NCBI RefSeq assembly: GCF_000620505.1
Contig: NZ_JIBC01000004.1
Location: 372,001 to 436,000, forward strand
Length of the DNA stretch: 64,000 nt
From: Sulfitobacter sp. 20_GPM-1509m
GTDB taxonomy: Bacteria > Pseudomonadota > Alphaproteobacteria > Rhodobacterales > Rhodobacteraceae
Direction: 5' to 3'
A model generated the notes under the pieces. That model did no database searches. It was not told where the DNA came from and saw only the letters and a list, made by a program, of their open reading frames with translations. Shown one piece after another: positions 1 to 64,000 of this stretch. Made by a program: the position numbers and the translations under genes. Numbering within the stretch: position 1 is the stretch's first letter; the number at the start of each line of letters is the position of its first letter.

Positions 1-1
1 G

Positions 2-511
<510 letters not shown>

Positions 512-606
512 AGGCATCCTAGCTCCACGGTCTGGTCCCCGCTCACGGTCTGGCGCCGCATTAATCGGGGCCGACGTGCCATCTTGCAGGAGCGGATAGA
601 GCGATT

Positions 607-644
607 GCCACATTGCCCCGCCAGCGTGTGCGGGGCGATGTGGC
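607..644. terminator. Long hairpin between bluB and the beta-lactamase gene
   Basis: A 15-bp stem (607-621 pairing with 630-644, one G-T type mismatch) encloses an 8-base loop. It lies between the 3' ends of two convergent genes and could terminate both. There is no clear T-tract on either side, so a Rho-independent role is likely but not certain. Confidence 0.55.
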
Positions 645-710
645 TGTATTCGTTACACTAATGTGTTTCACGGTTGTCACTGTGCGTATCTCGCCGATCC
701 CTTTTGACCT

Positions 711-1514
711 TCATCCTTCGGGAAGCGTTTTCGCCAAATCGGGCCATCCCTTCAAGAACGCATCGCGCGTCAGGTTTCCGGGCGATCCGCCCTGTCGCTT
801 GGTGGCCTGGGTCAGCGTCGCAAAGACCAGCACGCGGTCGCCCTGCTGTGCCCAGCCGACGAACCATCCCCAGCCCGCAGCACGGTCAAAGGACCGGTCC
901 GCGCGGCGCGGGAAAGCGGTGCCGGTCTTACCCTTCACCCACCACGCGCCAACCTTGCGCGCTTCAACTGTATCGCGGGTCAACGCCATCGCGCGGGGCG
1001 CGGCGGGCAGCGTATCGGTCACCAATCGGCGCAGGAATGTCACCTGCTCACGCGGTGAAACCTTCAGCGAAGACGCGATCCACGCGCGTTCCAGCCCGTT
1101 GTCATAGCCCGCGTCCCCCGAGAAATCCCCGTTGCCGTAGCCATAAGCCAGCGCGAGATCGCGCAGCACATCCGCGCCCAGCGCCCGCGTGATCCGTTGC
1201 GAATACCAGACCACGGAATATTTCAGCCAACGCTCGGGCGTGGTGGGTTGCAGCCATGCGTCACCGCCCCAATCTGGATCGCCCTTTCGGGGCTTGAGCA
1301 CAGGTGTTTGCGTATCGGTCAAAAACCCCGTCTGGAACCCGATCAGCGCCAGCGGCACCTTGAACGTCGAGGCCGGCGTGACACGGCTGTCGCACTCGCC
1401 GCGCTCGAACAACACGGCACCGCTGTGCGCATCCGCAACCAGCGTGCAGACCTCGGCGGCTTGCGTCCCTGCTGCGCCCAGACACAGTGCCGCGATCAGC
1501 GCCAACCGCTTCAT
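711..1514 (-). CDS. OXA-type (class D) beta-lactamase family protein
   Basis: This is a secreted serine hydrolase of the class D beta-lactamase / penicillin-binding fold, 267 residues, the usual class D size. A signal peptide covers about residues 1-20. All diagnostic motifs are present: S49-T-F-K52 with the nucleophile and the lysine that is normally carboxylated, S100-V-V, Y126-G-N, W145 in the AWIASSLK segment, and K196-T-G. I start at the ATG at 1514, which gives a clean signal peptide; the open frame upstream does not. The start overlaps the stop of the upstream small secreted protein by 4 bp, so the two are translationally coupled. Whether it hydrolyses clinically relevant beta-lactams or serves in cell-wall metabolism cannot be read from sequence. 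Confidence 0.88.
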   Translation of the reverse strand: MKRLALIAALCLGAAGTQAAEVCTLVADAHSGAVLFERGECDSRVTPASTFKVPLALIGFQTGFLTDTQTPVLKPRKGDPDWGGDAWLQPTTPERWLKYSVVWYSQRITRALGADVLRDLALAYGYGNGDFSGDAGYDNGLERAWIASSLKVSPREQVTFLRRLVTDTLPAAPRAMALTRDTVEARKVGAWWVKGKTGTAFPRRADRSFDRAAGWGWFVGWAQQGDRVLVFATLTQATKRQGGSPGNLTRDAFLKGWPDLAKTLPEG

Positions 1515-1831
1515 TCGGGCACCGCGCAGGAAAACGGCAGGAACGATCCGGCCATGCCCTCGGCCACGGCCATCAGCGCCAGCGTGTCTGCCAACCGGTA
1601 TTCCGCCTCGCTGACCGGACAGACCCTGCCCTGCAAACACCCCGAGGCCAGAAAGGCCGCGTGATCCTCCAGGAATTGCGTGCTGATACCGGTCATGTCA
1701 CCTGCGGTCATTTGCGCCCATGCCACCGAATAGCGGCTGCATTTCTCGGCGTTCCAACCGTCGGGCTGCACCTGCGCCGCCGCGGGTGCAGTCAGGAAAA
1801 GCGTGGGGATTAAGGCGAATAAGCGTTTCAT
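1511..1831 (-). CDS. Small secreted cysteine-containing protein of unknown function
   Basis: I do not recognise this family. The 106-residue product starts with a signal peptide (MKRLFALIP... ending near AAAQ) and leaves a mature part of about 87 residues containing four cysteines (AEKC, SGC, RVC, FSC), which could form two disulfides in the periplasm. Its stop overlaps the start of the class D beta-lactamase gene (ATGA), so the two proteins are probably made together and may work together. The ATG at 1831 is chosen because it begins the signal peptide; a longer frame upstream has no such feature. Confidence 0.65.
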   Translation of the reverse strand: MKRLFALIPTLFLTAPAAAQVQPDGWNAEKCSRYSVAWAQMTAGDMTGISTQFLEDHAAFLASGCLQGRVCPVSEAEYRLADTLALMAVAEGMAGSFLPFSCAVPE

Positions 1832-1942
1832 GGCGGTTCCTGTGCGGCGCGAACGCAGTTTCATAAACAGCAGCACCTGCGCTGCCAACCCTTCGCGCAA
1901 AACCGCTGGTGCTGCTGTGCATACTCCCGCTAGTCTGGCCGC

Positions 1943-2497
1943 ATGATCAGACTAACCTTCTGCCTTGCCCTTTTCAGTGGCCCCGCCCTTGCCGATCCTT
2001 GTGCCGATCTGTGGTTCAGCCGGAACCAGACGATGAACCAGGCAGGTTATTGTTTTGGCTCGAACCTGGGCCAGGCATTGTTCGACAATGCGGACTGTAC
2101 CGGTAAAACGGTCACTTTGACCCCGGAACAAAGCCGCATCGTGGCGCAGGTAAAGGCGATAGAGAAGGAAGTGGGCTGCAAGGTAGACACCACGTCGCAC
2201 CGCATTGATCTGGAAGATCTGGCCGTGCGTCGGCAACTGACTGTCCAACCCGTGCTGGACGAATTCCCCTCGGGCTGCGTCGGCTGGACCGGCGGCCAGA
2301 TACGCCTTCATGCAGGGACCAGCAACGCCACGCAGGTGATCGGTTCCGCCCAGACCGGCGACAACATCTATTTCATCCACAGCCCGCAGAACGGCTATAG
2401 CTATGTCACGGTAACCGACAGCAACTTCGTGGCCAAAAGCGGCGGCTGGCTGCGCGATGGGTTTGATCCCGCCCTTTGCACACAAAACCTCCCCTGA
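1943..2497 (+). CDS. Secreted DUF4453/YARHG-like protein with SH3-like C-terminus
   Basis: The 184-residue product has a signal peptide (about residues 1-17). The N-terminal segment, with DPCADLW, RNQTMNQAGYCF and FDNADCTGK, matches the DUF4453/YARHG-type module I recall from rhodobacteral secreted proteins. The C-terminal half (CVGWTGGQIRLHAGTSN to GGWLRDGFD) reads like a bacterial SH3 domain, a fold often used to bind cell wall. Conserved cysteines suggest disulfides. The function is unknown; an envelope or peptidoglycan-associated role is my inference. It is transcribed alone, divergently from the beta-lactamase pair. Confidence 0.6.
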   Translation: MIRLTFCLALFSGPALADPCADLWFSRNQTMNQAGYCFGSNLGQALFDNADCTGKTVTLTPEQSRIVAQVKAIEKEVGCKVDTTSHRIDLEDLAVRRQLTVQPVLDEFPSGCVGWTGGQIRLHAGTSNATQVIGSAQTGDNIYFIHSPQNGYSYVTVTDSNFVAKSGGWLRDGFDPALCTQNLP

Positions 2498-2554
2498 CGT
2501 CACAGGGATGCGAAACCGGTTTCCAACTTCGCGTCCCCATGCGAACCTGCGTTC

Positions 2555-3163
2555 ATGATCACATTACACCACCTCAACCGGTCCCGCTCTCATCGTATTT
2601 TGTGGCTGCTCGAAGAGGCAGGCGCAGAGTATACAGTCAAAATTTACAAACGCGACGCGAAAACCAACCTCGCGCCACCCGAACTGACCGCGATTCATCC
2701 CTTGGGCAAATCGCCCATGATCGAGATGGATGGCCGTCTGATCACCGAAAGCGCCGCGATCGTCGAAGTGATCTGCGCCAAACATGCCCCGCACATGGTG
2801 CCCGCGCGGGATGACCCCGCGTATATCCAACACCTTGAGCTGATGCACTTTGCCGAAGGTTCGGCCATGACGCCGATCCTGTTGAACCTCTATGTCGGAC
2901 GTCTGGGCGAGGCCGGAGCACCGCTGCACCCGCGCATCAACGAACAATTGAATTCGCACTTTGGCTATATGAACGACATGCTGCGCCCGTCGGGACATTT
3001 TGTGATGGATGACCTGTCAGCCGCCGACATCATGCTCAGCTTTCCGGCCGAGATTGCGATGATGCAGGGGCGCGCCAAGGATTTCCCGAGGCTGGCCGAT
3101 TTCGTCGAACGCATCCACGCACGCCCCGCCTATCAGCGAGCGACCGCGCAGGGTGCCGACTAA
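2555..3163 (+). CDS. Glutathione S-transferase family protein
   Basis: This is a cytosolic GST of normal length (202 residues). The N-terminal thioredoxin-like domain (about residues 1-80) starts LHHLNRSRSHR, where a serine near residue 9-11 is the likely thiol-activating residue, and contains the cis-proline KSPM segment and the glutathione gamma-glutamyl contact ITESAAI. An all-helical C-terminal domain follows, with the conserved SAADIM helix-capping motif. The substrate is unknown. It lies 60 bp upstream of an aldo/keto reductase gene and may be co-transcribed with it. A GC-rich hairpin (GGGGC-AAT-GCCCC, 3164-3176) directly follows the stop. Confidence 0.88.
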   Translation: MITLHHLNRSRSHRILWLLEEAGAEYTVKIYKRDAKTNLAPPELTAIHPLGKSPMIEMDGRLITESAAIVEVICAKHAPHMVPARDDPAYIQHLELMHFAEGSAMTPILLNLYVGRLGEAGAPLHPRINEQLNSHFGYMNDMLRPSGHFVMDDLSAADIMLSFPAEIAMMQGRAKDFPRLADFVERIHARPAYQRATAQGAD

Positions 3164-3223
3164 GGGGCAATGCCCCCCAAAAGGCACATTGCACCGTTGT
3201 CGGGACCATGCGACCCTTGGGTC

Positions 3224-4156
3224 ATGACACAACTGACATCCCCCGATGGCACCCCCGCCAGCCGCCTGACCTTTGGCGCAATGCAGTTCGGCGGCACCGC
3301 CGATGAAAGCGCCTCGCGCGCCATGTTCGATGCCTGCCGCGCGGCGGGCATCACCCATTTCGACACGGCTTATGTCTATACCGAAGGCCAATCCGAAACG
3401 CTGCTGGCCGACATGATCAGGCGCGACCGAGACAGCCTACTGATCGCCACCAAGGTTGGCTATGGGGGCGGGGCCAGCCGTATCAACATCCTTGAACAGT
3501 TCGACGTGTCGCGCAAACGGCTGCAACTGGACATGGTCGATCTGCTGTACATCCACCGCTTTGACCCCGACACGCCGCTGGAAGAGACCATCGACACGCT
3601 GGCCCATCTGCAAGCGCAGGGCGCAATCCGCTATATCGGCGTGTCCAATTTTGCCGCATGGCAGGTGATGAAGGCCCAGGCCATCACCGCCCGGTTCGAA
3701 ACCCGCATCGACGTGATCCAGCCGATGTACAACCTGGTCAAACGTCAGGCCGAGGTCGAGATCATCCCGATGAGCATCGATCAGCACATCGAGGTCGTGC
3801 CCTATTCACCGCTGGGTGGCGGATTGCTGACTGGCAAATATGCCGCCGGTGGCACTGGCAGGCTCAGCACGGACGACCGCTATGCCATGCGCTATGGTCA
3901 GCACTGGATGCACCAGACCGCCGCCGATCTGGCGGCGCTGGCTGCCGATATGAACGTGTCCCCCGCCACGCTGGCCGTGGCATGGGCCGCGGCCCACCCT
4001 GCCCGTCCGCGGCCGATCATCTCGGCGCGCAATGTCGACCAGTTGCAACCTTCGCTCGCCGCCGAAGGGTTCGACATGGGGGCCACCCTTTACGACCGCA
4101 TCACCGCGCTGTCGCAGACCCCGCCCCCCGCCACCGACCGCCTGGACGACCGATGA
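3224..4156 (+). CDS. Aldo/keto reductase
   Basis: NADPH-dependent oxidoreductase of the AKR superfamily, a single TIM barrel of 310 residues. The catalytic tetrad is visible as D47, Y52, K77 and H111 (FDTAYVY, IATKVGY, YIHRFDP). The ATG at 3224 is preferred to an upstream ATG at 3170 because residues before it are not family-like. The substrate cannot be predicted; AKRs of this type reduce sugars or small aldehydes. Its stop overlaps the start of the following FAD oxidoreductase (ATGA), so the pair is translationally coupled and probably acts on related compounds. Confidence 0.9.
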   Translation: MTQLTSPDGTPASRLTFGAMQFGGTADESASRAMFDACRAAGITHFDTAYVYTEGQSETLLADMIRRDRDSLLIATKVGYGGGASRINILEQFDVSRKRLQLDMVDLLYIHRFDPDTPLEETIDTLAHLQAQGAIRYIGVSNFAAWQVMKAQAITARFETRIDVIQPMYNLVKRQAEVEIIPMSIDQHIEVVPYSPLGGGLLTGKYAAGGTGRLSTDDRYAMRYGQHWMHQTAADLAALAADMNVSPATLAVAWAAAHPARPRPIISARNVDQLQPSLAAEGFDMGATLYDRITALSQTPPPATDRLDDR

Positions 4157-5217
4157 CCGACTTTGTCGTCATCGGCGGCGGCATCGCCGGTATCTCTGCG
4201 GCGGCACGTCTGTCAGCGCATGGCAGAGTGACCGTGCTGGAGGCGGAAGACGCGCTTGGCTATCATGCTTCGGGCCGTTCGGCGGCGCTGTTCGAAAAGA
4301 ACTACGGTCTGCCGTCGGTCATTGCCCTGAACCACGCCAGCGACGCCTATCACCAGCCCTACCTGAGCCCGCGCGGTTTCATGCTGGTGGGGCGTGCGGG
4401 CGAGGATGAGGGGTTTGAAGCCGACGCGGCCACACTGAAATGCCCCGAGATTTCGGTGGAAGAGGCCCGCGCCATCGTCCCGATCCTGAATGACAGGATC
4501 ACCCGCGCCGCCTATCACGTCGAAGCCTATGACATCGACACCGACCGGATGATCCAGGACTTTGCGAAACAGGTGCGCAGCAATGGCGGACAGGTCTTGA
4601 CGAAAGCGCCCGTGACCCGGATCCGTTTTGCCGACGGTCTTTGGACCGTCACCGCAGGCGGACAAGAGCATCAGGCACCAACGCTGGTGAATGCTGCCGG
4701 TGCATGGGCGGACCAGTTGGCCGAAATGGCAGGCGTGTCCCCCGTCGGCATCACCCCCTTCCGCCGCTCGATGGCGCGTATCCCGGCACCGGGCGGGCAT
4801 GACATCAGCGGCTGGCCAATCTTCTTCGGTGTCAATGAAACATGGTACGCCAAGCCTGACGCAGGATCGCTGCTGGTCTCGCCCGCCGAGGAACACGCCA
4901 CCACGCCCCACGACGCATGGCCCGACGATATGGTGCTGGCCGAGGGGCTGGACCGCTACAGCCAGCACGTCACGACCGAGGTTACACGGCTTGACGCGTC
5001 ATGGGCCGGTCTGCGCAGCTTTGCCCCCGACCGCACGCTGGTGTTGGGGCGCGATGCGATAAACCCCGCCTTTGTCTGGTGCGCGGGTCAGGGCGGCTAC
5101 GGCTTTCAGACCGCCCCTGCTGCGTCGCAATTGCTGGCCGATCTGGTCACAGGCCAAGCACCCGAAATTGACGCGGCCACGGTCGCGTCCGTGTCACCTG
5201 CCCGCTTTAACCCGTAA
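4153..5217 (+). CDS. FAD-dependent oxidoreductase, DadA/glycine-oxidase (DAO) family
   Basis: A 354-residue flavoenzyme with an N-terminal Rossmann dinucleotide motif G8-G-G-I-A-G13 and the following acidic residue LEAE. The HASGRSAALF segment after the FAD site is typical of the DAO family, and the C-terminal CAGQGGYGFQTAP closes the FAD site. Such enzymes oxidise D-amino acids, glycine, sarcosine or related secondary amines to imines with release of peroxide or electron transfer. The exact substrate is not predictable. The start overlaps the stop of the aldo/keto reductase gene (ATGA). Confidence 0.88.
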   Translation: MTDFVVIGGGIAGISAAARLSAHGRVTVLEAEDALGYHASGRSAALFEKNYGLPSVIALNHASDAYHQPYLSPRGFMLVGRAGEDEGFEADAATLKCPEISVEEARAIVPILNDRITRAAYHVEAYDIDTDRMIQDFAKQVRSNGGQVLTKAPVTRIRFADGLWTVTAGGQEHQAPTLVNAAGAWADQLAEMAGVSPVGITPFRRSMARIPAPGGHDISGWPIFFGVNETWYAKPDAGSLLVSPAEEHATTPHDAWPDDMVLAEGLDRYSQHVTTEVTRLDASWAGLRSFAPDRTLVLGRDAINPAFVWCAGQGGYGFQTAPAASQLLADLVTGQAPEIDAATVASVSPARFNP

Positions 5218-5235
5218 ATTGTCAAAGGATCGCCC

Positions 5236-6027
5236 ATGTCCCTGACCCGCCGTCTTGCCCTGCTTTCCCTGCTGGCTCTGGCCGCCTGTGGCGCGCCGCA
5301 ATCCAGCGCCCCGCCTGCCCCTGCCGGTGTCGTCTTTGCGCCGAATTTCTCGGACGTGCATCCGGTCGATTTCAATGGCCGGGCCCCGCAGCGCTATCCG
5401 GTGCAGGGCATTGACGCGGCGCGGTTCCAGAAATCCATCGACTGGAACACCGCACGGCGCAACGGCGTGAACTTTGCCTTTCTCAAGGCCACCGAGGGCG
5501 GCGACCTGCTGGACCCGGCGTTCAAAGACCATTGGCGCGATGCGGGCCGCGCGGGTGTCGAACGCGGTGCCTATCACTTCTATTATTTCTGCACCTCGCC
5601 CGAGGATCAGGCCCGCTGGTTCATCCGCAACGTGCCGCGCACGCCCGGTATGCTGCCGCCGGTGCTGGATATGGAGTGGAACCCGTTTTCGCCCACCTGC
5701 GCCCACGTCCGTCCGCCCGCAGGCGAGGTGCGCGACCAGATGCGCCGCTGGATCAAAATCGTCGAGGCGCACTACGGGCTGCGCCCGATCATCTACACCA
5801 CGCCGAAATTCTTCGAAGAAAACGGCCTGCGTTCATTTCGCGGCTATGACTTCTGGTTGCGGTCCACGGCCCGGAACGTGTCCGAGGCCTTTCCGGGGCA
5901 ACGCTGGCGGTTCTGGCAGTATTCATCCACTGGCATCATTCCCGGTATCGTCGGCAAAGTGGACCTGAATGTGTTTCAGGGCAACCGCGCCGAATGGGCA
6001 ACGTGGCTCGCCTCGCACAAGCTGTAA
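5236..6027 (+). CDS. GH25-family (lysozyme-like) lipoprotein
   Basis: The 263-residue product carries a lipoprotein signal with lipobox L15-A-A-C18 and then a Ala/Pro-rich linker. From about residue 55 it follows the glycoside hydrolase family 25 pattern: GID60AARFQ at the start of the barrel, FAFLKATEG, GAYHFYYF, and the acidic pair D145-M-E147 in the LDMEW strand, which in this family carries the catalytic glutamate. It probably cleaves the MurNAc-GlcNAc bond in peptidoglycan from a membrane anchor on the periplasmic side. A strong terminator follows the stop. It lies 18 bp after the FAD oxidoreductase gene and may be the last gene of that transcript. Confidence 0.88.
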   Translation: MSLTRRLALLSLLALAACGAPQSSAPPAPAGVVFAPNFSDVHPVDFNGRAPQRYPVQGIDAARFQKSIDWNTARRNGVNFAFLKATEGGDLLDPAFKDHWRDAGRAGVERGAYHFYYFCTSPEDQARWFIRNVPRTPGMLPPVLDMEWNPFSPTCAHVRPPAGEVRDQMRRWIKIVEAHYGLRPIIYTTPKFFEENGLRSFRGYDFWLRSTARNVSEAFPGQRWRFWQYSSTGIIPGIVGKVDLNVFQGNRAEWATWLASHKL

Positions 6028-6032
6028 GTTAA

Positions 6033-6066
6033 ACAAAAGGCGATGCCCGCAAGCATCGCCTTTTGT
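6033..6066. terminator. Bidirectional Rho-independent terminator
   Basis: A perfect 14-bp stem (6033-6046 with 6053-6066) has a 6-base loop and A-rich left and T-rich right arms. It sits between the convergent GH25 gene and the dimethylglycine/sarcosine dehydrogenase gene and can terminate transcription from either side. Confidence 0.92.
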
Positions 6067-6086
6067 CGTTTCATCGCGTCCGGCGC

Positions 6087-8582
6087 TTATCCGTCGATAC
6101 GGATCGTTGCGTTTTTCGGGTCATAGGGGCTGTCTTCGGTCACTTCGGCATCCCAAAGCTTGTCGAACATCTTGACCTTCAACTTGGTCCCCACCACCGC
6201 GTGTTCCGGTTTGACATAGCCCATGCCAATGCTTTTCCCGAAGGCCACCGAATAGCCGCCCGAGGTCAGACGCCCCACGCGGGTGTCGCCGTGGTACAGA
6301 ACCTCGCGGCCCCACGGATCGGCGTCGTCCGGCCCGTCAATCAACAGCGTCACGCATTTGACGCGCACGCCTTTGGCCTCCATCTCGGCCTTGCCGTGGA
6401 ACTCCTTGGACAGGTCCACAAAGCGCGGCAGATCGGCCTCGAGCGGGGTCGCGTCGCGGCCCAGTTCAGTGCCGAAGGCACGATAGGATTTCTCCTGCCG
6501 CAGCCAGTTCTGCGCCCGCGCACCAACCAGCTTGAGCCCGTGCGGTTCGCCCGCTTTCATCAACTGGTCCCACAGATAGTTCTGCATCTCGATCGGGTGG
6601 TGCAGCTCCCAGCCCAGCTCGCCGGTATAGGCCACGCGGATCGCGCGCACCGGGCACATGCCCAGTTCGATGTTGCGCATGGTCAACCATGGGAAGCGTT
6701 TGTTCGACAGAACGGTGGACGGGTCCGCATCCTTGACCAGCGTGTTCAGCACATCGCGGGTTTTCGGACCTGCAATGGCGAACACACCCCATTGCGTCGT
6801 GACATCATGGCATTCGATATAGCCGAATTCCGGCGCCTTGTCGGCAATCGCCTTGCGCAGATAATCGCTGTCGTAAGCGGTCCAGGCGCCTGCCGAAACA
6901 AGGTAGTATTCGTCCTGTGCCAGCCGCACGATGGTGTATTCCGTGCGCGTGGTGCCCGCACCCGTCAGCGCATAGGTCAGGTTGATACGGCCAACGCTGG
7001 GCAGCTTGTTGCAGGTGAACCAGTCCAGGAATTGCGTGGCACCGGGGCCCTTGACCAGATGCTTGGTGAACGCAGTGGCGTCGATCAGGCCCACGCCCTC
7101 GCGGATCGCCTTTGCCTCTTCCACCGCGTATTGCCACCAGCCACCGCGGCGGAAGCTGCGCGCGTCGTGGTCGTTGAAGCCTTCGGGCGCGTAATAGTTC
7201 GGGCGTTCCCAGCCGTTGACCCAGCCGAATTGCGCGCCCTTTGCGGCCTGCCGGTCATAGGCAGGCGACGTGCGCAGAGGGCGACAAGCGGGGCGCTCTT
7301 CGTCAGGGTGGTGCAGGATATAGACGTGCTCGTAGGCTTCCTCGTTCTTGCGCGCGGCGAACTCGGTGGTCATCCAGTCGCCATAGCGTTTGGGGTCCAG
7401 CGACGCCATGTCGATCTCGGCCTCGCCCTCGACCATCAGTTGCGCCAGATAATAACCGGTGCCGCCCGCCGCCGTGATCCCGAACGAGAACCCTTCGGCC
7501 AGCCACATGTTGCGCAGACCGGGCGCAGGCCCCACCAGCGGGTTGCCATCGGGGGTGTAGCAGATCGGGCCGTTGAAATCGTCCTTCAGGCCGCAGTTCT
7601 CGGCGGACGGAATACGGTGGTTCATCGCCATGTACTGATCTTCGATCCGGTCCAGGTCGAGCTGGAACAGATCCGCGCGGAAGCTGTCCGGCACACCGTA
7701 TTCGAACCGTGCGGGCGCGTTGGGCTCATAAACCCCAAGGATCCAGCCGCCACGCTCTTCGCGCACATAGGACTGCGCATCAGCATCACGGATAACGGGG
7801 TGTTCGACATTGCCGGGCTGCTTGCGGAATTCAACCAGCTCGGGGTCCTGATCCATCACGATGAACTGGTGCTCGACCGGAATGGCAGGCATCTTGATGC
7901 CCAGCATCTTCGCCGTGCGCTGCGCGTGGTTGCCGCTGGCGGTCACCACATGTTCGGCGGTGATCACGATCTGCTCGTCCGAAGGGACCAGGTTGCCCCC
8001 TTTTTCGACCATCTTGGTCGCGGTCACTTCCCACGCCTCACCGTTCCAATGGAACGCATCCGCCTGCCACTTCCGCTCGATCATCACACCGCGCTGGCGT
8101 GCGCCCTTGGCCATCGCCATGGTTACGTCTGCGGGGTTAATATAGCCATCGGTCTGGTGATACAGCGCGCCTTCCAGGTCCTCGGTGCGGATCAGCGGCC
8201 ACTTGGCCTTGATCTCGTCGGGGGTCATGAAGGTATAGGGCACGCCGCAAGTTTCGGCTGTTGACGCATAGAGCATATATTCGTCCATGCGTTCCTTGGT
8301 CTGTGCCATGCGCAGGTTGCCCACCACGGCAAAGCCCGCATTCAGCCCGGTTTCCTCTTCCAGCGTCTTGTAGAAGCGGATCGAATAGTCGTGAATGTGG
8401 GTCGTCGCAAAGGACATGTTGAAATAGGGCAGCAAGCCCGCTGCGTGCCAGGTCGACCCCGAGGTCAACTCGTCCCGCTCCAACAGCATGACATCATCCC
8501 AGCCCGCGCGGGCCAGATGATAGGCAATCGACGTGCCCACGGCTCCGCCGCCGACCACTAGTGCTTTGACGTTTGTTTTCAT
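6087..8582 (-). CDS. Dimethylglycine/sarcosine dehydrogenase-type flavoprotein with folate domain
   Basis: Large (831-residue) demethylating flavoenzyme. An N-terminal FAD domain begins with the Rossmann motif near residues 9-16 (VVGGGAVGT). STWH46AAG matches the position where dimethylglycine and sarcosine dehydrogenases attach FAD covalently through histidine. The C-terminal half is a GcvT-type aminomethyltransferase domain that binds tetrahydrofolate and captures the released one-carbon unit. The enzyme would remove a methyl group from dimethylglycine or sarcosine in glycine-betaine catabolism; I cannot tell which from sequence. The ATG at 8582 is chosen because the FAD domain follows immediately. 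No other betaine gene lies beside it. Confidence 0.87.
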   Translation of the reverse strand: MKTNVKALVVGGGAVGTSIAYHLARAGWDDVMLLERDELTSGSTWHAAGLLPYFNMSFATTHIHDYSIRFYKTLEEETGLNAGFAVVGNLRMAQTKERMDEYMLYASTAETCGVPYTFMTPDEIKAKWPLIRTEDLEGALYHQTDGYINPADVTMAMAKGARQRGVMIERKWQADAFHWNGEAWEVTATKMVEKGGNLVPSDEQIVITAEHVVTASGNHAQRTAKMLGIKMPAIPVEHQFIVMDQDPELVEFRKQPGNVEHPVIRDADAQSYVREERGGWILGVYEPNAPARFEYGVPDSFRADLFQLDLDRIEDQYMAMNHRIPSAENCGLKDDFNGPICYTPDGNPLVGPAPGLRNMWLAEGFSFGITAAGGTGYYLAQLMVEGEAEIDMASLDPKRYGDWMTTEFAARKNEEAYEHVYILHHPDEERPACRPLRTSPAYDRQAAKGAQFGWVNGWERPNYYAPEGFNDHDARSFRRGGWWQYAVEEAKAIREGVGLIDATAFTKHLVKGPGATQFLDWFTCNKLPSVGRINLTYALTGAGTTRTEYTIVRLAQDEYYLVSAGAWTAYDSDYLRKAIADKAPEFGYIECHDVTTQWGVFAIAGPKTRDVLNTLVKDADPSTVLSNKRFPWLTMRNIELGMCPVRAIRVAYTGELGWELHHPIEMQNYLWDQLMKAGEPHGLKLVGARAQNWLRQEKSYRAFGTELGRDATPLEADLPRFVDLSKEFHGKAEMEAKGVRVKCVTLLIDGPDDADPWGREVLYHGDTRVGRLTSGGYSVAFGKSIGMGYVKPEHAVVGTKLKVKMFDKLWDAEVTEDSPYDPKNATIRIDG

Positions 8583-8682
8583 GACCCGATTCCCTGAACG
8601 CTCAATTTGCCCTCTTCTACTCTGCCACAGCATCCCCCGCGTCAGCCGCCCGACACGTCACGGCAAAAAAGCGACCATCGAC

Positions 8683-8713
8683 TTCATCTTGCCAGATAAA
8701 CTCCGGGGGAGGC
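8683..8713 (+). repeat. Dispersed intergenic element, copy A
   Basis: The segment begins TTCATCTTGCCAGATAAACT and continues into a GGGGGAGGC tract. A second copy with one change in the first 22 bases lies at 55647-55677. It is intergenic, upstream of the dehydrogenase gene and downstream of the flavoprotein gene. Function is unknown; an RNA-level element is one possibility. Confidence 0.6.
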
Positions 8714-8722
8714 GCGCCAGCG

Positions 8723-8741
8723 CAGGGGGCAGCGCCCCCTG
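8723..8741. terminator. GC-rich hairpin downstream of the D-lactate dehydrogenase-like gene
   Basis: An 8-bp perfect stem (CAGGGGGC / GCCCCCTG) with a 3-base loop lies about 30 bp past the stop of the minus-strand flavoprotein gene. It lacks a T-tract, so it may terminate weakly or mainly protect the transcript end. Confidence 0.45.
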
Positions 8742-8772
8742 ACAGAACATCGTCGCGCTAGCGTCCTTGGGA

Positions 8773-10176
8773 TCAGACCGTGACGATCTTGCCCGGGTTC
8801 AGGATATTGTCGGGGTCCAGTGCGCGTTTGATGGCGATCATCACATCAGTGGCCTCGCCCAGTTCCTTGACCAGATAGGGCATTTTCCCCTGTCCAATCC
8901 CATGTTCACCGGTACAGGTGCCATCCATCGAAATCGCCGTTTCCGCCAGCCAGCTGACATAGCCCTCGGCCTTGGCCATTTCTTCGGGGCTGTTTTCATC
9001 GACCAGCACCAGCGAATGGAAATTGCCGTCGCCGACGTGGCCTACGATGGGCGCCAGGAACCCCAGTTCTTCCAGCCGCTCTTGCGCCGCCACCACGATT
9101 TCCGCCAGCCGCGAGATCGGCACGCAGACGTCCGTCGAAATCCCCTTGGCGCCGGGGCGCAGTCCCAGCGACGCCCAATAGGCATTGTGCCGCGCCTTCC
9201 ACAGGGCGTTGCGCTCTTCGGTGCTGGTGGTCGCGGTATAGCCGGTGCCACCAAACTCTTCTGCGATGGCGCCAAAGGTCTCTGCCTGTTCGACCACACC
9301 GGCGTCCGAGCCGTGGAATTCCAGCAGCAACAGCGGCGTTTCCGGCAGGTCCAGCCCCGAATAGGCATTACATGCCTGCACCTGCAACGTGTCCAACAGC
9401 TCGATCCGTGCGACGGGAATGCCGAACTGGATCACCTGCATCACCGTCTGGCACGCCGCATCGACCGACGGGAACGAACAGCGCGCCGAGCTGATGGCCT
9501 CGGGAATGCCCTGCAATTTCAACGTGATCTCCGTGATGATCCCCAGCGTGCCTTCCGACCCGACCAGCAGCCGCGTCAGGTCATAGCCCGCCGAAGATTT
9601 CTTGGCCCGCTGCGCGGTGCGGATGATCCGGCCGTCAGCCATGACCGCCTCCAGCGCCAGCACGTTGTCCTTCATCGTGCCATAGCGCACGGCATTGGTG
9701 CCCGAAGCCCGCGTTGCCGCCATGCCGCCCAGAGACGCATTCGCACCGGGGTCGATGGGGAAAAACAGACCCTGATCCCGCAGGTGGGTGTTCAGATCCT
9801 CACGCGTGACGCCGGGCTGGATCACACAGTCCAGGTCTTCGGAGTGCACTTGGATAATCTTGTTCATCTGGCTCAGATCAATCGAGATCCCGCCCGCGGC
9901 CGCGTTCACATGCCCTTCGAGCGAGGTGCCGGTGCCAAAGGCGATCACCGGCACCTTGTGAGCGGCACAGGCCTTGACGATGTCGGACACCTCTTGGGTC
10001 GATTTGGCGAAAACGACAGCGTCGGGCATCTGGTTCGCGATCCACGTCGTTGTGTGCCCGTGCTGTTCGCGCACCGATGCGCTGGTCTGGAACCGGTCGC
10101 CGAATTGCTGTTTCAGAACGCCCATAACGGTTTTGATACCGCTTTCGTTACGCGGCAGGTCGATCGCTTTTGCCAT
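8773..10176 (-). CDS. FAD-linked oxidase, D-lactate dehydrogenase (cytochrome)/GlcD family
   Basis: A 467-residue flavoprotein of the PCMH-type FAD/C-terminal FAD-linked oxidase family. The N-terminal FAD domain shows FGTGTSLEGH and the PGANASLGGM stretch that contact the pyrophosphate and flavin. The C-terminal domain carries the histidine-rich GHVGDGNFH motif and the GEHGIGQGK motif of D-2-hydroxyacid dehydrogenases. It likely oxidises D-lactate or a related D-2-hydroxyacid to the 2-oxoacid, passing electrons to the respiratory chain. It is last in a three-gene operon, 6 bp after the gamma-glutamyltranspeptidase gene, which itself follows a D-2-hydroxyacid dehydrogenase gene. Confidence 0.88.
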   Translation of the reverse strand: MAKAIDLPRNESGIKTVMGVLKQQFGDRFQTSASVREQHGHTTTWIANQMPDAVVFAKSTQEVSDIVKACAAHKVPVIAFGTGTSLEGHVNAAAGGISIDLSQMNKIIQVHSEDLDCVIQPGVTREDLNTHLRDQGLFFPIDPGANASLGGMAATRASGTNAVRYGTMKDNVLALEAVMADGRIIRTAQRAKKSSAGYDLTRLLVGSEGTLGIITEITLKLQGIPEAISSARCSFPSVDAACQTVMQVIQFGIPVARIELLDTLQVQACNAYSGLDLPETPLLLLEFHGSDAGVVEQAETFGAIAEEFGGTGYTATTSTEERNALWKARHNAYWASLGLRPGAKGISTDVCVPISRLAEIVVAAQERLEELGFLAPIVGHVGDGNFHSLVLVDENSPEEMAKAEGYVSWLAETAISMDGTCTGEHGIGQGKMPYLVKELGEATDVMIAIKRALDPDNILNPGKIVTV

Positions 10177-10182
10177 TGTCTC

Positions 10183-11964
10183 TTAGTCTCCCAGCGCGAT
10201 GCCTTCGCGGCGCGGATCTGCGCCACCTTGCAGGCCATCGCTTATTTCAATTGCATGCAGGCCCGAGTTCAGATCCTGCGTTTTCACTTCAAAACCCATG
10301 TCGCCCAGCGGCCCTTGCAGATTGGCAGCGGTGGTCCCGGCCTCAAGGTCATAGGTGCCAAAGCGGTTCACCGCATGGGGCATCGCCACCGCCTGTTGCA
10401 CATCCATGCCCCAGGCCAGATGCGCGATGATCGCCTGCGCCACATAGCCGATGATGCGGCTGCCGCCGGGGCTGCCGATGGCCAGAACCGGCGCGCCGTC
10501 CTTCATCACGATTGTGGGCGCCATGGACGAGCGGGGTCGCTTGCCCGGCTCCAGCCGGTTTGCAATGGGCAACCCGTCGCTGTGGGTGCGAAAGCTGAAA
10601 TCAGTCAGCTCGTTGTTCAGCAGGAACCCACGTACCATCAGACGCGAGCCGAAACCGTTCTCGATGGTCGTCGTCATCGACGCCACATTGCCGTAACTGT
10701 CCACGATCGAGATGTGCGAGGTCGAGGGCAGCTCGATGCTTTCGTCGTCGGACAGCAGCATCGTGTGATCCCAGGCGGGGTTGCCAGGGCTGACCTCGGG
10801 CAGGGCATCGTCGCCCGCCAGCAGCTTGGCACGCTCGGCCAGATAGGCGGGATCGACCAGACCGGCGGTGGGCATCGGTACAAAATCACTGTCCGCCATG
10901 TACCGCCCACGGTCGGCAAAGGCCAAACGCGAGGCGTCGCCGATCAACCGCCACGCCTGTGGGTCCGCAGGATCAAGGGCGCTCAGGTCGTAGTGATCCA
11001 GCATCCCCAAAATCTGCCCCACGGTCAGCGCACCCGAGGACGGCGGACCCATGCCGCACACCTCGTGCCCTTGGAACGGGGCGCAAACAGCGTCGCGTTC
11101 GCGGGCCGCGTAGAGGGTGAAATCCAGCTTTGACAGCAAACCACCCGCAGGCACGGCGGCGTTCACCGTGTCCACGATGTCCTGTGCGATTGCGCCTGTG
11201 TAGAATGCGCGCGGATCATCCGCCAGCGTCCGCAGTGTGTCGGCATAGGCCGCGTTCGTCAGCCGTGCGCCTGCCTGCAAGGGCTGGCCCTGTGGCAGGA
11301 AATAGCTGGCCGTGCTGTCGAACCGCGCCAGACGTTCGGCATCCTCTGCGACCAATGCCGCCAGACGCGGCGACACGTCAAAGCCGTCCTGCGCCAGTGT
11401 AATCGCGGGCTGCAAAAGCTCGGCCCAGTCGCCCTTGCCCCATTTCGCCTGAGCCGTGGCCAACAGCGCAGGCGTGCCGGGCACACCAACAGACAGGCCG
11501 CCGACAACGGCGTCGTAGAATTTCAGCGGCTCACCATCCGCATCCAGGAACCGCTTTGGCGTCGCGGCCAGCGGGGCGGTTTCGCGTCCGTCCAATGTGG
11601 TCAGCTGCCCGCTGGCCGCATCGTACCAGACCAGGAATGCACCGCCGCCCAGGCCGGAGCTTTGCGGCTCGACCAGTCCCAGCACTGTCTGCACCGCAAC
11701 CAGCGCATCCGCAGCCGTACCGCCTGCGGCCAGCACATCAGCCCCCGCCTGCACGGCATGGGGATTGGCGGCGGCCACCATCCACGTCTTGCCCTGCACG
11801 GGCACGCCGTCCTCCTTGGCCTGCAAGGCTGCGGCCACCTGCGGGGACATGGCGGCAAACCCGCCCGATGTGGTCGCTTCGGGTTGCACCGCATCAGCGG
11901 CCTGTTGGGCCACAGCAGGCACTGCCGCCAAAGCGGCCATCACTGTCAAAATCTTACGCATCAC
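10183..11964 (-). CDS. ggt: Gamma-glutamyltranspeptidase, periplasmic
   Basis: A 593-residue N-terminal nucleophile hydrolase precursor that cleaves or transfers the gamma-glutamyl group of glutathione and similar peptides. A signal peptide (about residues 1-20) sends it to the periplasm. Family landmarks are GGTAADALVA and SSGLGGGAF in the large subunit. The autoprocessing site has nucleophile T415 in S-T-S-H-I-S, which becomes the first residue of the small subunit, followed by VDSYGNV. GSPGGSRI completes the glutamyl pocket. Two possible ATG starts (11964 and 11961) are adjacent. It sits between two D-2-hydroxyacid enzyme genes with very short gaps. Confidence 0.92.
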   Translation of the reverse strand: MMRKILTVMAALAAVPAVAQQAADAVQPEATTSGGFAAMSPQVAAALQAKEDGVPVQGKTWMVAAANPHAVQAGADVLAAGGTAADALVAVQTVLGLVEPQSSGLGGGAFLVWYDAASGQLTTLDGRETAPLAATPKRFLDADGEPLKFYDAVVGGLSVGVPGTPALLATAQAKWGKGDWAELLQPAITLAQDGFDVSPRLAALVAEDAERLARFDSTASYFLPQGQPLQAGARLTNAAYADTLRTLADDPRAFYTGAIAQDIVDTVNAAVPAGGLLSKLDFTLYAARERDAVCAPFQGHEVCGMGPPSSGALTVGQILGMLDHYDLSALDPADPQAWRLIGDASRLAFADRGRYMADSDFVPMPTAGLVDPAYLAERAKLLAGDDALPEVSPGNPAWDHTMLLSDDESIELPSTSHISIVDSYGNVASMTTTIENGFGSRLMVRGFLLNNELTDFSFRTHSDGLPIANRLEPGKRPRSSMAPTIVMKDGAPVLAIGSPGGSRIIGYVAQAIIAHLAWGMDVQQAVAMPHAVNRFGTYDLEAGTTAANLQGPLGDMGFEVKTQDLNSGLHAIEISDGLQGGADPRREGIALGD

Positions 11965-11981
11965 GTCCCCCTAGAGATATT

Positions 11982-12968
11982 TCAGAGCATGGACGGCACG
12001 ACCTGATCCGGTGGACGGTGACCGTCGTCGAAGGTCTTGATGTTGATGATGACTTTTTCGCCCATCTCCAGCCGGCTTTCCAGCGTGGCCGACCCCATGT
12101 GCGGCAGCAGAACCACGTTGGGCAGTTCGCGCAGGCGCGGGTTGATGTTGGTGCCGTTTTCGTAAACGTCCAGCCCGGCACCCGCGATATCGCCTGCACG
12201 CAGCATCCGTGTCAGGGCATTTTCATCGACCACTTCACCACGCGAGGTGTTCACCAGAACCGCATCCGGTTTCATCAGCTTCAGCCGCCGCGCGTTCATC
12301 AGATGGAATGTCGAAGGCGTGGACGGGCAGTTGATCGACAGCACATCCATGCGGGCAACCATCTGGTCCAGGCTCTCCCAATAGGTCGCCTGCAGGCTTT
12401 CCTCAGTCTCGGTGCGCAGACGGCGACGGTTGTGGTAATGCACCTGCATGCCAAAGGCTGCGGCACGGCGCGCCACGGCCTGACCGATGCGGCCCATGCC
12501 CAGAATCCCCAGACGGCGCCCCCCGATGCGTCCGCCCAGCAAGGCGGTCGGCGCCCAGCCGTCCCATGTGCCGGACTGCATCACGGCCAGCCCTTCGGGC
12601 ATCCGCCGCGTCACGGCGAGAATCAGCCCCATCGTCATGTCGGCGGTGTCGTCGGTCAGAACACCCGGCGTGTTCGACACCAACACACCGCGCTGGCGGG
12701 CGGTGGCCACGTCGATGTTGTCGACCCCGGCACCATAGTTCGCAATCAGCTTCAGCCGGTCCCCGGCCTGCGTGATCATGGCCGCGTCGATCTGGTCGGT
12801 GATCGTCGGCACCAGAACATCCGCGCTTTTCATGGCTTTGGACAGCTCATCGCGCGTCATCGGCGTGTCGTTCTCACGCAAAGTTGTGTCGAACAATTCG
12901 CTCAGGCGTGCTTCTACCGCTTCGGGCAACCGTCGCGTAACGACAACACTTAAACGTTCCTTTGCCAT
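11982..12968 (-). CDS. D-2-hydroxyacid dehydrogenase (glyoxylate/hydroxypyruvate reductase type)
   Basis: A 328-residue NAD(P)-dependent dehydrogenase. The cofactor-binding Rossmann motif is LGILGMGRIGQ near residue 150. The catalytic arginine is in NTSRGEVVDE, the glutamate follows in the GLDVYENG region, and the active histidine is in LLPHMGSAT. These match glyoxylate reductase, D-glycerate dehydrogenase and related enzymes. It likely reduces glyoxylate or hydroxypyruvate or oxidises D-glycerate. It is the first gene of the minus-strand operon with ggt (17-bp gap) and the D-lactate dehydrogenase-like flavoprotein. A GGGAGG ribosome-binding site precedes the ATG at 12968. Confidence 0.9.
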   Translation of the reverse strand: MAKERLSVVVTRRLPEAVEARLSELFDTTLRENDTPMTRDELSKAMKSADVLVPTITDQIDAAMITQAGDRLKLIANYGAGVDNIDVATARQRGVLVSNTPGVLTDDTADMTMGLILAVTRRMPEGLAVMQSGTWDGWAPTALLGGRIGGRRLGILGMGRIGQAVARRAAAFGMQVHYHNRRRLRTETEESLQATYWESLDQMVARMDVLSINCPSTPSTFHLMNARRLKLMKPDAVLVNTSRGEVVDENALTRMLRAGDIAGAGLDVYENGTNINPRLRELPNVVLLPHMGSATLESRLEMGEKVIINIKTFDDGHRPPDQVVPSML

Positions 12969-13066
12969 TAGGCACCTCCCGGACTTGGCGCACAGTATCG
13001 CGCCGCGCTATGGTGGCCGATGAGAGCGCGAGGCACAAGAACCCGCGCCCACTATATGAGGCAGCA

Positions 13067-13585
13067 ATGGCAGGATTCCTGAAAAGAATTCAAACAGGTG
13101 TGGTCTGTGCGGCTTTCTTGATGTCGCTGGCCACCGCCGGCAGTGCGCTCGCGCAGGACAAAGGGCAGGTCACCAACCTGCCTCTGCCCCGGTTCGTGTC
13201 CCTGAAAGCCGCCGAAGGCAACGTGCGACGCGGCCCCTCACTGACGCATCGCATCGACTGGGTGTTCAAACGCCGCGACATGCCGCTGCAGATCACCGCG
13301 GAACACGGCCACTGGCGGCGCGTCGAGGACCGTGACGGATTGGGCGGCTGGGTGCATTATTCACTGTTGTCGGGCACCCGGACCGTGATCATCGAACAGG
13401 ACATGATGCCGATCCACACCCGCCCCGATCCGAACGCGCCCACGGCCGCAGTGCTGGAGAACGGCGTGATCGCGCGGCTGGGCGAATGCAATCCCGAATG
13501 GTGCTGGGTCAACGCCGACGGCTACAAGGGCTGGGCGCCGAAATCGCGGCTGTGGGGCGTGGCCCCTGACGAGATTCGCGACTGA
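13067..13585 (+). CDS. Secreted SH3-domain protein
   Basis: The 172-residue product starts with a signal peptide (residues 1 to about 30, ending SALAQD). The remainder is two tandem bacterial SH3-like units: GNVRRGPSLTHRIDWVF to GGWVHYSLLSG, then MPIHTRPDPNAP to YKGWAPKSRLWGV. Such proteins bind or sense peptidoglycan in the periplasm. The start at 13067 is preferred over an upstream in-frame ATG at 12962 because it directly gives the signal peptide. It is divergent from the hydroxyacid dehydrogenase operon and appears monocistronic. No catalytic motif is visible. Confidence 0.82.
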   Translation: MAGFLKRIQTGVVCAAFLMSLATAGSALAQDKGQVTNLPLPRFVSLKAAEGNVRRGPSLTHRIDWVFKRRDMPLQITAEHGHWRRVEDRDGLGGWVHYSLLSGTRTVIIEQDMMPIHTRPDPNAPTAAVLENGVIARLGECNPEWCWVNADGYKGWAPKSRLWGVAPDEIRD

Positions 13586-13597
13586 TTCACCTGCCGG

Positions 13598-14062
13598 TCA
13601 ACGCAGTGCGTAGAGGTCCACATTGACCGAAGATGCATTACGCGCACCGGTGCCGACGAACAGCGTGCGGTTCACCCAGTCATAGCGCTCATCCCCGGTC
13701 TCCAGCCGCGCATGGGTCCGCATATAGTAGTCCTGGGGCGGCACGGTCTCGCCCCGTCCAAGCGCGGCCAGCACCTCGGGTGGGCCGTCGCGGTAGCCGT
13801 AGTTGATGATTTCAATCACGGCACCATCATCGGTTTCCATGGCATAACGTGTGTCCAGCTCGGCCATGCCGCTGCCAAACAGCGTTTGCCAGTCCGCACC
13901 GACATCGAGGATTTTGCCATTCAGGCGCGGCCCTGAAACCGTCCCGCCAATAATCGGGATAATCCGCCGTGCCCCTGCCCGGCCCTGCCCCATTTCACGG
14001 ATCGGCCCCAGTTCGACATTCAACCTACAGACGTGTTCCAGCACGGGCGTCAGCAATTTCAT
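13598..14062 (-). CDS. DUF3237 domain protein
   Basis: A 154-residue cytosolic protein that fits the DUF3237 family: the GGTVSGPRLNGKIL strand pair, GADWQ, and the later DYYMRTHARLETGDERYDW segment. The biochemical role of this family is not established; members often occur near aromatic-acid or CoA-ester catabolic genes. Here it diverges from a MarR regulator gene that leads a feruloyl-CoA synthetase operon. The shared intergenic region holds the motif TAATTGTTA, so it may be in the same regulon. It has a normal length and an ordinary ATG with a purine-rich upstream site. Confidence 0.82.
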   Translation of the reverse strand: MKLLTPVLEHVCRLNVELGPIREMGQGRAGARRIIPIIGGTVSGPRLNGKILDVGADWQTLFGSGMAELDTRYAMETDDGAVIEIINYGYRDGPPEVLAALGRGETVPPQDYYMRTHARLETGDERYDWVNRTLFVGTGARNASSVNVDLYALR

Positions 14063-14084
14063 AGACAGGGCCTTTCGCTTCCGA

Positions 14085-14093
14085 TAATTGTTA
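14085..14093. promoter_or_regulatory. Candidate MarR-regulator site, copy 1 (TAATTGTTA)
   Basis: The nonamer TAATTGTTA occurs in the divergent intergenic region between the DUF3237 gene and the MarR gene. It occurs again at 21096-21104 in the other divergent intergenic region of the same catabolic locus. It could be part of the operator of the local MarR protein. No extended perfect palindrome surrounds this copy. Confidence 0.35.
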
Positions 14094-14158
14094 ACCTAGT
14101 AAACGATCTAAGGTCTGTCCATAACCGGCAGCGCCACGACCCATAGAATGAGGATGCC

Positions 14159-14629
14159 ATGACACGGACCCAACGGAAAGCCCGCGCAGACGCGATGGAT
14201 GTGTCTGAAATGGCTCTGGAAACGCTTGTGGGATACAATCTCAAGCGGGCCTATGTCGTCCTGCAGAATGACTACCGCGCAGTGATGGGAGACCATGGCC
14301 TCAGCCCACGGGTGTTTTCCGCCCTGACATTTGTTGTCGAAATGCCGAACCTCACGCAAAGCGATCTGGCACGGCGGCTGGGGATCGAACGGTCGGGGCT
14401 GGTGGCCATTGTCGATGAACTGGAAGCGCGCGGATATCTGAACCGTGTGGCCGTACCGCAGGATCGCCGTATTCAGGCACTGGCCCCCACAGAGGCCGGC
14501 GTGCAGGCCTATGAGGCCGCATTGGCGCTGATTAACGACCACGAAGACAGAATGCTGCACATGCTGAACGCAGAGGAGCGGGAACAGCTTGTGCATTTGC
14601 TGAAAAAGATCAGGGAAATTGGAGAGTGA
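14159..14629 (+). CDS. MarR-family regulator of the hydroxycinnamate cluster
   Basis: A 156-residue winged-helix dimeric repressor. The recognition helix region is [30 protein letters not shown], followed by the wing [15 protein letters not shown]. MarR proteins next to feruloyl- or coumaroyl-CoA synthetase genes (FerR/CouR-type) are typically released from DNA by the hydroxycinnamoyl-CoA ester. That function is an inference here from position, directly upstream of a dehydrogenase and a feruloyl-CoA synthetase gene in the same orientation. Only 4 bp separate its stop from the next ATG, so it is probably autoregulated along with the operon. Confidence 0.88.
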
Positions 14630-14633
14630 TCAG

Positions 14634-15401
14634 ATGAACATTTGGAACGACAGCGTTGCCGTTGTCACCGGCGGGGCATCGGGGCTTGGGGCCGCGACAG
14701 CGCGCGCACTGGCCGAGACAGGCATGAAAGTGGCCCTGTTCGACCTGAACACGGATGCAGGCACCGCATTGGCTGCCGAATTGGGCGGTATGTTTCACAG
14801 CGTGGATGTGTCCGATCCCGCCAGCGTCACCGCGGGTCTGGATGCGGTCCAGGCGGAACTGGGCACGCCCCGCGTGCTGGTGAACTGCGCAGGCATCGGC
14901 CCCGCGGCCAAGACCGTCTCGCGCGGTGAAGCGCATGATCCGGCGGTGTTCGACAAGACCATCCGCGTCAACCTGATCGGCACCTTCAACTGCGCCAGTC
15001 AGGTCGCGGCCCGCATGGTCGCCGCCGACCCCGTCGCACCCGACGGCGCGCGCGGCGTGATCATCAACACCGCCTCGGTCGCCGCCTTTGACGGGCAGAT
15101 CGGCCAGGTCGCCTATTCCGCATCCAAGGGGGGCATCGTCGGCATGACCCTGCCCATGGCCCGCGATCTGGCGGACAAGGGTGTGCGCGTCTGCACCATT
15201 GCGCCGGGGCTGTTCCTGACCCCCTTGCTGGAAGGGCTGCCACAGGACGTGCAGGATTCGCTGGGCAAACAGGTCCCGTTCCCGTCGCGTCTGGGCCATC
15301 CCTCTGAGTACGCAAAGCTGGCGTGCCATATCGTCGACAACCCGATGCTGAACGGCGAGGTCATCCGGCTGGACGGCGCAATCCGCATGGCACCGCGTTA
15401 A
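14634..15401 (+). CDS. Short-chain dehydrogenase, 3-hydroxyacyl-CoA dehydrogenase type II-like
   Basis: A 255-residue classical SDR. It shows the cofactor motif TGGASGLG (about 12-19), an acidic residue after strand 2 (FDLNTD) that favours NAD, the NCAG motif, catalytic Ser in [11 protein letters not shown], and catalytic Y-S-A-S-K. The overall pattern ([20 protein letters not shown]) is that of HSD17B10-type 3-hydroxyacyl-CoA dehydrogenases. In this operon it would oxidise the beta-hydroxy thioester formed after hydration of feruloyl- or coumaroyl-CoA, the role of CouN in Rhodococcus. I use the ATG at 14634; a TTG at 14619 would overlap the MarR gene. The synthetase gene follows after 11 bp. 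Confidence 0.88.
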
Positions 15402-15412
15402 GGGACCTGCGC

Positions 15413-17182
15413 ATGAACATGCCGCGCTTTTGGGCCCCGACCTTTGACTATGAAAGCCGCCCCGACGGCACCATCCTGATGCGCCAGACCGAAGCCTTGC
15501 CTGCGCATCCGCAACTGTTGGCCGATTATCTGGACCATTGGGCGGCGGCAGCCCCCGACCGGACGTGGATCGCGCGCCGTGTGCAGGGCGGCGACTGGCG
15601 GCACATCTCGTACCAGCTTGCACAGGACATGTGCCGCAGGCTGGGGGCTGCGTTGCTTGAAATGGGTTTGGGGCCGGACAGGCCCTTGCTGATCCTGTCC
15701 GAGAACAGCCTTGAACATGCTCTGCTGGGGATGGCCGCGATCTATGTGGGTGTGCCTTATGCACCTGTGGCCACGGCCTATTCGCTGGTGTCCGAGGATC
15801 ACAGCAAACTGCGCGACATTGCGGCCACCTTGCAGCCCGGCGCGATCTTTGCCGACGATGGCGCGGCCTATGCCAAGGCCATCGCGGCGATTTCCGCTGA
15901 CGATCGCAGGGTCATCAACGCCCACAACCTGATCGAAGGGGCGCTGTCCTTTGATGCGCTTCTGGACCACCACCCGGCAGGGTCCATCGACGCACGTGCC
16001 GCCCTGACGCCCCAGACTGTGGCGAAATATCTGTTCACCTCAGGCTCGACCGGATCACCCAAGGCGGTGATCAACACCAACGCGATGATCTGTGCCAGTC
16101 AGGCGATGGTGCGCGACTGTTACCGCTTTCTGACCGACCAGCCCCCCGTGGTGCTGGACTGGGCACCCTGGAACCACACGGCGGCGGGCAACAAGGTCAG
16201 CTATCTGGTGCTGACCAATGGCGGCACCTATTACATCGACGATGGCCGCCCCGTTCCGGGCAAGTTCGATGAAACGCTGCGGAACCTGCGCGAAATCTCG
16301 TGCACGTGGTATTTCAACGTACCGGTCGGCTATGACATGCTGATCGACGCGCTCGAGGCAGACCCGGAGTTGGCGCGCACGTTTTTCTCTGATCTGGGCA
16401 TGTTGTTCTACGCGGGTGCCAGCATGTCCCAACGCACATGGGATCGCCTGTCTGCGTTGGGGCGCAAGGTCCTGGGCCGCGAGGTTTTGCTGGCCACAGG
16501 GTTGGGGGCGACAGAAACCTCGCCTTTTGCCCTGGCGATCACCGACCTTCAGGACCAGTCCGGAAACATCGGCGTGCCGGCGCGTGGGCTCACCCTGAAA
16601 CTGGTGCCGAACGCGGGCAAGCTTGAGGCGCGGGTCAAAGGCCCGAACATCATGCCCGGATATTTCGGGGATGCCGCCAAAACCGCCGAGGTCTTTGACG
16701 AAGAGGGGTTTTACTGCTTTGGCGACGCCCTGCGCCCTGCTGACCCCGATGACTTTTCCAAGGGGTTCTTTTTCGACGGACGGCTGGCGGAGAACTTCAA
16801 GCTGACCACCGGCACCTGGGTCGCGGTGGGCGCTGTGCGTGCCGCGTTGGTCGATGCGATGCAGGGGTTGATCCGCGACGCGGTCATCGTGGGCGAGGAT
16901 CAGGCGCAATTGGGTGCGCTGTTGTGGTTGTCGGACAAGGCGGCCGCAATGGATGCGGATGACCTGACACAGCAATTACAAGAGCATCTGAGTGCAGCGT
17001 CCGCCAATGCCACCGGCTCTGCCAGCCGTGTCCGCCGCGCCATTGTGCTAGACGCATTGCCCAGCCTTGATGCTGGCGAGATTACCGAGAAGGGGTCACT
17101 GAATCAGCGTGCCATGCGCTCGGGTCGTTCGGCCTTGGTCGAAAAACTGTATGCCGGGGGCGATCGCGTGTTCATAGCCTGA
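15413..17182 (+). CDS. Feruloyl-CoA synthetase-like acyl-CoA ligase
   Basis: A 589-residue adenylate-forming enzyme. The ATP loop is LFTSGSTGSPKAV, the second core motif is in ATGLGATETSP, and the C-terminal hinge region is FFFDGRLAENFKLTTGTWV. The N-terminal block with LILSENSLEHALLGMAAIYVGVPYAPV resembles the bacterial feruloyl-CoA synthase family as I recall it. It would activate ferulate, p-coumarate or a related cinnamate with ATP and CoA in the cytoplasm. The ATG at 15413 precedes NMPRFW, and a second ATG lies 6 bases later. It is co-transcribed with the MarR and SDR genes and closed by a strong terminator. Confidence 0.85.
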   Translation: MNMPRFWAPTFDYESRPDGTILMRQTEALPAHPQLLADYLDHWAAAAPDRTWIARRVQGGDWRHISYQLAQDMCRRLGAALLEMGLGPDRPLLILSENSLEHALLGMAAIYVGVPYAPVATAYSLVSEDHSKLRDIAATLQPGAIFADDGAAYAKAIAAISADDRRVINAHNLIEGALSFDALLDHHPAGSIDARAALTPQTVAKYLFTSGSTGSPKAVINTNAMICASQAMVRDCYRFLTDQPPVVLDWAPWNHTAAGNKVSYLVLTNGGTYYIDDGRPVPGKFDETLRNLREISCTWYFNVPVGYDMLIDALEADPELARTFFSDLGMLFYAGASMSQRTWDRLSALGRKVLGREVLLATGLGATETSPFALAITDLQDQSGNIGVPARGLTLKLVPNAGKLEARVKGPNIMPGYFGDAAKTAEVFDEEGFYCFGDALRPADPDDFSKGFFFDGRLAENFKLTTGTWVAVGAVRAALVDAMQGLIRDAVIVGEDQAQLGALLWLSDKAAAMDADDLTQQLQEHLSAASANATGSASRVRRAIVLDALPSLDAGEITEKGSLNQRAMRSGRSALVEKLYAGGDRVFIA

Positions 17183-17201
17183 GCGACGCCGCCAGAAACC
17201 A

Positions 17202-17232
17202 AAAACGCCGCGCTTCACCAGCGCGGCGTTTT
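17202..17232. terminator. Bidirectional Rho-independent terminator
   Basis: A perfect 13-bp stem (17202-17214 with 17220-17232), a 5-base loop, and A/T arms on both outer sides. It separates the convergent synthetase operon and the TRAP transporter operon. Confidence 0.92.
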
Positions 17233-17258
17233 GCGTTTAGCGGATCGGTGCCGTCACT

Positions 17259-18593
17259 CTAAGGCACCAGATAATCAATCAACCAGACCAGCGACAACGT
17301 TATGGCCGGAAAGGCGGTCAATATCACCACGCGGATCATATCGGTCAGCACAAAGGGCATCGCGCCGCGATAGGTCTGGCCGATGGGGATGTCCCGCGCC
17401 ATCGAGTTGATGATGAACAGGTTCATCCCCACTGGCGGCGTGATCAGCCCCACCTCGACGACGATCAGAACCAGAATGCCGAACCACAGGCCAAAATCGT
17501 TGGGGGACATGCCAAAGTCCAGCACGGACATGATCGGATAGATGATCGGCACCGTCAGCAGCACCATCGACAGCGAATCCATGATGCAGCCAAAGACCAG
17601 ATACATCACCAGCACCGCAGTCAAAATCAGCCACGGGTTCAGCCCCTGTTCCGCCACCCAGGCCGACGACAGTTGCGGCAACTGGGTCAGCGCCAGAAAG
17701 CTGTTGTACAGACCCGCGCCAAGGATAATCAGAAAGATCATCGCGGTAGAGGACGCCGTGGACAGGATCGCCTGTTTCAGTTTGTCCCACGACATCTGCC
17801 CCGACGCGACACTGATCAGTCCGGTGCCTGCCGCACCCACGGCAGCAGCTTCGGTCGGAGTGAAGAAACCAAGATAGATGCCCCCCACGACCACAAGGAA
17901 AATCGTCAGCACCGGCCAGACCTTGCCCAGCGCCACCATCCGCTCTGACCATGGCACGCGCGGGCGCACTGTGGCTGCGTTGGGCGACACGCGCACCCAG
18001 ATCGAGATAGCAATCATATAGCCTGCGGCGGCCAGAATGCCGGGGATCAGGGCGGCAACGAACAGCTTTTCAATGTTCTGTTCCGCCAGAATGGCATAGA
18101 TTACCAGAATGACCGAGGGCGGGATCAGGATGCCCAGCGTCCCCCCCGCCGCCAGTGCGCCGGTGGACAGCGAACCGGGATAGCCGTAGCGGCGCAGTTC
18201 CGGCAGGGCCACCTGCCCCATTGTCGCTGCCGTCGCCAGCGAAGATCCGCAGATCGCACCAAAGCCCGCGCAAGCGCCGATGGCCGACATCGCCACCCCG
18301 CCGCGCCGGTGGCCAAGAAAGCTTTCGGCGGCGCGGAACAGTGATGCAGACATGCCCGACAGGGTCGCAAACTGGCCCATCAGCAAAAACAGCGGGATGA
18401 TCGAATAGGAATAGTTCGAGAAGGTCCCGTAGGTCAGCGTCTTCAGCTGGTTCATCATCATCAGCGGAGAACCCAGCACCATATAGGACCCGCCAAAGCC
18501 CACCGCCAGCATCGCCAGCGCGATCGGGATGCGGATAAAGATCAGGATCAGCAGGACCGGGAACGACCACAGCGCCAGTTCAAAATTGCTCAT
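17259..18593 (-). CDS. dctM: TRAP transporter large permease (DctM family)
   Basis: A 444-residue integral membrane protein with about 12 hydrophobic helices, the ion-coupled transport subunit of a tripartite ATP-independent periplasmic transporter. Family segments include GACAGFGAICGSSLATAATMG, PELRRYGYPGSLSTGALAAGGTLGILIPPS and FFTPTEAAAVGA. The ATG at 18593 overlaps the stop of the DctQ gene (ATGA), so the longer open frame upstream is not coding. The operon runs hydratase-dctP-dctQ-dctM on the minus strand. Its location inside the hydroxycinnamate locus suggests uptake of an aromatic acid, which is inference. Confidence 0.93.
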   Translation of the reverse strand: MSNFELALWSFPVLLILIFIRIPIALAMLAVGFGGSYMVLGSPLMMMNQLKTLTYGTFSNYSYSIIPLFLLMGQFATLSGMSASLFRAAESFLGHRRGGVAMSAIGACAGFGAICGSSLATAATMGQVALPELRRYGYPGSLSTGALAAGGTLGILIPPSVILVIYAILAEQNIEKLFVAALIPGILAAAGYMIAISIWVRVSPNAATVRPRVPWSERMVALGKVWPVLTIFLVVVGGIYLGFFTPTEAAAVGAAGTGLISVASGQMSWDKLKQAILSTASSTAMIFLIILGAGLYNSFLALTQLPQLSSAWVAEQGLNPWLILTAVLVMYLVFGCIMDSLSMVLLTVPIIYPIMSVLDFGMSPNDFGLWFGILVLIVVEVGLITPPVGMNLFIINSMARDIPIGQTYRGAMPFVLTDMIRVVILTAFPAITLSLVWLIDYLVP

Positions 18594-19123
18594 GCGGTGG
18601 TTTCCTCGGTTGGGTCGGGCTGACCGGTCAGCGCACGCAGCGACCGGATCAGGCAAAAGGCCGTGACAAGGGCAAAGGCCACAGCGCCCACAAGGCTTGC
18701 GGCATAGCCCCACCAGACGGGCAACTGCATGATGAACGTCGTCTCGCCGTAGCGCAGCTTGTCGGTCATGCCCAGATACAGCCGCCACGCAATCAGCACC
18801 GCCGCGATCAACATGCCCAGATCGACAATCACGTTCAGCACGCGGTTCAACGCACCGCCAAAGACCGGCTGGAACAGATCAACGGCGGCATGGCTGCGCT
18901 GCAACTGGCACCACGGCAAAAAGCCAAAGATCGCGGCTCCGACGCCGATTTCCGTCATGTCGTAAATGCCCTTGATCGGACCAACGCCGATGTCCAGCGG
19001 CAGCAAGGCACGCCCCGCGATCGACACGCAGGTCAAGGCGACGACCACCATCAGGACCAGCCCCGACAGCAACGCCATCCAGCGCGCCAGCGCCTCGGCG
19101 GATTTATAAAGTGTCAGATACAT
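18590..19123 (-). CDS. dctQ: TRAP transporter small permease (DctQ family)
   Basis: A 177-residue membrane protein with four predicted helices (about residues 15-37, 58-75, 98-115, 138-160), matching the DctQ subunit that pairs with DctM. The segment GFLPWCQLQRSHAAVDLF is typical of the family loop. It lies 62 bp after dctP, with a hairpin between, and overlaps dctM by 4 bp. Confidence 0.9.
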   Translation of the reverse strand: MYLTLYKSAEALARWMALLSGLVLMVVVALTCVSIAGRALLPLDIGVGPIKGIYDMTEIGVGAAIFGFLPWCQLQRSHAAVDLFQPVFGGALNRVLNVIVDLGMLIAAVLIAWRLYLGMTDKLRYGETTFIMQLPVWWGYAASLVGAVAFALVTAFCLIRSLRALTGQPDPTEETTA

Positions 19124-19152
19124 GAAAACTGCCCCGCACGCGGCAACAGCGC

Positions 19153-19170
19153 GCCCCCGACCTTGGGGGC
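19153..19170 (-). terminator. Intercistronic hairpin between dctP and dctQ
   Basis: A 6-bp G/C-only stem (GCCCCC with GGGGGC) and 6-base loop lie in the 62-bp gap. There is no T-tract. Such structures often lower expression of the membrane subunits relative to the binding protein or stabilise the upstream message. Confidence 0.4.
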
Positions 19171-19185
19171 ACGCCGCGCCGAACC

Positions 19186-20214
19186 TCAGTTCGAGTACTT
19201 GTCGATCAGCCCCTTGGCCTGATCAATCAGGGCCTGCCCGTCGATGCCCTTGCTGTCCATGTCGGCCACCCAGCGGGCGACAACCGGCTGCGCGGCTTCT
19301 TTCCAGCGGGCCACCTCGGCTTCGTCCAGTTGCACGATGGTGTTGCCATTCGCCACGGCGATGTCGCGGCCGGGCTTGTCATACTCGTACATCACCTCTG
19401 CGGCAAAGGTGGACAGGGCGGCCCCGGATTTCTCGTCCAGAATGGCCTTCAGGTCATCCGGCAGCGCGTCGTATTTGGCTTTGTTCATCACCAGAACGAT
19501 GGTCGCGGTGTACAGCGCCTCGTCACCCGAGAATTCGGCGTGGTTGCTGACCAGTTCGGCCAGACGAATCGACGGGGTCACCTCCCACGGGATCACGGTG
19601 CCGTTGACGACACCCTTGGACAGCGCCTCGGGGATCGCGGGCAGCGGCATACCGACCGGGGTGGCCCCCAGCTCGGACAGCATGTCGTTGATCACACGGG
19701 TCGGGCCGCGCAGGGTCTTGCCTTTCATGTCTTCCAGCTTGGTCACCGGGTCCTTGGTGTGGATCACACCGGGACCATGCACCCATGCGCCCAGAACCTT
19801 CACGTCCTGATATTCGCTTTCCTGAAAATCGCTTTCGACCATTTCCCAGAACGCACGCGAGGTCCCAATAGGATCTTTCATCATGAAGGGCAGTTCGAAC
19901 ACCTCGGTGCGCGGGTAGCGGCCCGGCGTATACCCCACGACGGTCATTGCCAGATCGACCACACCGTCGCGCGCCTGGTCCAGCAGTTCGGGCGGACGCC
20001 CACCCAATGCCATCGCGTCAAAGTGCTGAATGACGATGCGGCCATCGGATGCAGCCGTCACCTCTTCGCCCCAGGGCTTGAGAATCTTTGCGGGCACGGT
20101 GGCCACGGGGGGCAGGAACTGGTGCAGGCGCAAGGTGACCTCTTGCGCGAACGCCAGCCCCGGCAACATGGCAACAGCCGCAGCCGCGCCGATCAGTAGT
20201 GTCCGTTTTTTCAT
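19186..20214 (-). CDS. dctP: TRAP transporter substrate-binding protein (DctP family)
   Basis: A 342-residue periplasmic binding protein with a signal peptide (about residues 1-23, ending LAFA). The segment VTLRLHQFLPPVATVPAKIL, the LRGPTRVINDML region with the arginine that normally contacts a substrate carboxylate, and the later VVNGTVIPWEV are typical of the family. It delivers the solute to DctQM. The ligand is an organic acid in most members; here an aromatic acid is likely because the hydratase gene 45 bp upstream and the rest of the locus act on cinnamates. The hydratase gene is the first gene of this operon. Confidence 0.92.
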   Translation of the reverse strand: MKKRTLLIGAAAAVAMLPGLAFAQEVTLRLHQFLPPVATVPAKILKPWGEEVTAASDGRIVIQHFDAMALGGRPPELLDQARDGVVDLAMTVVGYTPGRYPRTEVFELPFMMKDPIGTSRAFWEMVESDFQESEYQDVKVLGAWVHGPGVIHTKDPVTKLEDMKGKTLRGPTRVINDMLSELGATPVGMPLPAIPEALSKGVVNGTVIPWEVTPSIRLAELVSNHAEFSGDEALYTATIVLVMNKAKYDALPDDLKAILDEKSGAALSTFAAEVMYEYDKPGRDIAVANGNTIVQLDEAEVARWKEAAQPVVARWVADMDSKGIDGQALIDQAKGLIDKYSN

Positions 20215-20259
20215 CTTGTTTCCTCCCTAAAGATGATCGCAGAACCGGTTTTTCCCGGA

Positions 20260-21048
20260 TTATTTCTTGTGGAAATCAGGCGGGCGTTTCTCCAGGAACG
20301 CACGCAGACCTTCCTGTGCGCCTGCCGATGTCTGCGACATCGCGGCGGACAGGCTTTCGGTGAACAGACCGTCCGAGCGGGACATATCGCCAATGCGCCC
20401 GATGGCCTGAATCATCAGGTAATTCGAGAAAGGTGCATTACCCGCCACCTCGCGCGCCAGCTTTTTCGCAAGCGGCAGCGCCTCGCCCTCGCCCACGGAA
20501 TAATGCGCCAGCCCCAGACGCAGACCGTCCTCGGCCCCGTAGTTGCGGCCCGTCAGCATCATCTCGCGCATACGGTCCGCACCGATGATCCGCCCCACAC
20601 GTACGGTGGCCCCGCCACCGACAAAGATCCCGCGCCGCCCTTCGGGCAACTGGAAACGCACCGACGGCTCGGCAATGCGCACATGCGCCGAGGTGGCAAT
20701 CTCAAGGCCGCCACCGATCACGGCACCCGTCATTGCGGCGATCACCGGCAAGCCGCCGTATTCGATCAGATCAGCCACACGGTGCCAGTTGCGCGAATGA
20801 TATACTGTCTCTTCCGGACTGCGGTGTTCGTGTTCGGAAAGGTCCAGACCGGAACAGAAATGCCCGCCTTCACCAAAAAGGATCACGGCGCGCACGCCCT
20901 TGGGCGGATGGGAAAAGAAGTCATCCAGCGCCGACACCAGCGCATCGTTCATTGCGTTCCGCTTGTCAGGGCGGTCAAAGATGATGGTTGCGATGTCGTC
21001 TTCGATCTCGATGCGGGTCACGTGCGTCTTGGCTGAGTCTTTGGCCAC
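20260..21048 (-). CDS. Enoyl-CoA hydratase/isomerase (crotonase) family, likely hydroxycinnamoyl-CoA hydratase
   Basis: A 262-residue crotonase. Oxyanion-hole segments are GGHFCSGLD and TGAVIGGGLE, and a catalytic glutamate lies in LPEGRRGIFVGGG. I place the start at a GTG at 21048, preceded by an AAGGGG ribosome-binding site; the open frame continues upstream but has no family resemblance. In this locus it would hydrate feruloyl- or coumaroyl-CoA. It could be a lyase (giving vanillin and acetyl-CoA) or a pure hydratase. I favour a hydratase because a 3-hydroxyacyl-CoA dehydrogenase and an amidohydrolase are encoded beside it, as in the cou pathway. Confidence 0.82.
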   Translation of the reverse strand: MAKDSAKTHVTRIEIEDDIATIIFDRPDKRNAMNDALVSALDDFFSHPPKGVRAVILFGEGGHFCSGLDLSEHEHRSPEETVYHSRNWHRVADLIEYGGLPVIAAMTGAVIGGGLEIATSAHVRIAEPSVRFQLPEGRRGIFVGGGATVRVGRIIGADRMREMMLTGRNYGAEDGLRLGLAHYSVGEGEALPLAKKLAREVAGNAPFSNYLMIQAIGRIGDMSRSDGLFTESLSAAMSQTSAGAQEGLRAFLEKRPPDFHKK

Positions 21049-21074
21049 GAGAATCCCCTTCCTGTAAAAAATAA

Positions 21075-21107
21075 TGTTAAAAGTGTTATAGACTGTAATT
21101 GTTACAC
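21075..21107. promoter_or_regulatory. Candidate operator region with TGTTA repeats and TAATTGTTA copy 2
   Basis: The AT-rich divergent region between the hydratase and amidohydrolase genes has TGTTA at 21075, 21084 and 21100 and TGTAA at 21094. It includes an imperfect inverted repeat GTGTTATA/TGTTACAC (21083-21090 and 21100-21107, 6 of 8 matches) and the nonamer TAATTGTTA at 21096-21104 that is shared with the MarR gene upstream region. It probably controls both operons. Confidence 0.45.
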
Positions 21108-21161
21108 AGCATAGCGTTTTTCGTGCTACAGTTTTGTCAAAACCCGAGGGAGGATTGATTC

Positions 21162-22049
21162 TTGGTAGACTTTGCATCCGTTCGCGCGATCGATTTTCAC
21201 ACGCATGCGGAAGAGCCGTGCTGTGATCACCGTGATGATGGTTACAACGAATTCCAGGCAGGCATGGCCGCCTATTTCAAGAATCCCGCAGGGGCCAAGG
21301 GCATGTTGCCCACAGTGCAGGATACCGCCAACTATTATCGCGAACGCAACATCGCGGCGGTGATCTTTCCGGTGGACGCCGAGCGCGAGACTGGCTTTCG
21401 CCGCTATTCCAACGAAGAGGTTGCAGGCATCTGCGCCGAGAATGACGACATCCTGATCCCCTTTGCCTCGGTCGATCCGCACAAGGGCAAGGCCGGTGCG
21501 CGCGAAGTGCACCGTCTGGTCCGCGATTTCGGCGTGCGCGGGTTCAAGTTTCACCCGACGATGCAGGGCTTTTTCCCCAATGACCGCGAGGCGTGTTACA
21601 CCGTGCTGGAAGCCTGCGCCGAAGAGGGGGTGATCACCCTGTTCCACACCGGCCAGACCGGCGTCGGTTCGGGGATGCGCGGCGGCATGGGAATGCGCCT
21701 GAAGTATTCCAACCCGATGTATCTGGACGATGTGGCGGTGGATTTCCCCGACATGAAAATCATCCTGGCCCACCCCTCGTTCCCGTGGACCGAGGAAGGT
21801 CTGGCGGTCGCGCAGCACAAGCCCAACGTCTATTACGACATGTCCGGCTGGTCGCCCAAGTACTTCCCAGAAACCTTCATCCGCTATGCCAACTCGATCC
21901 TGAAAAAGAAAATGCTGTTCGGCTCGGACTGGCCAGCGATCACGCCCGACCGCTGGCTGGCCGATTTCGAAGCGGCCCCCTTCAAGGACGAAGTGCGCCC
22001 GCTGATCCTGAAGGAAAATGCGATGCGCCTTTTGGGAGAAACCGTCTGA
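21162..22049 (+). CDS. Amidohydrolase-2 family metal-dependent hydrolase (CouO-like candidate)
   Basis: A 295-residue TIM-barrel metallohydrolase. The N-terminal metal motif is D11-F-H13-T-H15, further ligands are expected in GFKFHP, the ILAHPSFPW histidine, and the acid of LFGSDWPA. The family includes decarboxylases and hydratases of aromatic metabolism and, in Rhodococcus, CouO, which cleaves a beta-ketoacyl-CoA by hydrolytic retro-Claisen reaction. Given the ligase, hydratase and dehydrogenase genes around it and no thiolase gene, that reaction is my preferred role. The start is a TTG at 21162 with a GAGGGAGG site upstream. It leads an operon with the tannase, P450 and flavoprotein genes. 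Confidence 0.75.
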   Translation: MVDFASVRAIDFHTHAEEPCCDHRDDGYNEFQAGMAAYFKNPAGAKGMLPTVQDTANYYRERNIAAVIFPVDAERETGFRRYSNEEVAGICAENDDILIPFASVDPHKGKAGAREVHRLVRDFGVRGFKFHPTMQGFFPNDREACYTVLEACAEEGVITLFHTGQTGVGSGMRGGMGMRLKYSNPMYLDDVAVDFPDMKIILAHPSFPWTEEGLAVAQHKPNVYYDMSGWSPKYFPETFIRYANSILKKKMLFGSDWPAITPDRWLADFEAAPFKDEVRPLILKENAMRLLGETV

Positions 22050-22092
22050 GGCGCTTGCAAGAATAAGGCACAGAGTATCTGGGAGGAAAACT

Positions 22093-23742
22093 ATGATGTT
22101 CAAGACAATGGGAACGGCCGCACTGTTGTGCAGCACGGCCACGCTGGCCGCGGCACAAATGCAATGCGAAGGTTTGACGCCCGAGGCCCTGGGCCTGAGC
22201 GGCGTCACCTTTACCGAAGTGGCAGCGGTGCCCGCAGGCGATGACAGTCCCGCCGCCCAATGCCGCATCCGTGCCACAACCGCCGAACGCACCGGCGCCG
22301 ACGGTCGCGACTATGCGCTGCGGTTCGAACTGGCCCTGCCCGATGTCTGGAACGGCGATTATGTCCATCAGTTCAATGGCGGCAACGACGGCGAGGTCAA
22401 ACCCGCCACTGGCGGCATGGGCGCGGGCACAGGTGAACAGACACCACTGGCGCGCGGCTTTGCCGTCGTCTCCTCGGACGCAGGCCATGATGGCAAGGCG
22501 GTGACGGACGCAGGCCTTGCCGGTGGTGCGCGTTTTGGGTTCGATTTCGAAGCGCGGCAGATGTACGGCTACAAGGCTGTGGCGCTGCTGGACCCGCTGG
22601 CGCGCCAGATCGTCGAGACCTATTACGACAATGAGATCGGCCACAGCTATGGTGTCGGCTGCTCGAACGGCGGGCGGCACGCGCTGGTTGCCGCATCGCG
22701 GATGCCGCAGGCCTTTGACGGATTTCTGGCCGGTGCGCCGGGCTACAACCTGCCCAAGGCCGCATTGCAACACGCAGTTGACGTGCAGGCACTGACAGCG
22801 GTCACCGGCGATCTCGCCACGGCCTTCAGCCCCGAGGATCTGCACACGGTCGCGAACGGCATCCTGCAGGCCTGCGATGCGCTGGACGGTATCGAGGACG
22901 GTCTGGTGATGGACACCGCCGCCTGTCAGGCCAGCTTTGACAGTGCTGCCCTGCAATGCACGGACGGTCAGAATTCGGCCTGCCTGTCGCCCAAACAGGT
23001 CACGGCGCTGAACATCATTCACGCAGGCACCGCCGATGGTGGCACGCCGTTCTACAGCGATTTTCCATGGGACCCAGGTATCGCCGGTGGCGGATGGCGG
23101 TTCTGGAAACTGGAAAGCCCGATCCCGCCATGGGAAAAGAAACCGATCATCGCTGTGATGGGTGCCGCGTCACTGGCGCAAATCTTCACCACGCCCCCGA
23201 CGGAAGTGGCAGGCGATCCCGCCGCGCTGGAACAATTCCTGAAGGATTTTGACCTCACCGCCCGCGCCGACGAGATTTATGCCACCAGCGATGCCTTCCC
23301 CGAATCCGCGATGGAGGTTATGACCCCGCCCGGCTCGGACAACCCCGAACTGGCTGAATTCCGTGACGCCGGGGGCAAGATGATCGTCTTTCACGGCGTA
23401 TCGGACCCGGTCTTTTCTGTCAACGACACGGCGGACTGGTACAGCAAGCTGGATGCCAACAACGGCGGCAACGCAGGCGAATTTGCCAAGTTCTATCCCG
23501 TTCCCGGCATGACCCACTGTTCCGGTGGCCCTGCTGTCGAGGGCTTTGACATGTTCGCAGAGCTGGTCGCATGGGTGGAAAACGGCACGGAGCCACAGGC
23601 CGTGACGGCAACCGCACGCGCATCAAACCGCGATCTGCCCGAGACAATGGCCGGCATCTCGCGCCCGCTGTGTCCTGCCCCGCAGGTTGCCCGCTACACC
23701 GGCAGCGATCCCGCCTCGGCGGACAGCTTCACCTGCGAATAG
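22093..23742 (+). CDS. Secreted tannase/feruloyl esterase
   Basis: A 549-residue alpha/beta hydrolase of the tannase family with a signal peptide (about residues 1-21). The special catalytic arrangement of the family is intact: nucleophile in G-C190-S191-N-G-G, aspartate D438 in HGVSD, and histidine in T-H475-C476, where the two cysteines next to Ser and His form the disulfide that holds the triad. It would hydrolyse ester-linked phenolic acids (ferulate, gallate-type esters) in the periplasm or outside. I start at the ATG at 22093, which follows a GGGAGGAAAA ribosome-binding site. It sits 43 bp after the amidohydrolase gene. Confidence 0.9.
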   Translation: MMFKTMGTAALLCSTATLAAAQMQCEGLTPEALGLSGVTFTEVAAVPAGDDSPAAQCRIRATTAERTGADGRDYALRFELALPDVWNGDYVHQFNGGNDGEVKPATGGMGAGTGEQTPLARGFAVVSSDAGHDGKAVTDAGLAGGARFGFDFEARQMYGYKAVALLDPLARQIVETYYDNEIGHSYGVGCSNGGRHALVAASRMPQAFDGFLAGAPGYNLPKAALQHAVDVQALTAVTGDLATAFSPEDLHTVANGILQACDALDGIEDGLVMDTAACQASFDSAALQCTDGQNSACLSPKQVTALNIIHAGTADGGTPFYSDFPWDPGIAGGGWRFWKLESPIPPWEKKPIIAVMGAASLAQIFTTPPTEVAGDPAALEQFLKDFDLTARADEIYATSDAFPESAMEVMTPPGSDNPELAEFRDAGGKMIVFHGVSDPVFSVNDTADWYSKLDANNGGNAGEFAKFYPVPGMTHCSGGPAVEGFDMFAELVAWVENGTEPQAVTATARASNRDLPETMAGISRPLCPAPQVARYTGSDPASADSFTCE

Positions 23743-23806
23743 ATTTGAAGACCACAGCGCAGGGGCCATGGTCCCTGCGTCGTTTCCATCAGCGAAAGGG
23801 TCCACC

Positions 23807-24985
23807 ATGACCACCCTTGCCCCCCTCGACGAGACGATCACCCTCGACCAGCTGGATCGCGATCCCTACCCGATCTACCGCCGCCTGCGCGCCGAAGCGC
23901 CGGTGCTGCGTGTCAAGGCTGCCGGCCGCACCCTGCTGACCAAGGCCGAGGACACCAAATACGTCAAGGACACGCCCGAGATCTTCAGCTCGGATGATCC
24001 CAACACCCCGATGAAACGCGCCTTTCAGGCCCACACGCTGATGCGCAAGGACGGCGAGGCGCACAAGCGCGAGCGGATGGCGATGGCCCCTGCCTTTGCG
24101 CCCAAGGTGATCATGAACGACTGGATGCCGCGCTATCAGCAGATCGCAGAAGAGTACGTCGCCCGCCTGCCGCGCGGCGAGGTTGTGGATTTGTTTCCTG
24201 CCCTCTCCGGCCCCTACGCCGCGCGCGGTCTGGCGGTGCTTTTGGGTCTGGACGAGGCCACGGATGACCAGATGCAACACTGGTCCCAGGCGCTGATCAA
24301 CGGCGCCGGCAACTTTGGCTGGAAGGACGAACCTTTTGCCATTTCCGATCAGGCCAACACCGAAATGAACGCGCTGATGGACAGTTTGCAGGACCGCCAC
24401 CGTGCCGACCCGAACAATTCGGCCCTGTCGGTGATGCTGAACGCGGATGATCCCATCGAAATGAGCCAGATCTATTCCAACATCAAGATCGCCATCGGCG
24501 GCGGCATCAACGAACCGCGCGATGCGCTGAACACGATCATCTACGGCCTGCTGACCAACCCCGACCAGTTGGAAGAGGTCAAACGCAACGCCGATTGGGA
24601 CAAATCCTTCGAGGAAGGGGTGCGCTGGGTCGCCCCCATTCAGGCCTCGGCCCGTCTGGTGCTGGAAGATACCGAAATTCGCGGCTATCACATCCCAAAG
24701 GGCGACACGGTGATGACCATTCAGGCCAGCGCCTGCCGTGACGAGGACCTGTACGAGAACGGAGAAGATTTCATCGTGTACCGCGACAAGAACCAGCATC
24801 AGGCCTTTGGCAACGGCCCGCACTTTTGCCAGGGCACCCATGTGGCGCGCCGCGCGGTGGGGCAAGTGATGCTGCCGCTGCTGTTCGATCGTTTTCCAAA
24901 CATGAGCATCCCGAACACCGATGACGTGATCTGGCGCGGCTTCGGCTTTCGCGGTCCGGTGCAAATTCCGGTGCTGTTGAATTGA
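23807..24985 (+). CDS. Cytochrome P450, possibly aromatic O-demethylase-like
   Basis: A 392-residue soluble bacterial P450. The haem thiolate is C341 in FGNGPHFCQG, and the ExxR pair is E270/R273. The I-helix reads GGGINEPRD (231-239) instead of the usual acid-threonine pair, a pattern I recall from GcoA (CYP255A) guaiacol demethylase, as are the N-terminal DPYPIYRRLRAEAP and the C-terminal WRGFGFRGP. An alignment is needed to confirm this. No ferredoxin or reductase gene is adjacent, so electrons must come from elsewhere. It is 64 bp after the tannase gene and its stop overlaps the next gene (TTGA). Confidence 0.88.
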   Translation: MTTLAPLDETITLDQLDRDPYPIYRRLRAEAPVLRVKAAGRTLLTKAEDTKYVKDTPEIFSSDDPNTPMKRAFQAHTLMRKDGEAHKRERMAMAPAFAPKVIMNDWMPRYQQIAEEYVARLPRGEVVDLFPALSGPYAARGLAVLLGLDEATDDQMQHWSQALINGAGNFGWKDEPFAISDQANTEMNALMDSLQDRHRADPNNSALSVMLNADDPIEMSQIYSNIKIAIGGGINEPRDALNTIIYGLLTNPDQLEEVKRNADWDKSFEEGVRWVAPIQASARLVLEDTEIRGYHIPKGDTVMTIQASACRDEDLYENGEDFIVYRDKNQHQAFGNGPHFCQGTHVARRAVGQVMLPLLFDRFPNMSIPNTDDVIWRGFGFRGPVQIPVLLN

Positions 24986-26262
24986 CCCGTGTTCTGATTG
25001 CAGGCGGCGGCATCGGCGGGCTGGCTCTGGCGTTGACCTTGCACCAGATCGGCGTGCCCTGCACCGTGTTCGAAAGCGTGCGCAGCCTGCGGCCCTTGGG
25101 CGTGGGGATCAACATCCAGCCCAACGCGGTGCGCGAGCTGTTCGACATGGGGCTGACGGCCGATGATCTGGACAGCGTCGGCGTGCCCGCGCGCGAATGG
25201 GCAATGGTCGGGCTGAACGGTCAGGACATCTATGCCGAAAGCCGCGGGCTCGAGGCGGGATACAACTGGCCGCAGTACGCGATGCACCGTGGCGAATTCC
25301 ACATGCTCTTGGCGCGTGTGCTACAGGACCGCGCGGGCGACGACGCAATCCGGCTGGGCGCCAGGGTCACCGGTTATGAAAAGCACGATGACGGCACCGT
25401 CACCGCCTTGATTGAACACGCAGACGGCAGCACATCGCGCGAGGATGGCACCCTGCTGATCGGAGCGGACGGCATCCACAGCCGCGTGCGCGCACAGATG
25501 CACCCCGACCAGCCACCGATCCATTGGGGCGGTGCCGTGATGTGGCGCGGAACCGCGCTGGCGAAACCCATTCGCACAGGCTCGTCCTTTGTGGGTCTGG
25601 GCACGCACCGGCAGCGCATGGTGATCTATCCGATCTCGCATCCCGATCCTGACACCGGCCTTGCGCTGGTCAACTGGATCGCCGAGGTCACGATGGACGA
25701 CCCGTCCGAGCGCGCTGACATCGGTTGGTTCCGCGAGGTGCCGATTGACGACTTTATCCACCACTTCGAAGACTGGGTCTATGACTGGCTGGACGTGCCC
25801 GCGTTGATCCGCGGGTCTGACAGCGCCTATGAGAACCCGATGATCGACCGCGATCCGGTGTCCACTTGGGTCGACGGCCCGGTGGCCCTGATGGGCGACG
25901 CGGCGCATGCCATGTATCCCACCGGCTCGAACGGAGCCAGTCAGGCGGTCATCGACGCGCGCGCCTTGGGTGTGACCTTTGTGGAACACGGGGTGAATGC
26001 GGACGCACTCGCCGCCTATGACGCCAAGCTGTGCGGCCCGATTTCCGAGCTGATCCTGCGTAACCGGGGTGCGGGGCCTTTCGGCCTGCTGAACATGTTG
26101 AACGAGCGTTCGGGCGGCGAATACGACGACATCGACGACGTGATCCCGCCCGCTGAACGGCAAGAGTTCATGGCCAAGTACAAGGCCGCTGCCGGCTTTG
26201 CCATCGAGACGCTGAACGCCGCGCCGCGCACGCTGCCCGAAGGGGCGACAGTCAAACTCTAG
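24982..26262 (+). CDS. FAD-dependent monooxygenase, PhzS/salicylate hydroxylase-like
   Basis: A 426-residue class A flavoprotein monooxygenase. It has the Rossmann motif GGGIGG (about 8-13), the DG motif ADGIHSRVR that joins FAD and NADPH binding, and the second FAD motif GDAAHAMYP. The PLGVGINIQPNAV segment is typical of the PhzS-like group, whose founder hydroxylates and decarboxylates a phenazine carboxylate. Here a hydroxybenzoate-type substrate is likely. The start is TTG at 24982, overlapping the P450 stop as TTGA, so the two enzymes are made together. The end overlaps the convergent transaldolase-like gene by 4 bp. Confidence 0.88.
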   Translation: MTRVLIAGGGIGGLALALTLHQIGVPCTVFESVRSLRPLGVGINIQPNAVRELFDMGLTADDLDSVGVPAREWAMVGLNGQDIYAESRGLEAGYNWPQYAMHRGEFHMLLARVLQDRAGDDAIRLGARVTGYEKHDDGTVTALIEHADGSTSREDGTLLIGADGIHSRVRAQMHPDQPPIHWGGAVMWRGTALAKPIRTGSSFVGLGTHRQRMVIYPISHPDPDTGLALVNWIAEVTMDDPSERADIGWFREVPIDDFIHHFEDWVYDWLDVPALIRGSDSAYENPMIDRDPVSTWVDGPVALMGDAAHAMYPTGSNGASQAVIDARALGVTFVEHGVNADALAAYDAKLCGPISELILRNRGAGPFGLLNMLNERSGGEYDDIDDVIPPAERQEFMAKYKAAAGFAIETLNAAPRTLPEGATVKL

Positions 26263-26912
26263 ACCGTCGCCTCGAACTCGGCATAGGCGGCAGCGGTGTT
26301 GGGGTCGTCCAGCAGCGCCTGCGCCACGGCGGGGCTGATGGTGAACGTGTCCTGCCCTTCGGCGGCCAGCCGCACCATCTGTTCAGGCGACCGCAGCGAC
26401 GCCACAAGGATCGTACAGCGCTTGTCGCCCGCGCCCTGTATCGCCTTCATCTGCGCCAGCGCGGCATAGGCGTCCATGCCCAGCCCATCCATCCGCCCGA
26501 AATAGGGCGCGATGAAATCGGCACCCAGCGCATTGGCGACAAACATCTGTTTCGCGTCATAACAGGCGGTCATCAACACCCGCCCGCCCAGGGCACGAAT
26601 GGCCCCCGTTGTGCGGATGGCCGGTTCGACCAACGGAATTTTCACCACCGTTTCGATCCCCGCAGCACGGCCCGCATCATAGAGCGCCCCTGCCCAGTCG
26701 ACATAACCCTCGACCGGCCCGAAAACCTGTGCGTGCAGCTCTTGCGCCCCCAGATCGCGGGCGCGAGTGGCCATCTGCGCCCAGTCGATTGCGGGATAGT
26801 CCAGCCCCGCGCGCGACGCCAGCAAGGGGTTCGTCGTGATCCCGTGAAACAACCCCGTCGGCATGAGCGTTTCCCACGCCGTCACATCCGCAGTGTCGAG
26901 ATAAAGCGCCAT
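26259..26912 (-). CDS. Transaldolase-family / fructose-6-phosphate aldolase-like protein
   Basis: A 217-residue TIM-barrel aldolase of the short transaldolase subfamily. It has the LDTAD start, the GITTNPLL segment, the Schiff-base lysine K91 in VVKIPLV, and MTACYDAKQ. The short length fits fructose-6-phosphate aldolase or the TalC group rather than full transaldolase. It would join or split C3 units and a sugar phosphate. It lies 12 bp after a PfkB kinase gene, both divergent from a ROK regulator, so the pair probably handles one sugar. The substrate is unknown. Confidence 0.8.
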   Translation of the reverse strand: MALYLDTADVTAWETLMPTGLFHGITTNPLLASRAGLDYPAIDWAQMATRARDLGAQELHAQVFGPVEGYVDWAGALYDAGRAAGIETVVKIPLVEPAIRTTGAIRALGGRVLMTACYDAKQMFVANALGADFIAPYFGRMDGLGMDAYAALAQMKAIQGAGDKRCTILVASLRSPEQMVRLAAEGQDTFTISPAVAQALLDDPNTAAAYAEFEATV

Positions 26913-26924
26913 ATCGGCAAATCC

Positions 26925-27887
26925 TCAGCCAGCCAGTGCCACGTCGATATCCGACCGCGAGGGCGGGTTGCACCCCGAGTGTTCACAATTCAGCGCCGCC
27001 GCCTGCCCTGCCCGCCGCAACAAATACCGCAGGTCATCCGCGTCCATCGCCGCCAAAGCGTCTGGTGACAACGCATCACGTGCGGCCAATGTCGCCAGCA
27101 AGGTCGCCATGAACGTATCGCCCGCCCCAACCGTATCGACCAGCCGCGTGACATGCGGCGCGGGCACGGTGCAGGTGGCCGAGTTGGAAAAAGCCGTTGC
27201 ATCCTTCGGCCCGCGCGTCAGCACCACCAACCCCGCAGTGGTAACGTCAAAGAGTGCCGCGATGGCATCCTCTTCGGTCTCTTCAGGGAAGAGCCAGCCC
27301 AGATCCTCGTCGCTCAGCTTGACCAGATGCGCCACCTGCATCACGCGGCTGACGCGCTCGATATAGGTCATGCGGTCATAGATCAGCGACTCGCGCACAT
27401 TGGGATCGAAGGACACGAAAATCCCGCGCGTTGCAGCCTCGGTCAGCACCTCGACCCAGGCATCGGCGTCGGCACCATCGGCCAGCGCCAGCGACCCGCA
27501 ATGCAAGGCCGCCACATCCTTCGGGATGCTTTTCCACAGAGTTTTCGCGGTCACCTGCCGCTCGGCTGTGCCATCGCGGTGAAAGGCATAGGTTGGAATG
27601 CCATGCTCCAAGGTCACCACCGCCCGCGAAGTCGGCTCTGACCGGCGCGGCGCGGCAATGATCGCACCCGATGCCGTCAAACGCTCGGCCAGCGTATCGC
27701 CCAGTGCATCGCGTGAGATCGGCGTGACATAATGCGTTTCAACCCCTTGCCGTGCCAGTCCGACCGCCACGTTAAAGGGTGACCCACCCGGGTTCGCATC
27801 AAACAGCGGCGCGCCGTCTTCCTCGCCGGTCTGGACGAAATCAATCAGATTTTCACCGCCGATGGCGATCACGGGTTTGCCCTGCAC
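26925..27887 (-). CDS. PfkB-family carbohydrate kinase (fructokinase-like)
   Basis: A 320-residue ribokinase-fold kinase. The N-terminal GGENLIDF and GGSPFNVAVGLARQG segments bind sugar, and the DTVGAGD257TF motif contains the catalytic aspartate and anion hole. It phosphorylates a hexose or related sugar with ATP; fructose is plausible by similarity. The start is a GTG at 27887, preceded by GGGAGG at a suitable distance; the open frame extends upstream but without family sequence. It is first in a two-gene operon with the transaldolase-like gene and diverges from a ROK regulator gene. Confidence 0.85.
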   Translation of the reverse strand: MQGKPVIAIGGENLIDFVQTGEEDGAPLFDANPGGSPFNVAVGLARQGVETHYVTPISRDALGDTLAERLTASGAIIAAPRRSEPTSRAVVTLEHGIPTYAFHRDGTAERQVTAKTLWKSIPKDVAALHCGSLALADGADADAWVEVLTEAATRGIFVSFDPNVRESLIYDRMTYIERVSRVMQVAHLVKLSDEDLGWLFPEETEEDAIAALFDVTTAGLVVLTRGPKDATAFSNSATCTVPAPHVTRLVDTVGAGDTFMATLLATLAARDALSPDALAAMDADDLRYLLRRAGQAAALNCEHSGCNPPSRSDIDVALAG

Positions 27888-27942
27888 CTGCCTGTCCTCC
27901 CTTGCCTGTGCTGACCTGAGAAAGGGCAGAATCAGCTTGTGT

Positions 27943-27977
27943 GTCAATAACTAACTCAACTTGATTTATATATTGAC
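27943..27977. promoter_or_regulatory. Candidate ROK operator/promoter between kinase and regulator genes
   Basis: The divergent intergenic region carries a 7-bp perfect inverted repeat GTCAATA/TATTGAC separated by 21 bp of AT-rich sequence. It sits where promoters for both genes are expected. It is a candidate operator for the ROK protein. Confidence 0.45.
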
Positions 27978-28026
27978 TCGCCCGGTTCTGTTGCGCTTGT
28001 TTCACGCGGTGAAAGAGGAGCGCCCG

Positions 28027-29175
28027 ATGACAGAGGTTACAGGCACAGCATTGCCCTGCAACGACCGGCTGTTCCTGCATCTGGTGCGCAGCGCCGGCGC
28101 GTTGAGCAAGGCCGAGCTGACCCGTGCCTCGGGGCTGTCGGCACAATCGGCGACGGTGATCGTGAACCGTCTGGTGGGTCAGGGCCTGTTGCAGCCCGGC
28201 AAAACGGTGCGCGGACGTGTGGGGCAACCCTCCACACCCTACAGGCTGAACCCCGACAGCGTGACCGCGCTTGGCGTCAAGGTCGGGCGCCGGTCTCTCG
28301 AGGTGGTCGGCATGGGGTTCGACTACCGTATTCTGGAACGGGTCACCCACCGCTATGCGTTTCCGAAACTGACCGAGGTCCGGGGCATGATCGACGACGC
28401 GATCACCGCGGTGATGAACCGTCTTGGTGCTGCGCAGCGCGCGCATCTGACCGGGATCGGACTGGCGTTGCCGGACCAACTGGCGGACTGGGAGGACGTC
28501 TCCGACGCCCCCACGGGCGCGATGGCCGACTGGCACGGTGCCGATCTGCGGGCCGAGATCGCAGAGCGCTTCGCCTTGCCCGTGACATCCCTGAACGATG
28601 TGGCGGCGGCTTGCCTTGCCGAATTGGAAACCGGGAATCCCGGAGGGTATGACAGCTTTGTCTATATCTATGTCGGCACCTTCATCGGCGGCGGCATCGC
28701 CTTGGGCGGACGGTTGTTCACCGGGGGCGGACGGGCGGGCGCAGTCGGGTCGATGCTGGGCGGCGGCGCGCAACAGCTGATCGGCGCGGCATCGTTGCAT
28801 CAGCTTGAAGCACGCCTGACAGCGGCGGGCCTTGCGCGAGAGATGCTTTACGGTGCCGATCCACTGGACACTGCGGCGCAAGCGATTTTTGCGTCATGGG
28901 CAGAGCAAGCCGCGCAAACCATCGCCGTTGCCTGCGTCAACGCGCAGGCGCTTTTGCACCCGCAGGCCATTGTCATCGACAGCAGCCTTCCGTCCCATCT
29001 GCGCGACCAACTGTTTACGGCGGTAAAGGCCGCCGCTTCACGGCTGGACACGCGCGGGCTGGCGCAGATGACAATCACCCCCGGCACCGCAGGCATCACC
29101 GCGCGGGTCACGGGCAGCGGCATCGCCCCCTTCATGGCGCGTTTTGCCGTCGATCCTCTGACCTCAGGTCGCTAG
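28027..29175 (+). CDS. ROK-family transcriptional regulator without the zinc motif
   Basis: A 382-residue protein with an N-terminal winged helix (about residues 10-70, LSKAELTRASGLSAQSATVIVNRLV) and a C-terminal ROK sugar-kinase-like domain with FIGGGIALGGRLFTGG. The usual ExGH and CxCGxxGCxE zinc-binding stretch of ROK proteins is missing; the region reads AVGSMLGGGAQQ. It therefore binds its effector in a modified way. It probably controls the divergent kinase/transaldolase genes. The ATG at 28027 follows AAAGAGGAG. The 3' end overlaps the convergent aminotransferase gene by 4 bp. Confidence 0.85.
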   Translation: MTEVTGTALPCNDRLFLHLVRSAGALSKAELTRASGLSAQSATVIVNRLVGQGLLQPGKTVRGRVGQPSTPYRLNPDSVTALGVKVGRRSLEVVGMGFDYRILERVTHRYAFPKLTEVRGMIDDAITAVMNRLGAAQRAHLTGIGLALPDQLADWEDVSDAPTGAMADWHGADLRAEIAERFALPVTSLNDVAAACLAELETGNPGGYDSFVYIYVGTFIGGGIALGGRLFTGGGRAGAVGSMLGGGAQQLIGAASLHQLEARLTAAGLAREMLYGADPLDTAAQAIFASWAEQAAQTIAVACVNAQALLHPQAIVIDSSLPSHLRDQLFTAVKAAASRLDTRGLAQMTITPGTAGITARVTGSGIAPFMARFAVDPLTSGR

Positions 29176-30491
29176 ATCACCATATCAATCGCGGTCTTGA
29201 GCTTGGCCACGATCTCGTCAATGTGGCTGTCGTCCAGAATGAACGGCGGCGCCAGCAGGATGTGATCGCCGCGCTGCCCGTCGATGGTGCCACCCATCGG
29301 ATAGCAGATCAGCCCGGCCTCGAAGGTCGCCTTTTTCAACGCCTTGTGCAGCGCGCGCTCAGGCGGGAACGGCTCTTTGGTCTCGCGGTCCATCACGAAT
29401 TCGATCCCGCGAAACAGGCCCCTGCCGCGAATGTCGCCGACGTTGGGATGCTGGCCAAACGCCTGTTCCAGTGCCGCCTGCAACCGCTTGCCCATCTCGG
29501 CCGCACGCACCACCAGCCCGCCGTCCGTCAGCCTGGTCAGCACCGCCAAGGCAGCGGCACAGGCCACCGGATGACCGACATAGGTGTGGCCGTGCTGAAA
29601 GAACCCGCTGCCGTCTTCGATGGCCCTGTAGATGTCCGCCGAACACAGCATCGCGCCAATCGGCTGATACCCTGCCCCCAGCCCCTTTGCGACCGCGATG
29701 ATGTCGGGACGCACATCGTCCTGTTCGCAGGCAAACAGCGTGCCGGTGCGGCCCATGCCGCACATGACCTCATCCAGGATCAGCAGCACGCCGTATTGGT
29801 CGCAAATCTCGCGGATGCGTTTGAAATACCCCGGCACTGGCGGCACCGCCCCGGCCGTCGCGCCCACGACAGGCTCTGCCACAAAAGCAAAGACCGTGTC
29901 CGCACCCAGCCGTAGAATCTCGGCCTCAAGTTCGTTGGCCATACGCTGCCCGTAAGCTTCGGCGCTCTCTGCGGCGTCCTGTCCGCGGTAGGCATAGCAC
30001 GGGGCGATGTGCGAGGTGTCCACCATCAGCGGCGCAAAAGGCGCGCGGCGCCATGCGTTGCCGCCCGTGGCCAATGCAAACAGCGTGTTGCCATGATAAC
30101 TTTGCCGCCGCGCAATCACATGGCGGCGTTGGGGCTGACCGATCTCGACATAATACTGGCGCGCCAGCTTCAACGCCGCCTCCATCGCCTCGGAACCGCC
30201 AGAGACGAAATACACACGGTCGATCCCTTCGGGCGCGTGCGCGATCAGCTTGTCTGCCAAGGCCTCGGCGGGGGCGGAGGTGAAAAAGCTGGTGTGGGCA
30301 AAGGCAACCGCGTCAAGCTGCGCCTTGATCGCGGCCGTGACCTCTGGGTCGCCATGCCCCAGACACGACACGGCAGCGCCGCCAGATCCGTCGAAATAGG
30401 CTTTGCCGTCCGCATCATAAAGGTAAACCCCCTGCCCGTGCGAAACGGTGGGCGGCAGGGCTTTGGTATGGCGGGGAAATACATGGGACAC
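29172..30491 (-). CDS. Class III PLP-dependent aminotransferase
   Basis: A 439-residue fold-type I enzyme. The phosphate-binding GGSEAMEAALKLARQ segment, the SYHG aromatic stacking motif, the ILDEVMCGMGRTG acid that pairs with the pyridine nitrogen, and the Schiff-base lysine in AVAKGLGAGYQP are present. It transfers an amino group from an omega-amino acid or amine to a 2-oxoacid; the substrate is unknown. I choose the GTG at 30491 because the AAGGAA site lies 9 bases upstream of it; the TTG at 30500 would have no spacing to that site. The gene is monocistronic. Confidence 0.85.
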   Translation of the reverse strand: MSHVFPRHTKALPPTVSHGQGVYLYDADGKAYFDGSGGAAVSCLGHGDPEVTAAIKAQLDAVAFAHTSFFTSAPAEALADKLIAHAPEGIDRVYFVSGGSEAMEAALKLARQYYVEIGQPQRRHVIARRQSYHGNTLFALATGGNAWRRAPFAPLMVDTSHIAPCYAYRGQDAAESAEAYGQRMANELEAEILRLGADTVFAFVAEPVVGATAGAVPPVPGYFKRIREICDQYGVLLILDEVMCGMGRTGTLFACEQDDVRPDIIAVAKGLGAGYQPIGAMLCSADIYRAIEDGSGFFQHGHTYVGHPVACAAALAVLTRLTDGGLVVRAAEMGKRLQAALEQAFGQHPNVGDIRGRGLFRGIEFVMDRETKEPFPPERALHKALKKATFEAGLICYPMGGTIDGQRGDHILLAPPFILDDSHIDEIVAKLKTAIDMVI

Positions 30492-30738
30492 GGGGCGCAA
30501 TTCCTTTCGAGACAGCCACAGGCGTCACTCAAGCACAGGCCTTGGATCATGGATAGACAGGTTTCAGGCATGATTAGCGGGGTTTGAGGAATGTCAGCGC
30601 GAACAGGCAGTGGTCTTGCAAAGGTCGCTGTCAGCGCTCGCGCAGCGCAAGTCACACCCGCCAGACCTGCCGGGCCAAGGGAAAAAACCAAAGGCCGGCC
30701 ATTGACCTTGGCCTGCAAGGTAGTAAGTAAGCAATATA

Positions 30739-30753
30739 ATATGGTAACCATAT
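30739..30753. promoter_or_regulatory. Palindromic operator upstream of the MarR-MFS operon
   Basis: A perfect 7-1-7 palindrome ATATGGT-A-ACCATAT lies 15 bp before the MarR start codon, where it would block transcription or translation initiation. It is a good candidate for autoregulation by the MarR protein. It lies in the longest gene-free stretch of the window (30492-30768), which otherwise holds nothing I can identify. Confidence 0.65.
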
Positions 30754-30768
30754 CTTTTTGGACCCCGA

Positions 30769-31269
30769 ATGCCTGTTCTCAGCCCACCCTCATCAACCGA
30801 AACGAAAGTCATTGATCCCGACAGTCTCGGCTTTTTGGTCGGTGATATCTCACGCCTGATGCGTGGCACATTCGAACGTGAAATCGAAAAGGTCCGCGTG
30901 CCTGTCACCACGTCAGAGGCACGCGTGCTGGTGCATATGGCGCGCTGCGGCGCGACACGGCAGAACGTTCTGGCGGAAAACCTCGGGCTCGCCCCGATGA
31001 GCGTGACCGGCTATCTCGACAATTTGGAACGCTCTGGGTTTATCGCACGCGCGGCCGACCCTGCCGACCGGCGCGCCAAGATCGTGACGCTGACCGATGC
31101 AGCGCAGGACCTGCTGGAGCGCATCGCCATCGCAGGCCAGCAAGCCCGCGCACAGGCCACAGCCGGTCTGACCGCCGAACAGGTTGCCACGTTCAAATCC
31201 GTTGCCATCGCCATTCGCAAAAACCTTGAAACCGAACGCGCCGCCGCGCGCACCGAAAGCGCATCATGA
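30769..31269 (+). CDS. MarR-family regulator of an efflux pump
   Basis: A 166-residue winged-helix regulator: helix-turn-helix ATRQNVLAENLGLAPMSVTGYLDNLERSGF followed by the wing DPADRRAKIVTLTDAAQ. Its stop overlaps the start of a Bcr/CflA-type transporter gene (ATGA), a classic local repressor-pump arrangement. A perfect palindrome directly upstream probably mediates autoregulation. The inducer is unknown. Confidence 0.9.
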   Translation: MPVLSPPSSTETKVIDPDSLGFLVGDISRLMRGTFEREIEKVRVPVTTSEARVLVHMARCGATRQNVLAENLGLAPMSVTGYLDNLERSGFIARAADPADRRAKIVTLTDAAQDLLERIAIAGQQARAQATAGLTAEQVATFKSVAIAIRKNLETERAAARTESAS

Positions 31270-32531
31270 CCGCCACGCCCATCATGTCCGAACGCAAAGT
31301 CAGCATTATCGGCGCTTTGCTGGTTGCCATCGGTCCGATCTCGATGGCGCTGTACACACCTGCGATGACCGAGATGGTGCATCACTTTGACACCGCTGAA
31401 ACCGTCGTAAAACTCACTCTGACCCTGTATTTCGGCGGCTTTGCCTGTGCACAGCTGATCGCAGGCCCCCTGTCGGACGCGCTGGGACGGCGGCCTGTGA
31501 CGATCGGGTTCATGCTGTTGTATTGCGCGGCCAGCATCCTGGCGACGCTGTCGCAGTCAGTGGAAACGCTGATCTTTGCGCGCTTTGCCCAAGGGGTCGG
31601 CGCATCGGTTGGGGTGGCGATTTCCCGGGCGCTGGTACGCGATCTGTTCACAGGCGAGAAATCGTCGCGGATCATGAACCTGATCGGGATCATCCTTGCC
31701 TTGGGGCCGGCACTGTCCCCCACCATCGGCGGGCTGATGCTGCCTGTATTCGGCTGGCGGTCGATCTTTGTGCTGATGACCGTTCTGGGTCTGATCGTAA
31801 TCTGTGTGGCGATCTTTTCCATGAAAGAAACCGTCGTGCGCGACACCAGCCGGTTGAATTTCCGGGCCTTGGCCGGGTCCTACCGCATGCTGCTGACCAA
31901 CCGCCGTTTTCTCAGCGCCTCTTTCGTCATCGGTGGCGCATTGGGAGCGATCTACGCACAGGCGACATTCCTCCCCTTTATCCTCATGCGTGATGTCGGC
32001 CTGTCGCCGTCGCAGTTCGGCCTGTCGATGCTGGCGCAATCTGGCGCGTTTTTCACCGGGTCCCTGCTGGTCCGGCGCCTGATGACCGTTTACGGGTCGG
32101 AACGGATTGTGTTGCCGGGGCTGCTGTTCATTGCCACGGGCAGCGTTGGCACGGCGACCCTGCTGATCTGGCCGCCCAGCTTTCTGCACGTCATGATCCC
32201 CGTGGCGATCTATTCCTTCGGGATCTCCTTTGTCATGCCCTCCATGTCGACCGCAGCCCTTGCCCCCTTTGGCAAGGCGGCAGGTGCCGCTGCGTCCCTG
32301 CTGGGGTTCATCCAGATGGGGTCTGGCCTGGTGGTTGGCAGCATCGGCGCGCTGCTTGGGGATGCGCTGTTTGCGATGGGCCTTTTGATCCCCATGATGG
32401 GCGCCACGGCCTGTCTGTGCTATGGCATCTACAAGCGGATGCCGCCCCTTGTGCCCGACCCCGTCACGCCCGGAGCATCCGGCGGCGGCGGAGTGCCATC
32501 GGCCACAGTGATGGCCGCACCCGACCGCTGA
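31266..32531 (+). CDS. MFS multidrug efflux transporter, Bcr/CflA family
   Basis: A 421-residue inner-membrane protein with 12 predicted helices. The loop 2-3 signature of MFS pumps is present as GPLSDALGRRP, and the early LYTPAMTEM segment matches the Bcr/CflA subgroup that exports drugs by proton antiport. A Gly/Pro-rich tail of about 30 residues ends the protein. It is translationally coupled to the MarR gene, whose product likely represses it. Substrates cannot be deduced. Confidence 0.9.
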   Translation: MTATPIMSERKVSIIGALLVAIGPISMALYTPAMTEMVHHFDTAETVVKLTLTLYFGGFACAQLIAGPLSDALGRRPVTIGFMLLYCAASILATLSQSVETLIFARFAQGVGASVGVAISRALVRDLFTGEKSSRIMNLIGIILALGPALSPTIGGLMLPVFGWRSIFVLMTVLGLIVICVAIFSMKETVVRDTSRLNFRALAGSYRMLLTNRRFLSASFVIGGALGAIYAQATFLPFILMRDVGLSPSQFGLSMLAQSGAFFTGSLLVRRLMTVYGSERIVLPGLLFIATGSVGTATLLIWPPSFLHVMIPVAIYSFGISFVMPSMSTAALAPFGKAAGAAASLLGFIQMGSGLVVGSIGALLGDALFAMGLLIPMMGATACLCYGIYKRMPPLVPDPVTPGASGGGGVPSATVMAAPDR

Positions 32532-32666
32532 GCCAAAGGCCATCTTGCCCGCAACGTACTGTCTGTTTTGGATTTCTCGCGAATCGTGTAGGTTATTTCA
32601 ACGAAGCCTTCACGTAGCGGCCTGAACGTTTCCTGCGCGGAGTCGTCAGCCTTTTGGGACGACGCC

Positions 32667-34688
32667 ATGACACCAGATGCCCCTCTGTCGAACACCTGGC
32701 ACAGCAAAGCCACCTTTTATCTGGCAGTGTTCGCAGGGGCCCTGGCACTGCTGAACCTGATCCTTGGCTGGGGCTTCGGTCTGGACTTCTTTCTGCGGGT
32801 CTGGTCCGAATATCCGGCGATGGTCCCCGGCACCGCAATTTCCCTGCTCTTCGGAAGTCTGGGCCTGATTGCCCTGCATAAAAGAAGCAATCCCTGGTTG
32901 GTGCGCCTGTTCAGCGTCGTGATCGCATCTGATGTCATTGCGAATTATCGGTTGCCCATTTTTCAGGTGATGCCCGACGGCATGTCAGTCGCCACGGCGA
33001 TGGCGTGCCTGCTGGTCGCGGTCTGCCTGTGGTCCCGAACGGTCAGGGGCTTGTCGACGCTTGCACGGCTTCTCCCGAAAACGGTGGGGCTGAGCATTAC
33101 GATGGTGCCGATCATCGGCTACCTCTACAACTCCGAAGCCTTGTTTGCGAACCCCGTCTACACGCTGATGGCGCTGCACACGGCCATTGGTTTCACATCT
33201 CTGTTCGTGGCATTTCTGATCAACGATGCAGAAGTTGGCTGGATGCGGATTCTGGCCGCCCCCGAGTTGGGCAGCCAGATGTTGCGCAAGCTGCTTCCGT
33301 TTCTGGTTTTGGTGCCGGTCGGGCTGACCGGACTGGCGCTGATTGCATCAAACCTGAACTACGTCTCGGCGGACCTGCGGGCGTCGGTTCTGGCCTATAC
33401 GATGATCCTGATGCTGGTCATTGCGGGCTTTTATTTCGCACATGTGATCAACAAGACCGAACAACGCGCAGCGCAGGCCGAAAAGCTGCAACGCGAAAGC
33501 GACCGCGCACGTCAGGTGGCCGAAGTGGCGCTGGAACGCGGCCAGAAGATCGAAGCCCTGGGCAAGCTGGTCGGTGGCGTCGCACATGACTTTAACAACA
33601 CCCTGTCCGTCGTTCTGGGCAACCTGCAATTGCTGCAGGCCGACCCTGACAAGTCCGCGCACCCTGTCTATCTGACCGAAGCCGTGGAAGCGGTGCAGAA
33701 CGCCGCAGAACTGACGCGGCAACTGCTGGCCTATGGGCGCAAGTCACGGCTGGAACCGGTGCCGACAAACCTGGACGATCTGGTTCGCAAGACCCTGAAC
33801 ATGTTCCAGCGTCTGTGCCCGGCCAACATCACCGTCTCGACGCGCCTGACGGCGAACGACCTGATTGTCGAGCTGGATCCGGTCAATTTCCAACAGGCAC
33901 TGCTGAACATCCTGATCAACGCCCGCGATGCCCAGCCGCAGGGTGGCAAAATCGTCATCAGCACGGATGCACAAGAGATGGGACGCGAACAGGTCGCTGG
34001 CTTTGGCGGGGCCGAGCAGCTGTTGTCAGGCACCTTTGTCAGCGTCAGCGTTGTCGACGCAGGTCCAGGCATGGCGGCACAGGAACTGTCCCGCGCAACC
34101 GAGCCGTTCTTTACCACCAAACCCGTGGGCGAAGGCACCGGGCTGGGCCTGTCGGTCGCCTCGGGGTTCTGCCGCCAGTCGGGCGGCGGGCTGACATTGA
34201 TCTCGGAGCCCGGCCATGGGCTGACGGCAAGGATGTTCTTCCCGCTTTCCCCCAGCAGCCCGAATGTCGCCACCGAAACCAAGCAGCAGCCCACCGAGGT
34301 CAAGCCATCGGCGCACCGCATCCTGCTGGTTGATGACGACGAAAAGGTCACCCGCGTCATGGCCCGCCAACTTCAGCTTGACGGCAACGAGGTTGAGGTC
34401 GCCCTGAGCGCCGCCGAAGCCCTCGAAATCATGAGCACCGGCCCCGCCCCCGATCTGGTGATCACGGATATGGTGATGCCCGGCGCGATGCAGGGCCATG
34501 CCCTGGCCAAGGAGATTCGCGCCCGTTTCCCCGGCACGCATGTGGTGCTGATGTCAGGCTATGATTCCATCCGGCAACGTCAGACCGACGGCACGGAATG
34601 GAACGAACCGTTCCTGCAGAAACCGATCAACTGGATCCTGCTGCGCGAAGTCGCGGCATCCGTGCTGTCGCAGACGCCAAAGGGATAG
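32667..34688 (+). CDS. Membrane hybrid sensor histidine kinase with receiver domain
   Basis: A 673-residue protein. Residues 1 to about 262 form an N-terminal membrane region of roughly seven or eight helices with no recognised periplasmic sensor. A short coiled linker (about 263-295) leads to the HisKA helix with H307 in GGVAHDFNN. The ATPase domain follows, with N418 in NILINARDA, DAGPGM and GTGLGLS. A C-terminal receiver has D556/D557, phosphoacceptor D601 in ITDMVMPG, S630 and K652. No response regulator gene is adjacent, so output runs through phosphotransfer to a distant partner. The signal is unknown. Confidence 0.9.
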   Translation: MTPDAPLSNTWHSKATFYLAVFAGALALLNLILGWGFGLDFFLRVWSEYPAMVPGTAISLLFGSLGLIALHKRSNPWLVRLFSVVIASDVIANYRLPIFQVMPDGMSVATAMACLLVAVCLWSRTVRGLSTLARLLPKTVGLSITMVPIIGYLYNSEALFANPVYTLMALHTAIGFTSLFVAFLINDAEVGWMRILAAPELGSQMLRKLLPFLVLVPVGLTGLALIASNLNYVSADLRASVLAYTMILMLVIAGFYFAHVINKTEQRAAQAEKLQRESDRARQVAEVALERGQKIEALGKLVGGVAHDFNNTLSVVLGNLQLLQADPDKSAHPVYLTEAVEAVQNAAELTRQLLAYGRKSRLEPVPTNLDDLVRKTLNMFQRLCPANITVSTRLTANDLIVELDPVNFQQALLNILINARDAQPQGGKIVISTDAQEMGREQVAGFGGAEQLLSGTFVSVSVVDAGPGMAAQELSRATEPFFTTKPVGEGTGLGLSVASGFCRQSGGGLTLISEPGHGLTARMFFPLSPSSPNVATETKQQPTEVKPSAHRILLVDDDEKVTRVMARQLQLDGNEVEVALSAAEALEIMSTGPAPDLVITDMVMPGAMQGHALAKEIRARFPGTHVVLMSGYDSIRQRQTDGTEWNEPFLQKPINWILLREVAASVLSQTPKG

Positions 34689-34748
34689 GGAAACCACACC
34701 GCTGGCTGTGCCGGGGGGCTGTGATCGCTGTTTGCTATCAGAGTGAAG

Positions 34749-34823
34749 TGGCTGGGATGGTAGGATTCGAACCTACGGTACACTGTACCAAAAACAGTTG
34801 CCTTACCACTTGGCTACATCCCA
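34749..34823 (-). tRNA. tRNA-Gln (anticodon TTG)
   Basis: Read on the minus strand, 75 bases fold as a cloverleaf: acceptor stem TGGGATG/CATCCCA, the D arm with AGCCAAGTGGTAAGGC, anticodon stem ACTGT/ACAGT with loop TTTTGGT (anticodon TTG), the T arm GGTTCGAATCC, then discriminator G and an encoded CCA. This decodes glutamine CAA and probably CAG by wobble. No intron is present. Confidence 0.97.
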
Positions 34824-34834
34824 ACGTGTCGCGC

Positions 34835-34863
34835 TAATTAATGCCCACTTGCCGGAGGCGCAA
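34835..34863 (-). promoter_or_regulatory. Candidate promoter of tRNA-Gln
   Basis: On the minus strand a -35 TTGCGC (34858-34863) is separated by exactly 17 bp from a -10 TAATTA (34835-34840). Transcription would begin a few bases before the tRNA 5' end at 34823. Confidence 0.5.
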
Positions 34864-34894
34864 GCCCAAAATCCGGCAAATCGTGCGCGAGGCG

Positions 34895-36211
34895 TTATTC
34901 TTCTTCGCCCTCCCGCGTCAACAGGTCCTTGTCCGCGCGTTCTGCGCGCTCCTGGTCGACAATCTTCTCCAATGCTTCGTTCTGCGTCGACTGCACGTCC
35001 TCTGTTTCGACCTCTCGGATGACGACGGCGGGTTTCGCCGGTGCCGCGGGCTTGTCACTGGATGAGACCACGCGGAACGTCGGCTCGGGCATTTCGATTC
35101 CCGCCGAGTCGAAGGCGATCAGCACGTGCCGGATGGCCTCGCCCCGCGCCAGCGCAAAGCCGGTTTCGTGCTGGTCGATCCAGCCCGTCACGCGAATGCC
35201 GATGGTGCTGTCACCAATCGTCTCGATCCAGATCGCGGGCGCCGGTGTGGCCAGCACAAAGGGCAGCTTGTTGATCGTCTCCAGCGCCAGCGCCTTGGCC
35301 GCCGCCAGATCCGAGGCGGGGGCCACACCCACGTCAAAGGTAAAGCGACGCTCGGTGTTGCGGGTGTAGTTGATGATCCGGCTTTTGAAGACCATCGAGT
35401 TGGGAATGCGAATCTGGTTGCCGTCAAAGCTGAGCAAGATCGTCGCGCGGCTGGTCAGGCTGATGACCTTGCCCACGTCGCCTTCGATCTCGACCGTGTC
35501 ATTGGGGCGGAACGGCTGGCGGAACGACAGCATGATCGAGGCGATAAAGTTCTCGACCGTGTCGCGGACCGCAAAACCGATGGCCAGACCGACGATCCCC
35601 GCAGCGCCCAGAATGGTGCCCAACAGCGCCGTGGCGTTCAGGATGTCCAGCGCGATCACGATGCCCGCCACCACAAAGACCAACCGCACAATCTGGCGGT
35701 AGATGTCGGCGATAAACGCGTTCGGCGCGATCCGGTCCCACGGATACTTCGCCCGCGCCAGCACCACCCCCGCAAGCACCACCAGCACAAAGGCCAGCAG
35801 CGCCACGCCCAACAGCGGCACCATCGCCACGGCCTGCATCAGCCGCGTCTTGAACCGCTCGTAGGCCGGGTTCAGCCGCTCGACCACATCCGTCGTTTCC
35901 GTCACTTCGTTCTTGATCGCCACGACGCCCTGAACGCGGCCGACCAGTTCGTTCAGTTGGTCCGAGGCTGCGGAATCCAGCGTCGTGCCGCGCAGGGTCA
36001 CAATCCCCGAAGTCACCGTGACCGTGACGTTTCCATAGCCATCCAGTTCGGACATGATGTCCCGAATGCGCACCGCGATGGCGGCATCCTGCTGGGCGCT
36101 GTCCTCGACGGTAATCGCACCCTGCGGCTGCCCTGCGGTTTCGGCGTGGACCGGTGCGCACAGCGCCATCGCCAGCGTCAGGGCGGCCAGCAGGCGGCGC
36201 AGCAAGCTCAT
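34895..36211 (-). CDS. Mechanosensitive channel (MscS family) with N-terminal BON domain
   Basis: A 438-residue protein with a signal peptide (about 1-23), a periplasmic BON domain (about 38-110: VRIRDIMSELDGYGNVTVTV to VVAIKNEV), then three membrane helices (about 128-150, 168-190, 195-222), the last being the pore helix AAGIVGLAIGFAVRDTVENF. The cytoplasmic MscS beta domain has RPFRPNDTVEIEGD, and a charged tail follows. It should release solutes on hypo-osmotic shock. BON domains bind phospholipid or peptidoglycan, which may couple the channel to the envelope. Its stop is before the tRNA-Gln gene. Its upstream neighbour is a quinone oxidoreductase gene whose stop overlaps its start (ATGA). 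Confidence 0.9.
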   Translation of the reverse strand: MSLLRRLLAALTLAMALCAPVHAETAGQPQGAITVEDSAQQDAAIAVRIRDIMSELDGYGNVTVTVTSGIVTLRGTTLDSAASDQLNELVGRVQGVVAIKNEVTETTDVVERLNPAYERFKTRLMQAVAMVPLLGVALLAFVLVVLAGVVLARAKYPWDRIAPNAFIADIYRQIVRLVFVVAGIVIALDILNATALLGTILGAAGIVGLAIGFAVRDTVENFIASIMLSFRQPFRPNDTVEIEGDVGKVISLTSRATILLSFDGNQIRIPNSMVFKSRIINYTRNTERRFTFDVGVAPASDLAAAKALALETINKLPFVLATPAPAIWIETIGDSTIGIRVTGWIDQHETGFALARGEAIRHVLIAFDSAGIEMPEPTFRVVSSSDKPAAPAKPAVVIREVETEDVQSTQNEALEKIVDQERAERADKDLLTREGEEE

Positions 36212-37200
36212 TGGCCCATCTCCACCAGCACCGCGCCGTGACGCCCGCCCTGTTCCACCGCTTCGTGGGCTGCGGCGGTGTCAGACAGGGCAAAGACCTG
36301 CGCAACAGGAATGTCCAGCGCCCCCTCCGCCAAAGCCACATGCAGGCGGTTGATGACCTTTTGGCGTTCGGCCAGCGGCAACAGATAGATCAGGATCGCA
36401 TCGACCGTGGCCGCCTTGAACATCAGTTCCAGGAAGTTGAAGTCGGCCTTGGGCTGGGCCGCCGATCCATAGGCCGCGATCGTGCCGTTCTGGGCCACAA
36501 CCGCAATGTCCGTGCCGATGTTGACGCCGAATTCCGGCTCGATGATCCGGTCCACCAGCTTGCCATTGTTCGCCGCCAGAATCCTGTCGGCCAGATCCGG
36601 CGCGGTAAAGTCGATCACCTCGGCAGCCCCCGCAGCCCGGGCATGGTCCGCCCCTGCCCCGCGCGCGGTGGCGATCACATGCGCGCCGCCCCAATGCGCC
36701 AGCTTCACCGCCAGCAACCCAACGGTGCCCGCCCCGCCCTGCACCAGCACGGTCTTGCCGCGCACGTCACCGCCGCCAAAGACCGCATGGCAAGCCGTCA
36801 GCCCCGGAATGCCAAGGCTGGCACCGGTCTGCATGTCCACGCCTTCGGGCAGTTCAACCGCCTGATCCGACGGCACCGCAATCTGTTCGGCGCAGGTGCC
36901 AAAGGCGCGTTGCCACTGACCGTTCCAGATCCACACCCGCTGCCCGATGCGCGCAGGGTCCACCCCCGCGCCCACGGCTGAAATCGTCCCCGTCCCGTCG
37001 CTGTGCGGAATGATCTGGGGAAACGGTGGCTTGGTCACCCCCGGACGGGTGCCGCCGCGCGCCTTGACGTCAGAGGGGTTCACACCGGAAAAAGCCATCT
37101 CGACCAGAACCTCGCCCGCCGCCGGTGCGGGGGTGGGCATATCGGTCAAGCTCAGGACCTGGGCCGCCGGGCCAAAGCGGTCGTATACAATCGCGCGCAT
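36208..37200 (-). CDS. Zinc-independent NADPH:quinone oxidoreductase (MDR superfamily)
   Basis: A 330-residue medium-chain dehydrogenase/reductase. The N-terminal GroES-like domain has FSGVNPSDVKARGG, without the cysteine/histidine zinc ligands of alcohol dehydrogenases. The Rossmann motif is VLVQGGAGTVGLLAV (about 145-160). Quinone oxidoreductases of this type reduce quinones or enones with NADPH. The start is the ATG at 37200, where the MRAIVYDRFGP family start begins, rather than an upstream in-frame codon at 37230. Its stop overlaps the start of the MscS gene. Confidence 0.88.
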   Translation of the reverse strand: MRAIVYDRFGPAAQVLSLTDMPTPAPAAGEVLVEMAFSGVNPSDVKARGGTRPGVTKPPFPQIIPHSDGTGTISAVGAGVDPARIGQRVWIWNGQWQRAFGTCAEQIAVPSDQAVELPEGVDMQTGASLGIPGLTACHAVFGGGDVRGKTVLVQGGAGTVGLLAVKLAHWGGAHVIATARGAGADHARAAGAAEVIDFTAPDLADRILAANNGKLVDRIIEPEFGVNIGTDIAVVAQNGTIAAYGSAAQPKADFNFLELMFKAATVDAILIYLLPLAERQKVINRLHVALAEGALDIPVAQVFALSDTAAAHEAVEQGGRHGAVLVEMGQ

Positions 37201-37294
37201 CAATTTGATTCCCTTTAATCTCTGGTCCACAGACTACCTGCGCCGCGCCGAATTGCCAGCACCGCGCAGCCTCTGCCTGCACCGGCAAGGGACG

Positions 37295-38008
37295 TTACGG
37301 CGTGCCGCCGAAAAACCGCGTCGCCCATGCGGCGAAGACCTCGCCATCAGATGACATGCCCGCCCGCGCCTCGGCCACTTCGACCTCGGTGGCAGAGAGG
37401 ACATGTTTGGTGGCCTCCAATATCCCCGCCATGAAACGATCGGTGAACTCGGGGTGCCCTTGGGTCGTGATGATGTGATCCCCCTTGGCAAAGCCCGCGT
37501 TGACGCAACCGGGCGATTCCGCGATGCGCCGACAGCCCTCGGGCAGCACCGTCACCGTGTCGTGGTGGAAACTGTGCAGGTTCACATCCTCTTGCGCGGG
37601 CTGCATCCAGTCGAAATGTTCCAGAAATGTGTGCGTCTCGACCCCGATATTCCAGTCGGACTGCTCCACCGTCCCGCCCAGCGCTGCGGCAATTGCCTGA
37701 TGCCCAAAGCACACGCCCAACAGCGGCTTGGCCGCCGCATCGGCGCGACGGATAAAATCGTAAAGCGGATCGAGAAAGGCCAGTTCGTGCAATATCGATT
37801 CCGGGCTGCCGGTGATCAGATAGGCATCCTGTTCGTCCACGTCCTGCGGCACCTCGCCGCCGACCGTCATGTAAACACGGTAATCGAACCGCTGCTCCTG
37901 CGCGTCAAAGAGGTCACGAAAGCGGTGCGCATCATCGGGAAAGGCATCGCCCACTTCGACGCTGCGGTCGTGATTGACCTGAAGAATACCCAGTTTCAGC
38001 CGTTTCAT
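37295..38008 (-). CDS. Class I glutamine amidotransferase-like protein
   Basis: A 237-residue stand-alone class I GATase. The nucleophile is C100 in LGVCFGHQ, and the histidine and glutamate of the triad are H185 and E187 in TTQGHPEF. It resembles GMP synthase-like amidotransferases that cleave gamma-glutamyl bonds rather than a biosynthetic subunit, since no synthase partner gene is adjacent. It may act in catabolism of gamma-glutamyl compounds, which is uncertain. It stands alone on the minus strand, 94 bp upstream of the quinone oxidoreductase gene. Confidence 0.88.
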   Translation of the reverse strand: MKRLKLGILQVNHDRSVEVGDAFPDDAHRFRDLFDAQEQRFDYRVYMTVGGEVPQDVDEQDAYLITGSPESILHELAFLDPLYDFIRRADAAAKPLLGVCFGHQAIAAALGGTVEQSDWNIGVETHTFLEHFDWMQPAQEDVNLHSFHHDTVTVLPEGCRRIAESPGCVNAGFAKGDHIITTQGHPEFTDRFMAGILEATKHVLSATEVEVAEARAGMSSDGEVFAAWATRFFGGTP

Positions 38009-38142
38009 GTTGCCCCCTTTCGGATCTTCTCAGCCAGATGTAGGCGTCAGACCCGCGCGGGCAATTCGAGGTGTCTCTATTGCACCTTCCATGCGAGCGG
38101 CGCAGCCTGTTCCCCGCTGCACCCGGGGATCGCTTTATCGGC

Positions 38143-38583
38143 CTACTGCACCCCGTCACGGTCCGCCAGATCCCCCAACAGATCCAGCAAGGCCTCGTAC
38201 CGGTCCTCCCCAAGGTGCGCGCGCCAGCCTTCGGCGATTTCAGCGGCACGTGTCGCGTTGGCCGCAATCAGCGCCACGCCCGTGTCGGTGATCGCCACCT
38301 CTTGCCTGCGGCGGTCGTGCTCCCCCTGCACCTGCGTCACCAATCCCTTGGCTACCATCCCCTTGATGATACGTGTCAGTGACGGCTGCAGCAGGGCCGC
38401 GCGCTGCGCCAGCGTGCTGGCATCCAGCGCCCCCGCCTCCTCCAGCACCCGCAGCACGCGCCACTGCTGCTCGGTCACGCCGGACGCACCCAGCATTTCG
38501 CGGATCGGCCCCATCACGGCCTCGCGGGCGTGCATCAAGGCGATGGGCAGTGAACGGCTGGTACTGACAAGCTTGGGGGCCAT
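38143..38583 (-). CDS. hpaR: HpaR, MarR-type repressor of the homoprotocatechuate operon
   Basis: A 146-residue MarR regulator with helix-turn-helix GVTEQQWRVLRVLEEAG, LDASTLAQRAALLQPSLTRIIKGMVAKGLV and the wing DRRRQEVAITD. This matches HpaR proteins, which repress 4-hydroxyphenylacetate/homoprotocatechuate genes and are relieved by the aromatic acid. It diverges from hpaF, and the intergenic region contains a perfect 13-bp inverted repeat that almost certainly is its operator. A much longer open frame continues upstream on the same strand but runs antisense to hpaF and hpaE. The ATG at 38583 is therefore used. Confidence 0.9.
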   Translation of the reverse strand: MAPKLVSTSRSLPIALMHAREAVMGPIREMLGASGVTEQQWRVLRVLEEAGALDASTLAQRAALLQPSLTRIIKGMVAKGLVTQVQGEHDRRRQEVAITDTGVALIAANATRAAEIAEGWRAHLGEDRYEALLDLLGDLADRDGVQ

Positions 38584-38612
38584 AAAATCGAATCCTTGAC
38601 GTGGCGGCGTCC

Positions 38613-38651
38613 ATTTACTTAACATGACAATAATTGCGATGTTAAGTAAAT
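38613..38651. promoter_or_regulatory. HpaR operator: perfect 13-bp inverted repeat
   Basis: ATTTACTTAACAT (38613-38625) is repeated exactly inverted at 38639-38651 with a 13-bp spacer. It lies midway between the divergent hpaR and hpaF starts. The dyad should bind a MarR dimer or pair of dimers and repress both genes. Confidence 0.85.
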
Positions 38652-38667
38652 CCTGCGAAAGCGTGAA

Positions 38668-39045
38668 ATGCCGCACCTGACAATCGACTATTCGCCCAAT
38701 CTGGAGGCAGCGGTGGACATACCCGCGCTGTGCGACCACATCCGCCGCGCGGCCATCGACACCGGCGTGTTTCCGATGGCAGGCATCCGCGTGCGCGCCT
38801 TTGCCGCCACGCACGTCAGCATCGCAGACGGTGACGCCAAACACGGCTATATCGACATCTCTGTGCGCCTGCGCAAAGGGCGCACCACCGCCGCCAAACA
38901 GGCCGCCACACAGGCGGTGTTTCAGGCGGCTTGCGACTTTCTTGCGCCGGTCATGGCACAACGCTCCATCGCCCTGTCGATGGAAATGCGCGACATCGAC
39001 CCCGAGCTTTCGCCCAAATCCGGCACAATCCGCGATCACCTGTAA
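38668..39045 (+). CDS. hpaF: 5-carboxymethyl-2-hydroxymuconate delta-isomerase
   Basis: A 125-residue tautomerase-superfamily enzyme. After removal of Met the N-terminal proline is the catalytic base (MPHLTIDYS). The later HGYIDISVRLRKGRT segment is typical of CHMI. It isomerises 5-carboxymethyl-2-hydroxymuconate to 5-oxo-pent-3-ene-1,2,5-tricarboxylate in the cytosol. It is the first gene of a six-gene operon (hpaF-E-D-decarboxylase-G-H), a different order from that of E. coli. Confidence 0.92.
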   Translation: MPHLTIDYSPNLEAAVDIPALCDHIRRAAIDTGVFPMAGIRVRAFAATHVSIADGDAKHGYIDISVRLRKGRTTAAKQAATQAVFQAACDFLAPVMAQRSIALSMEMRDIDPELSPKSGTIRDHL

Positions 39046-39056
39046 AGGATCACACC

Positions 39057-40568
39057 ATGTCAGACCTCGACACAAATCTGGCCAAGCTGCACCGTCACCT
39101 GATCCGCTATGCCGACACCGGCATCCTGAACCAGATCGACGGACAGCCTGTGCCCGCGCAGTCCGGTGCATGGTTCGACACCCACAGCCCCGTCGATGAA
39201 AGCCATATCGCCCGTGTCGCCCGAAGTGGTGCCGCAGATATCGACGCCGCCGCCCGCGCGGCCGCCGATGCCTTCCCCGCATGGCGCGATATGGACGGCA
39301 CCGCACGCAAGAAGATCCTGCACGCCATCGCCGACGGCATCGTCGCACGGGCCGAGGAAATCGCCCTGTGCGAATGCTGGGACACCGGACAGGCCCTGCG
39401 TTTCATGTCCAAGGCCGCCCTGCGCGGGGCCGAAAATTTCCGTTTCTTCGCCGACCGCGCACCCGGCGCCCGTGACGGGCAAATGTTGCCGTCGGCCACG
39501 CTGATGAACGTCACCACCCGCACGCCACTGGGGCCGGTGGGGATCATCACGCCGTGGAACACGCCCTTTATGCTGTCCACCTGGAAAATCGCACCGGCCT
39601 TGGCCGCAGGCTGCACAATCGTCCACAAGCCCGCCGAATTTTCGCCACTGACCGCCCGCATCCTGATGGAAATCGCCGAAGAGGCGGGCCTGCCGCCGGG
39701 CGTGTGGAATCTGGTCAACGGTTTGGGCGAGGAAGCTGGCAAAGCCCTGACCGAACACCCAGCGATCAAGGCCATCGCCTTTGTCGGCGAAAGCAAAACC
39801 GGCTCGATGATCATGAAACAAGGGGCCGATACCCTGAAACGCGTGCACTTCGAGCTGGGCGGCAAGAACCCCGTCATCGTCTTTGACGACGCCGATCTGG
39901 ACCGCGCGCTGGATGCGGCGATCTTCATGATCTACTCGCTGAACGGTGAACGCTGCACATCCTCTTCGCGCCTGCTGGTGCAGGACAGCATCGCCGACCA
40001 GTTCGAGGAAAAGCTGGCCGCGCGTGTGGGCAACATCACCGTGGGCCACCCGCTGGACCCCAAGACCGAAGTCGGCCCGCTGATCCACAAGGTGCACTTT
40101 GACAAGGTCACATCCTACTTCGACATCGCCCGCCAGAACGGCGCCACCATCGCCGCAGGGGGCACGGTGCCCGAAGGAGCGGGCCACTACGTCAACCCGA
40201 CCCTGTTCACCCACGCCACCAACGACATGACCGTCGCCCAAGAGGAAATCTTTGGCCCCGTGCTGACCTCAATCCGGTTCAAAGGCGAAGCCCAGGCCAT
40301 CGCCCTTGCCAATGACACCCAATACGGGCTGACCGCTTATGTCTGGACCAACGACATCACCCGCGCCATGCGCACCACCGCCGCCATCGAAGCTGGGATG
40401 ATCTGGGTGAACTCGGAAAACGTCCGCCACCTGCCGACCCCCTTCGGCGGGGTCAAGGCATCGGGCATCGGGCGCGACGGCGGCGACTGGTCGTTCGACT
40501 TCTACATGGAAACCAAACACGTGGGCTTTGCCACCGGCCACCACGCCATCCCGCGCTTGGGTGCCTGA
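39057..40568 (+). CDS. hpaE: 5-carboxymethyl-2-hydroxymuconate semialdehyde dehydrogenase
   Basis: A 503-residue NAD-dependent aldehyde dehydrogenase that oxidises the ring-cleavage product of homoprotocatechuate. The oxyanion asparagine N168 is in PWNTP, the base E266 in FELGGK, and the nucleophile C300 in NGERCTSSS, followed by the C-terminal TPFGGVKASG segment. The ATG at 39057 follows an AAAGGATC site 11 bp after hpaF; the open frame reaches further upstream but inside hpaF. The length and motifs fit HpaE among ALDHs, supported by its neighbours. Confidence 0.93.
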   Translation: MSDLDTNLAKLHRHLIRYADTGILNQIDGQPVPAQSGAWFDTHSPVDESHIARVARSGAADIDAAARAAADAFPAWRDMDGTARKKILHAIADGIVARAEEIALCECWDTGQALRFMSKAALRGAENFRFFADRAPGARDGQMLPSATLMNVTTRTPLGPVGIITPWNTPFMLSTWKIAPALAAGCTIVHKPAEFSPLTARILMEIAEEAGLPPGVWNLVNGLGEEAGKALTEHPAIKAIAFVGESKTGSMIMKQGADTLKRVHFELGGKNPVIVFDDADLDRALDAAIFMIYSLNGERCTSSSRLLVQDSIADQFEEKLAARVGNITVGHPLDPKTEVGPLIHKVHFDKVTSYFDIARQNGATIAAGGTVPEGAGHYVNPTLFTHATNDMTVAQEEIFGPVLTSIRFKGEAQAIALANDTQYGLTAYVWTNDITRAMRTTAAIEAGMIWVNSENVRHLPTPFGGVKASGIGRDGGDWSFDFYMETKHVGFATGHHAIPRLGA

Positions 40569-40601
40569 TCCTTCTCTGGTCTGATAAATCCAAGAGAGTT
40601 C

Positions 40602-40617
40602 GAGGGACGCGTCCCTC
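40602..40617. repeat. Perfect 16-bp palindrome between hpaE and hpaD
   Basis: GAGGGACGCGTCCCTC lies in the 100-bp gap between hpaE and hpaD. As RNA it cannot form a standard hairpin without losing central pairs, but an inverted repeat TCTCT/AGAGA also precedes it. It may be an RNA processing site or a distant relative of the dispersed element at 8683 and 55647. Confidence 0.4.
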
Positions 40618-40668
40618 ATCCAAACAAAACAACGCGCCGCCCGGCGCACCGCCGCACAGGAGCCTATC

Positions 40669-41649
40669 ATGCCCGTCCCCGCACCGGTTCTTTATCCGCC
40701 GTTCAACATCCTGCGGCTCAGCCACGTGGAATATACCGTCACCGATCTGGCCCGCAGCCGCGCGTTCTGGGTCGACACGCTGGGCCTGCAAATCACCCAC
40801 GAGGAAGACGGCCTGTTGATGCTGCGCGCCATGGAAGAGCGCGGTCACCACTGCATCATCCTGCGCGAGGCCAACAGCGCCCAAGTGCACCGCTTGGGGT
40901 TCAAGCTGTTCGACGAACAGGATCTGGACAAGGCCGAGGCGTGGTTCAAGGACCAGGACCTGCCAACCGCATGGATCGAACGCCCCTTCATGGGCCGCGT
41001 GCTGCAAACCCGTGACCCTTGGGGCGTGCCGCTGGAGTTCTACGCCAAGATGGACCGCCTGCCCAACATCGCGCAGAAATATGCATTGTATCGCGGGGTG
41101 AAACCGCTGCGCATCGACCATTTCAACCTGTTTTCGTCCGACGTGGACGGGGCGGTGGCCTTCTACAACCAGATGGGCTTTCGCGTCACCGAATACACCG
41201 AGGACGCCGAGACGCAAAAGGTCTGGGCCGCTTGGATGCACCGCAAGGGGGGCGTGCACGACATTGCCTTTACCAACGGCAGCGGCCCGCGCCTGCATCA
41301 CACGGCGTTCTGGGTGCCGACGCCGCTGAACATCATCGACCTGCTGGACCTGATGTCCACCACCGGCTGGCGCGACAACATCGAACGCGGCCCCGGACGG
41401 CATGGCATTTCCAACGCCTTTTTCCTCTATATCCTTGACCCCGACGGCCACCGGATCGAAATCTATTGCTCGGACTACCAGACCATCGACCCCGATCACG
41501 AACCGATCCACTGGGACCTGAAAGACCCGTCGCGCCAGACCCTGTGGGGCGCGCCCGCACCGCGCAGCTGGTTTGAAAAGGGATCGACATTTGACGGTAC
41601 AGCCATCGCCGAACCTGCGCTGAAAGCGCAGCCGATCATCGCGCCATAA
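40669..41649 (+). CDS. hpaD: Homoprotocatechuate 2,3-dioxygenase
   Basis: A 326-residue type I extradiol dioxygenase made of two vicinal-oxygen-chelate units. The predicted metal ligands are H151 (RIDHFN), H211 (RLHHTAF) and E264 (RIEIYCSDY). H197 in GVHDIAF and Y254 fit the second-sphere acid/base and tyrosine of known homoprotocatechuate dioxygenases. It inserts both oxygen atoms beside the ring hydroxyls of 3,4-dihydroxyphenylacetate to give the semialdehyde used by HpaE. The metal (Fe or Mn) cannot be told from sequence. Confidence 0.93.
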   Translation: MPVPAPVLYPPFNILRLSHVEYTVTDLARSRAFWVDTLGLQITHEEDGLLMLRAMEERGHHCIILREANSAQVHRLGFKLFDEQDLDKAEAWFKDQDLPTAWIERPFMGRVLQTRDPWGVPLEFYAKMDRLPNIAQKYALYRGVKPLRIDHFNLFSSDVDGAVAFYNQMGFRVTEYTEDAETQKVWAAWMHRKGGVHDIAFTNGSGPRLHHTAFWVPTPLNIIDLLDLMSTTGWRDNIERGPGRHGISNAFFLYILDPDGHRIEIYCSDYQTIDPDHEPIHWDLKDPSRQTLWGAPAPRSWFEKGSTFDGTAIAEPALKAQPIIAP

Positions 41650-41669
41650 CGCAGACAGGACAGACAGAC

Positions 41670-43064
41670 ATGAACTGGGACGATTTCGCCAGCCACGCCA
41701 AGGATGTCGCCGACTGGGGCGCGGATTATCACAAGACCATACGCGACCGTCCGGTGCGCGCGCAAACCGCCCCCGGCGAAGTGTCAGCGCAACTGCCCGA
41801 CAGCCCGCCCGAGGACGGCACCGACATGGCCAACATCATGGCCGATTTTGAAAAGGTCGTGATGCCGGGGATCACCCATTGGCAGCACCCGCGTTTCTTT
41901 GCCTATTTCAACTCGAACGCCGCCCCCGCGTCGGTGCTGGCGGAATTCGTCGCCTCGATCATCGCGCCGCAATGTATGCTGTGGCAGACCTCGCCTGCGG
42001 CGACCGAGATGGAAACCAAGATGCTGGACTGGTTGCGGCAGGGACTGGGCCTACCCACCGGCTATCAGGGTGTTATCCAGGACAGCGCCAGCAGCGCCAC
42101 GCTGGCCGCCGTGCTGACCATGCGCGAACGGGCACTGAACTGGCAGGGCAATGTGCAGGGCCTGTCGGGCCAGCCCGTATTGCGCATTTACTGTTCGGAT
42201 CAGGTGCATACGTCAATTGACCGCGCCATCTGGGTGGCGGGCATCGGGCAGGACAATCTGGTCAAGATCCGCAGCACCGGCGACCTGCGCGGGCTGGACC
42301 CCATCACCTTACAAGACGCGATCACCCGCGACCGCGCCGCAGGCTTTGTCCCCGCAGGTATCATCGCCGCCACCGGTGCCACCGGCATGGGTGCGTGCGA
42401 TGACCTGGAAGCCGTGGCAAACATCGCCAAGGCCGAGAACCTGTTTACCCATCTCGACGCCGCATGGGCGGGCACAGCGATGATCTGCCCCGAGTTCCGC
42501 ACGCTGTGGCAGGGGGCCGAACACTTTGACAGCATCGTGTTCAATCCGCACAAATGGCTGGGGGCGCAATTCGACTGCGCCGCCCATTTCCTGCGCGACC
42601 CCAACGTGCTGCGCCAGACGCTGGCCATCCGGCCCGAATATCTGAAAACCCACGCCCAGGGCGACATCATCGACTATTCCGAATGGTCGATCCCGCTGGG
42701 CCGTCGGTTCCGCGCGCTGAAATTGTGGTTCCTGATGCGCAGCTACGGCATGGAAGGGCTGCGTGGCCGCATCCGCAACCATGTGAAGTGGTCCCAAGCC
42801 TTGTGCGAACGCCTGCGCGCCCTGCCCGAATTCGAGATTGTGACCGACCCGATCCTGTCGCTGTGGACGTTCAAGGTGGCCGGCGCCAGCAATGACGAGA
42901 CACAGGCACTGGTCGAGGCGATCAACTCGGACGGGCGCATTTACCTGACGCAAACCCTTGTGGACGGGGTCAAGGTCATCCGTTTCACCGCAGGGCAATT
43001 CGACTGCGAGGAACGCGACTTTGACACCGCCTTTGACACCATAACCGAGATTGCGAGACGCTGA
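41670..43064 (+). CDS. PLP-dependent aromatic amino acid decarboxylase-family protein
   Basis: A 464-residue group II decarboxylase of the DOPA/tyrosine/tryptophan decarboxylase family. Schiff-base lysine K295 in FNPHKWL, H180 in DQVHTSI that stacks on the cofactor, and D263 in HLDAAWAG are present. It would decarboxylate tyrosine, DOPA or a relative to the amine. It is not a standard member of hpa operons. It sits 20 bp after hpaD and 1 bp overlaps hpaG, so it is part of the operon. It might feed tyramine or dopamine toward the arylacetate, but no amine oxidase is encoded nearby. Confidence 0.88.
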   Translation: MNWDDFASHAKDVADWGADYHKTIRDRPVRAQTAPGEVSAQLPDSPPEDGTDMANIMADFEKVVMPGITHWQHPRFFAYFNSNAAPASVLAEFVASIIAPQCMLWQTSPAATEMETKMLDWLRQGLGLPTGYQGVIQDSASSATLAAVLTMRERALNWQGNVQGLSGQPVLRIYCSDQVHTSIDRAIWVAGIGQDNLVKIRSTGDLRGLDPITLQDAITRDRAAGFVPAGIIAATGATGMGACDDLEAVANIAKAENLFTHLDAAWAGTAMICPEFRTLWQGAEHFDSIVFNPHKWLGAQFDCAAHFLRDPNVLRQTLAIRPEYLKTHAQGDIIDYSEWSIPLGRRFRALKLWFLMRSYGMEGLRGRIRNHVKWSQALCERLRALPEFEIVTDPILSLWTFKVAGASNDETQALVEAINSDGRIYLTQTLVDGVKVIRFTAGQFDCEERDFDTAFDTITEIARR

Positions 43065-43912
43065 TGAATTTCGCCACCTATACCGCCCAAGGCCAGCAGT
43101 TTTACGGCGTGGACACCGGCACGGGGATGATCGCGCTCAGCCCCTATTTTCCCGACTGGCCCACGCTGCGCGACGTGATCGCGGCGGATGCGCTGAACCA
43201 GCTTGCGCTCAAGGCGCAGGACCTGGCCGTCAGCCACACCGATTTCAGCTATGACATTCCGGTGCCCAACCCCGAAAAGATCATCTGCGTCGGCGTGAAC
43301 TTTCCCGACCGCAACGCCGAATACAAGGACGGTCAGGACGCGCCGCCCAACATGTCGCTGTTCCCGCGTTTCCCGCGCAGTTTCACCGGCCACAACGGCA
43401 CAGTGATCCGCCCGCCGGAAACCCCGCAACTGGACTACGAGGGCGAGATTGCCATCGTCATCGGCAAGGGTGGCCGACGCATTGCCGAAGCCGAGGCATA
43501 CAATCACATCTCGGCCCTGACCCTGTGCAACGAGGGCACGCTGCGCGACTGGGTACGCCATGCCAAGTTCAACGTGACCCAAGGCAAGAACTGGGACAAC
43601 TCGGGCGCGATGGGCCCGCATCTGGTGCCCTTCACGTCGGCGGCGCAACTGGATGACGTGGAATTGACGTGTCATGTGAATGGCGAATTGCGCCAGCAGG
43701 ACCGCACCAGCCGGATGCTGTTCCCGATCCGCCGCCAGATCGCCTATATCTCGACCTTCACGACGCTGGTTCCGGGCGACATCATCGTCACCGGCACGCC
43801 CACCGGGGCGGGTGCGCGGTTTGATCCGCCACGGTTCCTTGTGCCCGGCGACACCGTGACCGTGGCCGCCGAAGGCATCGGCACCCTGTCCTGCACGGTG
43901 GCCGACGAATGA
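43064..43912 (+). CDS. hpaG: Fumarylacetoacetate hydrolase-family enzyme (single HpaG-type domain)
   Basis: A 282-residue FAH-fold enzyme. The metal ligands are expected in DYEGEIAIVIGKGG (two acidic residues), with the later GTPTGAG motif closing the active site. In E. coli, HpaG is a fused two-domain protein of about 430 residues that decarboxylates the tricarboxylate and isomerises the product; here only one domain is encoded. Which reaction it catalyses, or whether it does both, cannot be told. It overlaps the decarboxylase stop by 1 base and hpaH by 4 bases. Confidence 0.85.
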   Translation: MNFATYTAQGQQFYGVDTGTGMIALSPYFPDWPTLRDVIAADALNQLALKAQDLAVSHTDFSYDIPVPNPEKIICVGVNFPDRNAEYKDGQDAPPNMSLFPRFPRSFTGHNGTVIRPPETPQLDYEGEIAIVIGKGGRRIAEAEAYNHISALTLCNEGTLRDWVRHAKFNVTQGKNWDNSGAMGPHLVPFTSAAQLDDVELTCHVNGELRQQDRTSRMLFPIRRQIAYISTFTTLVPGDIIVTGTPTGAGARFDPPRFLVPGDTVTVAAEGIGTLSCTVADE

Positions 43913-44706
43913 CCCCCGCACAGCACCAATCCGCCGCCGCCGCGTTGTTGCAAGCCGAGGCCACGGGCCAGCAGACCGGGCTGCTTTCGATTGCCTATCC
44001 CGACATCACCATGGACGACGCCTATGCGATCCAGAAACAGGTGGTCGCGGGCAAGCTGGCGCAGGGCGAGGACGTCATCGGCTGGAAGATCGGCCTGACC
44101 AGCCGCGCCATGCAGCAGGCGCTGAACATCGACATTCCCGACAGCGGCGTGCTGACCTCGTCGATGCGGTTCGACACCGGCGATACGGTCCCTGCGGGCC
44201 GGTTCATCCAGCCGCGCGTCGAGGCCGAGATTGCCTTTGTGATGAAATCGCCCCTTGGCGGAGCGGAGGTGACCCGCGCCGATGTGCTGGCGGCAACCGA
44301 CTATGTGGCGCCGTCGCTTGAAATCCTCGACACCCGCATCCTGCGCGCCGATCCGGCCACAGGGGCCGCGCGCAAGGTGTTTGACACCATCGCTGACAAC
44401 GCCGCCAACGCAGGGATCGTGCTGGGGTCGGAACGGCACGCTGCGGACAGCGATCTGCGTTGGGTGGGTGCGATTGTCACCGCGAACGGAACGGTCGAGG
44501 AAACCGGCCTGGGTGCCGGCGTGCTGAACGATCCGGTCGAAAGCGTGGTCTGGCTGGCACGGCGCATTGCGCAATACGGGCAGCAGATCGAAGCGGGTCA
44601 GGTGATCCTGTCCGGCAGCTTCATCCGCCCCATCGAGTGCCCCGCAGGCACGCGGATCGAGGCAGACTTCGGCAGCTTTGGAAGGGTTGATCTACAGTTT
44701 GGCTAG
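43909..44706 (+). CDS. hpaH: 2-oxo-hept-3-ene-1,7-dioate hydratase
   Basis: A 265-residue hydratase of the HpaH/MhpD family, related to FAH. Family segments are IGWKIGLTSRAMQ, RVEAEIAFVM and the C-terminal GSFIRPIECPAGT. It adds water to 2-oxo-hept-3-ene-1,7-dioate to give the substrate for the aldolase HpaI. No hpaI follows; the operon ends here with a hairpin. It is translationally coupled to the FAH gene (ATGA). Confidence 0.92.
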   Translation: MTPAQHQSAAAALLQAEATGQQTGLLSIAYPDITMDDAYAIQKQVVAGKLAQGEDVIGWKIGLTSRAMQQALNIDIPDSGVLTSSMRFDTGDTVPAGRFIQPRVEAEIAFVMKSPLGGAEVTRADVLAATDYVAPSLEILDTRILRADPATGAARKVFDTIADNAANAGIVLGSERHAADSDLRWVGAIVTANGTVEETGLGAGVLNDPVESVVWLARRIAQYGQQIEAGQVILSGSFIRPIECPAGTRIEADFGSFGRVDLQFG

Positions 44707-44732
44707 GCCAGTGCAACGCGGCGTGACGGCAA

Positions 44733-44757
44733 TCCGGTACATATTCACCGGACTTTT
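44733..44757 (+). terminator. Probable terminator of the hpa operon
   Basis: A stem TCCGGT/ACCGGA with an 8-base loop is followed by CTTTT and, slightly later, another TTTT. The stem is short, so strength is moderate. It lies between the convergent hpaH and glk genes. Confidence 0.6.
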
Positions 44758-44766
44758 GTACACGTT

Positions 44767-45648
44767 TTAAACCTGATCCAGACAGGCCGCACAGCCCGCA
44801 AGGGCGGCCGCGTCATCCGTCACGATCCACATCGGAATATCCGACAAGGTCCCCTCGAACATATCCTGCACCCGCGCCGCCGCCAGAACCTTGCCCGTCC
44901 CGGGCAATCCCACTACCGCCCGCGCCAGTCCGCCGTTGAAATAGATGCCACCCAGCGGCATGAACTGGAACGTCATATCCCGGCACAACGCCGCCAGCGC
45001 CTCCACATAGACCGCCATCGTCTCATCGGCCTGTTCCACGATCTGCTGGCTAGGCCTCTCTGCCCCGCCAAGTGCGCGGTGCAGCGCGCGCAGCCCCGCA
45101 CCTGCAAACAACTGCTCGACCGTCTCGAACGCCGCCGCCTTGTCGCCCAGACGCGCCTGCAACACACGGTAGACGCCGATGGGCAATCCGGTGTGCCCTT
45201 CTTCGGCCAGCATCACGCCACTGCCGTGGGCCACGCTGACGTTGAACCCGGTGCCCAGGCCGACGACCAGCGCCTGCCCGCCGGGGGCCGCACGGCCCGC
45301 CACCACAGGTGCCACCGCGTCCTTGGACAGATAGGGCAATGCGTGCCCCACCGCCGCCAGATCGTTGATGATCCGCACCGTGGCACCACCCAGTGCCGCC
45401 CCCAACTGGGCCGCATCAAAGGACCAGTCGCGGTTGGTCAAACGCACATGGCCCGGCATCACCGGTCCCGCAATCGCCACGCACAAACGATCCACTGATG
45501 CGCCCTGACAGAAATCAGCCAACACATCCGCAAAGGTCGGATAATCGTCGTTGCGAAACCATTTGACCGAACCATCCACCAGCACGCCACCCTGCGCATA
45601 GGCCATACGCGTGTTGGTGCCGCCCACATCTGCCACGACCGATTGCAT
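44767..45648 (-). CDS. glk: Glucokinase
   Basis: A 293-residue kinase of the bacterial Glk family. It has the N-terminal phosphate motif ADVGGTNTRMA, the IINDLAAV segment that carries the catalytic aspartate, VVGLGTGFN and the EEGHTGLP glucose-contact stretch. It would phosphorylate glucose with ATP. It is 3 bp downstream of the ABC ATPase gene and so ends the transporter operon, which suggests the ABC system may also carry glucose or that glucose control is coupled to it. Confidence 0.9.
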   Translation of the reverse strand: MQSVVADVGGTNTRMAYAQGGVLVDGSVKWFRNDDYPTFADVLADFCQGASVDRLCVAIAGPVMPGHVRLTNRDWSFDAAQLGAALGGATVRIINDLAAVGHALPYLSKDAVAPVVAGRAAPGGQALVVGLGTGFNVSVAHGSGVMLAEEGHTGLPIGVYRVLQARLGDKAAAFETVEQLFAGAGLRALHRALGGAERPSQQIVEQADETMAVYVEALAALCRDMTFQFMPLGGIYFNGGLARAVVGLPGTGKVLAAARVQDMFEGTLSDIPMWIVTDDAAALAGCAACLDQV

Positions 45649-45651
45649 GTG

Positions 45652-46419
45652 TTACGCCGCCTTGCCGGGCTGCTTGCCCAGAATGATCATGCTCAGCAGG
45701 TCGTCGTCTGTCACATCCGCCACATCGACCGTGCCCACCAGCTTGCCGTTCTTCATCACCGACGCGCGGTCGCACAGTTCCATCACGTCGTGAATGTCGT
45801 GGCTGATCAGGAAGATCCCGATGCCTTCGGCCTTCAGCTGCGTGATCAATTCGCTGACCATCTGCGTCTCGTGCGGGCCCAGCGCCGCCGTGGGTTCGTC
45901 CATGATCAGGATCTGCGCGTTGAAATAGACCGCGCGCGCAATGGCGACCGACTGGCGTTGACCACCCGACAGGGCGCTGACCGGGTCCTTGAACTTTTGA
46001 AAGTTCGGGTTCAGCCGCGCCATGATCTTGCGCGCTTCGCTTTCCATCGCGTCATCATCGACCAGCCCCAGTGGCGAGGTCAGCTCGCGCCCCAGAAACA
46101 GGTTGCTGGCGGCGTCCAGATTGTCGGCCAGCGCCAGCGTCTGATAGATCGTTTCGATGTTATAGCGCCGCGCGTCGCGCGGGCTGCGGATGTCGGCCCG
46201 TTCGCCGTTCACGTAGATCTCGCCGCTGTCCATCTTGTAGGCACCGGACAGGATCTTGATCAGCGTCGATTTGCCGGCACCGTTGTGGCCCAGCAGGCCG
46301 ACGACTTCGCCGGGGTACAGGTCGACCGACACGTGGTCGACCGCGTGCACGCCGCCAAAGCTGATGCAGATGTCGCGCATATCGATCAGCGGTGTGCCAG
46401 TGTTGGTTTTACTGCTCAT
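45652..46419 (-). CDS. xylG: Sugar ABC transporter ATPase (single-domain, xylose/CUT2 type)
   Basis: A 255-residue ATP-binding subunit. It has Walker A G44-H-N-G-A-G-K50-S-T, signature S151-G-G-Q-R, Walker B with ILIMDEP (D174-E175), and switch H207 in LISHD. Unlike E. coli XylG, which has two fused ATPase domains, there is one domain, so a dimer is needed. It energises XylH. The start overlaps the permease stop by 4 bp. The symbol rests on the xylF-type binding protein and neighbouring xylB and ROK regulator. Confidence 0.88.
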
Positions 46420-47732
46420 TTCGAAGACCTCCGGTAGAGATTGTCCAGATAGACCGCAAGGACCAGAACGCCTCCCACGACGACCTGTTGCACCGCCGCG
46501 TCAAAGCCGATCAGCACCATGCCGGTTTGCAGCGACTGCATGACAAATGCGCCCAGAACCGCGCCATAGATGGTGCCGACCCCACCGCTGAGCGAGGTGC
46601 CCCCGATCACGGCGGCCGCGATCACGTAAAGTTCGTCCAGCGTGCCCAGCGCGTTGGTGGCCGACCCCAGCCGCGCCGAGGCCACCACGGCGGACAGGCC
46701 GGTGAGAAACCCCATGAGGGCGAAAATCTTGACTGTCATCCAGCGGGTATTGATGCCCGCCAATGCCGCCGCTTCGGGGTTGCCGCCGATGGCATAAACA
46801 TAGCGCCCAAAGCGGGTGCGGTTCATCACCACGGTCATCACCACGATCACCGCCAGCAGGATCAGCACCGGAATGGCAAAGCCGTGGCTGATGAACAGAC
46901 CACCTTCGGGGATTTCGATGTCATTCGCCGCCGCATAGCGCCGCACGATCCCGGTAGGCCACGGATAGGCATTGACCAGCAGCACCGCGCCGACCACGGC
47001 ACCCACGCTGATAATACCGATGAACCACTCCGCCCAGATCGGGCGCAGCCGGAAATCAAACCGTTTGCGCCGCGCGCGGCCCATGATGATCATGGCAACC
47101 ACCGCGATGGCGGCGATGATCCCGACGATCCAGCTGCCGGTGGCCCCAACCGCGCCATTCGGCCCGCCCCCCAACAGCTTGAAAGTGCTGTCCAGAGGCG
47201 AGATCGTTTCGCCCCGCGTGATCAGGAACGCAGCACCGCGCCAGACCAGCAGGCCGCCCAGCGTGACGATAAAGGCAGGGATCGACAGATAGGCAATCAG
47301 CCAGCCGTGGATCGCCCCGACCAGCGTGCCCGCGACCATCCCGACGACGCAGGCGATGATCCAGATGCTCCAATGTTCCAGCCCCACCAGCTTTGGCAGA
47401 AACCACACCTGGGTGATGCCCATGATGACGGCGCAGAACCCCAGCACCGACCCGACGCTCAGGTCGATGTGGCGGGTGATGATCACCAGCACCATGCCGC
47501 AGGCCATGATCCCGATGGATGCCGTCTGAACCGACAGGTTCCATAGGTTGCGGGGCGTCAGGAACGCGCCAAATCCGTTGCTGAGTGCGCCATAAACGTG
47601 AAAGCCCACCCAGATCAGGGCCAGCGCACCCAGCATGCCCAGCAGCCGCGTGTCCAGTTCCGTGTCGCGCATGAACCGCTGGACCAGTCCCGGCTGGTTG
47701 CGTGTTGCGCTGTGTTCGCTCATGTCGGTCAT
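46416..47732 (-). CDS. xylH: Sugar ABC transporter permease (XylH type)
   Basis: A 438-residue membrane protein with about ten or more helices. The CUT2 permease segments are [13 protein letters not shown], the [17 protein letters not shown] stretch, and [19 protein letters not shown]. The length is at the long end of the family, as for XylH. Two possible starts are ATG at 47732 and 47723. It lies 121 bp after xylF, with a hairpin in the gap, and is coupled to the ATPase gene (ATGA). Confidence 0.9.
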
Positions 47733-47814
47733 GTCCGCACCCGTCAGATAAGCCGATCCCGTTTGCGCAGGTTACGCAGCAGATCAGGCTGAAAGTTTTA
47801 TGAAATCAGATGAT

Positions 47815-47847
47815 AGGGCACCGACGTCGCACGTGCGCCGGTGCCCT
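47815..47847 (-). terminator. Hairpin between xylF and xylH
   Basis: A perfect 9-bp outer stem (AGGGCACCG with CGGTGCCCT) encloses a 15-base loop with a further short GC pairing. It lies just after the xylF stop and before the permease gene. It may partly terminate the transcript so that binding protein is made in excess. Confidence 0.6.
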
Positions 47848-47853
47848 TCCGGC

Positions 47854-48882
47854 TTAGTTGCAGCCTTTGACGCCGTCCATCGCACCCGCACAGACTTTGT
47901 CTTTTTCGATGTGACCTGCGTCGATCACGTCCGAGATGTTGTCCTTTGTGATCGGCGTGGGTGCCAGGAAGATCGCGGTCATTTCCACGCCCTTCTCGCC
48001 ACCGGACCACATTTCGGCACCGTCAACATCGGCCATCGCCGTACCGTCGGCCAGGGCCAGCGCAATCTCGGCCGCTTTCTTGCCCAGCTGACGCGAGTCC
48101 TTCCAGACCGACACGGTTTGGGTGCCACGTGCCACGCGGTTCAGCGCGGCGTGGTCGCCGTCCTGTCCGCCCACCGGCACGTTCAGGCCCTGTGCCTGCA
48201 ATGCCGCAATCGCGCCACCGGCCATGCCGTCGTTCTCGGCCAGAACCGCATCGACGTTGTTGTCGTTGGCGGTCAGGATTTGCTCCATGTTGCGCTGTGC
48301 GTTGTCAGGCTTCCAGCCATCGGTGAACGCCTCGCCCACGATCTTGATCTTGCCTGCGTCCACGTCCGCGCCGATGACTTCCATCATACCTTCCAGCAGG
48401 AACAGCGCGTTGGGGTCACCCTTGTCGCCCTTGATGATGGCAAAGTTGCCCTCGGGCTGCACGGCTGTGACGCTTTGCGCGATGATGCGGCCCACGCCCT
48501 TGTTGTCAAAGGTCAGGTAAAAGGCGCGCGGGTCTTCGATCAGGCGGTCATAACCAACGACCGGAATGCCTTCGTTGTCGGCCTGATCGATGGCGGGGCC
48601 GATGGCGTCCTTGTCCACGGACAGGATGATCAGCGCGGTTGCACCCTGCGCGATCAATGCCTCGACATCGGTCAATTGCTTGGCCGCCGAGGCCTGGGCA
48701 TCTGCCGAAATATACTTGGCGCCCGCGGCTTCGATGGCTTCTTTCATCGCAGCTTCGTCGGTTTTCCAACGCTCTTCCTGAAAGTTCGACCAGCTCACGC
48801 CGACCGTCACATCCTGTGCCCATGCGGCGACTGCCGTCACGGTCATTGTCGCCGCCAAGGCAACCGTTTTGATAAATTTCAT
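47854..48882 (-). CDS. xylF: Xylose ABC transporter periplasmic binding protein
   Basis: A 342-residue type I periplasmic sugar-binding protein with a signal peptide (about 1-22). Sugar-binding landmarks of XylF include WSNFQEERWKTDEAA near the mature start, GYDRLIEDPRAFYLTFDN and DAVLAENDGMAGG, then VGGQDGDHAALNR. It captures D-xylose for XylHG. The spacing and opposite orientation to the ROK gene give a divergent promoter region with an AT-rich inverted repeat. Confidence 0.92.
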   Translation of the reverse strand: MKFIKTVALAATMTVTAVAAWAQDVTVGVSWSNFQEERWKTDEAAMKEAIEAAGAKYISADAQASAAKQLTDVEALIAQGATALIILSVDKDAIGPAIDQADNEGIPVVGYDRLIEDPRAFYLTFDNKGVGRIIAQSVTAVQPEGNFAIIKGDKGDPNALFLLEGMMEVIGADVDAGKIKIVGEAFTDGWKPDNAQRNMEQILTANDNNVDAVLAENDGMAGGAIAALQAQGLNVPVGGQDGDHAALNRVARGTQTVSVWKDSRQLGKKAAEIALALADGTAMADVDGAEMWSGGEKGVEMTAIFLAPTPITKDNISDVIDAGHIEKDKVCAGAMDGVKGCN

Positions 48883-48948
48883 TGTGTCCTCCCAAGACTT
48901 TTGCCCAACTGCGGCACGGAGTGCAGGTGGTTGCGATCATCATTATGC

Positions 48949-48974
48949 ATTTAAATTCGGAAAGCAAATTAAAT
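48949..48974. promoter_or_regulatory. Candidate XylR (ROK) operator
   Basis: ATTTAAATT (48949-48957) and AAATTAAAT (48966-48974) form an 8-of-9 inverted repeat with an 8-bp spacer. It is in the xylF/xylR divergent region and overlaps a possible minus-strand -35/-10 pair (TTTGCT, 17 bp, TAATGA). AT-rich dyads of this kind fit ROK-family operators. Confidence 0.55.
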
Positions 48975-49059
48975 TGGACAAGCCCTGAAAACAACGGCAT
49001 TCTGCCCCTGAGACGACTGCGGAGTTTCCGCGCAACCCATTGGAAAAGCGACAGATAGC

Positions 49060-50259
49060 ATGGCATTTGGACACCAACGCGAAGACAGCCGCCTGATCCT
49101 GTTGCGTGAAATTTCACAAGAGGGACGCATCCCGCGCATCGACCTGGCAGAGCGCACGGGAATCAGCCGCGCGACGGTGACGACGATCACCGCCGACCTG
49201 TTGCGCGACGGATTGATCGAGGAAATTCCCCGCGAGGATGGCGCTGCCGGCACCCGTGGCCGCCCGCGCGTTGACCTGAAAATTGCCGGAGCGGCGCATC
49301 TGGTGGCGGGTGTCAAAGTGTCGGGGTCGCGGATTTCTCTGGTGCTGATGGATTTCGAAGGCAGCCAGATGGCCGAACACGAGGTGCCGCTGGGCGCAGG
49401 GCGTCACAGCCCGGAGGCGCTTGCCGGCTACATCGGTGACGCGGTGGCTGCACTGGCCGCCAAGATCGGCACAAAGACCGCGCAGATCTCGGGCGTGGGG
49501 GTCGGGCTTGCGGGGACCATCGACGCAGGTGCGGGCGCGGTGCACTGGTCGCCCTCGCTGAACGCGCGCAACGTGGATTTCGCGGCGATGCTGACCGAAC
49601 GCATGGGCGTGCCGACCTATCTGGACAACGACGCGAACCTTGTGGCGATGGCTGAAAAGACATTCGGCCTGGGGCGCGGGCGGTCGGATTTCATCGTGGT
49701 CACCATCGAGGCCGGTGTCGGCATGGGCATCATTCTGGGCGGCGAGATCTACCGCGGCACGCGCGGCTGCGGCGCAGAATTCGGTCACACCAAGGTGCAG
49801 CTTGAAGGGGCGCTCTGCCGCTGCGGGCAGCGCGGCTGTCTCGAGGCCTATGTCGCCGAATACGCCCTGCTGCGCGAGGCGGACACCGCCCTTGGCCCTG
49901 ACACGTCCCTGTCCGGTCAGATCGCGCGGCTGCTCGGCGCGGCCGAGGCGGGCGATCCCACGGCGGCGTCCATCGTGTCGCGTGCGGGGCGGATGTTTGC
50001 GATGGGGCTGGCCAATATCGTCAACATCTTCGACCCCGAGCTGATCATTCTGGCAGGTGAGCAGATGCAGTTCGACTATCTCTATGCCGAGGAAGTCATT
50101 GCGGAAATGCGCAAGTCCATCGTTCAGGTCGACGCCGCACCGCCCGAGGTGGTGATCCACAAGTGGGGCAACCTGATGTGGGCGCGCGGTGCTGCCGCCT
50201 ATGCGCTGGAGTTTGTCCAAGAGCGCGCGGCGCGAGAGGGGCGTGTCGATGCGGCTTAG
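49060..50259 (+). CDS. xylR: ROK-family transcriptional regulator, likely xylose repressor
   Basis: A 399-residue ROK regulator. The winged helix is in residues about 8-65 (IPRIDLAERTGISRATVTTI), and the ROK domain shows GVGVGLAGTID, YLDNDANL, and the sugar/zinc region RGCGAEFGHTKV with C-R-C-G-Q-R-G-C-L-E, which is intact. It should bind xylose (or a related sugar) and release DNA at the xylF promoter. Its stop overlaps the start of the CRTAC1-type gene, so that gene probably is co-transcribed with it. Confidence 0.88.
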   Translation: MAFGHQREDSRLILLREISQEGRIPRIDLAERTGISRATVTTITADLLRDGLIEEIPREDGAAGTRGRPRVDLKIAGAAHLVAGVKVSGSRISLVLMDFEGSQMAEHEVPLGAGRHSPEALAGYIGDAVAALAAKIGTKTAQISGVGVGLAGTIDAGAGAVHWSPSLNARNVDFAAMLTERMGVPTYLDNDANLVAMAEKTFGLGRGRSDFIVVTIEAGVGMGIILGGEIYRGTRGCGAEFGHTKVQLEGALCRCGQRGCLEAYVAEYALLREADTALGPDTSLSGQIARLLGAAEAGDPTAASIVSRAGRMFAMGLANIVNIFDPELIILAGEQMQFDYLYAEEVIAEMRKSIVQVDAAPPEVVIHKWGNLMWARGAAAYALEFVQERAAREGRVDAA

Positions 50260-51760
50260 TGTTCTGTTCCTCCTCTGCGCCAGCGCCGCCCAGGCCGAGC
50301 CGCTGTTCACACCCGTCACGGTTCCCCACCATCAATATGACGGCGGGTGGGAACATTTCGTCGGCGGTGGCCTGACGGCGTTTGATTGCAACGGTGACGG
50401 GCGCACCGATCTGGCAGCAGCGGGCGGCAGCAATCCGGCGGCAGTCTTTATCAACGAAAGCGACGACGAAAGCGACGGCGCCATACGGCTGCGCATGGAG
50501 CCGCTGACGGCCAGCGACACTACGGGGCTTTATGCCCTGGACATCAACAACGACAGCCATCTTGACCTGGTGATGCTGCGCGTTGGTCCCGACCAGATAT
50601 GGCTGGGCGACGGAGCCTGCGGTTTTGCCCCCACGGACATGATCGACTTTCCCGACAAATGGACCACCGCCTTTTCCGCAACATGGGAGCAGGGTCAGGA
50701 CAGACCCACGCTGGCGATGGGCCATTACGTCGACCGCAGCAATCCCGACGGCCCGTTTCAGGCCTGCGACACCAACAGCCTGTGGCGGCCCGAGGGCGAC
50801 GGTTGGGAACAGACCGTGCTTGCCCCCGGCTTTTGCCCGCTCTCCGCCCTCTTCACCGACTGGTCGCGCAGCGGGCATGCCGACCTGCGGCTGTCAAACG
50901 ACCGGCACTATTATGTCACCGGCGGGGCGGAACAGCTTTGGAAGATGTCGCCCGAGCCGCGCCTCTATACCGAAGCCGACGGCTGGGGCGAACATCACAT
51001 CTGGGGCATGGGCATTGCCACCCGCGATCTGGACCGCGATGGCCGCGACGAGGTGTTCCTCAGCTCGATGGGCGACCAGCGCCTGCAACGGCCCACCGGC
51101 GACGGCCCGGGCTATGTGGATGTGCCCTTTGACGTCGGGTCGACGGCGCACCGACCCTATACGGGTGGCGACGGGCGCCCCTCGACCGGTTGGCACATCG
51201 CATTCGGTGATGTGCAGAACGACGGCCGTGACGATGCCTTTATCGCCAAGGGCAACGTGCAGCAGATGCCGGGGATGGCCATGGATGACCCCAACAACCT
51301 GTTGATCGCGCAGCCCGATGGCACGTTCATCGAGGCCGGCCTGAGCGCAGGCGTCGCATCGCTGCATCGCGGGCGTGGGGCGGCGCTGGTTGATCTGGAC
51401 AACGACGGGCTGCTGGATCTGGCCGTGGTCAACCGCCGCGCCCCGATGGAAGTCTGGCACAACACCAGCACCGACACCGGCCACTGGCTGTCGCTGGACC
51501 TGAACCAGCCCGACACCAACACCCGTGCCATCGGCGCGTGGATCGAGGTGGACGACGGCACGTCGGTGCAATCGCGCGAACTGGTGGTGGGTGGCGGCCA
51601 CGCGGGCGGATCGGATGCGCCGCAGCACTTCGGGCTGGGCGATGCCACGACGGTGCAGCTGCGTGTGCTGTGGCCCAACGCGCCTGCATCGGGCTGGACC
51701 ACGGTGCAGACCAACCAACGCTATCGCCTGCGCCCCGGTGCCGCGCCCGAAGCCTACTGA
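50249..51760 (+). CDS. Secreted CRTAC1-type FG-GAP/ASPIC-UnbV protein
   Basis: A 503-residue secreted protein with a short signal peptide (about 1-16). It contains at least five calcium-binding beta-propeller repeats of DxNxDGxxDL type: DCNGDGRTDL (46-55), DINNDSHLDL, DLDRDGRDEV, DVQNDGRDDA and DLDNDGLLDL. The C-terminal part (WLSLDLNQPDTNTRAIGAW, then SRELVVGGGHAGG and HFGLG) is an ASPIC/UnbV domain. The function is unknown; such proteins are extracellular. The start could be ATG at 50249 or GTG at 50243, both inside xylR. The end overlaps the convergent di-haem gene by 7 bp. Confidence 0.82.
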   Translation: MRLSVLFLLCASAAQAEPLFTPVTVPHHQYDGGWEHFVGGGLTAFDCNGDGRTDLAAAGGSNPAAVFINESDDESDGAIRLRMEPLTASDTTGLYALDINNDSHLDLVMLRVGPDQIWLGDGACGFAPTDMIDFPDKWTTAFSATWEQGQDRPTLAMGHYVDRSNPDGPFQACDTNSLWRPEGDGWEQTVLAPGFCPLSALFTDWSRSGHADLRLSNDRHYYVTGGAEQLWKMSPEPRLYTEADGWGEHHIWGMGIATRDLDRDGRDEVFLSSMGDQRLQRPTGDGPGYVDVPFDVGSTAHRPYTGGDGRPSTGWHIAFGDVQNDGRDDAFIAKGNVQQMPGMAMDDPNNLLIAQPDGTFIEAGLSAGVASLHRGRGAALVDLDNDGLLDLAVVNRRAPMEVWHNTSTDTGHWLSLDLNQPDTNTRAIGAWIEVDDGTSVQSRELVVGGGHAGGSDAPQHFGLGDATTVQLRVLWPNAPASGWTTVQTNQRYRLRPGAAPEAY

Positions 51761-53073
51761 TCCACCGGCAGGCCGCTGGGCACCGTCGCGGGCACGCCCA
51801 GACGTCCGTCAAGGCTGTCCTGATCGGTCAGGGCCCCCAGAAAGGCCATGATCGCCTGCACCTGCCCGTTGCTCAGCGCGCTTGGGGGCAGCTCGTTCGC
51901 CGCCGCAATGCGGGCCACTTCGGCCGGGTCATCCATCACGGTGGTATCCACCAACCCCGCCAGGTCCGGCAGCAGCGCCTGCGCCGGATCATATTCGGTC
52001 AGGTGTTTGACGGGGTTCAGGTGATGGCGCACCACATCCTCAAGCCGCGCATAGGCGCCCGCATGGCCATAGGGCGCCGTGTGCACGACATTGCGCAGCG
52101 ACGGCGTGCGGAACCGGAACGCATCCGCAGGATCGCCCGTCACCAGCATCCGCCCCTCGTCCGCCGCCCCGCTTTCAAAGATCGCGCGTTTGCCCGGCCC
52201 GATCTGGGGCATGGCGATCGCGTGGAAATCATGGTCGGTCTGGAACAGGCCGGAATGGCAATTGGCGCAACCGGCCTTGCCATAAAACAGGTCGCGCCCG
52301 AATGTCTGGTCTTGCGTCAGCTCGGCCTCGCCCCGCAGCGACCTGTCAAAAAGGCTGTCCGTCGACCGCCATTCAAAGGCGACAAAGGCCGCGATTGCAT
52401 CGGAAATATCGGTGAAATGCACCGGCTTTGCGCCGATGACCTCGTCAAACCGCGCGCGGTATTCGGGAACACCCGCCACCCGCTGCGCCAGGATGTCCCA
52501 GGCCCCGCCCGGTCCGGTCATCAGCCCCTGACGCACGGCCCTGGACACATCGCTTTCGCCCAGATGCCCGGCCATCTCGTCGGCAGACAGCACGGGGAAC
52601 ATGGTCTGCGCGCTCAGCAGGCTGGCAAAGCCCTGCTCCATCTCGGCCCCCAAGGGCGTGCGAATACCGCCCGCCCGGGTCTCGTCCAGTTCCAGCCGGC
52701 CGTCATGAAAGAACGACCGGTATTCCAGCGCACCGACGTTGAACAGCGCGGGCGCATTGCGTGGAATGCGGTGGGTGGGCAGGTTCGTCGGATCAACCAC
52801 CCGCGCAGGCCCCAACCCATGGCCCCCGTCGCCCAGTCCCAGCGACAGCCCGTCGCCCGTGGCAAGCCGCGGATGGTGGCAGGTGGCACAGCTGACGGTC
52901 TGGCCCCCCGACAGGATGGGATCGTAAAACAACAACCGCCCCAGTTCGACCTGCGGCATGTCCACCACGGGAAACTCTGCGTCGGGTGCAGGCAGGTCAC
53001 CGGCCAGCGCGGCGCCCACCCAGACGGCCAGCGCCGCGAGACTGCCAGTGATCGTGAAAAACCTGCATCCCAT
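51754..53073 (-). CDS. Periplasmic di-haem cytochrome c peroxidase/MauG-like protein
   Basis: A 439-residue secreted protein with a signal peptide (about 1-24). Two c-type haem motifs are seen: C62-A-T-C65-H66 and C269-A-N-C272-H273. The first is followed by HPRLATGDG, and RTPSLRNV with TAPYGHAGAY lies in the C-terminal domain, as in the bacterial CCP/MauG family. It may detoxify peroxide or, like MauG and MbnH, modify a partner protein. Which cannot be told without the distal ligands in an alignment. It is 14 bp downstream of the xylB stop and may share its transcript, yet it has no obvious link to xylose. Confidence 0.88.
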   Translation of the reverse strand: MGCRFFTITGSLAALAVWVGAALAGDLPAPDAEFPVVDMPQVELGRLLFYDPILSGGQTVSCATCHHPRLATGDGLSLGLGDGGHGLGPARVVDPTNLPTHRIPRNAPALFNVGALEYRSFFHDGRLELDETRAGGIRTPLGAEMEQGFASLLSAQTMFPVLSADEMAGHLGESDVSRAVRQGLMTGPGGAWDILAQRVAGVPEYRARFDEVIGAKPVHFTDISDAIAAFVAFEWRSTDSLFDRSLRGEAELTQDQTFGRDLFYGKAGCANCHSGLFQTDHDFHAIAMPQIGPGKRAIFESGAADEGRMLVTGDPADAFRFRTPSLRNVVHTAPYGHAGAYARLEDVVRHHLNPVKHLTEYDPAQALLPDLAGLVDTTVMDDPAEVARIAAANELPPSALSNGQVQAIMAFLGALTDQDSLDGRLGVPATVPSGLPVDQ

Positions 53074-53087
53074 GATCGTTCACCCCG

Positions 53088-54539
53088 TCACTGCAATGCT
53101 TTCAAACCGGCAAAGGCTGCACGATAAGCCTGATGCGCCTCGGCAAATGCGTCAACCAGCGATGCGTCCGGTGTGACCGTCCGCGCGATTTCGGGCTTGG
53201 TCATCACCGCCACCGGATCGGCGCCAGTCACACCGCATATCGCCAGTCGCGCAGCCCCCAGGGCCGCCCCAAACTCACCCCGCGCGGGGATCTCAAGCGG
53301 CAAGTTCAGCGTATTGGCCAGCATCTGCACCCAGTGGCTGGATGCGGCACCGCCGCCAATCGCCAGCAGGCTTTGCGGATCGGCCCCCGTTGCGCGCAGT
53401 GCCATCAAACTGTCGGCCTGGGCAAAGCTCACACCTTCCAGCAGGGCGCGGGTCAGGTCCGGCACGTCGTGGGCGATGTCCAAGCCGCTGAAACCACCCC
53501 GCACCTGCGCGTCGTTGTGCGGTGTGCGCTCGCCAGACAGGTAGGGATAGAACCGCAAGCTGCCCGGTGCGCGCACGTCATCGCCAAGCGCCGTCGTCAG
53601 CGCCGCGGGCCCCTGCCCCGTGATCCGCACCAGCCAGTTCAGGCTGTCGGTACAGGCCAGCGTCACCCCCATCTGATACCACCGTCCCGGCACCGCATGA
53701 CAGAAGGTGTGCACGGCGCTGGCCGCATCGGGGGCAAACCCGCCCCGCGCGGTCAGCACAACGCCCGAGGTGCCCAGCGACACAAAACCCGCACCTTCGT
53801 GCAGCGCGCCGACACCGCAAGCCGCCGCCGCGTTGTCAGCCGCACCCGCAATCACCTGAACCCCGCGCGGCAGGCCCAGCTCATCGGCCAGCGCATCGCG
53901 CAGCGGACCGATCACGCCGCTGCCCTCATGCAGTGCGGGCATCTGGTCGCGGCGCATCCCGCCGGCCTGCAGCAATCTGTCGGACCAATCGCGCGCGCCC
54001 ACGTCCAGCCAGGCGGTGCCGGCCGCATCGGACATTTCGCTGGCGCAGGTGCCGGTCATCCAAAGGCTGACGTAATCCTTGGGCAAGACAACCTTGGCGA
54101 CGCGGGCAAACACATCCGGCTCGTGTGCGGCCACCCATGCCAGTTTGGGCGCGGTAAAGCCGGGAAAGACGATATTACCGCTGATCTCGCGCACGTCGTC
54201 GGCGGCATCCAGCACCGCCGCTTCGGCATGGCTGCGCGTGTCGTTCCACAGGATGCAAGGCCGCAGCACCTCGCCCGCATCGTCCAGCAGAACCGCCCCG
54301 TGCATATGCCCCGCCACGGCGACGCCCCGCACAGCGGCATATTCCGCCGGATGCGCCGCCTTCAACGCGGCCAGCGCCGTCTGGCATCCCGCCACCCACG
54401 TCGCCGGATCCTGTTCGCTCCAGCCCGGCGCGGGATGCGCCGCCTGATAATGCGCCTCTTGCGCGCCCAATGGCGCACCGCCCTCGTCCACCAAAAGCGC
54501 GCGCACGCCCGACGTGCCCAGATCCAGACCGATATACAT
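53088..54539 (-). CDS. xylB: Xylulokinase
   Basis: A 483-residue FGGY kinase. It has the N-terminal GLDLGTSGVRALLVD, the xylulose-type GHMHGAVLLD segment with catalytic-region residues, the FGGY signature region around SGERTPHNDA, and the ATP-binding GGGAASSHWVQ. It converts D-xylulose to xylulose 5-phosphate. The ATG at 54539 follows a GGGAG site; an upstream in-frame codon at 54560 adds no family sequence. No xylose isomerase gene is visible in the window, so the isomerase must lie elsewhere or another entry route exists. Confidence 0.9.
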   Translation of the reverse strand: MYIGLDLGTSGVRALLVDEGGAPLGAQEAHYQAAHPAPGWSEQDPATWVAGCQTALAALKAAHPAEYAAVRGVAVAGHMHGAVLLDDAGEVLRPCILWNDTRSHAEAAVLDAADDVREISGNIVFPGFTAPKLAWVAAHEPDVFARVAKVVLPKDYVSLWMTGTCASEMSDAAGTAWLDVGARDWSDRLLQAGGMRRDQMPALHEGSGVIGPLRDALADELGLPRGVQVIAGAADNAAAACGVGALHEGAGFVSLGTSGVVLTARGGFAPDAASAVHTFCHAVPGRWYQMGVTLACTDSLNWLVRITGQGPAALTTALGDDVRAPGSLRFYPYLSGERTPHNDAQVRGGFSGLDIAHDVPDLTRALLEGVSFAQADSLMALRATGADPQSLLAIGGGAASSHWVQMLANTLNLPLEIPARGEFGAALGAARLAICGVTGADPVAVMTKPEIARTVTPDASLVDAFAEAHQAYRAAFAGLKALQ

Positions 54540-54576
54540 AGCAAATCTCCCTTGCCGCATCCTGACCCCGACTAAA

Positions 54577-54589
54577 TTTGATTGTCAAA
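54577..54589 (-). promoter_or_regulatory. Candidate xylB promoter/operator
   Basis: TTTGA-TTG-TCAAA is a short palindrome about 40 bp before the xylB start. On the minus strand it contains a consensus -35, TTGACA, but the -10 is poor. It does not resemble the AT-rich dyad at the xylF/xylR divergence, so a different regulator may act here. Confidence 0.4.
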
Positions 54590-54638
54590 CTAATAGCGGA
54601 CGCTGGCAATCGCACCCGCCCTGAGCCAAGGTCACCCC

Positions 54639-55643
54639 ATGACACGCACTGCACTTATCACCGGCTCGGCCGGCTTCATCGGATACTTTACCGCCCGCCG
54701 CCTGCTGGATCAGGGCTGGCGTGTGATCGGGCTGGACGCGATGACCGATTATTACGATGTGACGCTGAAAGAACGACGCCACGCGATGCTGAACCAAAGT
54801 GCGGGGTTCACCGCCGTGACTGAACGGCTTGAGACGCCCGGCGTGCTGCTGGACCTTTTCAACCAACACCGCCCCGATGCGGTCATCCACCTGGCTGCAC
54901 AGGCCGGCGTGCGCTATTCCATCGACAACCCGCGTTCATACGTCGAGGCGAACCTCGTCGGCACCTTCGAGCTGCTCGAAGCCGCCCGCGCCGTTCCGCC
55001 CGCGCATATGTTGTTGGCCTCGACCTCCTCCGTATACGGCGCCAACACACAGATGCCCTACACCGAGGCCGACAAGGTCGACAGCCAGATGTCGTTCTAC
55101 GCCGCCACCAAGAAGGCGACCGAGAACATGGCCCACAGCTATGCACACCTCTATGATCTGCCGATCACCATGTTCCGATTCTTCACCGTCTACGGACCGT
55201 GGGGCCGCCCGGACATGGCGCATTTCAAATTCACCCGCGCGATCCTGAACAATGACCCCATCGACGTCTACAACCACGGCGACATGATGCGCGATTTCAC
55301 CTATATCGACGACCTGACCGCAGCCATCAGCGCCCTGATCGAAGCGGTGCCCGAACGGGACAATCCCGTGACCGGCGACAGCCTCAGCCCCGTCGCCCCG
55401 CACCGCATTGTCAATATCGGCAACGGCGCGCCGGTCAGGTTGATGGATTTCATCGCCGCGATCGAGGCCGCCTGCGGCACCAAGGCGCAGATCAACTTCA
55501 AGGACATGCAACCCGGCGATGTCCCCGCCACATGGGCCGACGCGACCCTTCTGGAAACGCTCACCGGCAAACGCCCCGCCACCCCGATCCAGACCGGCAT
55601 CGACGCCTTCGTGGCATGGTATCGCGATTATTACCAAACCTGA
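54639..55643 (+). CDS. NAD-dependent nucleotide-sugar epimerase (UDP-glucuronate 4-epimerase-like)
   Basis: A 334-residue extended SDR. It has the NAD motif T8-G-S-A-G-F-I-G15, the AAQAGVRYSIDNPRSY segment typical of UDP-glucuronate/galacturonate epimerases, SSSVYG with the catalytic serine, and YAATKK with the catalytic Tyr-Lys. It probably interconverts UDP-glucuronate and UDP-galacturonate for surface polysaccharide. It stands alone on the plus strand, divergent from xylB, with a dispersed intergenic element after the stop. Confidence 0.88.
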   Translation: MTRTALITGSAGFIGYFTARRLLDQGWRVIGLDAMTDYYDVTLKERRHAMLNQSAGFTAVTERLETPGVLLDLFNQHRPDAVIHLAAQAGVRYSIDNPRSYVEANLVGTFELLEAARAVPPAHMLLASTSSVYGANTQMPYTEADKVDSQMSFYAATKKATENMAHSYAHLYDLPITMFRFFTVYGPWGRPDMAHFKFTRAILNNDPIDVYNHGDMMRDFTYIDDLTAAISALIEAVPERDNPVTGDSLSPVAPHRIVNIGNGAPVRLMDFIAAIEAACGTKAQINFKDMQPGDVPATWADATLLETLTGKRPATPIQTGIDAFVAWYRDYYQT

Positions 55644-55646
55644 CCC

Positions 55647-55677
55647 TTCATCTTGCCAAATAAACTCCCGCCGGAGG
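55647..55677 (+). repeat. Dispersed intergenic element, copy B
   Basis: The segment begins TTCATCTTGCCAAATAAACT and ends in CCGGAGGC. Compared with copy A at 8683-8713 the first 22 bases differ at one position. It lies 4 bases past the epimerase stop, so here it is in a 3' UTR. Confidence 0.6.
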
Positions 55678-55747
55678 CTCCCGCACTTTCCACGAAGCGC
55701 GCAGCCCGCTATAGACAGCCCGACCCCAACACCCAAAGGCTGCCCTC

Positions 55748-56437
55748 ATGACCTTCGACCGCGCGATCAAAATTGCACCCTCCATCCTTGCCGCCGATTT
55801 CGCCAACTTCGGTGCCGAATGCGCCGCCGCCGAGGCGCAGGGCGCGGACTGGATTCATGTGGATGTGATGGACGGGCATTTCGTGCCCAACATCACCTTT
55901 GGCCCCGCCACCTGTGCGGCGATCCGGCCCCACATCAAGGGCGTGATGGACGTGCACCTGATGATTTCGCCGGTCGATGCCTATATCGACGCTTTCGCGC
56001 AATCCGGCGCCGACGTGTTGACCGCGCATATCGAGGCCGGCCCGCACATCCACCGCACCCTGCAAGCGATCCGCGCGGCCGGGTGCAAGGCCGGTGTGGC
56101 GCTGAACCCCGGCACGCCTGCGTCGGCGGTCGAGGATCTGATGGATATGGTCGATCTGGTTTGCGTGATGACGGTGAACCCCGGCTTTGGCGGGCAGAAG
56201 TTCATCGACATGACCACCAAGATCAAAGCCTTGCGCAGCATGATCGGTGACCGGCCCGTGCACATCGAGATCGACGGCGGTGTCGATCCCAAGACCGCGC
56301 CGCTGGTGGCGCAGGCGGGGGCCGATGTGCTGGTCGCAGGCTCTGCCGTGTTCAAGGGCGGTTCGGTCCAGAACCCCGCGCCTTACGGCGAGAACATCCG
56401 CGCCATCCGCGCCGCTGCCGAAGGTGTATGGGCCTGA
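55748..56437 (+). CDS. rpe: Ribulose-phosphate 3-epimerase
   Basis: A 229-residue TIM-barrel metalloenzyme. Family landmarks are IAPSILAADFANFG, the IHVDVMDGHFVPNIT stretch with catalytic aspartate and metal ligands, DVHLMI, MTVNPGFGGQKFI, and IEIDGGVDP. It interconverts ribulose 5-phosphate and xylulose 5-phosphate in the pentose phosphate pathway, or in the reverse sense after XylB. It is on the plus strand 104 bp after the epimerase gene and convergent with the acyl-CoA ligase operon. Confidence 0.95.
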   Translation: MTFDRAIKIAPSILAADFANFGAECAAAEAQGADWIHVDVMDGHFVPNITFGPATCAAIRPHIKGVMDVHLMISPVDAYIDAFAQSGADVLTAHIEAGPHIHRTLQAIRAAGCKAGVALNPGTPASAVEDLMDMVDLVCVMTVNPGFGGQKFIDMTTKIKALRSMIGDRPVHIEIDGGVDPKTAPLVAQAGADVLVAGSAVFKGGSVQNPAPYGENIRAIRAAAEGVWA

Positions 56438-56452
56438 TAGAGGCCCGACGCC

Positions 56453-57946
56453 TCAGCCGATCTGATCGGCAAAGGCTTCCAACAACTTGTGCTTCAGGAT
56501 CTTGCCCGTGGGTGCCGCGGGCAAGGACGACGCCAGGATGATCTGGCTGGGCCGTTTGTAGCCCGCCAGCCGCTCGGCGGCAAAGGCGCGCAGGTCGTCA
56601 ATGCTGACATCGTCGCCATCGGCCACCTGACAGAAGGCCAGCACCTTTTCGTCGCCGTCCACCTTGTGCCCGATCACCGCCGCCTGAATCACCTGCGGGT
56701 GATCGTTCAGCGCCGCCTCGACCTCGGGCGGATAGACGTTGAACCCGCCGTGAATGATCAACTCCTTGGAACGGCCCACGATGTGCAGGTGCCCCTTTTC
56801 GTCGATGCGTCCCAGATCGCCGGTGTGCAGCCAGCCATCGGCAGACAGAACCTTGGCCGTCTCTCCTGGGTTCTTGTAATAGCCCTTCATGATCTGCGGG
56901 CCGCGGGTGATCACCTCGCCCACGCCATCGCCCGATCCGGGCGCGTCCATATCCAGCGCCACCTCGACCCCCGGCAGGGCGGGGCCAACCGAAATGTCCG
57001 GGTCACCGATCGCATTGGTGGTGGCGGCGGTGCCTGCGCTGGTTTCAGTCATGCCGTAACCGTTCTGCAGAGCCACGCCATAGAACGCCTCGGCCTGACG
57101 TTTCCACGCGGGGTCGAGCGGGGCCGCCCCGGAGGAGACATAGCGCAACGTCGGGCTGTCGAGCCGCGTGTAGCCCATCTTGCGCGTGTAAGCCATCAAC
57201 AGCGCATGCATCTGCGGCACGGCGGAATAGAGGGTCACACCGGTTTTCAACGCCTCGTAGGTCGCCGCCACATCGAACCGCGCCGCCAGCCGCACGGGCG
57301 CGCCGGTATAGACCGCCGCCGCCATGACCGAGCACATGCCGAACACATGGGTCATCGGCAGCACGCCATAGATCACGTCGTCGGGTGTCATGTTGCGCAG
57401 GTTGGACGAGGTCAGACCGCCAAAGCGGACGTTGTCATGGGTCAGCATCACACCCTTGGGCGTGCCGGTGGTGCCGGTGGTATAAAGCAGGATCGCCACG
57501 TCAGTGGCCGCATCCGGTTCGCCGCCCTCAAGCGCTGCGAACGACAGCGTGCCATAGAGGCCCGTCACCTCGACAGCGCCAAACCGTTCGCCATGGGCCG
57601 CCGCATCCGGCGACGCGGCGCTGGTGCAGACCAGTGCGCTGGGTTCGGCGTGGTCGATGATTTTTTGTACCTCGCCCGCCGTCTGGCGTGCGTTGAACGG
57701 CACCACGGTTGCGCCGATCTTCCATGCGCCGAACAGCAGCGCCACGGCGGCCACGCAGTTTTCGGACAGCATCAGAACACGGTCGCCCGCGACGACGCCC
57801 AGACCGGTCAGCCGCGCGCCGATGTCGTCGGCGGCAGCGTCCAGTTCGGCGTAGGTCACACGCACACCGGTGTTGTCCTCGAAGGCCAGCGCATCCGGGC
57901 GGGTGGCGACCTGCGTTGCCAGATAGTCCTCGACCCGGGCGGTCAT
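56453..57946 (-). CDS. Acyl-CoA ligase of the class I adenylate-forming family (PimA-like context)
   Basis: A 497-residue AMP-forming ligase. It has the P-loop LLYTTGTTGTPKGVMLTH, the motif QNGYGMTETSAG, HTGDLGRID and the C-terminal lysine region in PTGKILKHKL. It activates a carboxylic acid with ATP and CoA. It ends a six-gene operon that encodes the rest of beta-oxidation; by analogy with the pim operon of Rhodopseudomonas palustris it may accept dicarboxylic or alicyclic acids, which is inference. The start overlaps the preceding enoyl-CoA hydratase stop by 4 bp. Confidence 0.88.
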   Translation of the reverse strand: MTARVEDYLATQVATRPDALAFEDNTGVRVTYAELDAAADDIGARLTGLGVVAGDRVLMLSENCVAAVALLFGAWKIGATVVPFNARQTAGEVQKIIDHAEPSALVCTSAASPDAAAHGERFGAVEVTGLYGTLSFAALEGGEPDAATDVAILLYTTGTTGTPKGVMLTHDNVRFGGLTSSNLRNMTPDDVIYGVLPMTHVFGMCSVMAAAVYTGAPVRLAARFDVAATYEALKTGVTLYSAVPQMHALLMAYTRKMGYTRLDSPTLRYVSSGAAPLDPAWKRQAEAFYGVALQNGYGMTETSAGTAATTNAIGDPDISVGPALPGVEVALDMDAPGSGDGVGEVITRGPQIMKGYYKNPGETAKVLSADGWLHTGDLGRIDEKGHLHIVGRSKELIIHGGFNVYPPEVEAALNDHPQVIQAAVIGHKVDGDEKVLAFCQVADGDDVSIDDLRAFAAERLAGYKRPSQIILASSLPAAPTGKILKHKLLEAFADQIG

Positions 57947-58719
57947 TTGCCAAACTCCGGCGCGCGTTTTTCCAGGAAGGCCGCGATGCCCTCGGCGGCT
58001 TCGTCCGCGCCTGCGGCCCAGGCCATACCGTCGCGTTCCATATCCAGTTGCGCCGCCTCGTCCTGATCGTAGGCACGCGCGACCATCTCGCGGATGCGCC
58101 CTTGGGCGACGCGCGGACCTTTGGCAATGCGGTCCACGATGGCCAGCGCCGCAGGCACCACATCATCCGCCGCACTCAGCTGGCTGACGACACCCAGCGC
58201 CTGCATCCGTTCCGCCGTCACCGGCTGCGCCAGCACGCACATCTCCATCGCCAGCTGCCGCGGGACCATTCGGGCCAGATGCGCGGTCAGACCGCCATCC
58301 GGCACCAGTCCCGCATTGACATAAGAGGCGGTGAATTTCGCACCTTCCTCTGCTACGATCATGTCACAGGCCAGCGCAATGGACGCGCCCGCGCCCGCCG
58401 CACCGCCTTTGACGGCGCAGATCACCGGGACCGGGCTGCTGCGGATCAGGCGGATCAGATCGTGCAATTCGTCAATCTTGCCGCGCCGTGCATCCTCGGC
58501 CATGTCACGCCGCGCAATCAGCACGTTGAGGTTGCCACCCGCGCAGAAAAAGCCGCCCGTTGACGTCAGCACCACCGCCCGAATGCGCGGCTCCTGCGCC
58601 TTGGCAAAGGCGTCCTGGATCACCGCATACAGCTCGGGCGACAGCGCGCCGCGCATGTGCGCGTTGCCGTTCCAGACAATCAGGCGGTCGCCTGCATCCT
58701 CAAGATATGGATCGCTCAT
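57943..58719 (-). CDS. Enoyl-CoA hydratase/isomerase family protein
   Basis: A 258-residue crotonase. The oxyanion-hole residues lie in GGFFCAGGNLN and KGGAAGAGASIALACD. The position of the first catalytic glutamate is occupied by the less typical YVNAGLVPDGGLT stretch, so isomerase or another crotonase activity is as likely as hydration. It is cotranscribed with the thioesterase (4-bp overlap) and ligase genes. Because the FadJ-like protein of the same operon already has a hydratase domain, this one probably acts at a different step or on a different substrate. Confidence 0.86.
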   Translation of the reverse strand: MSDPYLEDAGDRLIVWNGNAHMRGALSPELYAVIQDAFAKAQEPRIRAVVLTSTGGFFCAGGNLNVLIARRDMAEDARRGKIDELHDLIRLIRSSPVPVICAVKGGAAGAGASIALACDMIVAEEGAKFTASYVNAGLVPDGGLTAHLARMVPRQLAMEMCVLAQPVTAERMQALGVVSQLSAADDVVPAALAIVDRIAKGPRVAQGRIREMVARAYDQDEAAQLDMERDGMAWAAGADEAAEGIAAFLEKRAPEFGK

Positions 58720-59132
58720 GGCTGCGCCTCCCGCACTTTCTTGTAAACGCCGGTGGCCGTGGCCAGCAGGCGCCCGTCCTCATCGTGCAATTCGCCTTCG
58801 AGAAACATCAGGTTGCGCCCGCCGCCGGTGACCTTGCCCGTGGCGGTGACACGGCCACTGTTCGACGACGCGATAAACTGCGTGTTCATCGAAATGGTCA
58901 GGAACTTGTCGCTGCCATCCCCCGATGAATGGATCGCAGCGCCATAGCCCATGGCGTTGTCGAGAATGCAGGCGATAATCCCGCCATGCAACGCGCCATG
59001 ACGGTTGCCATGCTGCGCGCCGACATCCAGCACGCAGCGGGCTTTGCCATCGTTGGCCGATACATCAACCACATACCCCAAGAGCGTTTGCGCGCCCGTC
59101 TCGTCGCGGATAATTCCCGGCCCGTCCGTCAT
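58716..59132 (-). CDS. PaaI-family hotdog-fold thioesterase
   Basis: A 138-residue hotdog protein of the PaaI group. It has the ARCVLDVGAQHGNRHGALHGG segment with the catalytic-side glycine/histidine loop and later TATGKVTGGGRNLMFLEGE. Such enzymes hydrolyse stalled acyl-CoA esters and free CoA. I place the start at ATG 59132, one base after the acyl-CoA dehydrogenase stop; a GTG at 59144 would add 4 residues and overlap that gene by 11 bp. It is within the pim-like operon. Confidence 0.86.
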   Translation of the reverse strand: MTDGPGIIRDETGAQTLLGYVVDVSANDGKARCVLDVGAQHGNRHGALHGGIIACILDNAMGYGAAIHSSGDGSDKFLTISMNTQFIASSNSGRVTATGKVTGGGRNLMFLEGELHDEDGRLLATATGVYKKVREAQP

Positions 59133-59133
59133 A

Positions 59134-60231
59134 TCACGCAGCACTCAGCGCGATATAACGTTCCAGGTGATGGTCCGTGTCGCCAAAGCGGTGATCGGCC
59201 ATGATGATACGCTTGGCGATATGGGCCAGTTCGTATTCCTGCGTCATGGCGATCCCACCGTGCATCTGAATCGACTCTTCGGCGATCAGACGACCGGCGC
59301 GGCCCAACAGGTTTTTCGCCGCCGAAATGTTCATGTCACGAATGCGGGTCTCTTCGTTCAGGTTGCCCGCCGCGTTGATGACGGCGCTGCGCGCCTGTTC
59401 CATTTCGATCAGCATGTCCGCCATACGGTGCGCCAGCGCCTGAAAGGTCCCGATGGGGCGGCCAAACTGCTTGCGCGTGCCAAGATAGTCGTTGGTCAGG
59501 CGCGTGGCCGTGTCCATCGCACCCAGCGTTTCGGCACATTGCGCCATTGTCGCCAGCGCCATCACATCGCTCAGCACGGCAAAGCCGTCTTCGGTCAGCA
59601 ATTCGCCCTCGACACCGTCCAGCGTGACCTCGGCGGCGCGACCGCCTGCCAGCAGCGGATAGGCCTGAATGGTCAGGCCCGCCGCGTCCTTGGGCACAAG
59701 ATACAGCGAAATCCCCGCCTCGTCCGCGACGTCGCCGGACGCACGGGCCGACACGATCAGATGGTCGGCGTTTTCGGCATTCATCACCACCGCCTTGCGG
59801 CCGTTCAGCTTGCCGCCGTCGACGGATGTGCGCACATGGCTCATGTCGTAGCGGCTGGTGGGTTCGCCATGGGCCACGGCCAGTTGCAGGCCGCCACCGA
59901 TCATCTCTTCGACCAGATCGGTTTTGTCACAGGCGGCCAGGATGCGGCCCCCGATCAGCGCGCTGTCCATGAACGGTTCGACCACGCCCGCGCGGCCCAG
60001 TTCCTCGAACACCACGGCGATGTCGAAACCCGCACCGCCAAAGCCGCCCTGATCCTCGGTGAACATCGCACCGATCACGCCCAGTTCGGCCAGTTGCGTC
60101 CAGACTTCTGTCGACATGCCATCCGCGCTTTCGAGAATCTCGTTGCGCGTGGCTGTCGAATATTTGTCCCGCAGGTAACGCCGCAGGCTGTCTTGCAGCA
60201 TCTGCCGCTCTTCTGTCAGTTCAAAGTTCAT
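59134..60231 (-). CDS. Acyl-CoA dehydrogenase, small-subunit (PimD-like) type
   Basis: A 365-residue acyl-CoA dehydrogenase-fold protein. The C-terminal segment ESIQMHGGIAMTQEYE and the length resemble the small subunits of pimeloyl-CoA dehydrogenase-like heteromers. The catalytic base position of ordinary ACADs is hard to place, which fits a partner protein rather than a complete enzyme; that is my inference. It overlaps the large-subunit gene by 4 bp. Together they would desaturate an acyl-CoA, passing electrons to ETF. Confidence 0.84.
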   Translation of the reverse strand: MNFELTEERQMLQDSLRRYLRDKYSTATRNEILESADGMSTEVWTQLAELGVIGAMFTEDQGGFGGAGFDIAVVFEELGRAGVVEPFMDSALIGGRILAACDKTDLVEEMIGGGLQLAVAHGEPTSRYDMSHVRTSVDGGKLNGRKAVVMNAENADHLIVSARASGDVADEAGISLYLVPKDAAGLTIQAYPLLAGGRAAEVTLDGVEGELLTEDGFAVLSDVMALATMAQCAETLGAMDTATRLTNDYLGTRKQFGRPIGTFQALAHRMADMLIEMEQARSAVINAAGNLNEETRIRDMNISAAKNLLGRAGRLIAEESIQMHGGIAMTQEYELAHIAKRIIMADHRFGDTDHHLERYIALSAA

Positions 60232-61427
60232 TTGCCGCCTCCCATCATGACCTTCGCGATGATGCCGCGTTGGATTTCGTTGCTGCCGCCAAAGATCGAC
60301 AGCTTGCGATTGTTGAAATATTGCGCCGCGACCGGACCCGCCTCGTGCGGATCGGGCAAGGCTTCGTTGCTGCCTTCGATCGCTTCCGAGGCAAAGGGCA
60401 TCGCGTAGGGGCCGACCGCGCGGCGGGCCAGATCGTTGATTTCCTGACGGATGATCGTGCCCTTGACCTTCAGCATCGACGCCTCGACGCCCGGCGCGCC
60501 GCCTGCGGCTGCGGCCGAGATGATGCGCAGGTTGCTGGTTGCCATCGCCTTCAGGTCAATCTCGACCTGTGCGACGCGCGCGGCAAAATGCGGGTTTGCC
60601 ATCAACGGTTTGCCACCGGCCATTTCAGCGCGGGCAATGCGCTTGACCGTGTTCAGACCGGCCTGCGAGAACCCGACGCCCGCAATGTTGGTGCGCTCGT
60701 GGGTCAGCAGATACTTGGCATAGGTCCAGCCCTTGTTTTCTTCGCCAACAAGGTTTTCAACCGGCACTTTGACATCGTCAAAGAACACTTCGTTCACTTC
60801 ATGTGCGCCATCCAGCAGGATGATCGGGCGCACCTCGATGCCGGGTGTGTTCATATCGATCAGCAGGAAGGAAATGCCCTCTTGCTGTTTCACGTCGGGG
60901 TCGGTGCGCACCAGGCAGAAAATCATGTTGGCGTGCTGGCCCAGCGTGGTCCAGGTCTTTTGACCGTTGACGATATAGTGGTCGCCGTCGCGCACTGCGC
61001 GGGTTTTCAGCGACGCAAGGTCAGAGCCGGCGCCCGGCTCGGAATAGCCCTGACACCACCAGTCGGACCCGTCCAGAATGCGCGGCAGCCAATAGTCCTG
61101 CTGCTCTTTCGAGCCGAACTTTTGCAGCACCGGCGCCAGCATCGACAGGCCGAACGGCACGATGCGCGGCGCGTGATGGGCGGCGGCCTCTTCTTCGAAG
61201 ATGTGCCGCTGAACCGCGTTCCATTCGGCACCGCCGAATTTCTTCGGCCAGTTCGGCGCCAGCCAGCCCTTGCTGTTCAGGATGGCGTGCCATTTTTCCT
61301 GACCTTCTTTGCCCAGCTCTTCGCCAAGGCGGATCTTGTCGGACATTTCCTTGGGAAGTTCGTCACGCATGAATGCGCGAACCTCGTCGCGGAATGCCAG
61401 TTCTTCGTCGGTATAGCTCAGGTCCAT
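60228..61427 (-). CDS. Acyl-CoA dehydrogenase, large-subunit (PimC-like) type
   Basis: A 399-residue acyl-CoA dehydrogenase. It has the FAD-binding GYSEPGAGSDLASLKTRA segment, the NGQKTWTT stretch, and the C-terminal FGGSNEIQRGIIA loop. It likely pairs with the following gene product, as in pimeloyl-CoA dehydrogenase. The first step of beta-oxidation of the operon's substrate is its probable role. It begins 20 bp after the FadJ-like gene, with a GGAGACC ribosome-binding site. Confidence 0.9.
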   Translation of the reverse strand: MDLSYTDEELAFRDEVRAFMRDELPKEMSDKIRLGEELGKEGQEKWHAILNSKGWLAPNWPKKFGGAEWNAVQRHIFEEEAAAHHAPRIVPFGLSMLAPVLQKFGSKEQQDYWLPRILDGSDWWCQGYSEPGAGSDLASLKTRAVRDGDHYIVNGQKTWTTLGQHANMIFCLVRTDPDVKQQEGISFLLIDMNTPGIEVRPIILLDGAHEVNEVFFDDVKVPVENLVGEENKGWTYAKYLLTHERTNIAGVGFSQAGLNTVKRIARAEMAGGKPLMANPHFAARVAQVEIDLKAMATSNLRIISAAAAGGAPGVEASMLKVKGTIIRQEINDLARRAVGPYAMPFASEAIEGSNEALPDPHEAGPVAAQYFNNRKLSIFGGSNEIQRGIIAKVMMGGGK

Positions 61428-61447
61428 ATCCGGTCTCCTTATCGGGA

Positions 61448-63547
61448 TCAGGCCGCAGCGGCCTTGTTGAGGTCGTCGAATGTCTTGCCTTCGGCCACCA
61501 GCTTTTCAAGCAGCGGCGCAATTTGCCAGAAATACGGATCTTCCTTCTGGTACTCTTTCATGTCGGCCAGCAACTCGGGCAGGCCCACAATGTCCGCCCA
61601 TTTCAGCGGACCACCGCGATAACGCGGGAAACCGTAGCCAAACAGCAGCGTCATATCCACGTCCAGCGGACGGCGGGCAATGCCCTCGCCCACGACCTTG
61701 GCCGCTTCGTTGACCATCGCGGCCATGTAACGGCGCACGATCTCTTCCGAGGTGAAATCACGCGGGGTGATCCCCTGTTTGGCGCGTTCTTCTTCGATCA
61801 ACGGCATCACGTCCGGGTTCGGCACGCGTGCCTTGGCGCCGGCGGAATAGTCGTAATAGCCCTTGCCGGTCTTCTGGCCAAAGTGGCCGTCTTCGCACAG
61901 CTTGTCGGCGTAGGAGCTGTCACGCGCGCGCGGGTCGATGCCCTCGGCGCGTTTGCGTTTGCGCACGGCCCAACCGATGTCCAGACCGGCAAGGTCGGCC
62001 ACCGCGAAGGGGCCCATGGCGAAACCGAAGTCTTCCAGCGCCTTGTCGATCTCGTAAGGCGACGCGCCGTCCAGGATCATGTGATCTGCGGCGGTGCGAT
62101 AGGTCGACAGGATGCGGTTGCCGATGAACCCGTCGCAGACACCCGCGCGCACGCTGATCTTGCTCATGCGTTTGCCCAGTTCGAACCCGGTGGCCACCAC
62201 GTCCTTTGCGGTTTTGTCGGCCACCACGATTTCCAGCAGTTTCATCACGTGGGCGGGCGAGAAGAAGTGCAACCCGATCACGTCCTCGGGACGCTTGGTG
62301 CAGGCGGCAATCTCGTTCACGTCCAGATAGGATGTGTTCGACGCAAGGATCGCGCCGGGTTTGCAAACGCGGTCCAGCTCGGTAAAGACTTTTTTCTTCA
62401 CCGCCATTTCTTCGAACACCGCTTCGATCACCAGATCGACGTCCGAGAGCGCGTCATAGTTGGTCACAACCGTCAGGATGCTGGTCAGGATCGCGTCGTG
62501 TTTTTCCTGGCTGATCTTGCCCCGCTTCAAGGCACCGCTCAGGTTGCCCGCGATGCGCTTGTGCGCGGCTTCGCCCGCTTCGGGTGTCATTTCCAGCAAT
62601 GTCACCTGAAAGCCCGACAACAGGGCCGACGTGGCAATGCCCGCCCCCATGGTGCCGCCACCGATCACACCGATGTGTTGCAGGCTGCGGGGTTCAACGC
62701 CTTTCAGCTCGGGCAGGTTGCCCACGGCACGTTCACTGAAGAACGCATGGATCATGCCCTGGCGCTGGTCCGTGGCCATCAGGTCCATGAAGATCTTGCG
62801 CTCGGCGGCCAGACCTTCGGCAAAGGGTTTCTCGACACCCGCCTGCACGGCACGCACGCACCATGCGGGGGAAATCTGGCCGCGGCCACGGGCCAGAATG
62901 GCCTCGAACGCGCTGTCCCAGTCGATTGCGGCGGGCGGGTCCATTTCCGACACCGGGCGGCGCGGCGCACCTGCGCCCAGCAGCGATTGCGCATAGTCGA
63001 TGCCGTTTTGTTTGGGGTCACCGTCGCGGACCTCGTCGATCAGGCCCAGCTTGGCGGCCTCATCAGCCTTGACCTGACGGCCTGTGGTCATCACGTCCAG
63101 CGCAGTCTCGACGCCGGTCAGGCGGGGCATACGCTGGGTGCCGCCGGCACCGGGGATCAGGCCCAGATGCACTTCGGGCAGACCGACACGGGCGGATGGC
63201 ACGGCGATGCGGTAATGACAGCCCAATGCGACCTCAAGCCCGCCACCCAGGCTGACACCGTGCATGGACGCGACCACCAGCAGAGGCGACGCCTCGATGC
63301 GGTTGATCAGTACGGGCAGATGCGGCTCCATCGGCGGCTTGCCGAACTCGGTGATGTCGGCACCCGCGAAAAACGCACGGCCCTCGCCCACGATCAGAAC
63401 GGCCTTGACGCCGTCGTCGGCCTCGGCACGGTCCATGCCATCCCACAGGCCCTGGCGTACGGCCTGGCTCAGTGCGTTGACGGGTGGGTTTTGTACCGTC
63501 AGCACGGCGATGTCACCATGACGGGAATATGCAATCTTGTCGCTCAT
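61448..63547 (-). CDS. Fused enoyl-CoA hydratase/3-hydroxyacyl-CoA dehydrogenase (FadJ/PimF-like)
   Basis: A 699-residue multifunctional beta-oxidation protein. An N-terminal crotonase domain (about 1-190) has AFFAGADIT and [17 protein letters not shown], with [17 protein letters not shown]. The dehydrogenase NAD-binding domain starts near residue 300 with [14 protein letters not shown], and the C-terminal domain has [13 protein letters not shown]. It hydrates an enoyl-CoA and oxidises the hydroxyacyl-CoA. It is the first gene of the six-gene minus-strand operon and corresponds to PimF in Rhodopseudomonas. The ATG at 63547 is preceded by a GGAGGAGAA ribosome-binding site. Confidence 0.92.
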
Positions 63548-63733
63548 GACTGGGTTCTCCTCCGGGTCGGCTGTCTTGCGCGCCGGCACACAGTTTCGGG
63601 ATGCGAAACTGCATTCCGCGCCAGCGCGGTCAGATAGCCACAAGGGGCCAAGGCCCGCAAGAAGAACATAGACGCTGTGTAAAACGCCGCCACGTCACAA
63701 ACGACCCGCCGCCGCAAGGCAGCGGATGTGTGC

Positions 63734-64000
63734 CTAGCGCGGTGCGCGATAGATAAAGCAGCGCCCCGGAACCGCATGTTCCGGCAAGGGCAGCTCCTCG
63801 AACCCCTCAAAATACATCTTGTCGCTCGACACCATCACGCCGCCCGGCGCCAACAGCGGCTGCACATAAGGCGAAATGTTGCGGGCGAAAATGTCGTTCT
63901 TGGCGCGGTTGTGGCCCCCCAGATCGGCGTGCACAAGTGCTGCAACCGGCCCGAACCGTTCCAGCGCCTGTGGCAGGGTGTCATAAACATCGCCCAGCAA
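63734..64000 (-). CDS. Probable class I SAM-dependent methyltransferase, C-terminal part
   Basis: Only the last 88 residues are inside the window; the frame stays open to the edge at 64000, so the start lies beyond it. The segment VAALVHADLGGHNRAKND resembles the aspartate-containing strand of Rossmann-fold methyltransferases, followed by YVQPLLAPGGVMVSSDKM, a typical strand-and-turn region. I cannot name the substrate and the identification is moderate. The stop is 186 bp from the FadJ-like start on the same strand; the gap holds nothing I recognise apart from a probable promoter region. Confidence 0.5.
   Translation of the reverse strand: MLGDVYDTLPQALERFGPVAALVHADLGGHNRAKNDIFARNISPYVQPLLAPGGVMVSSDKMYFEGFEELPLPEHAVPGRCFIYRAPR

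Follow-up and report, generated by a model that had tools for sequence, protein, structure and literature searches.

The propeller gene and the di-haem gene described here are kept together as partners at the xylose genes of many marine Rhodobacterales. The pair was identified in a Sulfitobacter window (the whole stretch of DNA that was analysed, 64,000 nucleotides). The features of the locus are listed below.

46416..47732, minus strand: sugar ABC permease, xylH by position (best model under its cut-off)
47854..48882, minus strand: xylF, D-xylose substrate-binding protein (model barely passed, 389.9 against 389.55)
49060..50259, plus strand: ROK-family regulator, xylR by position (ORF and profile search)
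50249..51760, plus strand: propeller gene, 503 aa (ATG start and TGA stop from the ORF list)
51527..51724, plus strand: UnbV_ASPIC domain of the propeller, aa 427-492, with the conserved GGGH (G448-H451) (Pfam and alignment)
51754..51760, no strand: 7-bp tail-to-tail overlap of the propeller and di-haem coding sequences (ORF ends)
51754..53073, minus strand: di-haem gene, 439 aa (ATG at 53073 and TAG at 51754 from the ORF list)
52021..52023, minus strand: His351, axial-ligand place of the second haem, Met in bCcP and Tyr in MbnH (alignment)
52255..52269, minus strand: second haem motif CANCH, aa 269-273 of the di-haem protein (motif search and alignment)
52705..52707, minus strand: His123, place of the bCcP/MauG inter-haem Trp (alignment to 1eb7)
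52876..52890, minus strand: first haem motif CATCH, aa 62-66 of the di-haem protein (motif search and alignment)
53088..54560, minus strand: xylB xylulokinase (TIGR01312, 525 bits against a cut-off of 380)

The pair sits convergently between xylR and xylB. The ORF coordinates and the Pfam matches agree with the initial annotation, which had described a convergent exported pair with a 3' overlap of 7 bp at this place. The end of the regulator at 50259 overlaps the propeller start by 11 bp, and 14 bp separate the end of xylB from the start of the di-haem gene. Judged by spacing, each gene of the pair ends one string of xyl genes, namely xylR-propeller and xylB/xylA/epimerase-di-haem. No ROK model exceeded its cut-off in the profile search with the regulator at the xylR position. 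Both proteins are predicted to be exported, as had been claimed, from hydrophobic leaders read by eye that end in AQA or ALA.

The distribution of both genes was surveyed in 248 genomes of the same family. Among the matches listed, 99 genomes have the propeller and a close di-haem gene, 3 have only the di-haem gene, 30 have only the propeller gene, and 116 have neither (Fisher p about 1e-37, kinship not removed). The 462-bit threshold that separates close di-haem genes from the others was set once it had been seen where adjacency stops, so these four counts are not a blind test. The propeller is present in 129 of the 248 sampled genomes. Close di-haem genes are convergent with the propeller gene within 5 kb in 86 of 102 cases among the matches listed; this count and the four above are based on the best 150 di-haem matches of a longer set. 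For some queries, 6 or 7 candidates were scored per genome. Both genes are present but were not seen within 5 kb of each other in 11 genomes, nine of which have them on different contigs. The co-occurrence on which the initial annotation had wished the pairing to be judged was strongly borne out. A local or chance pairing is rejected because co-occurrence and adjacency across genomes are far beyond chance.

The loci that were named are the best 80 of 564 by similarity, and they are biased to the kind of the window because they are the most similar ones. The di-haem gene is found in 72 of these 80 loci and xyl genes in 79 within the fetched flanks, while a two-haem gene was not called in eight. 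A ROK-type regulator gene lies upstream of the propeller gene on the same strand in 71/80. In 49 of the 50 loci from this set with such a gene in hand, the di-haem gene has an epimerase, xylA or xylB gene no more than 93 bp upstream, and 23 of them overlap by 4 bp. The convergent pair has a median stop-to-stop gap of 1.5 bp, with 29 overlaps, in 70 of these named loci. The spacing figures use ORFs whose starts are possibly too long. Genes in the fetched loci were called by a simple codon-usage script that missed or mis-stranded some of them, and these calls were partly corrected by profile searches. The 7-bp overlap is rejected as a special trait, tail-to-tail packing being usual for the pair.

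The co-evolution of the pair was assessed by partial distance correlation. Among five proteins at 77 loci, the propeller and di-haem proteins rank second at 0.52, after xylF-xylH at 0.75; the values are 0.34 for propeller-xylR and 0.37 for di-haem-xylR. When xylB and xylA are included, giving seven proteins at 48 loci, the pair ranks third at 0.45, after xylF-xylH (0.59) and xylR-xylB (0.49). Part of the co-evolution is explained by co-inheritance of one locus.

The propeller protein belongs to the CRTAC1/UnbV_ASPIC family by its FG-GAP propeller, its UnbV_ASPIC domain, and its CRTAC1 fold. The Pfam matches to FG-GAP_3 (70 bits) and UnbV_ASPIC (53 bits) are both above cut-off, and H451 is unchanged in 55/55 aligned rows. 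The top solved-structure match of its AlphaFold model (mean pLDDT 91) is murine CRTAC1 (9etn, Z 37.1, 433 residues, 17% identity), which suggests that the entire fold of cartilage acidic protein 1 is shared, propeller and UnbV/ASPIC domain alike. The window's protein differs in being bacterial and co-located with an oxidoreductase gene. To our knowledge, the bacterial members of the CRTAC1 family have no established function. The model also matches fungal aldos-2-ulose dehydratase, whose substrates are oxidised sugars, but this Z of 24.5 is no higher than that of many unrelated propellers. Nine aromatic residues (W34, W138, W205, W231, W246, W252, W315, Y160, and Y221) are invariant among the 42 di-haem-group propellers and the 10 propellers linked to a vanadium-haloperoxidase/PAP2-like (VHPO) gene that were compared.

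The di-haem protein belongs to the CCP_MauG superfamily by its Pfam score (PF03150, 116.4 bits against a cut-off of 25.6) and its two CXXCH motifs. Its model (pLDDT 85) resembles 1iqc (Z 28.7) and MbnH 6e1c (Z 28.6), with Z of 27 to 29 over MauG and MbnH structures. It scores far under the cut-offs of MauG (TIGR03791, 94.4 against 443.85) and MbnH (TIGR04039, 121.6 against 362.85). The best-scoring named model is TIGR03981 (His-Xaa-Ser system-associated MauG-like protein), at 258.7-260.4 bits under a cut-off of 340. The sole member found above that cut-off is 35% identical to the window's enzyme and carries His at the ligand position as well, but it retains the inter-haem Trp where the window's enzyme has His; the named neighbours of the window's enzyme are xyl genes. 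In Phaeobacter the di-haem protein is annotated as 'cytochrome c peroxidase' and the propeller as 'CRTAC1 family protein'. In the laboratory strain Phaeobacter inhibens DSM 17395 the propeller gene is PGA1_RS18335 and the di-haem gene PGA1_RS18330, and fitness data from barcoded transposons are available for that strain.

The haem-site residues were aligned with MbnH, bCcP, and Tyr-type proteins of the same family as references, and the comparison with MauG was made through these. The second haem had been expected to carry either Tyr or Met, but His occupies both the ligand place and the place of the inter-haem Trp. The place of His351 is His in 50/50 aligned di-haem relatives and the Tyr axial ligand is absent, while the place of His123 is His in 48, Tyr in one, and Asn in one. 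At aa 82, the distal-His place of peroxidases, Asp occurs in 25, Glu in 24, Gln in one, and His in 0/50. The position that we take to match MauG W199 is Ala in 46/50. The enzyme is therefore not a bCcP by its ligands, since the distal His of the first haem and the Met of the second are both lacking; it differs from bCcP also in the inter-haem Trp and shares with it the fold and the two CXXCH motifs.

MauG and MbnH act on preMADH and MbnP, respectively. The window's enzyme is similar to both in the CCP_MauG fold, in a first haem without His at the distal place, and in a gene beside that of one exported partner. It differs in its axial His for Tyr and its His for the inter-haem Trp, and its partner and locus are a CRTAC1 propeller and xyl genes. 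The MauG Y294H variant, whose structure 3orv is among those matched by the di-haem protein, has reportedly lost TTQ synthesis, so a natural His at the ligand place speaks against MauG-type chemistry. The MauG/MbnH reading of the enzyme is weakened by these aligned residues.

Propellers without a close di-haem gene have other enzyme neighbours. In the 30 propeller-only genomes, a VHPO gene lies directly upstream of the propeller gene in 17 and a DHOR di-haem gene in 2. With one di-haem gene just below the line, another enzyme gene adjoins the propeller gene in 20 of the 30. The VHPO type occurs in 18/246 genomes, beside the propeller in 16 and at contig starts in 2, where no propeller was found. 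Of the 129 propeller genomes, 8 to 10 are without any of the three partner kinds (2 of the 10 not judgeable). The motifs K-x6-RP, PSGH, and SR-x5-H, which we take to be VHPO/PAP2 active-site residues, are invariant in 10/10 aligned proteins; such residues do not separate haloperoxidase from phosphatase. In the three VHPO-like genes scanned, PAP2 was over its cut-off and VCPO_2nd was below. The stretch read includes xyl genes for only 2/17 VHPO-linked propellers, several of which lie on short contigs, and therefore xylose cannot be the sole substrate. The propeller tree was built by a quick method from 135 rows, including 16/17 VHPO-linked propellers (one was too short) and a DHOR label on one row of three. 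Partner exchange many times over is rejected because the VHPO rows of the tree form what is essentially a single group, with 2 changes. The three DHOR-linked rows fall in the same 26-row group, so the exchange rests on one or few events.

More distant di-haem relatives (class B) lie in operons with TRAP, isomerase, kinase, and epimerase genes or next to a GH1-like gene, with names partly assigned by eye, and no propeller was found near them in the 14 kb read. In the 47 genomes with lower-scoring di-haem matches listed, a propeller is present in 23 and absent in 24 (p 0.75, no association). This split and the position of the class-B genes read, in other sugar operons, reject the idea that the whole di-haem clade tracks the propeller.

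The two exported proteins may form a dedicated redox module within the xylose regulon, a reading that we hold tentatively and with confidence a little short of even. The observations counted in its support are co-occurrence, convergence, xyl flanks, the distance correlation, the residues at the haem sites, the partner swap, class-B sugar operons, and the aldos-2-ulose dehydratase match. Weighing against it are the unremarkable Z of that match, the scarcity of xyl genes beside VHPO-linked propellers (2/17 in the stretch read), the 8 to 10 propeller genomes with none of the three partner kinds, the eight named loci where a two-haem gene was not called, the share of co-inheritance in the co-evolution, and the fall to third rank in the seven-protein set. 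In this reading the di-haem enzyme would be a periplasmic partner of the propeller; electrons would pass through its two haems, the first five-coordinate and the second bis-His, and the propeller would bind a substrate connected with the uptake of xylose. By a small margin, we favour a shared action on some small molecule derived from sugar over a change made to the propeller itself, because di-haem relatives occur in sugar operons without a nearby propeller and the ligands of the haems differ from those of MauG. The initial annotation had proposed an enzyme-substrate maturation pair. Dedicated partners are supported by co-occurrence and co-evolution, whereas MauG-type tryptophan modification is weakened by the His ligands, the propeller-free relatives, and the 17 VHPO neighbours. 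A maturation pair of that kind, in which the di-haem enzyme oxidises conserved propeller aromatics to a cross-link or protein-derived cofactor and DHOR or VHPO takes over this role in other clades, is somewhat unlikely. It would fit the dedicated co-occurrence, a constant propeller with a varying kind of neighbouring enzyme, the invariant Trp and Tyr residues, and a best named model that is titled MauG-like and has His at the ligand position in its over-cut-off member. It fits poorly with His for the Tyr ligand and for the inter-haem Trp, with Ala at the presumed W199 place, with the reported inactivity of MauG Y294H, with di-haem relatives in sugar operons that have no nearby propeller, and with VHPO/PAP2 residues that suit haloperoxidase or phosphatase alike. 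It is quite improbable that three enzyme kinds (bis-His MauG-superfamily di-haem, DHOR di-haem, and vanadium haloperoxidase) oxidatively activate one constant substrate, the CRTAC1-type propeller, which would yield a propeller with a protein-derived redox centre acting on periplasmic sugars. If true, the xylose regulon would contain a quinoprotein-like sugar enzyme of a new type.

Ordinary periplasmic peroxide defence induced with xylose use is unlikely. The propeller would then be a separate binding or adhesive protein, and both genes would be neighbours through the xyl regulon, which agrees with the CCP_MauG fold and the matches to classical peroxidases, the opposite strands, and the Phaeobacter annotations. 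The bCcP ligand features tested are missing, however, both genes are also present in the 11 genomes where they were not seen within 5 kb of each other (in 9 of these on different contigs), 20/30 propellers without a close di-haem gene adjoin another enzyme gene, and the two proteins co-evolve. A stable di-haem/propeller complex like hydrazine synthase (HZS) gamma/beta, with electrons passing via the bis-His haem, is very doubtful. The second haem of HZS gamma is described as bis-His, and His144 stands where the Trp would be (PMC12758564; PMC12607021), the same two features as in the window's enzyme; HZS gamma likewise has a propeller partner, and HZS-like gene clusters in other species adjoin a CRTAC1 family gene (PMC12758564). 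HZS beta is likened to YVTN and PQQ domains (PMC12758564), a propeller type other than CRTAC1. The window's enzyme matches HZS gamma weakly (NF052341, 19.7 bits against a cut-off of 625), the model-based Z of 14.8 is lower than that of peroxidases, and opposite strands are unusual for a fixed-ratio complex.

The two-protein module of the xylose regulon, as the preferred reading, offers a dense and testable case for the role of bacterial CRTAC1/UnbV proteins; gene order, co-evolution, and the exchange of partners tie these proteins to enzymes that resemble peroxidases. The MauG superfamily gains a clade in which two residues at the haem sites are changed, and among the papers compared these changes are described only for HZS gamma. 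BthA of Burkholderia, also a CCP_MauG superfamily member, likewise lacks the inter-haem Trp, and its gene has a conserved neighbour that is annotated as a phosphatase and has no known function (PMC6405878). It differs in its Tyr-His second haem, its Ser at the Trp place, and that neighbour, whereas the window's enzyme has His/His with a propeller.

The open-licence literature searched yielded no paper joining MauG with UnbV or CRTAC1 with haloperoxidase. Its papers on ASPIC/UnbV/FG-GAP proteins concern other matters only, FG-GAP with cytochrome c peroxidase and xylose led only to a fungus, and 'CRTAC1 family protein' led only to anammox work. The propeller and di-haem genes are not mentioned in the passages of PMC9007349 that were consulted. 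The idea that UnbV_ASPIC proteins of other Pseudomonadota generally go with haem enzymes is rejected: the domain occurs in 11/120 genomes, and a two-haem frame was found in 1/8 loci read. That locus (L256) is from the same family as the window, and in each of two others (L250 and L253) there is one frame with a single CXXCH. In Phaeobacter inhibens DSM 17395, the pair is located on a plasmid.

The propeller and di-haem genes form a convergent pair in the window:

50249-51760, + strand, propeller gene, exported CRTAC1-type protein with FG-GAP repeats and a UnbV_ASPIC domain (profile search)
53073-51754, - strand, di-haem gene, exported CCP_MauG member with two CXXCH motifs

The 3' ends of both genes share 7 bp, as stated in the initial annotation. 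The propeller model (pLDDT 91) matched murine CRTAC1 (Z 37.1, 433 residues), and the di-haem model (pLDDT 85) matched several peroxidase, MbnH, and MauG structures with Z of 27 to 29. Both proteins are probably periplasmic, judging from the leader read by eye and the c-type haem. The genes around the pair are a xylose locus where xylB and xylF passed curated models. The regulator and permease of this locus passed no model and were named by position. A xylose isomerase match (72% to that of a relative) lies on a different contig of the same genome. The stretch upstream of this locus (40669-44706) has four ORFs that resemble by eye an aromatic meta-cleavage (homoprotocatechuate-type) cluster. 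No publication on the pair was found in a search of the open-licence literature.

Co-occurrence was determined in 248 genomes of the same family, where di-haem matches were found in 149 genomes (threshold of 1e-40) and propeller matches in 129 (1e-20). Close di-haem relatives were those that score 462 bits or more, a line set after viewing the data. Both genes are present in 99 of the 248 genomes, the close di-haem gene only in three, the propeller only in 30, and neither in 116. Of the best 102 di-haem matches listed, 88 have a propeller at 5 kb or less and 86 are convergent on it, which bears out the initial proposal of a partnership. No association with the propeller is seen for the remaining listed di-haem matches, which come from 47 genomes.

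The flanks were also read at named loci, the best 80 of at least 564 by likeness to the window propeller. The top two are from Pseudosulfitobacter (93 and 83%). Among these best 80, xyl genes are in the fetched flanks of 79, a di-haem gene is present in 72, and a ROK gene lies upstream of the propeller on the same strand in 71, while gene calling gave no two-haem gene in the remaining eight. Within the same best 80 of at least 564, a convergent di-haem gene is present at 70 loci, with a median stop-to-stop gap of 1.5 bp. Where an epimerase, xylA, or xylB gene was in hand (50 of the 80 loci), one of them lies 93 bp or less from the di-haem gene in 49 (epimerase 26, xylA 15, xylB 8), with a 4-bp overlap in 23 of those 49. 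This spacing indicates that the two genes end two convergent xyl gene strings, with which they are probably co-transcribed. Co-evolution was observed across 77 loci as a partial correlation of protein distances of 0.52 between propeller and di-haem, compared with 0.34 (propeller-xylR), 0.37 (di-haem-xylR), and 0.75 (xylF-xylH, the transporter pair). The value with xylB and xylA included (48 loci) is 0.45, below xylF-xylH (0.59) and xylR-xylB (0.49).

The haem sites were aligned with solved structures and with same-family relatives of Met type (L104) and Tyr type (L102, L103; L-numbers denote stretches of DNA read in other genomes). Residues were counted in 50 rows that consist of 43 close relatives and seven more distant ones (class B). 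The ligand check suggested initially, Tyr versus Met, gave neither foreseen answer: position 351, where the second haem takes its axial ligand, is Met in bCcP and Tyr in MbnH in the alignment, and is His in 50 of 50 rows. The inter-haem Trp place (123) is His in 48 rows, Tyr in one, and Asn in one. At the first haem, the distal-His place holds Asp or Glu in 49 rows and Gln in one. The place two residues ahead of the second CXXCH, that of W199 in MauG, is Ala in 46, Gly in three, and Ile in one. By sequence, this residue set is neither of peroxidase nor of MauG/MbnH type. The Y294H variant of MauG reportedly makes no TTQ. The MauG-like tryptophan modification proposed initially is thus less likely, with His and not Tyr at the ligand place, although a modification of some kind may occur. 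A single member of TIGR03981 (Hxs-associated MauG-like) above the cut-off was found, in one of 289 genomes (L260 / L266). It has His at 351 like the enzymes here but Trp at 123; the bis-His feature may predate the xylose link.

Partner exchange was observed among the 41 propeller matches without a di-haem match within 5 kb, of which 38 had their surrounding DNA read and three are short fragments. A vanadium-haloperoxidase/PAP2-like (VHPO) gene lies immediately upstream of the propeller, in tandem, in 17 of the 38 (L062-L071, L219, L220, L222, L223, L224, L229, L230). Three of these VHPO proteins were scanned, with PAP2 above and VCPO_2nd below the cut-off. The xyl genes are in just two of the 17 stretches, several of which are short contigs. 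A DHOR-type di-haem gene takes the upstream place in two of the 38 (L225, L231), and a third DHOR-linked propeller (L207) is from another family of the same class. Neither VHPO, DHOR, nor close di-haem gene was found near the propeller in the other 19 loci read; in ten of these a close di-haem gene lies at another site of the genome, and one locus is truncated by the contig end. In two propeller loci with no enzyme partner recognised nearby, the propeller and xylR are separated by a gene that by eye looks like a short-chain dehydrogenase (L227, 2820-3656; L228, 3503-4474). The close di-haem gene is present in 0 of 17 VHPO genomes versus 99 of 112 other propeller genomes. The VHPO type was found in 18 of 246 genomes searched, adjoining a propeller in 16; in the other two the gene is at a contig start and no propeller was found. 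The VHPO-linked propellers are essentially a single group in the tree, with the DHOR-linked ones close by, so the exchange represents one or few events. When 42 propellers of the di-haem group were compared with 10 linked to VHPO, seven positions had a different residue at 85% or more in either group, including H220 to E, F170 to W, and H36 to Y.

The class-B di-haem relatives are 42 to 51% identical and have His at 351 in seven of seven rows and at 123 in six of seven. The seven class-B loci read are mostly TRAP-transporter operons with sugar kinase, aldolase, isomerase, epimerase, and aldehyde dehydrogenase genes (several named by eye), most fully in L095 and L096. One class-B gene (L098) lies beside a GH1-like gene, and neither a TRAP/sugar nor a GH1-like setting was found at L101. 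No propeller was found in the 14 kb read at each of the seven loci. These settings together tie the enzyme to sugar use and not to the propeller alone. Relatives with the His pattern (one with Asn for His123) adjoin TRAP-transporter genes in L095, L096, L097, L099, and L100. A kinase and an isomerase are encoded alongside in L095 to L097, the isomerase being a relative of sulfoquinovose isomerase (260 bits against a cut-off of 700). Loci of this type perhaps encode a sulfosugar pathway that has a di-haem enzyme of its own.

The reading ranked first, held tentatively at somewhat under an even chance, is joint redox action of propeller and di-haem enzyme in the xylose regulon. Both the electron route and the substrate of such a module are putative. 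Maturation of the propeller by the di-haem enzyme is ranked second and is rather unlikely; the ligand-place residues are not those of MauG. Less probable still, in third place, is a peroxidase with an unrelated neighbour; peroxidase structures are among the fold matches, set against the correlated distances of the two proteins.

A fixed complex like hydrazine synthase (HZS) is ranked fourth and is improbable. HZS-like clusters in other species contain a CRTAC1 family gene adjacent to homologues of HZS alpha and beta-gamma (PMC12758564), an independent instance of CRTAC1 next to a di-haem enzyme. The second haem of HZS gamma is described as bis-His with His144 at the Trp place (PMC12758564; PMC12607021), the residue found there in 48 of the 50 rows here.

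The propeller is rare outside the family (eight of 240 class genomes at 1e-40, three of these eight within the family). The arrangement is also present in records titled Cohaesibacteraceae (MAG; L163), Maritalea mediterranea (L167), and Granulosicoccaceae (MAG; L172), which suggests transfer beyond Rhodobacterales or MAG binning errors. Of the 67 plasmid records that matched the di-haem protein, 58 are Phaeobacter, and in P. inhibens DSM 17395 the plasmid pPGA1_262 (L257) carries the pair together with a portion of the xyl locus.
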